48,267 bases of DNA from Pseudomonadota bacterium (GTDB lineage Bacteria > Pseudomonadota > Gammaproteobacteria > Xanthomonadales > Rhodanobacteraceae), in NCBI GenBank assembly GCA_021781425.1, contig JAJXWU010000071.1, forward strand, positions 1 to 48,267, in the 5' to 3' direction. The position numbers were made by a program, and so were the translations under genes. Under the pieces are notes generated by a model. That model made no database searches, was not told the origin of the DNA, and was given only the letters and a program-made list of their open reading frames with translations. Below are positions 1 to 48,267 of the stretch, in pieces. How positions within the stretch are numbered: position 1 is the first letter of the stretch; every line of letters starts with the position of its first letter.

Positions 1-1
1 C

Positions 2-559
2 CACAGCGCGCACGCCTGGCTGGCCTTCGCCGACGCCGACCTCGTGCTCGGCGCGGCCCTGGCCGGCGCGCTGGAGCACGTGGACAAGGGATATTGGGCG
101 ATCAAGCCGTATCGGCGCCTGATCGACCTCGACGAATCCGAAAGCGTGCGCGTGCGCGGCGGGGAATTCGACTTTGTACCGGATCGCCATGGCGCCGCGC
201 CGAATCGCGACGGCGTGGGCGAGCGCATCGTCTTCGCCGGTGGCGTGTTCCTGATCGCACGCACCGCGTTGGTTCGCCTGGGTGGGTGGGACGAACGCTT
301 TCGCGGCTGGGGCGGCGAGGACGATGCCTTCAGCTACCGTCTGGAACGCGCGCGTACGCCCGCGCTCGAACTCGATACCCGTCCCGCGGTTCACCTCGCC
401 CATCCGCGGCCGCGCGCGGCGACTTTCGAGCAGCCCCACTACGCGGCCAACTGCTCGCTGCTTGAAGCCTATCGACATCTGCAAGACGCGCAACTGGAGC
501 GCTTTTCCGAGATTCAGGCGCAGGTGACCGGCAATCGTGACAAGTACCGACCCGAATGA
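2..559 (+). CDS. Glycosyltransferase, GT2-like with GT7 C-terminal domain (5' end missing)
   Basis: The reading frame is open to the left window edge, so only the C-terminal ~185 residues are present. Visible are an FADADLVLG segment, where DAD looks like the metal-binding DxD of a GT-A fold, and further on GGWDERFRGWGGEDDAFSYR, which matches the C-terminal domain of galactosyltransferase-like enzymes (GWGxEDxxxxxR). It should transfer a sugar from a nucleotide sugar in the cytoplasm; donor and acceptor cannot be told. Its stop codon overlaps the next start (ATGA at 556), so it is translated in one operon with the next two genes. The GTG at 44 is internal and not the real start. Confidence 0.8.
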   Translation, partial: HSAHAWLAFADADLVLGAALAGALEHVDKGYWAIKPYRRLIDLDESESVRVRGGEFDFVPDRHGAAPNRDGVGERIVFAGGVFLIARTALVRLGGWDERFRGWGGEDDAFSYRLERARTPALELDTRPAVHLAHPRPRAATFEQPHYAANCSLLEAYRHLQDAQLERFSEIQAQVTGNRDKYRPE

Positions 560-1209
560 ATACGCCCACGCCACGCCTTTTGATCGGTACGCCGGCGTAT
601 GGTGGCATGATCCACAACGACTGCGTGAGCGCGTTGCTGCAATATCAGCGTGCCGGCATCGATTTCGCGCTGATGAGCATCGGCAACGAAAGCTTAATCA
701 CGCGCGCGCGCAACACGATCCTGTCCGAATTCAGCGCACGTGCCGATTTCAGCCATTTGTTGTTTCTCGACGCCGACGTGCTGCTGCCCCCGGCCGGCTT
801 GCGCCGCCTGCTCGAGACGGGTCGCGACGTGATCGGCGCGGCGGTCGCACTCAAGGGCCGCAACGCGGTCGGAGGACGCATCTTCAATGTCGGTGCGCTG
901 CGTGGCGAGGACGGCGCGTTGTACGAAGTCGAACGCGTCGGCACGGCCGCACTGCTATTGTCGCGCGCCGCCGTCGATGCTTTGGTGAACGATGCGCGTG
1001 TGCACGGCCGCATCTACTCCAGCGGCTATAGCGTGCGCGGTGTCGAGCTTCAGGCCAGCGTGCAGTACGACGTGTTCCGTACCGGCGTCGTCGGCGACGA
1101 ATACCTGTCCGAGGATTACTGGGTCTGCCGCGAATTGCGCCGGCTGGGATTCCCCGTCTATCTGGATCCCACCATCGTTACCCGCCATTCCGGGATGATG
1201 CAGGCATGA
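556..1209 (+). CDS. Small glycosyltransferase-like protein
   Basis: This 217-residue protein opens with a beta strand ([10 protein letters not shown]), then has an [15 protein letters not shown] segment and FLDADV, a DxD-type metal-binding motif typical of GT-A glycosyltransferases of the GT2/Anp1-like type. No membrane segment is seen, so it is probably cytosolic or peripheral. It overlaps the gene before (ATGA at 556) and the gene after (ATGA at 1206), so the three are co-translated. Its role is inferred to be surface-glycan or protein glycosylation together with the preceding transferase and the following FkbM methyltransferase. The exact sugar is unknown. Confidence 0.65.
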
Positions 1210-2075
1210 GCGAACCGGGTGCAGTGCGTCGCATCGAGCTATTGCAGGTTCGTGCGCCGGACGTGCCGCCGTTCGTCCTCGCACTGGAAACGCAGGCCGA
1301 TCGCAGCATCGCTCCGCACCTGCGTGCCAACGCCGTCTGGGAACCGGCCGAGACCGCGCTGTGCCAGCGCCTGCTGCGCCCGGGCATGCATGTGGTCGAT
1401 GCCGGTGCGCATGCCGGCTACTACAGCGTGATGTTTTCGCATCTGGTCGGCGCCACCGGCAGCGTGCTTGCCTTCGAGCCGGAACCGGCCAACTTCCGCA
1501 TGCTGCTCGCCAATCTGCTGCTCAACGATTGCGGCAACGTGCAGGCGCGGCCGCTTGCGCTGGCGGAAGGCCGCGGCGCCGCGCTCTTGCATTTGTGCGA
1601 CGACAATCCGGGCGATCATCGTCTTGCGCCGACGCCGGGCCGCCAGCGCGTCGCGGTGGAAACCGTCGACCTCGACGCGGCGCTCGACGGTGCGCCGCTG
1701 GATTTCATCAAGCTCGATACCCAGGGCGCCGAGCCGCGCATCCTCGCGGGCATGGCCGCCACGCTTTCCGCCAATCGCGATCGCCTGGGCTGCCTGCTGG
1801 AATTCGCGCCGGGCCTGCTCGAACTGGCCGGCGTTTCGCTCGATCGCTACGCCGCGCAGTTGGCTGCACTGGACGCACGCGTGTTCGCGATCTGCCTGCG
1901 CCATCACGTCCTGAACCTGCAGCGTCTGGTTCCGCTGCGCGCCGGTCTGGACATGCTCGTCGGCCGCCTTGCGCATCTGGGCGAGATCGACGCTTCTTGC
2001 GACGTGTTCGCGGTTTTTGGCGACGTTGCGGAACAGGCGTGGCTGACGCGGTTCCGGGAAGGCGCGCTCGGGTAA
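1206..2075 (+). CDS. FkbM family methyltransferase
   Basis: A 289-residue SAM-dependent methyltransferase. Motif I is [12 protein letters not shown] (residues ~65-76), followed by AFEPEPANF and the FkbM signature [15 protein letters not shown] near residue 170. FkbM enzymes usually O-methylate sugars or secondary metabolites; beside two glycosyltransferases a glycan O-methyltransferase is the likely role. It starts within the stop of the preceding gene (ATGA at 1206). It ends 38 bp before ribH, so the glycan operon runs straight into the riboflavin/NusB operon with no visible terminator between them. Confidence 0.85.
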
Positions 2076-2113
2076 ACTACGCACGCGGCGTCCGCCGCAG
2101 CGAGGACACACCC

Positions 2114-2578
2114 GTGCCCGAATATTCCGGCGAGCTTCGTGTGGCTGCGGACGCGCGCTTCGCCATCGTCGCCAGCCGCTGGAATCCGTCCATCGTCGAT
2201 GCGTTGATCGATGGCGCACGGCGCGCTCTGACCGCCCACGGCGTGGCCGAGCAGGCGATCGACCTCGTGCGCGTGCCCGGCGCCTGGGAAATTCCGCAGG
2301 CTGCCGCGCAACTCGCGCGCGGCGCAAAGTACCGTGCGATACTCGCGCTCGGCTGCGTGGTACGCGGCGACACGCGGCATTACGAACACGTGGCCGACGG
2401 TTGCGCGCAGGGTCTTATGCGCGTGGCGTTGCACACACACGTGCCGGTGCTCAATGGCGTGCTGGCGGTCGAGCGCATGGCCGATGCGCAGGCGCGCGCC
2501 GGCGGCGCCTGCGGCAACAAGGGCGAGGATGTTGCGCTGGCCGCATTGGAAATTGCAAATTTGTATACCAAGCTATGA
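2114..2578 (+). CDS. ribH: 6,7-dimethyl-8-ribityllumazine synthase
   Basis: Makes lumazine from 5-amino-6-ribitylaminouracil and 3,4-dihydroxy-2-butanone 4-phosphate, the penultimate step of riboflavin synthesis. The 154 residues have the normal family length. Visible are RVPGAWEIP (53-61; usually VPGAFEIP), [14 protein letters not shown] (80-93) with the expected catalytic His89, and GNKGEDVA near the C-terminus. I chose the GTG at 2114 because it gives the normal N-terminus and has GAGGA about 9 nt upstream, although the frame is open for a long way before it. Its TGA overlaps the nusB ATG. No FMN riboswitch is seen upstream, which suits read-through from the operon before it. Confidence 0.93.
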
Positions 2579-3039
2579 CACAATCGCATCGCTCCGACGG
2601 AATCGACCCGACCGCGCGCTCACGCGCGCGCCGGCGCGCGGCGCAGGCGATCTACGCCTGGCAGATCGGCGGCAATCCGATCGCCAGCGTCATCGAGGAA
2701 TTCCGCCACGAACAGGACATGGAGATCGCGGACATGGCCTACTTCGAGGATCTGCTGCGCGGCGTCGAAAAACACTGCGCCGAACTGGACGCGGGTCTCG
2801 CGCCCTGGCTCGATCGCGACATCGCGCAGGTCGACCCGCTCGAGCGCGCCGTGTTGCGTCTGGCTGCCTACGAACTGCGCCACCGTCCCGACGTGCCGTA
2901 CCGCGTCGTTCTCAACGAAGCTGTCGAAGTTGCCAAGCGCTTCGGCGCCGAGCATGGCCACACCTATATCAACGGTGTGCTCGACAAGGCCGCGCGCGCC
3001 TGGCGTGCGGCGGAAGCCGAAGGTCCGTTCCGCGGCTGA
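2575..3039 (+). CDS. nusB: Transcription antitermination factor NusB
   Basis: NusB binds boxA RNA with ribosomal protein S10 and takes part in rRNA antitermination. The 154 residues show the family features: [11 protein letters not shown] near the N-terminus, a helical core, [13 protein letters not shown] in the middle and [18 protein letters not shown] followed by YINGVLD. The ATG at 2575 overlaps the ribH stop (ATGA), the common ribH-nusB coupling. The next gene, thiL, begins one base after its stop codon. Confidence 0.95.
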
Positions 3040-3040
3040 C

Positions 3041-3991
3041 GTGGCGGAATTCGAACTCATCGAATCGATCCGTGCGCGTTGCACGCAAACGCGCGACGAC
3101 GTACTGCTTGGTATCGGCGACGACGCGGCGCTGCTTGCGGTTCCGTCCGGAAAGTGGCTGGCGGTCAGCACCGATACGCTGGTTGCCGGTGTGCATTTCA
3201 TGCAGGACACGGCAGCGCGCGACATCGGTTGGAAATCGCTTGCGGTGAATCTTTCTGACCTGGCGGCTATGGGCGCCGAACCCGCGTGGGCCACGCTGGC
3301 ATTGACCTTGCCCGCGGCCGATGCGCGCTGGGTGGAGGAGTTCGCGGAAGGGTTCGCGGCGCTTGCAAGACAGTATCGCGTCGCGCTGACCGGCGGCGAC
3401 ACCACCCAAGGGCCGTTGAGCATTACGGTGACGATCCACGGTCTGCTGCCGGAACGCGTCGCGCTCACGCGCAGCGGCGCACGGGGGGGCGATGGCGTGT
3501 ACGTCACCGGCACGCTCGGCGATGCGGCGGCGGGATTGCGACAGCTGCAATCCAAGTCGCCGGGCGACTCGCGTTTGCTCGAACGGCTGCAGCGTCCGAC
3601 GCCGCGTGTCGCGCAAGGGCTGCTGTTGCGCGGGCACGCTACGGCGTGCATCGACGTATCCGACGGACTCGCCGCCGACCTGGGTCACGTCTGCGCAGCG
3701 AGCGGAGTGGGCGCGGAAATCGACGCGGACGCGCTGCCCGCCTCGCCGGCGCTTCTGGCCGCATTCGATGCCGGCACGCGGCGCGCTTTCCAGCTTGCCG
3801 GCGGCGACGATTACGAGTTGTGCTTCACGGCGCCCGATGTGGATAGCGGCGATTTGCTCGACGCGCTGGCCCACAGCGGCTGCGCCGCCGCGCGTATCGG
3901 CAGGATCGACTCCGGTAGCCAGGTGCGCATACGCGATGCGGCAGGAAACCCGGTGGCGCTGCCGCGCCGGGGCTGGGAGCATTTCGCGTGA
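3041..3991 (+). CDS. thiL: Thiamine-monophosphate kinase
   Basis: Phosphorylates thiamine monophosphate to the active cofactor thiamine diphosphate using ATP. The 316-residue protein begins EFELIESI and carries GIGDDAALL (metal/ATP site), STDTLVAGVHF, KSLAVNLSDLAAMGA and TGGDTTQGPLSIT, all standard for ThiL (AIR-synthase-like fold). I chose the GTG at 3041, one base after the nusB stop, because the start at 2930 would add sequence read out of frame inside nusB. It overlaps pgpA by four bases (GTGA at 3988). The order nusB-thiL-pgpA is common in gammaproteobacteria. Confidence 0.94.
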   Translation: MAEFELIESIRARCTQTRDDVLLGIGDDAALLAVPSGKWLAVSTDTLVAGVHFMQDTAARDIGWKSLAVNLSDLAAMGAEPAWATLALTLPAADARWVEEFAEGFAALARQYRVALTGGDTTQGPLSITVTIHGLLPERVALTRSGARGGDGVYVTGTLGDAAAGLRQLQSKSPGDSRLLERLQRPTPRVAQGLLLRGHATACIDVSDGLAADLGHVCAASGVGAEIDADALPASPALLAAFDAGTRRAFQLAGGDDYELCFTAPDVDSGDLLDALAHSGCAAARIGRIDSGSQVRIRDAAGNPVALPRRGWEHFA

Positions 3992-4491
3992 GCCATGATG
4001 CTTCGTCGCGCCGCGCGCTGTTAGGTCATCCGCTTGGCTGGATCGCCTGCGGCTTCAGTTCGGGATTGAGTCCCGCAGCCCCCGGCACGGCCGGCTCGCT
4101 CGCGGCGTTGTTGCCATGGCTGGTGCTGCGCGAATTGCCGTGGCCGTGGTTTGCCGTCGCGCTCGTGCTCGCGTTCGCGCTGGGAGTGTGGGTCTGCGAT
4201 TGGGCCGTGCGCCGGTTGCGAATGGCCGACCCCAGCGCCGTGGTCTGGGACGAATTCGTGGGTCAGTGGATTGCGCTGACGCCGCTGGTGATCTGGCCAA
4301 ATGACAATTTGTGGATTTTTGTCGGGTTTATACTTTTTCGTCTCTTCGACATCGTCAAGCCCTGGCCGGTGTCGTGGGCGGATCGCCGGATCGGCGGCGG
4401 CCTGGGGGTGATGCTCGACGACGCGATTGCCGGCCTGTATGCGGCGATCGCGCTTGTCCTGCTGCAACAACTCGTGCACGCCTTCGCGTGA
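3988..4491 (+). CDS. pgpA: Phosphatidylglycerophosphatase A
   Basis: Inner-membrane lipid phosphatase that converts phosphatidylglycerophosphate to phosphatidylglycerol. The 167 residues show family motifs in order: GLSPAAPGTAGSLAAL near residue 25, DPSAVVWDEFVGQWI near 80, FRLFDIVKPWP near 115 and GGLGVMLDDAIAG near 135. Several hydrophobic membrane segments lie between them. It starts at a GTG that overlaps the thiL stop. It is the last plus-strand gene here and converges on the FAD-linked dehydrogenase after a 93-bp gap, where I see small GC hairpins but no T-tract terminator. Confidence 0.93.
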   Translation: MSHDASSRRALLGHPLGWIACGFSSGLSPAAPGTAGSLAALLPWLVLRELPWPWFAVALVLAFALGVWVCDWAVRRLRMADPSAVVWDEFVGQWIALTPLVIWPNDNLWIFVGFILFRLFDIVKPWPVSWADRRIGGGLGVMLDDAIAGLYAAIALVLLQQLVHAFA

Positions 4492-4584
4492 CACCGGCGG
4501 CAGATCCCGCGCGAACCACGGAAGGCGCTTGCGCCAGCCCGTGCGCCGTGCTGCTCGCGCGCAGCAGCGCGTCGAGCTTGCGGA

Positions 4585-5949
4585 TCATGCCGGGGGCAGC
4601 AGCTTTTTCGGATTGAGAATGCCGTCTGGATCGAACTGCGTCTTGATCCTGTGCATCAATGCGAGCGCCGCCGGATCGAGGGCGTCGGCGAGGAAATCGC
4701 GTTTGGCCAGGCCGATACCGTGCTCGCCCGAGAGCGTGCCGCCGAGCGCGATCACTGTGCGAAAAACTTCTGGCAGCGCGGTCTGCGCGCGCGCGTGTTC
4801 GGCCGCATCGCGCGGCAGCAGGTTGACGTGGATGTTGCCGTTGCCGGCATGACCGAAATTGACGATGGGAATGGCGTGCTTTTGCGCGATGCCGCGCAGT
4901 GCGTCGATCAATTCCGGCAGGCGCGACACCGGCACGACCACATCCTCGTTGATCTTGTCGTGCGAGATGGTGCGCAGTGCAGGCGACAGGGCGCGGCGCG
5001 CGGCCCACAGGGTCTCGGCTTCGCGCGTATCGGTGGCAGTGTGCAGTTCGATCAGCCCGGCACCGCGCGCGGCTGCGGCGAGCGCGGCGATGGCACGCGG
5101 CAGGTCGGATGGGTCGCCATCGGCTTCCACGATCAATAGCGCGCCTGCATTCGGAATCGCAGCGCCGGCATGCGCGCGCGCCAGGCGCAGAGCTTCGCCA
5201 TCCATGAATTCCAGCGCGCATGGCACGAACGGCTGCGCCATGATCCGCGTGACCGCGGATGTGGCAGCGGCAACGTCGGTGTAGCTTGCGCTGAGCGTGG
5301 TCTTCGCTGCGGGTTTCGGCGTGAGCTTGAGTGTGGCTTCGGTGATGATCGCGAGTGTGCCTTCCGCGCCGATCAGCAGCCGCGTCAGGTCGTAGCCGAC
5401 CGCGCCCTTGGTGGTGTTGACGCCGCAGCGAAATTCCTCGCCGGTACCGGCCACAGCCCGCAGGCCCAGCGTGTTCTCGCGGCAACTGCCGTATTTCACG
5501 GCGCGCGGCCCCGCGGCGTTGCAGGCGAGATTTCCGCCGACGGTGCAATACGGGCTGGAGGTCGGATCGGGCGGCCAGAAGAATCCGTGCGCGGCGAGTG
5601 CGGTCTGCAGGTCGCCGTTGAGCACGCCGGGCTCGACGACGGCCAAGCGGTCGTCCACGTCGATACGGACGATGCGATTCATGCGCTCGAAAGAGGCGAT
5701 AACGCCGCCAGCTTCCGGCACCGTCGCGCCGGTGGTATTGGTCCCGCGGCCGCGCGCGACGAGCGGGGTGTGCGTCGCGCGGCAGACACGCACGAGTTCG
5801 ACGACTTGTTCGTGCGCAGTCGGAAAAACTACCGCATCCGGTTGCGCCTGCCGGCGCGAATTATCGTAGCCGTAGGCCAGGCACTCGGCCGGGTCGGTCG
5901 TGAACGCGGCGCCGAAGATGTCGCGCAGCGCGGAATCGGAGACGGGCAT
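4585..5949 (-). CDS. FAD-linked D-2-hydroxyacid dehydrogenase (GlcD/DLD-like)
   Basis: A 454-residue flavoprotein of the vanillyl-alcohol-oxidase fold. An N-terminal FAD-binding domain shows RGRGTNTTGATVP, PPDPTSSPYCTVGGNLACNA and GYDLTRLLIGAEGTLAIIT. The C-terminal substrate domain shows NFGHAGNGNIHVN and SGEHGIGLAKR. It should oxidise a D-2-hydroxyacid such as D-lactate, glycolate or D-2-hydroxyglutarate and pass electrons to an unseen acceptor. It has no C-terminal iron-sulfur domain, and no glcE or glcF genes lie beside it, so a stand-alone D-lactate-dehydrogenase-type enzyme is more likely than glycolate oxidase. The substrate is not fixed by the sequence. Confidence 0.85.
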   Translation of the reverse strand: MPVSDSALRDIFGAAFTTDPAECLAYGYDNSRRQAQPDAVVFPTAHEQVVELVRVCRATHTPLVARGRGTNTTGATVPEAGGVIASFERMNRIVRIDVDDRLAVVEPGVLNGDLQTALAAHGFFWPPDPTSSPYCTVGGNLACNAAGPRAVKYGSCRENTLGLRAVAGTGEEFRCGVNTTKGAVGYDLTRLLIGAEGTLAIITEATLKLTPKPAAKTTLSASYTDVAAATSAVTRIMAQPFVPCALEFMDGEALRLARAHAGAAIPNAGALLIVEADGDPSDLPRAIAALAAAARGAGLIELHTATDTREAETLWAARRALSPALRTISHDKINEDVVVPVSRLPELIDALRGIAQKHAIPIVNFGHAGNGNIHVNLLPRDAAEHARAQTALPEVFRTVIALGGTLSGEHGIGLAKRDFLADALDPAALALMHRIKTQFDPDGILNPKKLLPPA

Positions 5950-5980
5950 GTCGCCAGTTTACGCCGGCGACACCCGCGAA

Positions 5981-7408
5981 TCAGCCGCTGCGCCTGCGCT
6001 TGCGCAATCCGAACAGGCCGAGCAATCCGCCGAGCGCCAGCATGGCCCAGCGCGAGAGTGCCGGAACCGCCTGCGCAGCCGGGGCTGCCGGTGCGGCGGC
6101 GGCTTCCACCGATCCCAGGTCGAGCGAACCATTGACCACACGTGCGTAGCCCGCGCCACGCTGATCGGTGGTGACGCCGCCGGGAATCAGGGCGATATTG
6201 CCCGCGCCCAGCGTCGGGCTGCCGGGTTGGGGTTTCATGGTCAGGGTCGGGCCGCCATTGTTGGCCAGCGTGCCGAGGCCGGGTGCGTCGCTGAACACAT
6301 TGCCGCTGCCGGAATACAAGCCGGACATGGCTGTGCCCAGCAGGTTGGACTGGGCGATCACGTTGGAACCGTTGAAGTTGATGAAATCCGCCCGGCTTCC
6401 GGGATTGCCGATCGCGGTATTGCCCGTCAGTATGGAATTGGTCACGTTCAATGGCGACGGGTTGCCGAAGGCTCCGAGCAGAACGCCGCCGGAAACGACG
6501 TTGGCGCCGTTCGCGCTGTTACCGGTGACGGTGCTGTCGTAAATCGCAACGCCGCCGTTGTCGAGAGAAAGCGCCCCGGCAAGCTCGTTGCGGCCACTGG
6601 CGCTGTTGCCGGTAATGGTGGAATTGGTCAGGCTGACGTTGCTGAGGTAAACATAAATTCCGCCGTCCAACTCGTTGAAATTGCCCGAGGCGCGGTTGCC
6701 GGAGATGGTCGAATCAGTAATCGTGACCGAGGAGTTGCCGGTTATGTAGATTCCACCGGCGCCGTAATTGGCCGAAGCATTGAGGGTGTTGCCGGAGATG
6801 GTGGACTCGTTGATGGCGACGGTGGCGTTGCTGATGAATAACCCGCCGGCCTGGACATTGGAGGTGTTGTTGCTGATGACGATCCGGTCGAGCGTCACAT
6901 TCGGGCCGGTTGCGGCCGGCGCGAGGGTGCCGGTGCGCTGCGGCCGCGAAGTCGGCGCGCCGAGGCCGCCGCCGCCGATGGCCAGGCCGGCGCCCGGCGG
7001 GGTGTAGGAACCGTTGGTCAGGGTCAGATCCGAGATCGTCACGCTGGCGACAGTATTGGCGTAGTTATTGATGGCCATCACGCGCGACTGGCCGCCGGCG
7101 TCGAGCGTCTGGCCGCTGCCGCTGATGGTCACGTTGCTGTCGATCGACAGCTGTCCATACGCGAGCGTGATGGTCGAATTCGCCAAGCTAGCCGCGAAGG
7201 TGATGGTGTCGGCGCCGCTGCCGGGGGTGCAGGCGCTGCCGGAAGCCGAATCGGTATTGGCCGATTGAATGGCCTGACGCAACGTGCAGGTCGTGGCCGT
7301 GCCGGCATCGCCGCCATCCGTAACAGTGATGCTGGCGGCATGCGCCCCGCCGGCGGCCAGCGCCAGTGCGACGGCCTGGGACAAGGGACGCAACAGTTTT
7401 GATTCCAC
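5981..7408 (-). CDS. Secreted beta-helix protein with choice-of-anchor Q repeats and IPTL-type C-terminus
   Basis: A 475-residue exported protein. It begins with a signal peptide (ALALAAGGAHAA, predicted cleavage near residue 25). The body is made of repeated short motifs such as STISGNT and STITGNSA, rich in Asn, Ser, Thr and Gly, the pattern of a right-handed parallel beta helix. Near the end comes NNGGPTLTMKPQPGSPTLGAG followed by TDQRG, as in choice-of-anchor Q proteins. The last ~28 residues (VPALSRWAMLALGG, then LRKRRRSG) form an IPTL-CTERM-like tripartite sorting tail: short motif, one membrane segment, basic end. Function unknown; a surface-exposed or adhesin-like role is only inferred. 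Confidence 0.75.
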   Translation of the reverse strand: MESKLLRPLSQAVALALAAGGAHAASITVTDGGDAGTATTCTLRQAIQSANTDSASGSACTPGSGADTITFAASLANSTITLAYGQLSIDSNVTISGSGQTLDAGGQSRVMAINNYANTVASVTISDLTLTNGSYTPPGAGLAIGGGGLGAPTSRPQRTGTLAPAATGPNVTLDRIVISNNTSNVQAGGLFISNATVAINESTISGNTLNASANYGAGGIYITGNSSVTITDSTISGNRASGNFNELDGGIYVYLSNVSLTNSTITGNSASGRNELAGALSLDNGGVAIYDSTVTGNSANGANVVSGGVLLGAFGNPSPLNVTNSILTGNTAIGNPGSRADFINFNGSNVIAQSNLLGTAMSGLYSGSGNVFSDAPGLGTLANNGGPTLTMKPQPGSPTLGAGNIALIPGGVTTDQRGAGYARVVNGSLDLGSVEAAAAPAAPAAQAVPALSRWAMLALGGLLGLFGLRKRRRSG

Positions 7409-7494
7409 GACACACCCCCGTTCGGAAAAGCCTCGGCGAGTCTACTCCAGCCCATGGGAAAATGTGAAGCGCATCACAGGTTCCGGGCGGTACG

Positions 7495-8082
7495 TCAATC
7501 CAGGTATTCGAACAGCTTGACCACCTTTTCGACGCCGCGTGTGTTGCGGGCCACATCGGTCGCGGCAGCGGCCTCGTCGTGCTTGACCAGCCCCATCAGG
7601 TAAACGACTTGATGGGAAGTGGTGACATTGATCCGGGTCGGATCGAAACCGGGCAGGCTGGTGATATCGAGCAGGCCGGTCTTGACGCGCGCGGTCGTCG
7701 TTTCGTCCGCGCGCCGGCGCCAGAAGCCTTCCGGTTCGTCCGTCACCTCGATCTGGTTGACCTGGCGCACCACGCCCTCGAAGCCCGCGGCCGAGGATTG
7801 CGCAAGTTGTCTGAGTTCTTCGCTGCGCACCTGGCCGCACAGCAGCATGACGCCGTTGTACACCACGACCTTGACGTTGTTGTCATCGCGGGTGAGTTCG
7901 CGGTGCTTGTTGATCGCATCGATCGCGCTCAGCTGGATGTTGCGGTCGCTGAGCACGGTGCCGAGCGCGCGGCGGTCGTGCGCCGCGTGTGCGCCGGCGA
8001 TCGCGCCACCAGCGACTACGGCGATGCAGCCATGCAGCAGCGGTGCGAGCGCAAGCAAAAAGACTGTTCTATACATTTTCAT
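7495..8082 (-). CDS. dolP: BON-domain lipoprotein, DolP (YraP)-like
   Basis: A 195-residue outer-membrane lipoprotein. The lipobox LLHGC puts the lipidated cysteine at residue 19. Two BON domains follow, roughly residues 50-115 and 120-190, each with the alternating strand/helix pattern and conserved glycine; YNGVMLLCGQV and SHQVVYLMGLV mark their cores. Enterobacterial DolP supports outer-membrane integrity and BAM function. It lies 3 bp after the yraN stop, and the gene pair resembles the yraN...dolP end of the E. coli rsmI-lpoA-yraN-diaA-dolP locus, with diaA missing. The symbol is assigned by domain content and position. Confidence 0.82.
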   Translation of the reverse strand: MKMYRTVFLLALAPLLHGCIAVVAGGAIAGAHAAHDRRALGTVLSDRNIQLSAIDAINKHRELTRDDNNVKVVVYNGVMLLCGQVRSEELRQLAQSSAAGFEGVVRQVNQIEVTDEPEGFWRRRADETTTARVKTGLLDITSLPGFDPTRINVTTSHQVVYLMGLVKHDEAAAATDVARNTRGVEKVVKLFEYLD

Positions 8083-8085
8083 TTT

Positions 8086-8448
8086 TCAGCAGGTCTCAAA
8101 CGCGTTGCGGATCCAGTCGAACTGCGGTTGTTGCGGCGTGCCGCTGCAACCGACCACGTCGAACCGGCACGGTTGGGAGGCGCGGTGCGGATGCGCCAGA
8201 AGCCAGACCTGCGCGGCGCGCAGAAGTTTCGCGCGCTTGCCCGCGCCGACCGAAGCCGCGCCATCGCCGTGCGCGGCAGCGTGGCGGAAGCGCACTTCCA
8301 CGAACACGGTGCAATCGCGGTCGGCCATGACCAGATCGATCTCGCCGAGGCGGCAGACGAAATTGCGCACCAGCGTGCACAGTCCGGATTTTTGCAAATG
8401 CGCCTCGGCCATACTTTCCCAAGTGGCGCCGGTGCCGCGTGCGGTCAC
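8086..8448 (-). CDS. yraN: UPF0102 family protein YraN
   Basis: A 120-residue protein of the nuclease-like UPF0102 family. Visible are the conserved N-terminal AEAHL segment, GEIDLVMADRD and VFVEVRFR, the acidic and Lys/Arg pattern of a PD-(D/E)xK-like fold. Its cellular function is not established. It starts with a GTG that overlaps the lpoA stop codon (GTGA on the minus strand, 8445-8448), so it is translationally coupled to lpoA as in many gammaproteobacteria. Confidence 0.88.
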   Translation of the reverse strand: MTARGTGATWESMAEAHLQKSGLCTLVRNFVCRLGEIDLVMADRDCTVFVEVRFRHAAAHGDGAASVGAGKRAKLLRAAQVWLLAHPHRASQPCRFDVVGCSGTPQQPQFDWIRNAFETC

Positions 8449-10280
8449 TGCGGCGCAGCGCTGGTCTGCAGGCCGCCGGCGACGGGGTGCGCTGCGCCGT
8501 TGTCGAACTGCGCCCAGGTGAGCAGGCGTTGCACGCGGCCGAGCCGGTCTTCGGCGAGTTGACCGGTCGCGCCCGGCAGGTAGCTGTCCGGATGCTGCGC
8601 CAGCCAGTCCATGTACGGCAGCAGCCGGTACGCATCCATGCCCATTGCGAACAGACGGCCGCCGGCGCCGCGCGCGCTGTCGAGCGCGCGTACGATGTCG
8701 TCGTGCCTGGGCAGTCCGAGCGTCGCATCGAACAGCCAGGGTGCGTCGCAGAATTGCACGCCGTCCAGATCGCGGTCCAGGCCCGGGTTGTAGTTGCCGG
8801 CATAGATGTGCGATGTCGCGAACACCGGCACGTTCGCGTAGCCGGCGAGCTTGAGCTGCGGCAGCAGCAGGCGTGCCTGTTGCGGGCGCATGCTGATGAA
8901 GATGCCGGTGTCCATCGGCGCGGCGGGCGTAGTCGTCGCGGCCGGCGCTGCGCCGGGCAGGGCGGGCGCAGAGGCCGAGGTCGGCACGCTCGCCAGCGTC
9001 TGCCGGATCATGGTCGAATAATTCACTTCGCCGTCCTCGACGCGCGCCTCGCCGAGGATCTGACCGTTGCGGCTCTCGAACTGTGCGCGAAACGCCAGCG
9101 CGGCGCGTTCGGCCCAGTCCTCCGTGGCGGTGATGACGACCGCATGCGTGATGCCTTGTTGGAGCATGCGTTCCGCCGCTTGCGCGGCTTCGGTGTCCGG
9201 GCTCAATCCGAATGCGGCGCTGCCCGGCGGCGGCGTCTGCGCGCCGTCGGGTTGGTTGAGTGCGAGCACTGGCACGGGCAGATTGCCTTGTGCGAATACT
9301 GCCGATACGGCATCGCGGGCGAGCGGGCCAACGACGCGGTCGGCGCCGTCGACAACAGCCTTGCGGTAAGCGGCGACCGCGTCCGCGGGCGTGCTGCCGG
9401 TATCGTAAACAGTGATCGGCGCGCGCTGCGGGGTGGCGTCGGCGAAATAGGCGGCGAAGAATCCGTCGCGCACCGGTTGCGCCACGGCCATGAGCGGCCC
9501 GCTTTCCGGCAGCAATAGCGCGATGTGCCGTGCCGGCACATAACCCTCGCGCTGCGGCGGCTGCGCGCCTTGCGGGATCAGCGTGCCGACCGGCTGGTTC
9601 GGATGCAGAACGACGACCGGCAAAGCGCCGCCATTGGCATGCAGCGCCTGATCGATCCAGGGCCGCAGCGGATCGCCCGGCTGCAGGGCGGCGGCTTCGT
9701 TGCGCAATGCCTCCGGGTTCATCGATTTGAGAGTGGCGACGATCTGCGCCTCGTTCTGCGCGCGGTCGTTGCCGCCGAGCAGGCGGTCGAGATCGGCGCG
9801 GGTACGCGCGCTGTCCAGCGCGTCGCCCTGCGCAGCTTGCGCGCGGGCGCGCAGCTCGAGCGCCCGCATGCGCAAGGGCGCGGCCAGGCCGGCATCGGAA
9901 AAATGCAGCCTCGTCAGTGCGCCGGCTGCGTCGTGCCGGGACAGCGCGACTTCTGCCGCGAGCAGGTCGTAGCGGATGGGCTCGTCGCCCTGCAGGCCGC
10001 GGCGGCGGATATTCGGCAGCATACGCGCGACAGCGTCGATTTCGCCGTTCTGCAGATACGCTTCCGCGGCACGCAGGCGATAGAAGGCGCCGTCGCGCGG
10101 GTGGGCGTCGGCCAGTGCCAGGAAATCGCGTGCGGCCGCGTCGAAATTTCCCTGACTGTAGGCCTGGTCGGCGGCGACGGCATCGGGCGCCTCCTGCCGC
10201 GGCGCGCCGACCTGCGCGCAGCCGGCGATGAGGGCCGCTGTGCAGCAGAACAAGACAGGCAACCCGCGTCGCACGATCAT
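8445..10280 (-). CDS. lpoA: Penicillin-binding protein activator LpoA (outer-membrane lipoprotein)
   Basis: A 611-residue lipoprotein that in E. coli spans the periplasm from the outer membrane to activate PBP1A. The lipobox LIAGC places the lipidated Cys at residue 21. The N-terminal half is helical and TPR-like; the C-terminal half is a periplasmic-binding-like LppC domain beginning near HIALLLPESGPL. I chose the ATG at 10280 because it gives the signal peptide, although the frame stays open upstream. An Ala/Pro/Thr/Ser-rich stretch of about 25 residues (roughly 428-453) interrupts the LppC domain. It is divergent from rsmI with 90 bp between starts. Confidence 0.88.
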   Translation of the reverse strand: MIVRRGLPVLFCCTAALIAGCAQVGAPRQEAPDAVAADQAYSQGNFDAAARDFLALADAHPRDGAFYRLRAAEAYLQNGEIDAVARMLPNIRRRGLQGDEPIRYDLLAAEVALSRHDAAGALTRLHFSDAGLAAPLRMRALELRARAQAAQGDALDSARTRADLDRLLGGNDRAQNEAQIVATLKSMNPEALRNEAAALQPGDPLRPWIDQALHANGGALPVVVLHPNQPVGTLIPQGAQPPQREGYVPARHIALLLPESGPLMAVAQPVRDGFFAAYFADATPQRAPITVYDTGSTPADAVAAYRKAVVDGADRVVGPLARDAVSAVFAQGNLPVPVLALNQPDGAQTPPPGSAAFGLSPDTEAAQAAERMLQQGITHAVVITATEDWAERAALAFRAQFESRNGQILGEARVEDGEVNYSTMIRQTLASVPTSASAPALPGAAPAATTTPAAPMDTGIFISMRPQQARLLLPQLKLAGYANVPVFATSHIYAGNYNPGLDRDLDGVQFCDAPWLFDATLGLPRHDDIVRALDSARGAGGRLFAMGMDAYRLLPYMDWLAQHPDSYLPGATGQLAEDRLGRVQRLLTWAQFDNGAAHPVAGGLQTSAAPQ

Positions 10281-10370
10281 GGCCGCATTCCTGGCGTCAT
10301 TGCCCGCATGATACTGGATCACGCAATCGGCGGCAGTTGGAATAAGCTTCGCCCGGCGAGGAAGATCACA

Positions 10371-11207
10371 ATGAATGCGCCGGCAAAGGGAAAACTCTGG
10401 ATCGTGGCCACGCCGATCGGCAATCTGACCGATCTGTCGCCGCGCGCGCAACAGGTATTGCGCGATGCGGATCTGATTGCCGCCGAGGATACGCGCCACA
10501 GTGCGACCCTGCTTGCCCAGTTCGGCATCGCCACGCGTACGCTGGCGCTGCACGAACACAACGAGCGCGAAAAGACCGACGAGCTCGTGCGGCGCCTGCG
10601 CGAGGGCGCGCAGATCGCGCTGGTATGCGATGCCGGCACACCGCTGGTCAGCGATCCGGGGTTCCGTCTCGTTCGCGCGGCGCGCGCGGCAGGCGTCGTG
10701 GTAAGTCCGGTGCCCGGTCCCTGCGCGGCGATTGCGGCGCTGTCGGCAGCGGGATTGGCGAGCGACCGCTTCGTGTTCGAGGGATTCCTGCCGGCCAAAT
10801 CGGCGGCGCGGCGCGCGCATCTGCAAACATTCTCGAACGAGACGCGCACGCTGATTTTCTACGAATCCAGCCATCGCATCGAGGAGTGCCTGCACGATTG
10901 CGCCCGTGTCTTCGGCGCTGATCGCCGCGCCGTGCTTGCGCGCGAGCTGACCAAGATTTACGAGACGATTCTCGACGGCACGCTCGCGGATTTATCCGCG
11001 CGCGTCAGCGCCGACGCCGATCAACGGCGCGGCGAATTCGTGCTGCTGGTTGCCGGTGCCGATGCGGAATCCGATGCCGCAAAACTCGCCGAGGGTCGGC
11101 GCGTATTCGAGATCCTGCGCCGTGAGCTGCCGCCAAGCCGCGCGGCAAAGATAGCGGCGGAGATCAGCGGTGCGCCGCGCAAAGCCCTGTACGCCGCGCT
11201 AGAATAG
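10371..11207 (+). CDS. rsmI: 16S rRNA (cytidine(1402)-2'-O)-methyltransferase
   Basis: SAM-dependent tetrapyrrole-methylase-fold enzyme that 2'-O-methylates C1402 in the decoding centre of 16S rRNA. The 278 residues show LWIVATPIGNLTDLS at the start, AAEDTRHS, ALHEHNE, VCDAGTPLVSDPG and FEGFLPAK, all typical of RsmI. The ATG at 10371 is preceded by GCGAGGAAG at good spacing. It is divergent from lpoA, the usual arrangement. The gene ends three bases before the 5' end of rnpB, and its last codons contain the probable rnpB -10 element. Confidence 0.93.
   Translation: MNAPAKGKLWIVATPIGNLTDLSPRAQQVLRDADLIAAEDTRHSATLLAQFGIATRTLALHEHNEREKTDELVRRLREGAQIALVCDAGTPLVSDPGFRLVRAARAAGVVVSPVPGPCAAIAALSAAGLASDRFVFEGFLPAKSAARRAHLQTFSNETRTLIFYESSHRIEECLHDCARVFGADRRAVLARELTKIYETILDGTLADLSARVSADADQRRGEFVLLVAGADAESDAAKLAEGRRVFEILRRELPPSRAAKIAAEISGAPRKALYAALE
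11200..11205 (+). promoter_or_regulatory. Putative -10 element for rnpB, inside the rsmI 3' end
   Basis: TAGAAT matches TATAAT in five of six positions and ends six bases before the expected 5' end of RNase P RNA (11211). It overlaps the last codons and stop of rsmI. I see no good -35 box at 16-18 bp upstream, so recognition may be weak or assisted. Confidence 0.5.
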
Positions 11208-11210
11208 CAG

Positions 11211-11559
11211 GTGGAGTCGGCCAGACAGCCGCGTCATCCGCGAGGATGCCGAGGAAAGTCCGGGCTCCACAGGGCAGGGTGCCAGGTAACGCCTGGGCGG
11301 CGCGAGCCGACGGAAAGTGCAACAGAAAGACACCGCCGATGGCCCGCAAGGGATCAGGCAAGGGTGAAATGGTGCGGTAAGAGCGCACCGCGAGTCCGGC
11401 AACGGACCGGCACGGCAAACCCCACCTGGAGCAAGACCGAATAGGGGAGCAATGGCGCGGCCCGCGTCGCTCCCGGGTTGGTTGCTAGAACGCCGCGGCG
11501 ACGCGGCGTCCAGAGGAATGGCTGTCCACGACAGAACCCGGCTTACCGGCCGACTCCAC
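11211..11559 (+). ncRNA. rnpB: RNase P RNA, bacterial class A
   Basis: Catalytic RNA that matures tRNA 5' ends. The ends pair as the P1/P2-type closing stem: GTGGAGTCGG (11211-11220) with CCGACTCCAC (11550-11559). Conserved blocks are present: GAGGAAAGTCCGGGCTCC (11251-11268), CACCTGGAGCAAGACCGAATAGGGG near 11424-11448 (only its ends are quoted as evidence here), and ACAGAACCCGGCTTACCGG near 11531-11549. The length of about 349 nt is slightly shorter than the E. coli RNA. It is flanked by rsmI and the mraZ leader, and a TTTT tract directly follows the closing stem. Confidence 0.95.
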
Positions 11560-11776
11560 TTTTCCATTTATTTATTTCTGTATAAATATACTATGCGTGC
11601 GCGGCGCATTCTCTCGGTCAGGTTTTGCTGCGTCGCAGCACGAATCGCCACCGGGTGTTGCCGGGGCCTGCTTCGAAAAATCGAATGAATTCAATCGGCT
11701 TTTTTTAATTGCTGAGAAGTCACTCGAAATTCTGCGAAACCCGCGCTTTCCCTTTGATCCACAAGCAATTTTTTCC
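11560..11776. other. Non-coding spacer between rnpB and the mraZ promoter
   Basis: About 217 bp, more AT-rich than the surroundings. It holds an AT-rich block (TATAAATATACTAT from 11581), a small perfect hairpin TGCTGC-GTC-GCAGCA (11626-11640), an AT-rich palindrome TGAATTCA and a seven-T run near 11700. No convincing gene is present. The T run could help end rnpB read-through, but no GC-rich stem directly precedes it. Confidence 0.45.
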
Positions 11777-11805
11777 TTGACAGACCTGCTTGCCCGGACT
11801 ACTGT
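11777..11805 (+). promoter_or_regulatory. Promoter of the dcw cluster (Pmra)
   Basis: A perfect -35 TTGACA (11777-11782) is followed after 17 bp by TACTGT (11800-11805), a partial -10. The predicted transcription start is near 11812, four bases before the first MraZ box, so MraZ bound there would block initiation or early elongation. This is the only consensus -35 seen ahead of mraZ. Confidence 0.7.
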
Positions 11806-11815
11806 TCGTCCTGTG

Positions 11816-11840
11816 TGGGATTTCGTGGGTTTTGGTGGGA
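11816..11840 (+). promoter_or_regulatory. MraZ operator: three TGGGN boxes with 10-bp period
   Basis: TGGGA (11816-11820), TGGGT (11826-11830) and TGGGA (11836-11840) are separated by five-base spacers (TTTCG, TTTGG). This is the known MraZ recognition pattern of direct TGGGN repeats. The last box ends one base before the mraZ ATG, so it also occupies the ribosome-binding region; GGTGGGA may double as the Shine-Dalgarno sequence. Confidence 0.85.
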
Positions 11841-11841
11841 A

Positions 11842-12288
11842 ATGTTCCAGGGCGAAACCGCTATCACGCTCGACGACAAGGGCCGCCTGGCCCTGCCGAC
11901 CGCCTATCGCGAGGCGGTGGCGAAGTCCTGCGCAAATCGTCTGGTGTTCACCTATAACCCGTTCGAGCCGGGTTGCCTGTGGCTGTTCCCGCACGGCGAG
12001 TGGGAGAAGGTGCGCGACCAGATCAACGCGCTGTCCAGCGCCAAGCGTGTGCACCGCGATCTGCAGCTCAAGCTGGTCGGCGCGGCGGCGACGGTGGAAC
12101 TGGACGGCAATGCGCGCGTGCTGGTGCCGGCGAGCCAGCGCAATGCGGCGGGTATCGAGAAGAAGGCGGTGCTGCTCGGCATGAACACGAAATTCGAGTT
12201 GTGGAGCGAGCAGGCGCATCTGAACAAGATTCGCCAGAGCATCGGCGAGCACGAGTTGTCGGACGAGATGCTGGATCTGAAGTTGTGA
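11842..12288 (+). CDS. mraZ: Transcriptional regulator MraZ
   Basis: DNA-binding repressor of the dcw cluster, forming ring-shaped oligomers. The 148 residues hold two SpoVT/AbrB-like repeats: the first begins [23 protein letters not shown], and the second has [19 protein letters not shown] near residues 78-95. I chose the ATG at 11842 because MraZ proteins begin MF(R/Q)G and because the operator and ribosome site lie directly upstream; the GTG frame start at 11815 would fall inside the operator. Its stop overlaps a possible GTG start of rsmH. Confidence 0.93.
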
Positions 12289-12320
12289 CCGCCGCGTGCC
12301 GCGCCGTCTGGACGATGCCC

Positions 12321-13241
12321 ATGACCGATAACGCGCACGCCCCGGTGATGCTGGACGAGACGCTGCAAGGACTGCGTGTGCGCGCCGACGGCGTTTATCT
12401 GGACGCCACGTTCGGGCGCGGCGGCCATGCGCGGGCGGTGCTGGAGCGGCTGGGTGCGCACGGGCGCCTGCTGTTGATGGATCGCGATCCGGCGGCGGTC
12501 GCGGCGGCGCGGAGCGAGTTCGGTGCGGATGCACGCGTAGCGATTCGCCACGGCAATTTCGCCGAATTGGCCGATTGGGATGCGACGCTGGCCGGACTCG
12601 ATGGCGTGTTGCTGGATCTGGGCGTGTCGTCGCCGCAACTGGACGCCGCCGCGCGCGGTTTCAGCTTCCGTGCCGATGCGCCGTTGGACATGCGCATGGA
12701 TCCGACGCACGGGATGAGTGCGGCGGAATTTCTGGCGAGTGCGCACGAGAGGGAGATTGCGGACGTGTTGTGGAACTATGGCGAGGAACGCATGAGCCGT
12801 CGGATTGCACGCGCGATCGTCGCGCAGCGGCGCAGCGCAGCCATCGCGCGCACCGGCGAGCTGGCGGATCTGATCGCCGGCATCGTCGGGCGGCCGCCGT
12901 CGGGCAAGCATCCGGCCACGCGCAGTTTCCAGGCGTTGCGCATTGCGGTGAACGGCGAGATCGACGCGCTCGGAAAAGGCCTGCGTGCGGCGGTGGCGCG
13001 CCTGCGCATGGGCGGACGCCTGTGCGCGATCAGCTTCCATTCCCTCGAGGATCGCGTGGTCAAGCAATTTCTGCGCGACCAATCGCAAGCGCCAGCCACG
13101 CGCCGTGGCTTGCCGCCCGTTCAATCCGCGGCGCTGTCGCTGCGCCTGATCGGTCATGCGCAGATGCCTGGCGAAGCCGAGCTCGCGCGCAATCCGCGCG
13201 CGCGCAGCGCGGTGTTGCGCGTGGCCGAGAAACTCGCATGA
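12321..13241 (+). CDS. rsmH: 16S rRNA (cytosine(1402)-N4)-methyltransferase
   Basis: Methylates N4 of C1402 in 16S rRNA, the same nucleotide whose ribose is methylated by RsmI encoded 1.1 kb upstream. The protein shows [10 protein letters not shown] at its start, [12 protein letters not shown] (SAM site), [21 protein letters not shown] and [14 protein letters not shown]. The start is uncertain: ATG 12321 gives 306 residues and has TGGA about 8 nt upstream; ATG 12315 and a GTG at 12285 overlapping the mraZ stop are alternatives. Its stop overlaps ftsL (ATGA at 13238). Confidence 0.92.
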
Positions 13242-13510
13242 AGGTCATCGGTACGATCATTGTCCTCATGCTCCTGGCGGCGGTGCTGGCCAGCGCCATC
13301 GGCGTGGTCTACGCGCGCCAGGAAAATCGCCTGCTGTTCGGCGAACTCACGCGCCTGACCCACGAGCAGGACGATCTCAACACCGAATTCGGCCGTCTCG
13401 AACTCGAACAGGCGACCTGGGCCGAACCCAACCGCATCGAGCAGATCGCGCGCGGTCAGCTCGGCATGGTAAATCCCGGCGCCGCCGATACGGTAGTGAT
13501 CAAGCCATGA
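13238..13510 (+). CDS. ftsL: Cell division protein FtsL
   Basis: A 90-residue bitopic division protein. A short cytoplasmic tip is followed by one membrane segment ([20 protein letters not shown], about residues 4-23) and a periplasmic leucine-zipper-like coiled coil running through [20 protein letters not shown]. FtsL with FtsB and FtsQ links early and late divisome proteins and controls FtsWI activation. The ATG overlaps the rsmH stop. Sequence identity in this family is low, so the call rests on position, length and topology as well as the conserved [11 protein letters not shown] segment. Confidence 0.88.
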
Positions 13511-13526
13511 GCGCGCTGAGGCCGTC

Positions 13527-15344
13527 ATGCTGCTGACCTCGCATCCGGCGCCGCCGCGCACGCGCAGCGATGGCGCGCGCATCAAGCCGCGCACGCCCCC
13601 GGTGAACACCCGCGGCCGCTTGTACGTCGTGTTCATGATCCTGGCGCTCGCGTCCACGGCACTGATCGTGCGCGCGGTAGACCTGCAAGTGGTGCGCAAG
13701 GATTTCTATCAGCAGCAGGGCGACGCGCGCTTTCTGCGCGAGGTGCCGATCCCGGTATCGCGCGGCACCATCTTCGACCGTAACGGTGAACCGTTGGCGG
13801 TGTCGACACCGGTGGAATCGGTATGGGCGGACCCGGGCACGGTGCTCGAGCAGCCCGAACGTATTCCGGAACTGGCCAAGGCACTCGGCGTCGACGCGGC
13901 CGCGCTCAAGCAGAAACTCGAGCAGCATCAGGATCGGGAATTCTTGTATTTGAAGCGCCAGCTCAATCCCGACGACGCGCAGGCGATCCTGACGCTCGGC
14001 ATCGCCGGCGTCTCCAGCCAGCGCGAATACAAGCGTTTTTATCCCGGCGGCGAAGTCACTGCGCACGTGCTCGGTGTGACCAATGTCGACGACCGCGGCC
14101 AGGAAGGACTCGAACTGTCCTTCGACGACTGGCTCGCCGGCAAGCCCGGCGCCAAGCGCGTGATTCGCGACAACAAAGGCCACACCGTCGAAGACGTGGA
14201 ACTGGTGCGCGAGCCCAGACCCGGGCGCGACCTGACCTTGTCCATCGACCGCCGCATCCAATATCTGGCCTATCGCGATCTGAAGGCCGCGATCATCGAT
14301 CACCACGCCAAGTCGGGTTCGATGGTGGTGCTGGATGCGACCAGTGGCGAAATCCTGGCGATGGTGAACCAGCCCTCGTACAACCCGAACGCGCCGGCCG
14401 CCGATCCCGCCTACCGCCGCAACCGCGCAGTGACCGACGTGGTCGAGCCGGGCTCGACGATGAAGCCGTTCACCATCGCCACGGCCCTGCAGAGCGGCAA
14501 ATGGACGCCGGATACGCCGATCGACACCAACCCCGGCACGTTCCTGCTGGCCGGGCACCTGATCCGCGACGTCGCCAACCACGGTCTGCTCACCGTGACC
14601 GGCGTGCTCACGCACTCGAGCAACGTCGGCGCAGCCAAGATCGCACTGACCCTGCCGAACGAAGACATGTACGACATGGATCATCGTTTCGGCTTCGGCG
14701 AATCCACGGGCAGCGGGTTCCCTGGCGAATCGCCGGGGCTGCTGCCGGCCGCGCGCACCTGGGGCGTGCTCGAGAAGGCCACCATCGCCTACGGCTATGG
14801 CCTGAACGTGACCACGCTGCAGTTGGCCCAGGCCTATGCCGCCCTCGCCGACGGCGGGCGTCTGCGCCAGCCCACCTTCGTCAAGGGTGTGCGCAATCCG
14901 GCAGTGGCGGTGATCGATCCGCAACTCGCGCACACCATCGTGAAGATGCTCGAGACCGTGGTCGCTCCTGGTGGCACCGCGCTGCGCGCGGCGGTGCCGA
15001 ACTACCTCGTCGCCGGCAAGACCGGCACCTCGCGTCAGGCCGTGGCCGGCGGTTATGAAAGCAAGTACATCTCGCTGTTCGCGGGCATCGTGCCGGCGAG
15101 CAATCCGCGCCTCGTCGCGGTCGTCGTGATCCACGATCCGCAGGGCGGCTACTTCGGCGGCACGGTTTCGGCGCCGGTGTTCAGCCAGGTGATGACCGGC
15201 GCGTTGCGTCTGCTCGACGTGCCGCCAGACAACGTGCAGCACTGGTACGCGGGTGGTCCGGATACCGGCGCGCCGATCCAGCCGGGCAGCAAGGCGCCGG
15301 ATTACGCGCCGGGCGACACCAGCTACGAGGAGGCGGTGCCATGA
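13527..15344 (+). CDS. ftsI: Peptidoglycan D,D-transpeptidase FtsI (PBP3)
   Basis: Septal class B penicillin-binding protein, 605 residues. After a basic cytoplasmic tail comes one membrane anchor (LYVVFMILALASTALIV, near residues 32-48). The pedestal begins with VSRGTIFDRNGEPLA. The transpeptidase motifs are intact: STMK at 310-313 (nucleophile Ser310), SSN at 364-366 and KTGT at 498-501. Start ATG 13527 lies 16 bp after ftsL with CTGAGG upstream. Its stop overlaps murE (ATGA at 15341). The Pro/Gly/Ala-rich C-terminal 30 residues extend beyond the catalytic fold. Confidence 0.95.
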   Translation: MLLTSHPAPPRTRSDGARIKPRTPPVNTRGRLYVVFMILALASTALIVRAVDLQVVRKDFYQQQGDARFLREVPIPVSRGTIFDRNGEPLAVSTPVESVWADPGTVLEQPERIPELAKALGVDAAALKQKLEQHQDREFLYLKRQLNPDDAQAILTLGIAGVSSQREYKRFYPGGEVTAHVLGVTNVDDRGQEGLELSFDDWLAGKPGAKRVIRDNKGHTVEDVELVREPRPGRDLTLSIDRRIQYLAYRDLKAAIIDHHAKSGSMVVLDATSGEILAMVNQPSYNPNAPAADPAYRRNRAVTDVVEPGSTMKPFTIATALQSGKWTPDTPIDTNPGTFLLAGHLIRDVANHGLLTVTGVLTHSSNVGAAKIALTLPNEDMYDMDHRFGFGESTGSGFPGESPGLLPAARTWGVLEKATIAYGYGLNVTTLQLAQAYAALADGGRLRQPTFVKGVRNPAVAVIDPQLAHTIVKMLETVVAPGGTALRAAVPNYLVAGKTGTSRQAVAGGYESKYISLFAGIVPASNPRLVAVVVIHDPQGGYFGGTVSAPVFSQVMTGALRLLDVPPDNVQHWYAGGPDTGAPIQPGSKAPDYAPGDTSYEEAVP

Positions 15345-16807
15345 GCGTCGCGTCCAAATCCCTGCGCGATCTGCTCCAAGGATTCGCTCAGACCGGCGAC
15401 ATCCGTGTGTCTGGATTGACGTTGGACTCGCGCCGCGTGCGCGCTGGCGATGCCTTTATCGCGCTCGAGGGCAAGCGCGTGCACGGCATCACGTTTGCCC
15501 CGGCGGCGCTGGCGCAGGGCGCTTCGGCAGTGATCGCCGAAGGCCCTGCGTCCGCCGTTTCTCCGTCGCTGCAAGTGCCTGCGATCTGGATCGACAACCT
15601 GCGCGATCGCGTCGGCGAAATCGCCGCGCGCTTTTTCGAGCGGCCATCCGCGGCATTGCATGTGATCGGCGTCACCGGAACGAATGGCAAGACCTCGATC
15701 GTGCAACTGCTCGCCGCGGCGCTGGAAACGCTCGGCGCGCGCGCGGCGACCATCGGCACGCTCGGCGCGGGTTTGCACGGCGCACTCGAACCGGGCGAAC
15801 GCACCACGCCGGATGTGGTGAACGTGCACGCCATGTTGGCGCATTTTCGCGACAATGGCGCGAGCCACGTCGCAATGGAAGTCTCTTCGCACGCGCTCGA
15901 TCAGAGCCGCGTCAACGCGGTCGATTTCGAGGTCGCGGTGTTCACCAACCTGACCCGCGATCATCTGGATTACCACGGCACGATGGACGCGTATGGCGCG
16001 GCCAAGGCGAAGCTGTTCGCGTGGCCTGGGCTGCGCAGCGCCGTGATCAATGCCGACGATGCGTTCGGGCGTGACGTGGCCGCGCGATTGCCGGAAACGG
16101 TGCAGCGCTTGCGTTATGCCATCGACGTCGATGTGGAAATCCGCGCGCGCAACGTGCGCACGCACGGCGGTGGCTTGAGTTTCGATCTGGCCACGCCCTG
16201 GGGCGATGGCGAAATCCATAGTCCGCTGCTCGGCCGCTTCAACGTATACAACTTGCTCGCGGTCGCTGGCTGTCTGGGTGCACTCGGCTATTCCCTAGCG
16301 CAAATCCAGAAAACATTGCCGCACCTGCAACCCGTCGCGGGGCGCATGAACCGGCTCGGTGGCGGAGCGCTACCGCTGGTCGTGGTCGATTACGCGCATA
16401 CACCGGACGCGCTGCAGCAGGCATTGACCAGCCTGCGCGCGCACTGCGCCGGCCGGCTGATCTGCGTATTCGGCTGTGGCGGCGAGCGCGACGCGGGCAA
16501 GCGTCCGCAGATGGGCGCGATCGCCGAGCGCCTGGCCGATGAAATCGTCGTCACCGACGACAATCCGCGCGGCGAAGATGGCGATGCCATCGTCGCCCAG
16601 ATTCTGGCCGGGCTTGGCGATCGGCAACGCGCGCGCGTGTTGCGTGATCGCGCCGCCGCCATCACCTCGGCCCTGCGCGAGGCGCACTCCGGCGACATCG
16701 TGCTGATCGCCGGCAAGGGCCATGAACCCTATCAGGAAGTCGGCGGCGTCAAACGGCCTTTCGATGATGCGGACGTCGCGCGCCGCATGCTGGAGGCGCA
16801 CGCATGA
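15341..16807 (+). CDS. murE: UDP-MurNAc-L-Ala-D-Glu:meso-DAP ligase
   Basis: Cytoplasmic ATP-dependent Mur ligase that adds the third residue to the peptidoglycan precursor. The 488 residues contain the P-loop GTNGKTS (113-119), the EVSSHALDQ segment and the DNPR motif (407-410), which marks enzymes that use meso-diaminopimelate rather than lysine. The gene begins within the ftsI stop (ATGA) and ends within the murF start (ATGA at 16804). Confidence 0.96.
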   Translation: MSVASKSLRDLLQGFAQTGDIRVSGLTLDSRRVRAGDAFIALEGKRVHGITFAPAALAQGASAVIAEGPASAVSPSLQVPAIWIDNLRDRVGEIAARFFERPSAALHVIGVTGTNGKTSIVQLLAAALETLGARAATIGTLGAGLHGALEPGERTTPDVVNVHAMLAHFRDNGASHVAMEVSSHALDQSRVNAVDFEVAVFTNLTRDHLDYHGTMDAYGAAKAKLFAWPGLRSAVINADDAFGRDVAARLPETVQRLRYAIDVDVEIRARNVRTHGGGLSFDLATPWGDGEIHSPLLGRFNVYNLLAVAGCLGALGYSLAQIQKTLPHLQPVAGRMNRLGGGALPLVVVDYAHTPDALQQALTSLRAHCAGRLICVFGCGGERDAGKRPQMGAIAERLADEIVVTDDNPRGEDGDAIVAQILAGLGDRQRARVLRDRAAAITSALREAHSGDIVLIAGKGHEPYQEVGGVKRPFDDADVARRMLEAHA

Positions 16808-18174
16808 ACTTGCGTCTCGCCGATGTCGCGGTATGGACGAAGGGCGCGTTACATGGCGCGGACACGGTTGTGAACGACGTCTTCACCGACACGCGCAAGC
16901 CGGTGGCAGGCGCGATATTCGTCGCACTCAAGGGCAAGAACTTCGACGCGCACGATTATCTGGCGCAGGCCAAGGCCGGCGGTGCGGCGGCGGCGCTGCT
17001 GGCGCGCCCGGCCGACGTGGATCTGCCGCAGGTCGTCGTCGCCGATACGTTGCTCGCGCTCGGCGATCTGGCCAGCGCGATCCGCGCGCAGCGCCGTGCG
17101 CGCGTGGCCGCCATCACCGGTTCCAACGGCAAGACCACGGTCAAGACCTTGCTCGCGTCGATCCTGGCCCAATGCGGCAAGACCCACGTCAATGCGGGCA
17201 ACCTCAACAACGAGATCGGCCTGCCGTTGTCGATCCTGGCGATGCCCGAAGATGCGCGGTACGCGGTGCTGGAAATGGGCGCGGGCAAACCCGGCGACAT
17301 CGCCTATCTTGCCGCCGTCGCGCGGCCGGAAATCGCTGTGGTCAACAATGTCGCGCCGGCCCACCTGGAGCGCATGGGTTCGCTCGATGGCATCGCGCAA
17401 ACCAAGGCAGCGATCTACGCGGCGTTGCCGGCGCACGGCATCGCGGTGATCAACGCGGACGATTCTTTCGCCGATTATTTCGCCGGCATGGCCGCAACGC
17501 GGCGTGTGCTGCGCTTCGGCATCGAACGCGCTGCCGATGTGCGCGCCGAAATCCGCGCCAGCGGCGCGCATTCCGAATTCGCGCTGATCACGCCGAGCGG
17601 ACGCATCGACGTGAACCTGCCTCTGCCGGGTCGGCACAACGTGATGAACGCGCTCGCCGCCGCTGCGCTGGCGTTGGCATTCGAGGCGCCGCTGGCGGCA
17701 ATCAAACAAGGGCTGGAGACGGCGGCGCCGGTCGCGGGCCGCCTGATCCGTCACGCCATGCCCGGCGGCTGGAGCCTGATCGACGACAGCTACAACGCCA
17801 ACCCGGGATCCGCCGCGGCCGCCATCGCGACGCTCGCCGCGGAACCGGGCGAAACCTGGCTGGTGCTCGGCGACATGCGCGAACTCGGCGCCGATGCGGA
17901 CAAGCTGCATGCGCAGATCGGCGCACTGGCCAAGCAAAGCGGCATTGCACATTTGTATACCGTGGGCGAGCGGTCGGCACACGCGAGCGCGGCCTTCGGC
18001 GCCAACGCGAGGCATTTCGCCAGCCAGGAAGAACTGGGTGCGGCGCTCGCTGCCACCGTTCATCCCGACACCGTCGTACTGGTGAAAGGTTCGCGCGGTT
18101 CGGCGATGGAACGCGTGGTGCGGGCGCTGCTCGGCAATGGCAACGATCGGAGAGGTGCGCGTCATGCTGCTTGA
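16804..18174 (+). CDS. murF: UDP-MurNAc-tripeptide:D-Ala-D-Ala ligase
   Basis: Adds D-Ala-D-Ala to the UDP-MurNAc-tripeptide. The 456 residues show the Mur ligase order: N-terminal substrate domain (VFTDTRKP), central ATPase domain with GSNGKTT (106-112) and [10 protein letters not shown], and C-terminal domain with [10 protein letters not shown] and [10 protein letters not shown]. Start overlaps the murE stop; the end overlaps mraY by 11 bp. Confidence 0.96.
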
Positions 18175-19252
18175 ACTGGCCGACCTGCTGCGTGGGCACT
18201 TGAGCGCGTTCCATCTGTTCCAGTACGTCTCGTTCCGCACGATCATGAGCGCGCTGACTGCGCTGGTGGTCGCCCTGCTGCTCGGTCCGGATCTGATCCG
18301 CAAACTCGCCGCCGTCAAGGCCGGACAGGTGATCCGCAGCGACGGCCCGCAGTCGCATCTGGCCAAGGCCGGCACGCCGACAATGGGCGGCGCCCTGATC
18401 CTGCTCGCGGTGGCGGTGGCAACCTTGCTCTGGGGCGATCTGCGCAATCGTTATTTGTGGATCGCGCTCGGCAGCCTGCTCGCGTTCGGCACGATCGGTT
18501 TCTACGACGATTACCGCAAGCTCGTGCTGCGCGACAGCCGCGGCCTGCCGGCGCGCTGGAAATATTTCTGGCAATCGGTGTGCGGCCTGGCCGCCGCGCT
18601 CGGCCTGTATTTCGTCTTGCGCCAGGATTCGCCCGCCGCGCTGGCGCTGTATGTGCCGCTGTTCAAGCAGGTGGCGATTCCGCTTGGGCTGGGTTTCGTC
18701 GCGATCGGCTATTTCATCATTGTCGGGTTCTCGAATGCGGTGAATCTGACCGACGGTCTGGACGGCCTGGCGATCATGCCCACCGTGCTGGTCGCCGCCG
18801 CGCTCGGCGTGTTCGCCTACGCCGCCGGGCACAGTGTGTTTTCGCAATACCTGCAGATCCCTGCCGTGCCGGGCGCGGGCGAGTTGTGCATCTTCTGCGG
18901 TGCGCTGGCCGGCGCGGGTCTGGGGTTCCTGTGGTTCAACGCGTATCCCGCGCAGGTATTCATGGGCGATGTCGGCGCGCTCGCGGTCGGCGCCGCGCTC
19001 GGTACCGTCGCCATGATCGTGCGTCAGGAAATCGTGCTGCTGATCATGGGCGGCGTGTTCGTGATGGAAACCGCGTCCGTGATCCTGCAGGTGGCGAGCT
19101 TCAAGCTCACCGGCAAACGCATTTTCCGCATGGCGCCGATCCATCATCACTTTGAATTGAAGGGCTGGCCCGAGCCGCGCGTGATCGTGCGCTTCTGGAT
19201 CATCTCGGTGGTGCTGGTGCTGATCGGTTTGGCGACATTGAAGGTTCGATAA
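18164..19252 (+). CDS. mraY: Phospho-N-acetylmuramoyl-pentapeptide transferase MraY
   Basis: Inner-membrane enzyme that makes lipid I from UDP-MurNAc-pentapeptide and undecaprenyl phosphate. The 362-residue start at ATG 18164 gives the usual MLLxLAxLL beginning, with CGGAGAGG about 8 nt upstream, inside the end of murF; the start at 18137 is less likely. About ten membrane segments are visible. Key motifs are [17 protein letters not shown] (metal-binding Asp pair), [13 protein letters not shown], the [11 protein letters not shown] loop and [13 protein letters not shown] near the C-terminus. Confidence 0.96.
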
Positions 19253-19255
19253 CAC

Positions 19256-20455
19256 ATGTTCGGATTCGACCAACAGGCTACACGCCGCGACGAGAGCAAG
19301 GGCCGCTATGATCCGGTTCTGATCGTCGTTGCGATCGCGCTGGCGAGTCTGGGCGTGGTCATGGTGGCGTCGAGTTCGATCGCCATCGCCGACGGCCAGC
19401 ACGTCGGGCCGTTCCACTATCTGTTCCGGCATCTGGTTTTTCTCGCGCTCGGCGTCGGCCTGTGCGCGCTGACGATGCAGATCGAACTGGAATGGTTCGA
19501 GCGCAATGCCTTCAGCCTGCTGCTGTTCGCGGTGATCCTGCTGCTGCTGGTGTTCGCGCCCGGGGTCGGCATGCGCATCAACGGCGCGCGGCGCTGGATC
19601 CGGCTGGGCATCGTCGGGTTCCAGTCGGTCGAGGCGGTCAAGCTGCTGTTCGTGTTTTATCTGGCAAGCTACCTCGTGCGCCAGCACAACGCCGTGCGCG
19701 CGCGCTTCTTCGGCGTGATCAAGCCCGTCGGCGTGGCCGTGGTGCTGGTCGGATTGCTTCTGATGCAACCGGACTTCGGCAGCGCGGCGCTGATCATCGC
19801 GGTCTGCGTGGGCATGCTCTGGCTGGGCGGCGCGCGCATGCGCAACCTGCTCTACCTGGCCATTCCGGTGATGCCCGCGATCGCCTGGGCGGCGCTGACC
19901 AGCGACTACCGCGTCAAGCGCCTGACCTCGTTCCTCAACCCCTGGGCTGATCCGTTCAACGACGGCTTCCAGCTCACCCAGGCGCTGATTGCCGTGGGCC
20001 GCGGCGAATGGTTCGGCGTGGGCCTGGGTGCGAGCGTGCAAAAACTCTTTTACCTGCCCGAGGCGCATACCGACTTCATCCTCGCGGTGATCGCCGAGGA
20101 ACTCGGCTTCGCCGGCATCCTGTTCGTGATCGTGCTGTTCGCGGTCCTGGTCGGCCGCGCCCTGTCGCTCGGCCTGCGCGCGGTCGAGCGCGGCCAGCGT
20201 TACGCCGGTTATTGCGCCTTCGGTATCGGTCTGATGCTCGGCTTGCAGGCGCTGGTGTCGATCGGCGTGAACCTCGGCGTTTTGCCGACCAAAGGCCTGA
20301 CCTTGCCTCTGATCAGTTCCGGCGGATCGAGTGTGCTCATGACCTGTGCGGCGATCGGCGTGTTGCTGCGGGTGAGTTTCGAAGTCTCGCGGCCGCTGCC
20401 GGCTGCGGCACAGATCGTCAACCCCGAGGCTCTGCTGCGGGGGGCGCGCGCATGA
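19256..20455 (+). CDS. ftsW: Septal peptidoglycan glycosyltransferase FtsW
   Basis: SEDS-family polymerase that works with FtsI at the septum, 399 residues with about ten membrane segments. Family landmarks are GARRWIRLG, LMQPDFGSAA, NPWADPFNDGFQ (containing the conserved Asp region), GVGLGASVQKLFYLPEAHTD and LPTKGLTLPLISSGGSS. It starts three bases after the mraY stop and its own stop overlaps murG (ATGA at 20452). Confidence 0.95.
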   Translation: MFGFDQQATRRDESKGRYDPVLIVVAIALASLGVVMVASSSIAIADGQHVGPFHYLFRHLVFLALGVGLCALTMQIELEWFERNAFSLLLFAVILLLLVFAPGVGMRINGARRWIRLGIVGFQSVEAVKLLFVFYLASYLVRQHNAVRARFFGVIKPVGVAVVLVGLLLMQPDFGSAALIIAVCVGMLWLGGARMRNLLYLAIPVMPAIAWAALTSDYRVKRLTSFLNPWADPFNDGFQLTQALIAVGRGEWFGVGLGASVQKLFYLPEAHTDFILAVIAEELGFAGILFVIVLFAVLVGRALSLGLRAVERGQRYAGYCAFGIGLMLGLQALVSIGVNLGVLPTKGLTLPLISSGGSSVLMTCAAIGVLLRVSFEVSRPLPAAAQIVNPEALLRGARA

Positions 20456-21518
20456 AGACGGACGCACCCGTGCTGATCATGGCCGGTGGCACCGGCGGCC
20501 ACATTTTCCCCGGCATCGCCGTGGCACATGAGCTGGAGCGTCGCCGCGTGCCGGTGATCTGGCTCGGTGGCAAGACCGGACTGGAAACACGGCTCGTGCC
20601 ACAACACGGTATCGCGCTGGAAAAAATCGACATCACCGGTGTGCGCGGCAAGGGCCTCGGCGCGCTGCTGGCCTTGCCGATGCGACTTAGCGGCGCGGTG
20701 CTGGCGGCGCGCAGGATATTGAAGAGGCACGCGCCACGCAGCGCGCTGGCGCTCGGCGGCTATGCGGCCGCACCGGGCGGCATCGCCGCGCGGCTGATGA
20801 GGGTTCCGCTGGTCGTGCACGAGCAGAACCGCATCCCCGGCAGGACCAACCGCCTGCTGGCGAAGAAAGCTGCGCGCGTGCTCACCGGGTTCGATGGTGT
20901 GTTTCCGGGCGCCGAGTGGGTCGGCAATCCGGTACGCGAGTCCATCGCCGCGATCGCGCCGCCCGAACAACGCTTTGCGGGCCGGAACGGCGCCCTCAAA
21001 TTGCTCGTGCTCGGCGGCAGCCAGGGCGCGCAGAGCCTCAACACGGCGCTTCCGGAAGTGCTGCGCGAACGCGGCGCGAAACGGCCGGTCGAAGTGCGCC
21101 ACCAGTGCGGCGAGGCGCATTTCGACATGGCGCGCAACGCCTATCTTGCTGCCGGCATCGAAGCGGATGTGGTCGCGTTCGAGAAGGACATGGCCGCCGC
21201 CTACGCCTGGGCTGACCTGGTCATCTGCCGCTCCGGCGCGCTCACGCTCGCCGAACTCGCCGCCGCGGGCGCACCGGCTATCCTGGTGCCGTTCCCGCAC
21301 GCGGTGGACGATCATCAGACCAGGAACGCCGAAGCGATGGTCGCCGCGGGCGGCGCGAGGCTCGTCGCCGAAGGCGCGGATTTCGCCGGCAGGCTCGGCA
21401 AGGTGTTCGAGGCGATCGGCGAGCGCAACCGTCTGCTCGCGATGGCCAAGTCTGCACGCACGCTGGCCAAGCCGCATGCAGCCGCGCGCATCGCCGAAGC
21501 GTGCCTGGAGGTGGCAAC

Positions 21519-21522
<4 letters not shown>
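20452..21522 (+). CDS. murG: UDP-GlcNAc:lipid I N-acetylglucosaminyltransferase
   Basis: Peripheral GT-B enzyme that turns lipid I into lipid II on the cytoplasmic face. The 356 residues carry [12 protein letters not shown] (glycine-rich loop, residues ~9-20), [32 protein letters not shown] and [13 protein letters not shown]. The ATG at 20452 sits in the ftsW stop. Its TGA overlaps the murC GTG, preceded by GGAGG inside the murG end. Confidence 0.96.
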
Positions 21523-22972
<1,450 letters not shown>

Positions 22973-22973
<1 letters not shown>

Positions 22974-23908
22974 TGCGCATAGCGGATGCCAGGCAATTCG
23001 GACGCGTCGCGGTGGTCATGGGCGGCAACTCCGCCGAGCGCGAGGTGTCGCTCGATTCCGGCCGCAACGTATTGGCGGCCCTGAAGGCGCGCGGCGTTGA
23101 CGCGCATGCGATCGACGGCATCCCGGCCCTGCTCGATGCGTTGCGCGCCGGGCATTTCGCGCGCGTGTTCAACATCCTGCACGGCCGCGGCGGCGAGGAC
23201 GGGGTGTTGCAGGGCGCGCTGGCCTCGCTTGGCGTGCCGGTCACTGGCTCGGGCGTGCTCGGTTCGGCGCTATCGATGGACAAGATCCGCACCAAGCAAG
23301 TGTGGCAATCGCTCGGTCTGCCGACGCCGCGCTATACGCGCCTGGGTGCGGGCGAGGATGTCGTCGCCGCGGTGGCAAAGGTTGGACTGCCGGTCGTGGT
23401 GAAACCTTCGCACGAAGGCTCCAGCGTCGGCATTACGCGCGTGCGCAAACACGCGGATATCGCCGCGGCGGTGGAGCAGGCCACGCGCTACGACGGCGAA
23501 CTGCTGATTGAACAATTGATCGACGGTAGCGAATACACCGTTGGCGTGTTGCAAGGCGCGGCGCTGCCCTCGATTCACATCGTGCCCAAGGGCGAGTTCT
23601 ACGACTATCACGCCAAGTACGTCGCCGAGGACACGCAATACATATGCCCGGGGTTGGACGACGCCGGCGAGCGTGAAATCCGAGTTCTTGCCCTGGCCGC
23701 GTTTGACGCCGCCGGCTGCGCCGGCTGGGGGCGCGTGGATTTCATGCGCGATCGTGCGGGCCGCTTCTTCCTGCTCGAAGTGAACACCACGCCTGGCATG
23801 ACCAGCCATTCGCTGGTGCCCAAGGCCGCGCGCGCGGTAGACATCGATTTCGAGGAACTGTGCTGGCGCATTCTGGAGACGAGCTTCGGCGAAGGAGCCG
23901 CGCCATGA
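22973..23908 (+). CDS. ddlB: D-alanine:D-alanine ligase
   Basis: ATP-grasp enzyme that makes the D-Ala-D-Ala dipeptide used by MurF. The 311 residues contain [43 protein letters not shown] and [20 protein letters not shown]. The start ATG shares its A with the murC stop (TGATG), and the stop overlaps ftsQ (ATGA at 23905). Confidence 0.95.
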
Positions 23909-24684
23909 GCAATAGAATCCTGCTCAAGACCGTGTCGTGGCTGATCGCGCTGACCCTGGTCGCGCTGCCGGTGATCGGCGTGCTCGAAGGTTGGTTCGCG
24001 GCGAATCGCTGGCCGGTGCGCTATCTGCAGGTCGAGGCCGAATACAACCACGTCAGCGCCGAACAGATCCGCGCCGCGGCGACCACGCAATTGGGCAAAG
24101 GCTTCTTTGCGCTGGATCTCGACGACGTGCGCGTCGCGGTCGCGCGTTTGCCCTGGGTTGCCAGCGTGGAAGCGCGCAAGCGCTGGCCGGACACGCTGAT
24201 CCTGCGGGTGCGCGAGCGCCAGCCGTTCGCGCGCTGGGGTGCGGGGCGCCTGATCGATCGCGATGGCGCGCTGTTCGCGGTGCCCGGCGGCGATGCGCTG
24301 CAGGGCTTGCCGCAACTCGATGGTCCCGACGACGCACAGGCGCTGGTGGTGGATTTTTATTCGAGCTTGGTGCGCCGGTTTTCCGGAAGCGGACTGATCC
24401 TGTCCGGCGTGAGCTTGAGTCCGCGCGGCAGCTGGACGCTCACGCTCGCCAACGGCGCGCAGATGCTGCTCGGCCACAAGCTGACCGATGCGCGCCTGTC
24501 GCGTTTCCTCGCTGTGCTGCCGCAATTGACCGCTGCGCATCCGGGTGGTTTCCAGCATGCCGATCTGCGCTACAGCAATGGCTTCGCGGTGTTGTGGGCG
24601 GCCAGCCCCGCACCGGCGGCGCCAGCTGCCGATTCCTCCAAGACGGGCGCGCCGCCGGCCGCCAAGCCCGAGGCTCATACATGA
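23905..24684 (+). CDS. ftsQ: Cell division protein FtsQ
   Basis: Bitopic division protein of the FtsQLB complex, 259 residues. One membrane segment lies near residues 10-27 ([17 protein letters not shown]), followed by a POTRA-like domain ([22 protein letters not shown], then [21 protein letters not shown], each a family hallmark) and a beta domain. The C-terminal ~25 residues are Ala/Pro-rich and probably flexible. ATG 23905 follows GAAGGAG inside the ddlB end and overlaps its stop; the frame opens earlier at 23860, but that start has no comparable ribosome site. Confidence 0.92.
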
Positions 24685-25919
24685 CCAAAGCCAAAAGCGA
24701 CAAGTCCCTGATCGTGGGCCTGGACATCGGCACCTCCAAGGTGGTGGCGATCGTCGGCGAATACGCGCCGGGCGAAACCGTCGAGGTGATCGGCATCGGC
24801 TCGCATGCCTCACACGGGCTCAAGCGCGGCGTGGTCGTGGACATCGAATCGACCGTGCAATCGATCCAGCGGGCCGTCGAGGAAGCCGAACTCATGGCCG
24901 GTTGCGAGATTCGCTCGGTCTATGCGGGCATCTCCGGCAGCCATATCAGCGGCCGCAATTCGCACGGCACCGCGCCGATCCGCGATCGTGAAGTGACGGC
25001 GGCCGATGTCGAGCACGTACTCGACGCGGCTTGCGCCGTGGCCATCCCCGCCGACCAGCGCGTGCTTTACAAGGAGCCGCAGGAATACATCGTCGACGGT
25101 CAGGAGGACATCCGCCACCCGATCGGCATGAGCGGCGTGCGTCTGGAAGCGAACGTGCACATCGTCACCGGCGCGGTGAGCACGGCGCAGAACATTACCA
25201 AATGCGTGAACCGCTGCGGTCTGCAGGTGGACGACCTGATCCCGGCGGCGATCGCCTCGAGCAAGGCGATTCTGGTGCCCGACGAGCGCGAACTGGGCGT
25301 GTGCATGGTCGACGTCGGCGCCGGCACCACCGACATTGCGATCTACATCCAGGGTGCGATCCGGCACACGGCGAGTCTGCCGATCGGCGGCGACCAGGTC
25401 ACCAATGACATTGCCCACGGCTTTCGCACGCCGACCGCGCACGCCGAAGACATCAAGGTCAAGTACGCCTGCGCACTGGCCCAGCTCGCGCACGCAGAGG
25501 AAACCATCCAGGTGCCCAGCGTCGGCGACCGACCGCCGCGGCGTCTGGCAAGGCAGACGCTCGCCGAGTGGGTGCAGCCGCGCTACGAGGAACTGTTCGG
25601 CATGGTGCAGGCGGAACTGCGCCGCTCCGGATTCGAAAGCATGGTCGCCGCCGGCGTCGTGCTCTCTGGCGGCTCGGCCAAGATGGAAGGTGTCGTCGAA
25701 CTGGCCGAGGAAGTGTTCCACCTGCCAGTGCGCGTGGGTCTGCCGCAGCATGTCACCGGGCTGACCGATGTGGTCGGCAATCCGATTCACGCCACCGGCG
25801 TGGGCCTGCTGCTGTACGGCAGCCGACAGGACAACGTGCGCACGCCGATCGCCGTGCCCGGCAGTGGTGCGGGCGGCGTGATCGAACGGGTGATGCAGTG
25901 GATCAAAGGAGAGTTTTAG
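24681..25919 (+). CDS. ftsA: Cell division protein FtsA
   Basis: Actin-like ATPase that tethers FtsZ to the membrane, 412 residues. Nucleotide-site motifs are VGLDIGTSKVVAIVGE at the start, VDVGAGTTDIAIY and VLSGGSAKMEG. The SHMA/1C region lies between. The C-terminal ~15 residues (GGVIERVMQWIKGEF) form the amphipathic membrane-targeting helix. Its ATG sits in the ftsQ stop. The ftsZ start is 288 bp beyond its stop, the widest gap inside the cluster. Confidence 0.96.
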   Translation: MTKAKSDKSLIVGLDIGTSKVVAIVGEYAPGETVEVIGIGSHASHGLKRGVVVDIESTVQSIQRAVEEAELMAGCEIRSVYAGISGSHISGRNSHGTAPIRDREVTAADVEHVLDAACAVAIPADQRVLYKEPQEYIVDGQEDIRHPIGMSGVRLEANVHIVTGAVSTAQNITKCVNRCGLQVDDLIPAAIASSKAILVPDERELGVCMVDVGAGTTDIAIYIQGAIRHTASLPIGGDQVTNDIAHGFRTPTAHAEDIKVKYACALAQLAHAEETIQVPSVGDRPPRRLARQTLAEWVQPRYEELFGMVQAELRRSGFESMVAAGVVLSGGSAKMEGVVELAEEVFHLPVRVGLPQHVTGLTDVVGNPIHATGVGLLLYGSRQDNVRTPIAVPGSGAGGVIERVMQWIKGEF

Positions 25920-26207
25920 TTCATGGCCAGATATGGGACATCCTGTCGCCAATCCGGCACGGCGAGTTCGGTACACGCCCGAACTCGCCTTCGCCGATCC
26001 GGTGGATCGGCGGGCGAGCCATGCTGTCTCGCGTGGGTTTATTTCGTCGCGCAGGGAAGCGCGACAGGGTCCGAAATGGACCCGCCCGGCAACGGGCAAC
26101 GTGCGGGGCATACGCCTGTTCCGTGCGGCTGGCGGCGTCAGGAGATGCCAGCGGCGAATCACAACTACTTCAATGCGTTTAACCCTGGCTAGCGGAGGTT
26201 GGGAATC
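25920..26207 (+). other. Hairpin-rich spacer between ftsA and ftsZ
   Basis: A 288-nt spacer made mostly of consecutive perfect inverted repeats. They are: 11-bp stem 25961-25971/25979-25989 (GGCGAGTTCGG with 7-nt loop); 9-bp stem 25992-26000/26004-26012 (CGCCGATCC, 3-nt loop); 5-bp stem 26014-26018/26028-26032; 7-bp stem 26046-26052/26059-26065; 6-bp stem 26067-26072/26078-26083; 5-bp stem 26084-26088/26093-26097 with a GCAA (GNRA-type) loop; 6-bp stem 26128-26133/26147-26152. The last three before 26100 are nearly continuous. AGCGGAGG (26191-26198) is the ftsZ ribosome site. An open frame at 25923-26192 has no recognisable protein and I treat it as non-coding. Confidence 0.7.
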
Positions 26208-27380
26208 ATGTTCGAACTCGTCGAAAAACTCGCACCGAATGCGGTGATCAAGGTCTTGGGCGTCGGCGGCGGCGGCGGCAACGCGGTCGCGCACATGGTC
26301 GGCTCGCACGTCGATGGCGTGGACTTCGTCTGCGCCAACACGGACGCGCAGGCGCTCAAGATGAGCGGCGCCAAATTCACGCTGCAGCTCGGCAGCAATG
26401 TCACCAAGGGCCTGGGTGCCGGTGCCAATCCGGAAGTCGGGCGTCAAGCCGCGCTCGAGGATCGCGAGCGCATCGTCGAGACTCTGCACGGTGCCGACAT
26501 GGTCTTCATCACTGCCGGCATGGGTGGCGGCACCGGCACCGGCGCGGCGCCCGTGGTCGCGCAGCTCGCCAAGGAAATGGGAATTCTCACCGTGGCCATC
26601 ATCACCAAACCGTTCCCCTTCGAAGGCCGTCGCCGCATGCAGGTGGCACTGAAGGGCATCGAGGACTTGTCCCAGCACGTGGATTCGTTGATCACGGTGC
26701 CGAACGAGAAATTGCTGACCGTGCTCGGCCGCGACGTCACCCTGCTCAGTGCGTTCAAGGCCGCCAACGACGTGCTGCTCGGCGCAGTGCAGGGCATTGC
26801 CGATCTGATTACCCGTCCGGGGCTGATTAACGTCGACTTTGCCGATGTGCGCACGGTCATGTCCGAGATGGGCATGGCGATGATGGGCACAGGTTCGGCA
26901 CGCGGCGACGACCGCGCGGTAGCGGCGGCCGAGGCGGCGGTGAACAATCCGCTGCTCGAGGACGTGAACCTGTCTGGCGCGTGCGGGATTCTCGTCAACG
27001 TCACCGCTGGCGCCACTCTGACCATGCGCGAGTTCAACGAGATTGGCGACGTGGTGCACCAGTTCGCCTCCGAGGACGCGACGGTGGTGATCGGCACGGC
27101 GCTCGATTCGGAACTGCAGGATGAGGTGCGTGTGACCGTGGTCGCGACTGGGCTGAATCGCAACGCGGCTCGCCAAGTCGTGCGCCGCGAGCAGCCCGCG
27201 GTCGTGGAGCGCCCGCGCATCATCGCGCGCACCGGAACGGACGATCTGCCGGTGGACTACCTCAAACCGCCGGCGACGACCCCGGCCACCCGCGCCGTAT
27301 CCGAGTCGCCGAAGGCCAGGGCCGAGACCCAGGGCGACTGGCTGGATATTCCCGCCTTCCTCCGCAAGCAGGCCGACTGA
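26208..27380 (+). CDS. ftsZ: Cell division protein FtsZ
   Basis: Tubulin-like GTPase that forms the Z ring, 390 residues. It shows IKVLGVGGGGGNAV, the GTP signature GGGTGTG at residues 106-112, NVDFADVRTVM in the T7-loop region and a variable linker from about residue 320. The C-terminal peptide DWLDIPAFLRKQ binds FtsA and ZipA. The ATG at 26208 has GGAGG upstream; a TTG three codons earlier is less likely. A strong intrinsic terminator follows 66 bp after the stop. Confidence 0.97.
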   Translation: MFELVEKLAPNAVIKVLGVGGGGGNAVAHMVGSHVDGVDFVCANTDAQALKMSGAKFTLQLGSNVTKGLGAGANPEVGRQAALEDRERIVETLHGADMVFITAGMGGGTGTGAAPVVAQLAKEMGILTVAIITKPFPFEGRRRMQVALKGIEDLSQHVDSLITVPNEKLLTVLGRDVTLLSAFKAANDVLLGAVQGIADLITRPGLINVDFADVRTVMSEMGMAMMGTGSARGDDRAVAAAEAAVNNPLLEDVNLSGACGILVNVTAGATLTMREFNEIGDVVHQFASEDATVVIGTALDSELQDEVRVTVVATGLNRNAARQVVRREQPAVVERPRIIARTGTDDLPVDYLKPPATTPATRAVSESPKARAETQGDWLDIPAFLRKQAD

Positions 27381-27446
27381 CGGGCACGAATTCCCACTGC
27401 GGCCTCATGTACCCGGCACGGCGGCGTAGTCGTGCCATCCTCCGCC

Positions 27447-27481
27447 AACGGCGGCGATCTTCGGTCGCCGCCGTTTTCTTT
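27447..27481 (+). terminator. Intrinsic terminator after ftsZ
   Basis: Perfect 11-bp inverted repeat AACGGCGGCGA (27447-27457) and TCGCCGCCGTT (27465-27475) with a 7-nt loop, followed by TTTTCTTT. It closes the dcw transcript. Confidence 0.9.
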
Positions 27482-27592
27482 GCGTGACGGGATACTGCGA
27501 TCGCCAGCCACCGACGTTTGGAACGCATGTTGCATTTGTGCAACACATTGTGGGAATTTTGCACCGATTTACTTTTCCCGCCGATTTGCCTG

Positions 27593-27601
27593 TGTTACGA
27601 T
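27593..27601 (+). promoter_or_regulatory. Extended -10 promoter candidate for lpxC
   Basis: TGT followed by TACGAT is an extended -10 (TGn plus four of six consensus bases). It lies 42 bp before the lpxC ATG and after the ftsZ terminator. No clear -35 is visible, as is usual for extended -10 promoters. This would let lpxC be expressed apart from ftsZ. Confidence 0.5.
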
Positions 27602-27643
27602 TCCGCGCGTTTTGCCGCTCCTGCCCAGGGGACAAATAAAAAG

Positions 27644-28555
27644 ATGATCAGACAGCGCACACTCAAAAACGTGATTCGCGCGACGGGTGTCGGCCTTCAC
27701 ACAGGTGAAAAGGTGTACATGACCCTGCGGCCCGCCGCGGTCGACACGGGCATCGTGTTCCGCCGCGTCGACCTGGATCGGCCGGTCGAAATCCGCTCCT
27801 GCTGCGAGAACGTCGGCGATACCCGCCTTTCAACAACCCTGGTCAAGGGCGATGTGCGCATCGCCACGATCGAACATCTGCTGTCGGCCATAGCGGGCCT
27901 GGGCATCGACAATGCCTATGTGGATCTGTCTGCGCCGGAAGTACCGATCATGGACGGTAGCGCCGGCCCATTCGTGTTCCTGCTGCAATCGGCGGGCATA
28001 GAGGAACAGTCTGCGCCCAAGCGTTTCGTGCGCATCAAAAAACCGATCATTGTTCGCGATGGCGACAAATGGGCGCGTTTCGAGCCGTTCGACGGGTTCA
28101 AGGTCGGTTTTTCCATCGATTTCGACCACCCGATCTTCACCCGCCGCACGTCCAGTGCGGAAATCGATTTCTCCACCACGTCCTTCGTCAAGGAGGTTTC
28201 GCGCGCGCGCACCTTCGGCTTCATGCGTGACATTGAAATGCTGCGTGAGAAGAACCTCGCCCTCGGCGGCTCGATGGACAACGCCATCGTCCTGGACGAC
28301 TACCGTGTGCTCAACGAGGATGGCCTGCGCTACGAGGACGAATTCGTAAAGCACAAGATCCTCGACGCCATCGGCGACCTGTACCTGCTAGGTCACAGCC
28401 TGATCGGCGCGTTCTATGGTCACAAGTCCGGCCACGAGTTGAACAACAAGCTGCTGCGTGCGCTGATCGCTGAAAAGAAGGCTTGGGAAGAGGTTGTCTT
28501 CGATGATCCGGCCAAGGCGCCGATTTCCTACGCCCACCCGGCGCAGGCCATGTGA
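27644..28555 (+). CDS. lpxC: UDP-3-O-acyl-N-acetylglucosamine deacetylase
   Basis: Zinc enzyme of the committed step of lipid A synthesis. The 303 residues show [24 protein letters not shown] at the start (only its first part is needed), the zinc ligands His78 (ATIEHLLSA), His237 and Asp241 ([11 protein letters not shown]), and His264 in [11 protein letters not shown] chose ATG 27644, the standard N-terminus; longer starts add low-quality sequence. It is separated from ftsZ by a terminator, so it probably has its own promoter. A hairpin terminator candidate follows. Confidence 0.97.
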
Positions 28556-28612
28556 CTTAACGTCGCCATCGCGGATCATGTAAATGCGATCAGCCATGAT
28601 CGCGAAGATCGG

Positions 28613-28640
28613 AAAGCGGTCATCTGTGACCGCACTTTTC
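28613..28640. terminator. Terminator candidate between lpxC and dciA
   Basis: Perfect 7-bp stem GCGGTCA (28616-28622) and TGACCGC (28627-28633) with a TCTG loop, flanked by AAA on the left and ACTTTT on the right. It lies between convergent genes and could stop both transcripts. A second repeat, GCGATC (28586-28591)/GATCGC (28598-28603), lies just before it. Confidence 0.6.
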
Positions 28641-28686
28641 AACCAATAGCCTGGCTAGATCGGACTCATTGGATGCTCGGGAAGAA

Positions 28687-29127
28687 CTATTCGGCAAGGG
28701 ATGCCAGACGGAGGTACGCGGCCCGGAGTTCCGGGTCGGCGACGGAATGCGCCGCTGCCTTGAGATGGTCCGCAGCGGCATGCGAAAGCGGTCTACGCCT
28801 GATCTGCTCCGGGGGAACGGGGGGCAGGGGTGCCACTTTCACGGCGAATTTCCCGATCGGGACGCCCGCGACCTTGCGGGCCTCGGCGAGCAGCGTGGTT
28901 TGGTGAAACCGCAGCTTCGCCGCCCAGACCGGGGACGACGCCAGAAAGACGAGCCGTCCGGCCCGCAGGTCCGCCAGGCAACATTGGCGGCGCAGCGGAT
29001 CGGGCAGGCACTGGCGCAACGTGCGGTCCATTGCGTCCAACGCCTTCGCATGCGCGGCCAGCGCGGCGACGGCGGGAACCTCGCCGATAGTCTTGGCGGG
29101 AGGACGTTTTCTGGACGCGCTTTGCAT
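28687..29127 (-). CDS. dciA: DciA family protein (DUF721), replicative helicase loader
   Basis: A 146-residue basic protein. A charged N-terminal tail (SASRKRPPAK) leads into a helical part and the DUF721 fold with CLPDPLRRQCCLADLRAGRLVF, ASSPVWAAKLRFH and LLAEARK. DciA is the predicted ancestral loader of the DnaB helicase in bacteria that lack DnaC/DnaI. It is the only minus-strand gene between lpxC and secA. Its ATG at 29127 is only 12 bp from the M23 peptidase start on the opposite strand, so the two promoters must lie in each other's coding region. Confidence 0.82.
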   Translation of the reverse strand: MQSASRKRPPAKTIGEVPAVAALAAHAKALDAMDRTLRQCLPDPLRRQCCLADLRAGRLVFLASSPVWAAKLRFHQTTLLAEARKVAGVPIGKFAVKVAPLPPVPPEQIRRRPLSHAAADHLKAAAHSVADPELRAAYLRLASLAE

Positions 29128-29139
29128 GGTGGAACCCGG

Positions 29140-30099
29140 ATGAAAGAACCGATCGGCATGAACATCATAATCGTCGCGAAGCCGCACGCCACGCCCAGGG
29201 CACTGGATCTCAAATGCTGGCGCATGCGCGCCAAGCTCGCCGGATTGGCGTTATTGTGCATCTTATGCTTCGGCGGCGCCGGTTTCGCGGCGGCATTGCT
29301 CATCGCCAATCCGCAAACCCGCGCTCTGCATGAGATCTACGCCCTGCAAGCACAGATCGATGCGCAGCGACAAAGCGTGAGTCAGCTCGAATCGTCGTCT
29401 CAGCGCAATCTGAACGCGTTGGCGATCCAATTGGGTTCGCTGCAGGCGCGCGCGCTGCGTCTGGACGCGCTAGGCCAGCGCCTGGCCCAGGTCGGCAAAC
29501 TCGACGCCGACGAATTCGATTTCAACTCCACTCCGGGTCTGGGCGGGCCGGAAGATCCCAATGCCAAGCCGCAGCCACTGAATGCTGATTTGGCCGCGAA
29601 CATCGCCAGCCTGCGCGGCCAGTTCCAGGATGAGGAAACGCGCCTGAACGTGCTTGAGCAACTGCTGCTTGACCGGCGCGTTGACAACGAACTGTTGCCC
29701 AAGGGCTATCCGGTGGCCAACGGCTACATCGGATCCGGATTCGGTACGCGCACCGATCCGATCAGCGGCGGTGTCGAACATCATTTGGGTATCGATTTCG
29801 ACGCTCCGTCCGGTAGCGCCATTCATGCGGTCGCCGATGGCGTGGTCACCTTCGTCGGCCAGCGCAATGGCTACGGCAACGTCGTCGAAATCGACCACGG
29901 CAACGGTTATATGACCCGCTACGCGCACAACAGCAAGAATGTCGTGCGGGTGGGGGAGCGCGTGCGTGCCGGGCAGGTCATCGCCCGCGTTGGCGAAACC
30001 GGGCGGGCGACCGGCCCCCATTGCCATTTCGAGGTCTGGCTGCATGGCCGCCCGGTCAACCCGATCGCGTACGTGAATGCAGCGGTGAAGAAAGCCTGA
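29140..30099 (+). CDS. M23 family metallopeptidase (membrane-anchored)
   Basis: A 319-residue envelope protein. One membrane segment lies near residues 29-52 (LAGLALLCILCFGGAGFAAAL), followed by a periplasmic coiled coil (QAQIDAQRQSVSQLESSS onward) and a C-terminal LytM/M23 domain with HHLGIDFD and PHCHFEVW. The HxxxD and HxH zinc ligands are intact, so it should be an active peptidoglycan endopeptidase rather than a degenerate EnvC-like activator. ATG 29140 has GGTGGA upstream; ATG 29158 is the alternative. It lies directly upstream of secA, where E. coli has secM. Confidence 0.88.
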   Translation: MKEPIGMNIIIVAKPHATPRALDLKCWRMRAKLAGLALLCILCFGGAGFAAALLIANPQTRALHEIYALQAQIDAQRQSVSQLESSSQRNLNALAIQLGSLQARALRLDALGQRLAQVGKLDADEFDFNSTPGLGGPEDPNAKPQPLNADLAANIASLRGQFQDEETRLNVLEQLLLDRRVDNELLPKGYPVANGYIGSGFGTRTDPISGGVEHHLGIDFDAPSGSAIHAVADGVVTFVGQRNGYGNVVEIDHGNGYMTRYAHNSKNVVRVGERVRAGQVIARVGETGRATGPHCHFEVWLHGRPVNPIAYVNAAVKKA

Positions 30100-30243
30100 G
30101 TTCGTCCGCCGCGGCCTTGAATCGGGCTTCGGACGGCTCAATTTTCTTGTAATCTGCGCGGGCTGCCGTATCATGCGGCGGCCTTCGCCGCGGCCTTGCC
30201 TGCTGTCGTCGCGTTCCTTATTCCTTCAAAGTCCCGTTGACTC

Positions 30244-32993
<2,750 letters not shown>

Positions 32994-32997
<4 letters not shown>

Positions 32998-33929
32998 TTC
33001 ATGTCGTCGCGGGCATCCTCCGCGACGAGCAAGGACGCGTTCTGTTGGCGCAGCGCCCGTCCGGCAAGCATCTGGCCGGATTGTGGGAATTTCCCGGCGG
33101 CAAATGCGAACCGGGCGAATCGCCCGAAGCCGCGTTGCGCCGCGAACTGGCCGAGGAGATCGGCATCGAAACCGGCGCCATCGAACCGTTGCTTGCGGTA
33201 CCGTGGCATTACCCCGAAAAATCCGTCGTGCTGGATACCTACGCTGTTTGCACCTGGCGCGGCGAGGTACACGGCCGCGAAGGTCAGTCCCTGCGCTGGG
33301 TGAGCGTTGCGGAATTGTCGGCGCTGCCGCTGCCGCCGGCGGACAGACCCGTGGTCACCGCACTGCGCCTGCCGCGTCATTATCCGATCACGCCCGAACC
33401 GGGCGCCGACGAAGGCCCATTCCTGCGCGCATTCGGCGCGCTGCTCGATGCGGGCGAGACCTGCATCCAGTTGCGTTGCAAGACGGTCGGGCCCGCACGC
33501 TTGCGCGCCTTGGCGCGATCGGTTTGCAAACTCGCCGGCAGCACCGGCGCGCATATCCTGATCAACGGTGACGTGTCGCTGGCCGCAGAATTGGGTGCCG
33601 GCGCGCATCTGCCAGCATCGACGTTGATGAGTCTTTCGTCGCGTGAGTTGCCGTTGGGTCGTTGGTTAGCGGCGTCCTGCCACGATGCGCGCGAACTCGC
33701 GCACGCCGCCGCCATCGGCGTGGATTTCGCCGTGCTCGGACCGGTTCTGCCGACGCCAAGTCATCCGCAATCCACGGCATTGGGCTGGAATCGGTTCGCC
33801 GAACTCGTTGCGAGCGCGCCGCTGCCGGTCTATGCGTTGGGCGGTGTCGGTGCCGCTGATCTGGCGATGGCCAAACGCGCCGGCGCGCAGGGCGTAGCGG
33901 GAATTTCCGCGTTCTGGCCGGCGGCCTGA
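32994..33929 (+). CDS. Nudix hydrolase fused to a ThiE-like domain (MutT family)
   Basis: A 311-residue fusion. Residues 1-130 form a Nudix domain with a complete Nudix box GX5EX7REUXEEXGU at 36-58, so it can hydrolyse nucleoside diphosphate-X compounds, probably 8-oxo-dGTP as in MutT. Residues ~140-311 resemble thiamine-phosphate synthase, with [26 protein letters not shown] and PVYALGGV. Canonical ThiE residues are altered: INDR is INGD and HLGQ is HLPA. TMP synthase activity is therefore doubtful. The GTG start overlaps the secA stop. Confidence 0.85.
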
Positions 33930-33949
33930 ACGCGAACTCAGGTTTGTTT
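33925..33949. terminator. Weak terminator candidate at the secA-MutT/coaE convergence
   Basis: CCTGA (33925-33929) and TCAGG (33938-33942) form a 5-bp stem with an 8-nt loop, followed by TTTGTTTC. It spans the two convergent stop codons. The stem is short, so the call is tentative. Confidence 0.35.
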
Positions 33950-34549
33950 CTTTGCGGCCAATTCCAGATAACGCCGATGCAGCCGTGCGACGGCAGCATC
34001 GAGCGCCGGCAGCGGCCCGGTGTTGTCGATCGCATCGTCGGCCAGCGCCAATCGCTCCTCGCGGGACACCTGGGAATCCAGCATCCCTTGCGCGGTCGCC
34101 TGGTCGATCTCGGCGCGGTGCAGCACACGGCCGAGCTGCACTGCACGCGGTGCGTCCGTACACAGCACGCGGTCGACCCAGGTGTAGTCCGCGCGGCATT
34201 CGGCGAACAGCGGAATCGCGAGCACGCAGTAGGGATCGCGGCAGGCCCGGGCCTGCGCGATCAGGACACTGCGGATGCGCGGGTGCAGTATGGCTTCCAG
34301 CCGCCGGCGCGCGGATGCATCGGCAAACACGCTGCCGCGCAGACGCGCGCGATCGAGTTCCCCGGTCGGCGTCAGCATGCCGGCACCGAAGGCAGCAGCG
34401 ATCTGCGCCAATGCCGGTTGGCCCGGTGCGACGAGCTCGTGCGCTGTCACGTCGGCATCGAATACAGACACGCCGCGTTGCGCAAAGCGCAGTGCGGTAG
34501 CGCTCTTGCCCGTGGCGATGCCGCCGGTGAGGGCAATGATATAGGTCAT
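33938..34549 (-). CDS. coaE: Dephospho-CoA kinase
   Basis: Last step of coenzyme A synthesis, phosphorylating the ribose 3'-OH of dephospho-CoA. The 203 residues have the P-loop GGIATGKS (9-16), VFDADVTAHELV (substrate-binding Asp), LHPRIRSVL and IPLFAE. The gene follows pilD on the minus strand with a 13-bp gap and is probably the last gene of the pilBCD-coaE operon, a common arrangement in gammaproteobacteria. Confidence 0.95.
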   Translation of the reverse strand: MTYIIALTGGIATGKSATALRFAQRGVSVFDADVTAHELVAPGQPALAQIAAAFGAGMLTPTGELDRARLRGSVFADASARRRLEAILHPRIRSVLIAQARACRDPYCVLAIPLFAECRADYTWVDRVLCTDAPRAVQLGRVLHRAEIDQATAQGMLDSQVSREERLALADDAIDNTGPLPALDAAVARLHRRYLELAAKKQT

Positions 34550-34562
34550 TCGCAGACCCCGG

Positions 34563-35429
34563 TCAGGCCAGGCCGAACCAGTGTCGGTAGAGCAAGCTCA
34601 AGTCCTCGCCGCCGATGAACCACACCCAGCCGGCAGCGGCGAGGAAAGGCCCAAACGGAATCGGTGTGGCACGGTCGTGGCCACGCAGCGCGAGGAAGGT
34701 GCCACCGACGATGGCGCCAATCAACGACGACAGCAGCACAATCGGCAGCAGTGCGAACGGCCCCATCCATGCGCCGAGTGCGGCGAGCAGCTTGAAATCG
34801 CCGTAGCCCATGCCTTCTTTGCCGGTGGCGAGCTTGAACAGCCAGTACACGCTCCACAGGCTCAGATAGCCCACAACAGCGCCTACGATGCTGGCATGAC
34901 TGTCGACAAAGAGTGGAACCAGTGCCAGCAGCAGCCCGATCCAGAGCAGCGGCAGCGTCATCTGGTCGGGCAGCAGTTGCGTGCGCACATCGATACCGGC
35001 CAGCGCGATCAGCGTCCAGGTCAACGCCAGGCCCGCGCCGGCCTGCCAGCCGATGCCGAACTTCCACACCACGGCGGCCGAGCAGATTCCGGTAAGCAAT
35101 TCCACCAGCGGATACTGGATCGAGATTGGCGCATGGCAATGCCGGCAGTGCCCACGCAGGGCGAGCCAACTCAATAGCGGAATGTTCTCGATGGCGCGGA
35201 GCGGATGCTTGCAATGCGGGCAGTGCGAGGGTTCGCGCACGATTCCTGGCGGCGCGGCATCGTCGGTGGACGATGCCAACTCCAGCATTTCGCGGCTTTG
35301 CGTGCGCCAGGCGTGCATCAGCCGTGCCGGCAGCCGCAGGATGACGACGTTGAGAAAGCTGCCGACGACTATGCCTAGAATTCCGACGCAGACAACCGCC
35401 GCGCCGGGATGGGCAAGAAGATAATCCAT
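34563..35429 (-). CDS. pilD: Type IV prepilin peptidase/N-methyltransferase PilD
   Basis: Inner-membrane aspartyl protease that cleaves and methylates type IV prepilins and related pseudopilins. The 288 residues show GSFLNVVILRLP near the start, two CxxC pairs (CPHC and CRHC) of the cytoplasmic zinc domain, and the catalytic aspartates in IALAGIDVRTQLLPD and MGYGDFKLLAALGAW. About seven membrane segments are visible. It lies between coaE and pilC with short gaps. Confidence 0.95.
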   Translation of the reverse strand: MDYLLAHPGAAVVCVGILGIVVGSFLNVVILRLPARLMHAWRTQSREMLELASSTDDAAPPGIVREPSHCPHCKHPLRAIENIPLLSWLALRGHCRHCHAPISIQYPLVELLTGICSAAVVWKFGIGWQAGAGLALTWTLIALAGIDVRTQLLPDQMTLPLLWIGLLLALVPLFVDSHASIVGAVVGYLSLWSVYWLFKLATGKEGMGYGDFKLLAALGAWMGPFALLPIVLLSSLIGAIVGGTFLALRGHDRATPIPFGPFLAAAGWVWFIGGEDLSLLYRHWFGLA

Positions 35430-35452
35430 GTCGGACCCAGATGCAGTGGCGG

Positions 35453-36730
35453 TCAGCCAACCACCGCCGCGAGCTTGAAGATCGGCAGGTACATGCCGAT
35501 CACGAGGCCGCCCACGATAGTGCCGATTATGATCATGATGAACGGTTCGAGCAGGCTGGACAGCGCGTCGACCGCGTTGTTGACTTCCTGTTCGTAGAAC
35601 TCGGCCACCTTGAACAGCATCTTGTCCAAGGCACCGGATTCCTCGCCGATCGCCACCATCTGCACGACCATATTGGGAAAGATGTTGGTCTGGCGCATCG
35701 CCAACTGCAGCTGATGTCCAACGGCGACATCTTCGCGGACGCGTTTGACCGCGTCATTATAGACGGGACTGCCGGTCGCTCCGGAGACCGAATCCAGAGC
35801 CTCGACCAGCGGTACGCCGGCCGCAAAGGTGACGCCCAGCGTGCGGGAGAATCGCGCGATCGCCGACTGTTGCAGGATCTTTCCGACCACGGGCAGCTTT
35901 AGCACCGCGCGCGCAAGAAAATGTGCAAATCGCGGCGAACGCCTGTAGGTGAAGATCAGCGCGGCAACGATGCCGGCGATCCACAGCAAGACGAACCACC
36001 AGTATGAAGTCAGAAAACGCGAGGCGTTGACGATCATCTGGGTGAACGCCGGCAATTGTGCACCGAAATTCTTGAACACTGCCTCGAACTGTGGCACCAC
36101 GAAGATCAGCAGAATCGAAGATACCAGAATGGCTACGGTGAACACGATGGCGGGATAGAACATGGCTTTCTTGATCTTGCCCTTGATCGCCTCGATGTTT
36201 TCCTTGTAGGTGGCGACCGTGTCGAGCACGGTATCGAGTACGCCGGCCGACTCGCCGGCCTTGACCAGATTTCGGTACAGTTCGTCGAACTGCACCGGAT
36301 ACTTGCCCATCGCTTCGTGCAGCGAGGAGCCGCCTTCGATATTGGCTTTGACGTCCATTAACATGTTTTTCATGCGCGGATTGGAACTGCCGTTGGCCAT
36401 GATCTCGATGCCCTGCACCATCGGTACGCCCGCCGCCATCATCACTGCGATCTGGCGGCTGAATACCGCAATGTCGCGCGGCTTGACCGCTTTGCCAGCC
36501 GATCCGAACAAGGGCTTGCCTTTGGGTTTGACCGCCAGCGGGTTGATACCCTGGCGGCGCAATTCAGCCTTGACCATGCTTGCGTTCTTCGCTGCATACT
36601 CGCCTTTCATCTTGACGCCGCGCTTGTCGATACCGGCCCAGACGTAAGTCGTCAATTCGCTGATCTGGGAACGCGCCTTGCCGCGGTCGGCAATGGCGGT
36701 GGCGCGGGTGTTAGCGGTAGCGATAGCCAT
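35453..36730 (-). CDS. pilC: Type IV pilus inner-membrane platform protein PilC
   Basis: Platform protein of the pilus motor, 425 residues with two GspF-like domains. Visible are FSRQIAVMMAAGVPMVQGIEIMA, FDELYRNLVKAGESAGVLD, a membrane pair around YPAIVFTVAILVSSILLIFV, then the second repeat with FSRTLGVTFAAGVPLVEALD and IGEESGALD, and a final membrane segment. I chose the ATG at 36730, preceded by AAGGA on the minus strand; the frame is open further back into pilB. The pilB stop is two bases upstream. Confidence 0.94.
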   Translation of the reverse strand: MAIATANTRATAIADRGKARSQISELTTYVWAGIDKRGVKMKGEYAAKNASMVKAELRRQGINPLAVKPKGKPLFGSAGKAVKPRDIAVFSRQIAVMMAAGVPMVQGIEIMANGSSNPRMKNMLMDVKANIEGGSSLHEAMGKYPVQFDELYRNLVKAGESAGVLDTVLDTVATYKENIEAIKGKIKKAMFYPAIVFTVAILVSSILLIFVVPQFEAVFKNFGAQLPAFTQMIVNASRFLTSYWWFVLLWIAGIVAALIFTYRRSPRFAHFLARAVLKLPVVGKILQQSAIARFSRTLGVTFAAGVPLVEALDSVSGATGSPVYNDAVKRVREDVAVGHQLQLAMRQTNIFPNMVVQMVAIGEESGALDKMLFKVAEFYEQEVNNAVDALSSLLEPFIMIIIGTIVGGLVIGMYLPIFKLAAVVG

Positions 36731-36732
36731 GA

Positions 36733-38469
<1,737 letters not shown>

Positions 38470-38631
38470 AAGAATTCTTCGTAAATACTCGAAACTACGG
38501 CGGAATGTACCGCAAAAACGGTCCGGAATGAATCCCCGTCCCGCGCTGGCATCCGGCCGGGCCAGCCGCTACTCTTGGCCGAATGTGGCACGAGAGTGAT
38601 TCAGTCTATCCCTGAAATCCGGCGGTCAAGC

Positions 38632-39480
38632 GTGATCAGCATCGTATTACCGGCAAAAAACGAGGCGGCGGCGCTGGAAAGCCTGCTGCCGCGCTTGCGC
38701 GCAGCACAGCCGAATGCGGAAATCTTGGTGGTGGATGACGGTTCCACCGATACGACGCCGCAGGTTTGCACCGGCCATGCCGTGACCGTGTTGCGCCAGC
38801 CTTACTCAATGGGCAACGGTGCGGCGATCAAGCGCGGTGCGCGCGCGGCCCGGGGCGAAATCCTGGTGTTCATGGATGCCGATGGCCAGCACGATCCGGC
38901 CGATGTCGCCCGTCTGGTGGCTAAACTCGACGAGGGTTTCGACATGGCCGTCGGCGCCCGAGATTGGTCCGGCCAGGCCGGCGTCGGGCGCGGCATCGCC
39001 AATTCGTTGTACAACTGGCTGGCCTCGCGCATGACTGGGCATAAGGTTGCGGATTTGACCAGCGGCTTCCGCGCCGTGCGCGCGGACAAGTTTCGTGAAT
39101 TCCTGCACCTGCTGCCGAACGGGTTCTCCTCTCCCACCACAATCACGATGGCATTTTTCCGCAGCGCCTACGCCGTGGATTACGTGCCGATCAGGGCTGC
39201 GCAGCGCGTCGGCAAGAGCCATATCAAACCTCTGCGCGACGGCCTGCGCTTCTTGCTCATCATTTTCAAGATCGCCACGCTGTACTCGCCGCTCAAGCTG
39301 TTCGTGCCCGCGAGCACGCTGTACTTCCTGCTGGGTTTGGGCAACTATTTGTATACCTTTATCACCGCGCATCGACTCACCAATATGAGTGTGCTGTTGT
39401 TCTCGGCGTCAGTGATCGTGTTCTTGATCGGGCTGATTTCCGAGCAGATCACGGCATTGATCTACAAGCGCGTGGGCTAA
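38632..39480 (+). CDS. GT2 glycosyltransferase, polyprenyl-phosphate sugar transferase type
   Basis: About 282 residues. The N-terminal GT-A domain has ISIVLPAKNEAAALE, VVDDGSTDTT, and FMDADGQHDP with the metal-binding DAD. LTSGFRAVRA and GFSSPTTITMA resemble dolichol-phosphate mannosyltransferase-like enzymes. Two C-terminal membrane segments (LYFLLGLGNYLYTF and SASVIVFLIGLISEQ) suggest it works on a lipid-linked acceptor. It is divergent from pilB and opens the polysaccharide cluster. The start is uncertain: GTG 38632 gives the compact family N-terminus; GTG 38596 or TTG 38575 would add up to 19 residues. Confidence 0.82.
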   Translation: MISIVLPAKNEAAALESLLPRLRAAQPNAEILVVDDGSTDTTPQVCTGHAVTVLRQPYSMGNGAAIKRGARAARGEILVFMDADGQHDPADVARLVAKLDEGFDMAVGARDWSGQAGVGRGIANSLYNWLASRMTGHKVADLTSGFRAVRADKFREFLHLLPNGFSSPTTITMAFFRSAYAVDYVPIRAAQRVGKSHIKPLRDGLRFLLIIFKIATLYSPLKLFVPASTLYFLLGLGNYLYTFITAHRLTNMSVLLFSASVIVFLIGLISEQITALIYKRVG

Positions 39481-39485
39481 GGTCG

Positions 39486-40664
39486 GTGAAGGCTATCCGA
39501 TCCCGCGCCGACCTGGCCATCAATGGTGCGCCGCCGGCATTCGCCGAGCCGGTGCACGTGGGCCGGCCGAACATCGGCAACCGCGAGGTTTTCCTCCGCC
39601 ACGTCGATCGCATCCTCGACAACGAGCGGCTCACCAACAATGGGCCAATGGTGCAAGAGTTTGAACGTCGCATCGCGCAACACCTCAGCGTGAAACACTG
39701 CGTGGCGATGTGCAACGGTACCATCGCGCTGGAAATCGCGATCCGCGCGCTAGGGCTGGAAGGCGAAGTCATCGTGCCGTCGTGGACATTCGTTGCCACC
39801 GCGCACGCGCTGTACTGGCAAGGCATCACGCCCGTGTTCGCCGACATCGATCCGGTCACGCACAACCTCGACCCGGATGCCGTGCGGCGCATGGTCACGC
39901 CGCGCACCACCGGCATCATTGGCGTGCACCTATGGGGTCGCGCCGCACAGGTCGATGAACTGCAAGCCATCGCCGATGAGCATGGTCTCAAGCTGATGTT
40001 TGACGCCGCGCACGCATTCGGCAGCACCTATCGAGACCAAAGCATCGGCCGCTTCGGTCAGTGTGAAGTCTTCAGCTTCCATGCAACCAAGGCCTTCAAC
40101 ACCATGGAGGGCGGTGCCGTCACCACCGATAACGACGAACTGGCCGAAACGATGCGCCTCATGCGCAATTTCGGATTCAAGGGCTACGACAATGTCATCC
40201 ACCCCGGCACCAACGGCAAGATGATCGAGGTCTGCGCGGCGATGGGATTGGCGAACCTCGACGGATTCGACGATATCGTCGCGATCAATCGCCGCAATCA
40301 CGCTGCCTACAAACAGGCGCTGGCGGGTATTCTCGGTATCCGCCTGCTCGACTACGACTCTACCGAGCGCAATAGCTATCACTACGTTGTGATCGAAGTC
40401 GACAAGACCTTTCCGGTTTCACGCGACGCCATCGTTGCGGCACTGCATGCCGAGAACATCCTGGCACGCAAGTATTTCTGGCCAGGATGCCACAAGATGA
40501 AGCCGTATCGCGATTTGTTTCCGCATGCGGAGTTGATGTTGCCAGTTACCGACAAGATCGCGGAACGGGTGATCGTTCTTCCCTCGGGGCTACAAATGCC
40601 CAATGAGGTTCCGTTGATGATACATGGGGTCATTCGCGCGCTGTGCCCTGGTGCGAAATCTTAA
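39486..40664 (+). CDS. DegT/DnrJ/EryC1/StrS family sugar aminotransferase
   Basis: PLP-dependent aminotransferase that makes amino-deoxy nucleotide sugars, 392 residues. Landmarks are TNNGPMVQEFE near the N-terminus, CNGTIALEIAI, EVIVPSWTFVATAHA, VHLWGRA and FDAAHAFG. The Schiff-base lysine is Lys202 in FHATKAFN. The GTNGKM loop near residue 245 is typical of the nucleotide-4-keto-6-deoxyhexose subgroup (such as VioA-like enzymes), but the substrate is not proven. Start is GTG 39486, five bases after the previous stop. Its product would feed the transferases downstream. Confidence 0.87.
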   Translation: MKAIRSRADLAINGAPPAFAEPVHVGRPNIGNREVFLRHVDRILDNERLTNNGPMVQEFERRIAQHLSVKHCVAMCNGTIALEIAIRALGLEGEVIVPSWTFVATAHALYWQGITPVFADIDPVTHNLDPDAVRRMVTPRTTGIIGVHLWGRAAQVDELQAIADEHGLKLMFDAAHAFGSTYRDQSIGRFGQCEVFSFHATKAFNTMEGGAVTTDNDELAETMRLMRNFGFKGYDNVIHPGTNGKMIEVCAAMGLANLDGFDDIVAINRRNHAAYKQALAGILGIRLLDYDSTERNSYHYVVIEVDKTFPVSRDAIVAALHAENILARKYFWPGCHKMKPYRDLFPHAELMLPVTDKIAERVIVLPSGLQMPNEVPLMIHGVIRALCPGAKS

Positions 40665-40667
40665 GCG

Positions 40668-41546
40668 ATGGCATCGCGCCGCAGCCCGTTCTTCATCATT
40701 GGTAGTCCGCGTTCAGGCACAACACTTCTGCGCCTTATGCTGACCTCCAATCCGGATTTGGTGGTTCCACCGGAATGCGGTTTTATTGCATGGCTATATC
40801 CACATTTCTTTGGATGGAAAGGCGCGAATGAAACCAATATCAGGGATTTCGCAGTCGCAGTTTTTGGATCAAAGAAGTTCGAAACTTGGGGGCTAGGCCG
40901 CGAAGAAATTGAGCAAGCACTTATGGCACGTCGCCCACGATGGTACGCAGATGCCTGCTCCGCAGTCTATGAACGCTTTGCGGAGAAGAATCTAAAACCG
41001 CAAGCCCGATGGGGCGACAAAAATAACTATTACCTCAAGCACATCACTAGGTTGAGCAAAATTTTTGTAGAGGCCCGCTTCGTACATATCGTGCGTGATG
41101 GCAGAGATGTAGCGTGCTCGTACCGCGATGTGATGGCTTTGGGCAGCAAAAGTCCATATCGACCTACGTTGCCCATGCAAATTGGCGACATTGCGCGACA
41201 ATGGTCGGAGGATCTGCGTGAGATACGAGCACAACTTTCGTTGCTCAATGATTGTGTCTTTTTCGAGTTGCGATATGAAGATTTGGTTTCGAATCCAAGT
41301 GTTGAATTGGAGCGGTTGTGTGAATGGCTTGGTACCCGATACACGCCAGAGATGCTCAGTTTTCACCAAGCCAATCAGAGCAATGAGCTAGAGCCAAAGC
41401 TCACCTTGGATTGGAAGATGAGAACACTGGAGCCTGTTAGCACGTCTACTATTGGGCGTTATCGGGTTTTATTGAGCGAATCTGAGATCGCTGAATTTTG
41501 CAAATGGGCCGATTCGGACCTTAGGCGATACGGTTATGCGACGTAA
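40668..41546 (+). CDS. PAPS-dependent sulfotransferase
   Basis: A 292-residue cytosolic sulfotransferase-like protein. The 5'-phosphosulfate loop is GSPRSGTT at residues 12-19, and the 3'-phosphate site is FVHIVRDGRDVACSY near residue 140. FELRYEDLVSNPSVELE is the usual RYEDL motif. It should move sulfate from PAPS to a glycan or other hydroxyl group. Base composition is clearly lower in GC than the window average (about 47% in one 60-base line), with codon use unlike the dcw genes, which suggests transfer. It starts four bases after the aminotransferase stop and overlaps the next gene by 11 bp. Confidence 0.8.
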   Translation: MASRRSPFFIIGSPRSGTTLLRLMLTSNPDLVVPPECGFIAWLYPHFFGWKGANETNIRDFAVAVFGSKKFETWGLGREEIEQALMARRPRWYADACSAVYERFAEKNLKPQARWGDKNNYYLKHITRLSKIFVEARFVHIVRDGRDVACSYRDVMALGSKSPYRPTLPMQIGDIARQWSEDLREIRAQLSLLNDCVFFELRYEDLVSNPSVELERLCEWLGTRYTPEMLSFHQANQSNELEPKLTLDWKMRTLEPVSTSTIGRYRVLLSESEIAEFCKWADSDLRRYGYAT

Positions 41547-42705
41547 GCCCAGTCATAAGCACGAGCATAAAGTGATGAATGCAACTAAATCGAGCAGAAC
41601 GAATTGGACAGACAGTATGTCGTGGGAAGTGGAATTCTTCCTACGCTCATGCGAAAGGCGGCGGACAGATGGTGAACGGAATTGGCCGTGGTACGAAAAG
41701 GCCGTGGCTTACAACAAGCACTTCATTCGCCTGCGACTACGTCGGTGGCTGAGGGGGGCGGTCAAGGGAGCGAATCCACAACTCACGCTGGACTGGCTGT
41801 GGGACAATTCGGAAAATCTCTGGATGACTCGGTCGATGCTTGCCGACGATTTGAGCCGCCTGCTCTTCGATTCGTCCTTGCTGCTGCGGATGTCCGGGCA
41901 CAGGCATTTTTATTTTCCGCGCATCGATTTCGAAGATCTTGTTGAAATGCGTGGCAAAGAGCGGTTCAACATGCGCGCACTTCCGAAAGACTATCTCGGC
42001 CTACCGCTCAATGTCTGTGATCTCGTGCTGCGCATGCCGGGATCGAGTCCAGCGAACATCCGCTTGGTCTGTACGGAGCAGCTTCTCGATGGTATCAACA
42101 GCTATCGACAGTACCTAACAACGCGCAACAGTGTCGCAGTCGCACCAAGGCATGGTGAAGTTGTCTTCGATTGTGGCGCTTGTATTGGCGATTTTTCGTT
42201 GTTGTTCGCCGCCATGGTGGGTGACTCTGGGCAGGTACACGCCTTCGAACCGATACCGCTACACAATCGCTATTGCGCGCTGCAGGCGCAGCTTAATCCT
42301 GCGCTGGCAGCGACTCTCTGCTTCAATGAGTTGGCCGTTGGCGCGCGTACCAGCACGGCTTCGCAACCGCTCGTCGATTGTGCGCGTATCGACCCGGGCC
42401 ACCGCGTGGACGAAGATTCCTTCGATTGCACGTCGCTCGACGATTATGCCGACACGAAGCATCTACGGCAGATTGATTTCATCAAGATGGATATCGAGGG
42501 TGCCGAGATGGATGCGATCGAGGGCGCCAGAAATATAATTCGTACTTACAAACCACGCTTGGCCATCTCTGGTTATCACAAGCCGGCGGACCTATGGGAA
42601 ATCCCTCAAAAGCTCAAGTCTCTGAATTCGGGTTATGAGTTGACTTTCGGGCATCATAGCCCAGTTCAGTGGGAATCCGTTTTTTATGCACGTGATCAAG
42701 TTTGA
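41536..42705 (+). CDS. FkbM family methyltransferase with long N-terminal extension
   Basis: A 389-residue protein. The methyltransferase part starts near residue 200 with VVFDCGACIGDFSLLF (motif I), then HAFEPIPLHNR and the FkbM signature IDFIKMDIEGAEMDAIEGA. The first ~190 residues are basic, Trp-rich (LTLDWLWDNSENLWM) and match no domain I recognise. It probably methylates a sugar in the glycan built by this cluster. The start is ATG 41536, overlapping the sulfotransferase end; ATG 41575 is an alternative. GC content is also below average. Confidence 0.78.
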   Translation: MRRKPSHKHEHKVMNATKSSRTNWTDSMSWEVEFFLRSCERRRTDGERNWPWYEKAVAYNKHFIRLRLRRWLRGAVKGANPQLTLDWLWDNSENLWMTRSMLADDLSRLLFDSSLLLRMSGHRHFYFPRIDFEDLVEMRGKERFNMRALPKDYLGLPLNVCDLVLRMPGSSPANIRLVCTEQLLDGINSYRQYLTTRNSVAVAPRHGEVVFDCGACIGDFSLLFAAMVGDSGQVHAFEPIPLHNRYCALQAQLNPALAATLCFNELAVGARTSTASQPLVDCARIDPGHRVDEDSFDCTSLDDYADTKHLRQIDFIKMDIEGAEMDAIEGARNIIRTYKPRLAISGYHKPADLWEIPQKLKSLNSGYELTFGHHSPVQWESVFYARDQV

Positions 42706-42833
42706 TTCTAATGTGACCGGACGTGACGTACCGGCGTGAATGCCTCAAATAAAGTGACGGGAAATGCTGCCAGTATGTTATGTCGGCTTTGCATTGATTC
42801 CAATCCAACTCCTTCGGCGATGCGTTTTCTGCA

Positions 42834-44300
42834 ATGCTGAAGCGCCGCGCACTCAAAGCAACACTCTGGAGCGGCGCCGACGTCCTGCTTAGGCAGGGCT
42901 TGCAATTTGTCATCACTATCGTTCTGGCGCGCCTGGTCGGTCCGGCAGATTTCGGAACTGTGGCCACGCTGGCCCTGTTCGTTGGTATGGCAACGGTCTT
43001 GATGGATGGGGGGTTCTCGGCGGCGTTACTTCAGAGCCGGGACATCGATCACACTGATGAGTCGACGGTATTCTGGTTCAACCTGGTGATCGGCGCATTG
43101 CTCTCCGGAATATTGGCTGCAGCATCGCCTGCGATAGCGAAGTTTTATGGTATGCCAGCATTGCGCGAGCTGACGCCGGTATTGGGATTGACCGTGTTCA
43201 TCGCAAGTCTTGGTACGATCCATGCCACGCTGATCAACAAGCGTCTCGAATTCGATACTCTCATCCGTGTAAACCTGGTCGCAGTGCTAGCCTCAGGCAC
43301 GGTTGCGATCATACTGGCCTTGCATCGGTATGGAATTTGGGCTTTGGCGGCGCAGGCGCTGGTGATGGCTGTTGTTACCACAGCTATGCTTTGGTTTGTC
43401 GACGCATGGCGCCCGGCATGGATCTTCAGTCGCAAATCGGCGCACAAGCTGTTTGCGTTCAGTAGTTATCAGCTCGCGTCAAGCTTGCTCGACGCTGCGT
43501 ATAACCGCTTTTACACACTCATTCTCGGCCGCTGGTTCGGCGCTAGTGAGCTCGGCTACTACGGCAATGCCGAGAACATGCGCCAAATGCCAGCCCGATT
43601 CCTGAGTGCAGTATTGTTGCGCGCCGCATTTCCGATGTTCGCGCAGGCAGCGCATAATCCCAAAACGCTTCGGCGCGGGTTGCAGCTTTCTATTCGCGGT
43701 ACGATGCTGCTCAACGCACCTGCCATGCTCGGTGCCGCTGCGCTCGCAGACCCGCTTGTGCGGTTCTTGTTCGGATCGTCATGGGCGCCAGCCGCGCCCG
43801 TCCTAGTTGTCCTCTGTATTGCCGGTGCCTTGTATCCGGTGCAAGCGCTCAACGTTCAGGCATTGATGGCGCAAGGCCACGCACGCCTCGTTTTCGGCAC
43901 CAGCGTCGTGAAGGTCGTGGTCGGTCTTGCGTTTACGCTCGCTGGTGCATGGTTTGGAATGTTAGGGATCGCGTGGAGCCAGGTTGCGGCCGCACTGTTT
44001 GCGTTGTACGTCAATACGTTCTATACGGCGAAGTTGCTCGGTTATGGCATGGGTGCACAAGCGCGTGATTTCCTGCCGTCAGTATTAATCGCCGCATTGA
44101 TGGGTGTGTCCGTCTCCATGCTGGAGCGGTTCTGGCAATGGCCAGGCCATGCCACTCTCCGGCTGGCAGTGCTGGTCGGCATGGGAGCTACTTTTTTCTT
44201 TGCCATTGCGGTGTTGCTGCGGATACACGCACTGCGCGATGTTGCTCTTTTGGTGCGCGGCAATCCCAGGGCCGAAGTCGAGAAAGCGAGTACGCTATAG
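42834..44300 (+). CDS. Wzx-type polysaccharide flippase (MOP superfamily)
   Basis: A 488-residue membrane protein with about 12-14 hydrophobic segments. The N-terminus (RRALKATLWSGADVLLRQGLQF, then VITIVLARLVGPADFGT) fits the lipopolysaccharide biosynthesis/Wzx-WzxC family, as does the SSYQLASSLLDAAYNRFYTLILGRWFG stretch, of which SSYQLASS is diagnostic. It would flip lipid-linked oligosaccharide repeat units across the inner membrane. A 128-bp non-coding gap with lower GC separates it from the preceding methyltransferase gene. No Wzy polymerase is seen in the window. Confidence 0.87.
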   Translation: MLKRRALKATLWSGADVLLRQGLQFVITIVLARLVGPADFGTVATLALFVGMATVLMDGGFSAALLQSRDIDHTDESTVFWFNLVIGALLSGILAAASPAIAKFYGMPALRELTPVLGLTVFIASLGTIHATLINKRLEFDTLIRVNLVAVLASGTVAIILALHRYGIWALAAQALVMAVVTTAMLWFVDAWRPAWIFSRKSAHKLFAFSSYQLASSLLDAAYNRFYTLILGRWFGASELGYYGNAENMRQMPARFLSAVLLRAAFPMFAQAAHNPKTLRRGLQLSIRGTMLLNAPAMLGAAALADPLVRFLFGSSWAPAAPVLVVLCIAGALYPVQALNVQALMAQGHARLVFGTSVVKVVVGLAFTLAGAWFGMLGIAWSQVAAALFALYVNTFYTAKLLGYGMGAQARDFLPSVLIAALMGVSVSMLERFWQWPGHATLRLAVLVGMGATFFFAIAVLLRIHALRDVALLVRGNPRAEVEKASTL

Positions 44301-44302
44301 GC

Positions 44303-45394
44303 ATGGGTCAAATTATTGACAAGAACAGCGATATCGAAATCAGCGACTTCTCCCGGCTTGCGGCAGAGCCGGTCGTGAGCGTGTTGATGCTCACCTATAA
44401 GCATGCGCACTATCTTGCTAATGCCATTGACAGTGTCTTGGCGCAGCGCACTGATTTCCCGATAGAATTATTGGTCGCGGACGATGCGTCGCCGGATGGT
44501 GCTGGCGAAATCGCGAAACATTACCAACAACAGCGCCCGGAAATCGTGCGGATCATTACCGGACCGGTAAATATTGGTCCACGGGCTAACCGGCATCGTG
44601 CATCGCGACATATCCGCGGGGAGTTTCTTGCCTTTTGCGAAGGCGACGACTATTGGACAGACCCGCACAAGCTGCAAAAGCAAGTCGACTGGTTGCGCGC
44701 CAAACCGCAAGTCGGCGCAGTGCATACTGACTTTGACCACATCATCTTCCGTGGTGGCAAGTGGCGGCGGCTGCGGAATTTTCAGAATCATCGCTATCGT
44801 GGAGAATGCATACCGGCGGGTAACATTTTCGAAACGCTCCTGCATGGTAGTTTCGTGCAGACATGTACACTTTGTCTGCGGACCGAACTCGATCGCCGGT
44901 TTCTCGCTGGTTTTCTAGAAGACAGCTTTCCGGTCGGTGATTGGCCGCTAGCGCTTTACGTTGCGTCGACGCACGAGATCGGGTACTTGCCGCAATCGAC
45001 AGCCGTATACCGTCGTGTTGGGGGATCGATGATGAATTCAGGACGCGCGGTGAGCGTGCGTATGACTGCCGCGTATATTCCCATGATCGAGCGTATCTGC
45101 AAACGTCTCGCGGTACCCACGAGTGTGTGCGCGGATGCGCTGAAGCCCTTGTACCGCTCCCAATTCACGTTAGCGTTTCTCTCTGGTGATATAACGCTCT
45201 TCGAGCGAGCGTGTGATTGGCTTAATGTGAACGATCCGACATTCCTCTCACCTTGGTTCAGACGCATGAAAATCCGGATCGTGCACTTCTCCGCCTTGCG
45301 TCAGCTGTTCGCCCTTAAGTACGACGCTAAGGTTGCTATTGACGAATGGCGGCTTTATCGAACGGAACCACCACATATGCGGGGTGAATCTTGA
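44303..45394 (+). CDS. GT2 glycosyltransferase (tandem paralogue 1)
   Basis: About 363 residues with a GT-A domain: VVSVLMLTYKHAHYLANAIDSVL at the start, ELLVADDASPDGA (DDxS motif) and CEGDDYWTDPHKLQKQVD (DDxW acceptor/metal site). A C-terminal ~150-residue helical part follows (GDWPLALYVAS, YRRVGGSMMNSG). It begins two bases after the flippase stop. It shares its whole plan and many motifs with the next gene, with which it overlaps (TGATG), so the two look like a tandem duplication. Sugar specificity cannot be told. Confidence 0.85.
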   Translation: MGQIIDKNSDIEISDFSRLAAEPVVSVLMLTYKHAHYLANAIDSVLAQRTDFPIELLVADDASPDGAGEIAKHYQQQRPEIVRIITGPVNIGPRANRHRASRHIRGEFLAFCEGDDYWTDPHKLQKQVDWLRAKPQVGAVHTDFDHIIFRGGKWRRLRNFQNHRYRGECIPAGNIFETLLHGSFVQTCTLCLRTELDRRFLAGFLEDSFPVGDWPLALYVASTHEIGYLPQSTAVYRRVGGSMMNSGRAVSVRMTAAYIPMIERICKRLAVPTSVCADALKPLYRSQFTLAFLSGDITLFERACDWLNVNDPTFLSPWFRRMKIRIVHFSALRQLFALKYDAKVAIDEWRLYRTEPPHMRGES

Positions 45395-46455
45395 TGTCTG
45401 GCAGTGCCGCGCAAGCGTATTACGAGACGGCGGATGCATTGCGGCTGACGCCACGCCCATTGGTGAGCGTGGTCATGGCAACTTACAATCAGGAACAATA
45501 CCTTGCTGCCGCAATCGACGGAGTGCTGAGCCAACATGTCGAATTTGCCGTCGAGTTGCTGATAGGCGACGATTGTTCAAAGGATGGAACACTCGCGTTG
45601 GCGTTGCAGATGCAAGGCGAGCATCCGTGTGCGATTCGTGTTCTGAGCGGCACCTCTAACGTCGGGCTGCTGGCGAATTATGCACGCCTGATCCGGGCCT
45701 GCCGGGGCGAGTTCATAGCGTCTTGCGATGGCGACGACGTCTGGACCGATCCTGGCAAGCTGCAACGGCAGGTGAAAGTCCTGCGCGAGATAAAAAATGT
45801 AGGAGCGATCCACACCGAGTTCGATCACATCCTCTGGCGCAACGGCCGCTGGCACGAGCTTCGGGAATTTCACCGGCATTGGTATGGCGATCGCGCGGTT
45901 CCGCAGGGTCGTGTGTTCAACGAATTGTTGAAGCGCAATTTCATCCAGATCAGCACTGCCTGTTTTCGCGGCGATTTGCTGCGGATGAGTGTCGACGAAG
46001 GCGCACTGAACACCGCATATTCCATCAACGACTGGCCGCTATGCCTGCATGTGGCGGCGCGCAGCGATATCGCCTACCTTCCCGAGTCGACGACTCGATA
46101 CCGGAAAGTAGCCGGGTCGATGACGAATTCCGGTTATGCGGCGCGCGTGCGATTCTTCGAGGGCCAGGTAGCGATGATCGAAAATGTATGTCGGCGTTTC
46201 GACGTTGCGGCGGCGGACCAGATCGATGCGCTCACGCGCCTTTATCGACCGATGCTATCGGCCGCATTCTTTGCAGGTGCCACTGAAACGTTTGCTCGCA
46301 CACTGGCCTGGTTGCGGGAAAACGATTCCGCCTACGCGCGGTCGTGGCGGGGCAGATTGTTGCCGCTGCTGGCTAAGTCGCGGCTGGCGCATGGCATCTT
46401 GCGCGTCATTCAGGATGCGCGTGTGCGCTGGCGAGAGGTCGTGGCGTACCGATGA
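45394..46455 (+). CDS. GT2 glycosyltransferase (tandem paralogue 2)
   Basis: A 353-residue GT-A protein: LVSVVMATYNQEQYLAAAIDG, ELLIGDDCSKDGT, SCDGDDVWTDPGKLQRQV, GAIHTEFDHILWRNGRW and NDWPLCLHVAARSDIAYLPEST, each with a counterpart in the preceding gene. Start ATG 45394 shares its A with the previous stop and has GGGGTGA about ten bases upstream; a TTG one codon earlier is not needed. The differences from its neighbour at variable positions suggest that the two add different sugars or linkages. It overlaps the next gene by four bases (ATGA at 46452). Confidence 0.85.
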   Translation: MSGSAAQAYYETADALRLTPRPLVSVVMATYNQEQYLAAAIDGVLSQHVEFAVELLIGDDCSKDGTLALALQMQGEHPCAIRVLSGTSNVGLLANYARLIRACRGEFIASCDGDDVWTDPGKLQRQVKVLREIKNVGAIHTEFDHILWRNGRWHELREFHRHWYGDRAVPQGRVFNELLKRNFIQISTACFRGDLLRMSVDEGALNTAYSINDWPLCLHVAARSDIAYLPESTTRYRKVAGSMTNSGYAARVRFFEGQVAMIENVCRRFDVAAADQIDALTRLYRPMLSAAFFAGATETFARTLAWLRENDSAYARSWRGRLLPLLAKSRLAHGILRVIQDARVRWREVVAYR

Positions 46456-47423
46456 GTCAGGTCGCCAAATCGCTGCTGGCCGTCGTCGTGACCTATTGTC
46501 CGGACGCTTCGGTCCTGCAGAAGCTGCTGCAGGCGCTTTGCGCGCAGGTGACCGACGTGTTGATCGTGGACAATACGCCAGCGGGTGACGATCGGGTTCA
46601 TGATGCGATCGTTGATTTTCCTGGCTTGCCCGGCGCCATACGACTGCTGCGGTTCGGCGCTAATCTCGGTATTGGCGCCGCGTTGAATGTCGGCATTCAG
46701 ACAGCTATTGACGAAGGATTCGACTATGTCCTGCTTTGCGATCAGGACAGTCTTCCGGCACCCGACATGGCGCCACAACTTCTTACGGTAGCACGGCAAC
46801 TCAAGGCCGCAGGCGTAGCCGTAGGCTACGTGGGCGCAGCATACGTCGACCGAAATACCAGGCACTCGTTCGGCTTTCAGGTGCAGGAGCCAGGCCGCCT
46901 GTTCTATAGCACGCGTGCCGCCGACGACGCTGATCCCTGGGTCGAGGTCATTACTGGAATTACCTCGGGGTCGTTGCATCCTTGCCAGGTATTCGCCGAT
47001 GTGGGGTTCATGCGCGAGGAATGGTTCATCGACTATGTCGACACCGAATGGTTCCATCGCGCCCGCGCCCTGGGTTACCGGATGTTTGGCACGTCGCGCG
47101 CCGTGCTCGGCCACAACCTGGGGGAACTGAGCTTCCGCGTCTGGTACGGGCGTTGGCGCAACTACAACGGCTATTCGCCGCAACGCCTGTACTATCGTTT
47201 CCGCAATTTCGTGCTGCTCATGGGCTGTGATTACGTGCCGAGGCGTTGGAAAATGCGCGCCTGCTGGTATTGGCTCGGCAATGCCTATGCGTATCTGCTA
47301 TTTTCGCCGAATCGTTTGCATAACCTACGATTCATCGCACGGGGATTGTTCGACGGAATTCGCGGTATGGCTGGCCGCATCGATGCGGTACAACGTGCGG
47401 CAAATGTGCCTTCGGGGAAATGA
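46452..47423 (+). CDS. GT2 rhamnosyltransferase-like protein
   Basis: A 323-residue protein of the RfbF/WbbL-type rhamnosyltransferase group: LLAVVVTYCPDASVLQKLL, VLIVDNTPAGD, FGANLGIGAALNVGI, LLCDQDSLPAPDM (DQDS, the metal/catalytic motif of this group) and EWFIDYVDTEWFHRARALGY. The C-terminal ~60 residues (LLFSPNRLHNLRFIARGLF) form a membrane-associated tail. It starts in the stop of the preceding gene (ATGA). Rhamnose is the usual donor in this family but is inferred here. A paralogous tail appears at the right window edge. Confidence 0.82.
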   Translation: MSQVAKSLLAVVVTYCPDASVLQKLLQALCAQVTDVLIVDNTPAGDDRVHDAIVDFPGLPGAIRLLRFGANLGIGAALNVGIQTAIDEGFDYVLLCDQDSLPAPDMAPQLLTVARQLKAAGVAVGYVGAAYVDRNTRHSFGFQVQEPGRLFYSTRAADDADPWVEVITGITSGSLHPCQVFADVGFMREEWFIDYVDTEWFHRARALGYRMFGTSRAVLGHNLGELSFRVWYGRWRNYNGYSPQRLYYRFRNFVLLMGCDYVPRRWKMRACWYWLGNAYAYLLFSPNRLHNLRFIARGLFDGIRGMAGRIDAVQRAANVPSGK

Positions 47424-47424
47424 C

Positions 47425-48189
47425 GTGTTCCAAAAGATGCGCAGGCTTGCAGCGATTTTCCTACCTCCGCGCTCCCGGTATTGCATCATCTGCGAGCGTC
47501 GTGTCGCACGTTTTCTGCCATATCGCCGCGGGCTCGCATCGCAGGCGCCCCTCATGCGGGAACTTCAAATGGTCGACAGTGACGTGATGAACTTCACTTG
47601 TCCGAACTGCGGGGCCCACGATCGAGAGCGGCACCTGATCCTGTACATGCGGCGCAGCGGGTTGCTAGAAGGGATTCGCGGAAAAGCGATACTTCATTTC
47701 GCGCCTGAGCAACATCTGCCGCGTCTGGTGCGAGACCATGCCACGGCGGACTATGTACTTGCCGACCTGTTTCCGAACGCGCCTGGCGTGCAGCGGGCCG
47801 ACATGCTCAGGATGCCCTTCAGTGACAGTTCGTTCGACATGCTCATCGCCAACCACGTGCTCGAGCACGTTCCCGATGCGTCAAAAGCACTGGCCGAAGT
47901 ATTTCGCGTGCTTAAACCGGCAGGCAAGGCGATCCTGCAAACGCCTTACAGTCGCATGCTTCGCCACACCTGGGAGGACGCTGGCATAGACTCACCGCAG
48001 GCGAGGCTGCAGGCATACGGGCAAGAAGATCACGTGCGCCTTTTCGGACAGGATATCTTTGAACGGATCGCTGCTGCGGGGTTCGAATCAGAAGTCCGGC
48101 AGCATACGGATTTGCTTGGCGACGTCGATCCCATCAGGTTGGGCATAAATCCGGCGGAGCCATTCTTCCTGTTCAGCAAACCTGCCTGA
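47425..48189 (+). CDS. SAM-dependent methyltransferase with N-terminal zinc ribbon
   Basis: A 254-residue protein. Two Cys pairs, CIIC at 20-23 and CPNC at 59-62, form a probable zinc ribbon. A class I methyltransferase core follows: ILHFAPEQHLPRLV (motif I variant), ADYVLADLFPN, and the motif SDSSFDMLIANHVLEHVPD typical of Methyltransf_11 proteins. GTG 47425 is preceded by GGGGAAA and lies one base after the preceding stop; ATG 47437 is an alternative. It probably methylates a glycan or a related small molecule. In the same frame, directly after its stop, begins a fragment of another glycosyltransferase tail. Confidence 0.82.
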   Translation: MFQKMRRLAAIFLPPRSRYCIICERRVARFLPYRRGLASQAPLMRELQMVDSDVMNFTCPNCGAHDRERHLILYMRRSGLLEGIRGKAILHFAPEQHLPRLVRDHATADYVLADLFPNAPGVQRADMLRMPFSDSSFDMLIANHVLEHVPDASKALAEVFRVLKPAGKAILQTPYSRMLRHTWEDAGIDSPQARLQAYGQEDHVRLFGQDIFERIAAAGFESEVRQHTDLLGDVDPIRLGINPAEPFFLFSKPA

Positions 48190-48267
48190 CGCCGGGTTTT
48201 CTATTTATATCTGCTGTTTTCGCCGAGTCGATTTCGGAACCTACGATTTGTTTGCCGTGGTTTGTGG
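48190..48267 (+). pseudogene. Fragment of a second rhamnosyltransferase C-terminus (continues past the edge)
   Basis: Directly after the methyltransferase stop, in the same frame, the sequence reads YLYLLFSPSRFRNLRFV then CRGLW. This aligns without gaps to AYLLFSPNRLHNLRFIARGLF in the rhamnosyltransferase-like gene: 15 of 23 residues and about 48 of 69 bases match 47283-47351. No start codon or N-terminal catalytic part precedes it, so it looks like a truncated gene remnant or a recombination scar. The window ends inside it. Confidence 0.6.

Follow-up and report, generated by a model that had tools for sequence, protein, structure and literature searches.

A conserved structured ftsZ leader in the Rhodanobacteraceae, a probable RsmA/CsrA target, and the dispersed palindromic repeat inserted beside it

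The amount of FtsZ is a main lever that matches bacterial division to nutrition, and this matching is an old question. In Escherichia coli ftsZ is reportedly under post-transcriptional control by DicF. According to the accessible part of PMC9628754, E. coli also possesses StfZ, an antisense RNA to ftsZ that is made from the ftsA-ftsZ spacer. As far as this source extends, StfZ and DicF resemble the locus described here in that the output of ftsZ is determined, or here would be determined, in the ftsA-ftsZ spacer or close to it; they are, however, antisense or trans RNAs, whereas we are dealing with a structured leader on the sense strand.

The mRNA targets of the global regulators CsrA and RsmA are described, in the available sections of PMC6028588 and PMC4894983, as carrying GGA in short closed loops, several of them in series together with a site in the Shine-Dalgarno sequence, at distances which can be bridged. 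The same sections of PMC6028588 give a site spacing of 10-55 nt for cooperative binding of CsrA and ANGGA as its preferred motif. The leaders of glgC (PMC6028588) and of Campylobacter flaA (PMC4894983) have, in these sections, several GGA sites at bridging distances with the Shine-Dalgarno sequence included, and the leader reported here is built likewise. It differs from the known leaders in its target, ftsZ, in three to four covarying serial hairpins which extend through much of a family, and in its loops, which are predicted sites and are mostly AGGA instead of ANGGA. Serial hairpins with AGGA loops are also a feature of RsmW and the Rsm/Csr sRNA clan (RF02809, CL00106), but these are sRNAs, whereas the array here lies in an mRNA leader and stays below the Rfam threshold.

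A literature search, to which most subscription papers were out of reach, found no ftsZ leader bound by RsmA or CsrA. The only statement of ftsZ as a target that it returned stands in the accessible part of a 2026 preprint (PMC12889724), which in its Discussion names ftsZ with a conserved predicted CsrA/RsmA function over 16 gammaproteobacteria; Xanthomonas, Lysobacter and Rhodanobacter are absent from that text. The preprint offers a model prediction, and its accessible part contains no leader structure, whereas a leader structure is described here. The ftsZ passages of PMC4236599, PMC5928044, PMC6529632 and PMC2838875 report no binding of RsmA/CsrA to an ftsZ leader. The kind of control is already known; what appears to be new is the structure of the target and the fact that much of the family has kept it.

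The window, i.e., the whole stretch of 48,267 nt that was analysed, stems from a metagenome assembly (G000); Rudaea, which is the genus of the window (g1) or very near to it, is placed in the Rhodanobacteraceae. The genes flanking the spacer are by Pfam ftsQ, ftsA, ftsZ and lpxC. On the + strand ftsA (24684-25919; FtsA, 2.9e-51) ends with its stop codon at 25917-25919 and ftsZ (26208-27380; Tubulin, 8e-47, and FtsZ_C, 2e-34) starts with the ATG at 26208, leaving a spacer of 288 nt. A sigma-70-type promoter was not found in this spacer. Terminator-like matches were obtained at 26019-26036 and twice on the minus strand inside ftsZ, and none on the + strand within or 3' of the stretch 26044-26207, for which reason a terminator was rejected as the identity of that stretch.

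Folded as + strand RNA the spacer reaches -146.6 kcal/mol; dinucleotide shuffles average -118.6 kcal/mol with an sd of 5.5, and 0 of 200 are as low (z -5.07), which bears out the original prediction that the stem density lies far above random expectation; the minus strand gives a z of -4.43. The excess is significant in each half separately, with z -4.83 (0/200 shuffles) for 25920-26043 and z -3.35 (1/200) for 26044-26207. In the minimum-energy folds the hairpin at 25926-25958 is irregular, and eight others lie between 25961 and 26155. The spacer is made up of two unrelated features which adjoin each other, a dispersed repeat (25920-26043) and the ftsZ leader (26044-26207). A structured 5' leader and a block of REP-like repeats had both been proposed for the spacer as a whole. 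The leader reading holds for the 3' half with its covariation and stem excess and fails for the mobile repeat at 25920-26043; the REP-like reading holds for the latter, which has dispersed copies and an empty site in the relative G015, and fails for 26044-26207. None of the observations made here points to a processing or pausing site, the third proposal.

The 5' part is a single copy of a repeat with four palindromes, forming hairpins at 25926-25958, 25961-25989, 25990-26014 and 26016-26039 of the + strand. Among the spacers read, only the window and the sister genome G013 carry it at the junction of ftsA and leader, and G013 matches a 371-base query spanning the spacer over its full length with 95%. 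In G015 (L008) the ftsA stop codon is almost directly joined to the counterpart of position 26044, and G011 has a different palindromic repeat at the same junction. A search of the own genome for further copies of the palindromes, as had been suggested, returned a second and partial copy at G000:C236, i.e., 2 copies in total. With up to 3 mismatches the core of the repeat is present in 19 of 99 genomes, most abundantly in G061, another genome of the order (73 copies), followed by G069 (23) and G012 (11); a control with the reversed pattern gave 1 match in all 99 genomes. The 28 copies of G061 that were inspected (20 loci read) are mostly elements of ~127 bp with four hairpins; they occur in either orientation, some of them in tandem, and 22 of the 28 are outside ORFs by a crude call. 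Being dispersed, present in multiple copies, palindromic and mostly intergenic, and facing an empty site in a relative, the stretch 25920-26043 is by its sequence characteristics a REP-like dispersed palindromic repeat that was inserted between ftsA and the leader. It resembles REP/BIME elements in its dispersed, palindromic, mostly intergenic and partly tandem copies of both orientations. It differs from them in its length of ~127 bp, its four different hairpins and the lack of a Y1 transposase in the own genome or beside the copies read: no Y1 (RAYT) match was obtained in G000, G012 and G013, and G061 and G069 together have four, at which the loci read contained no copy of the core, even with 6 mismatches allowed.

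Read antisense to ftsZ, the repeat (the minus strand of 25920-26043 in the window; L205-L217 and L283-L302) often has GGA loops such as ATGGAT and CAGGAT in its outer hairpins, and copies that are transcribed could, judging from these motifs, bind RsmA. One copy (L211) gave an Rfam match to the gyrA RNA below threshold (31 vs 45 bits). By eye, various palindromic repeats, e.g., of the CCCTCTCCC types, are seen in the gap between the ftsA stop codon and the leader in L007, L009, L012, L014, L020 and L024; inside the leaders none were noticed in a non-systematic look by eye.

The stretch 26044-26207 (+ strand) is a conserved structured ftsZ leader with covarying hairpins and is present in the window as a four-hairpin variant, supported by covariance model R2 and by covariation. 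HPa (26046-26065) has a 7-bp stem and the loop AGGGAA with GGA at 26055, the first candidate RsmA site. It is followed by HPb (26067-26083; stem GGGTCC/GGACCC, loop GAAAT, the loop being GAAAC in the ten other rows of the genus) and by HPx (26084-26097; GCCCG-GCAA-CGGGC), so that the three nearly contiguous repeats and the GCAA loop of the original prediction are recovered at these places. HPx occurs in only part of the genus and is a gap in 5 of 11 genus rows. HPc (26100-26127) has an 11-bp stem including G-U pairs and the loop TACGCC, and HPd (26128-26155, inner stem 26134-26149) has the loop AGGA with GGA at 26141, the second candidate RsmA site. The Shine-Dalgarno sequence GGAGG (26194-26198) provides a further candidate site overlapping the ribosome site. 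These GGA positions, two in loops and one in the Shine-Dalgarno sequence (26055, 26141 and 26194), are absent from the original prediction. The GGA of HPd lies 53 nt from that of the Shine-Dalgarno sequence, and the distance from HPa to HPd, 86 nt, is outside the 10-55 nt range; HPa fits the ANGGA motif, HPd and the Shine-Dalgarno sequence do not.

That these hairpins are kept as structures can be seen from compensatory changes in the spacers of relatives. For the window's own structure, compared over 11 genus members, two-sided changes were found in 16 of 35 pairs (shuffles 9.3; 1/500 as high), and 80.9% of the cells are paired compared with 27-44% when the partners are slid. The covariation score of 0.289 vs 0.166 in shuffled alignments was reached by 0/500 shuffles, controls which remove relatedness only partly. 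The weak member is HPd with 54.5% of its cells paired in these 11 genomes, whereas all cells of HPb are paired in 11/11. In HPc, 6 of 7 pairs have changed on both sides. A2, a MAFFT alignment that spans several genera with leaders of the window's type, puts HPa and HPd in the wrong place, and therefore only HPc was scored in it. The alignment of the clade with three hairpins (A1, 39 rows) covers 39 of its 68 leaders, with genera g2, g8, g9, g10, g11, g15, g21 and some others absent, and its rows L221 and L222 are without the last 13 nt. Here two-sided changes are present in 13 of 19 pairs (shuffles 8.8; 1/500 as high), 93% of the cells are paired vs 36-49% with slid partners, and the covariation score is 0.361 vs 0.198 (0/500), the controls again removing relatedness only in part. 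Alignment A3 was made without L212 and L218, which are chance coding matches, and without the partial L216. Pair conservation and an excess of stems, the joint absence of which would have spoken against the original prediction, were thus both observed.

For the family as a whole, 133 ftsZ leaders were read, which represent 26 genera of the Rhodanobacteraceae. Among the matches listed, 194 genomes of the family have ftsZ; 130 of them supplied leaders, three further leaders stem from other genomes, and the 64 remaining genomes, about half of them from genus g18, are outside the set. Also outside it are L028, which is a copy of the repeat, the duplicate L220, and L224, which belongs to another family. 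For the count based on folds 132 leaders were used, one being shorter than 80 nt after trimming, and the Shine-Dalgarno sequence was excluded. In their minimum-energy folds the leaders have on average 2.02 GGA-containing loops, compared with 0.31 in dinucleotide shuffles and 0.02 in the reverse complement, and 47% of their GGAs sit in loops vs 7% in the shuffles. Under stricter stem criteria, hairpins with a GGA loop reach a density of 10.4 per kb in leaders, compared with 0.85 per kb on the sense strand of the remaining parts of these loci and 0.45 per kb antisense; at the same place in thirty genomes of eleven other families of the order the density is 1.6 per kb. At least one such hairpin is present in 114 of the 133 leaders, two or more in 53 and three in 10. 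Outside the leaders two or more are found in 3 of 1508 segments of 150 nt, and within the 48-kb window the leader is the only place on the + strand to hold two. All 133 leaders have GGA in their final 20 nt, as is commonly expected of any Shine-Dalgarno sequence, and this sequence is invariant in alignments A2 and A4.

The leaders were grouped into forms after the folds had been seen. The form with three hairpins is found in 16 genera, with GGA loops in 59 (HP1), 62 (HP2) and 68 (HP3) of 68 genomes, followed by a nearly invariant and mostly unpaired ACAACGACAAC and by CGGAGGA before the ATG. Its median GGA-to-GGA spacings up to the Shine-Dalgarno sequence are 22, 29 and 41.5 nt (n=53, 62 and 68; range 18-55), which lies within 10-55 nt and therefore corresponds to a spacing that a dimer can bridge. 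ANGGA, with the A two bases before GGA, is present at 70 of the 189 loop sites of these genera (HP1 17/59, HP2 46/62, HP3 7/68), and most of the others are AGGA. Rudaea and four more genera (40 genomes) have the longer form, consisting of HPa, HPb with a GAAA-type loop, HPc with a GCC core, and HPd. In these 40 genomes, with arms extended from the loops by script, the stem of HPb has at least 5 bp in 29 (11 distinct arm pairs) and that of HPc at least 5 bp in 35 (20 distinct arm pairs). A GGA loop lies between -75 and -50, the place of HPd, in 26/40, and 23/40 have GGA loops at the places of both HPa and HPd. The remaining 25 of the 133 leaders (genera g7, g12, g23, g24 and g25) fit neither form; their mean is 0.8 strict GGA hairpins, and 9 of them have none.

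Two covariance models were built. R1, for the three-hairpin form, gave one match each in 34 of 98 genomes, many of which are training genomes, and 0/39 in genomes of other families; of the 33 matches compared with the ftsZ coordinates (all but that in G036), 31 are at the ftsZ start or at most 10 nt from it, and two weak ones are elsewhere (G056, G007). The leader of the window was not matched in the R1 search. R2, for the form of the genus, has a single match in the own genome, the leader itself, at E 3e-46; this leader is one of the rows on which the model was trained, as are all 11 genus members that were searched and matched. Among genomes that had no part in the training it recognized the ftsZ leaders of two g16 genomes, one g5 and one g26 genome (E 1e-10 to 1e-9), whereas the leader was missed in 15 of the 19 genomes that belong to other genera; 11 weaker matches (E 1e-3 to 0.1) are not at ftsZ leaders. 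With its single match in the own genome, at ftsZ, a REP-like identity of 26044-26207 was rejected. Rfam returned no family at gathering score in the stretches scanned, and membership of 26044-26207 in an Rfam family was rejected on this ground. RsmW (RF02809) was matched inside 1 of the 18 leaders scanned (L189, 27.3 bits vs a gathering score of 52, E 0.19), the 17 others having no Rfam match in the leader proper, and a second RsmW match (L219, 27.8 bits) is upstream of the conserved leader. The earlier remark that no described element fits therefore stands as regards Rfam in these stretches; the arrangement of the GGA loops, however, follows the target logic of CsrA/RsmA.

From the sequence features assembled above we consider it probable that 26044-26207 is a cis-regulatory leader which is bound by RsmA/CsrA and controls the translation of ftsZ. 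The control would most likely be translational and a repression; stabilisation of the message is possible. The serial hairpins present GGA in their loops, with a further GGA in the Shine-Dalgarno sequence, and a dimer of RsmA/CsrA would occupy the loop sites first. The bound dimer could then bridge to the Shine-Dalgarno sequence and so block ribosomes. With high free RsmA the synthesis of FtsZ would be held down, and the Rsm sRNAs would relieve this repression.

The leader could be structured for another reader, its loops serving as decoy or standby sites for ribosomes or being bound by a different protein that reads GGA. Many loops read AGGAG or TGGAGG and so resemble a Shine-Dalgarno sequence, most are not ANGGA, and the nearly invariant unpaired segment upstream of the Shine-Dalgarno sequence in the three-hairpin clade would suit such a function as well. 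We regard this as unlikely, though worth some weight: the loop words vary across the genera and also include TGGATG, AGGGA, GAGGAA and CGGAA, with GGA common to all. It is GGA and not AGGAGG or a longer word like a Shine-Dalgarno sequence which is conserved, and this speaks against ribosome decoys. Short closed loops at distances that a dimer bridges fit CsrA. GGA may, on the other hand, be secondary in the window's clade, with HPb and the GCC loop of HPc binding an sRNA or a protein. The strongly covarying HPc, with its GCC core kept in most of the 40 genomes from the five genera and its stem covarying fast, would be explained in this way, as would the lack of a GGA loop at the place of HPd in 14/40. 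In 36/40 genomes, however, a GGA loop is kept within the broad HPa range of -185 to -125, and the consensus of the three-hairpin clade is without HPc and yet retains GGA. A pseudoknot between the HPc loop and downstream sequence was rejected, its count of 9/39 being near the expectation of 7.5. We therefore hold a function apart from GGA to be quite improbable.

That the whole spacer is a REP-like palindromic block without a role in the control of ftsZ deserves next to no credence. It is true of 25920-26043, and several relatives have other palindromic repeats just 3' of the ftsA stop codon, but 26044-26207 is situated at ftsZ, shows covariation and a strand-specific loop motif, and has a single match in the own genome. 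A more elaborate variant of control by RsmA, which we would call a long shot, is that the leader acts as a dual-function RNA with two inputs: through its array of GGA hairpins, which is like that of an sRNA, the ftsZ transcript would titrate RsmA as well as being its target, and the GCC loop of HPc would add a second partner in the window's clade.

Control by RsmA/CsrA presupposes the protein. Its gene, csrA, was found in 52 of the 60 relatives that were searched, and in 31 of the 36 that belong to the family. The csrA of one nearby relative is canonical by sequence and matches solved chains of the CsrA/RsmA/RsmE type. No csrA match was obtained in the assemblies of the own genome (G000) and of G005, G008, G013 and G015. 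In G011 and G003 csrA adjoins alaS, and in all five csrA-negative assemblies a full alaS is missing as well, with either no match, a weak unrelated match or a gene cut by the contig end; these assemblies are therefore silent on the presence of csrA, and a loss in the lineage cannot be told from them. Near 3549 of G000:C83 (L236) the match to the tRNA cluster that lies next to csrA in G011 breaks off within the tRNA-Ser gene, and beyond this break there is no match to the G011 locus; possibly the break marks an integrated element.

For the reading of such loci our analysis also holds a caution, as a spacer rich in hairpins may be a mobile repeat beside a real regulatory RNA, in this case a covarying leader RNA for which the Rfam scans gave no family at threshold. 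Should the ftsZ transcript indeed both titrate RsmA and be its target, expression of a division gene would feed back on the global Rsm switch. If RsmA controls the translation of ftsZ throughout the family, this would constitute a direct link from a global control of the carbon and virulence type to the divisome.
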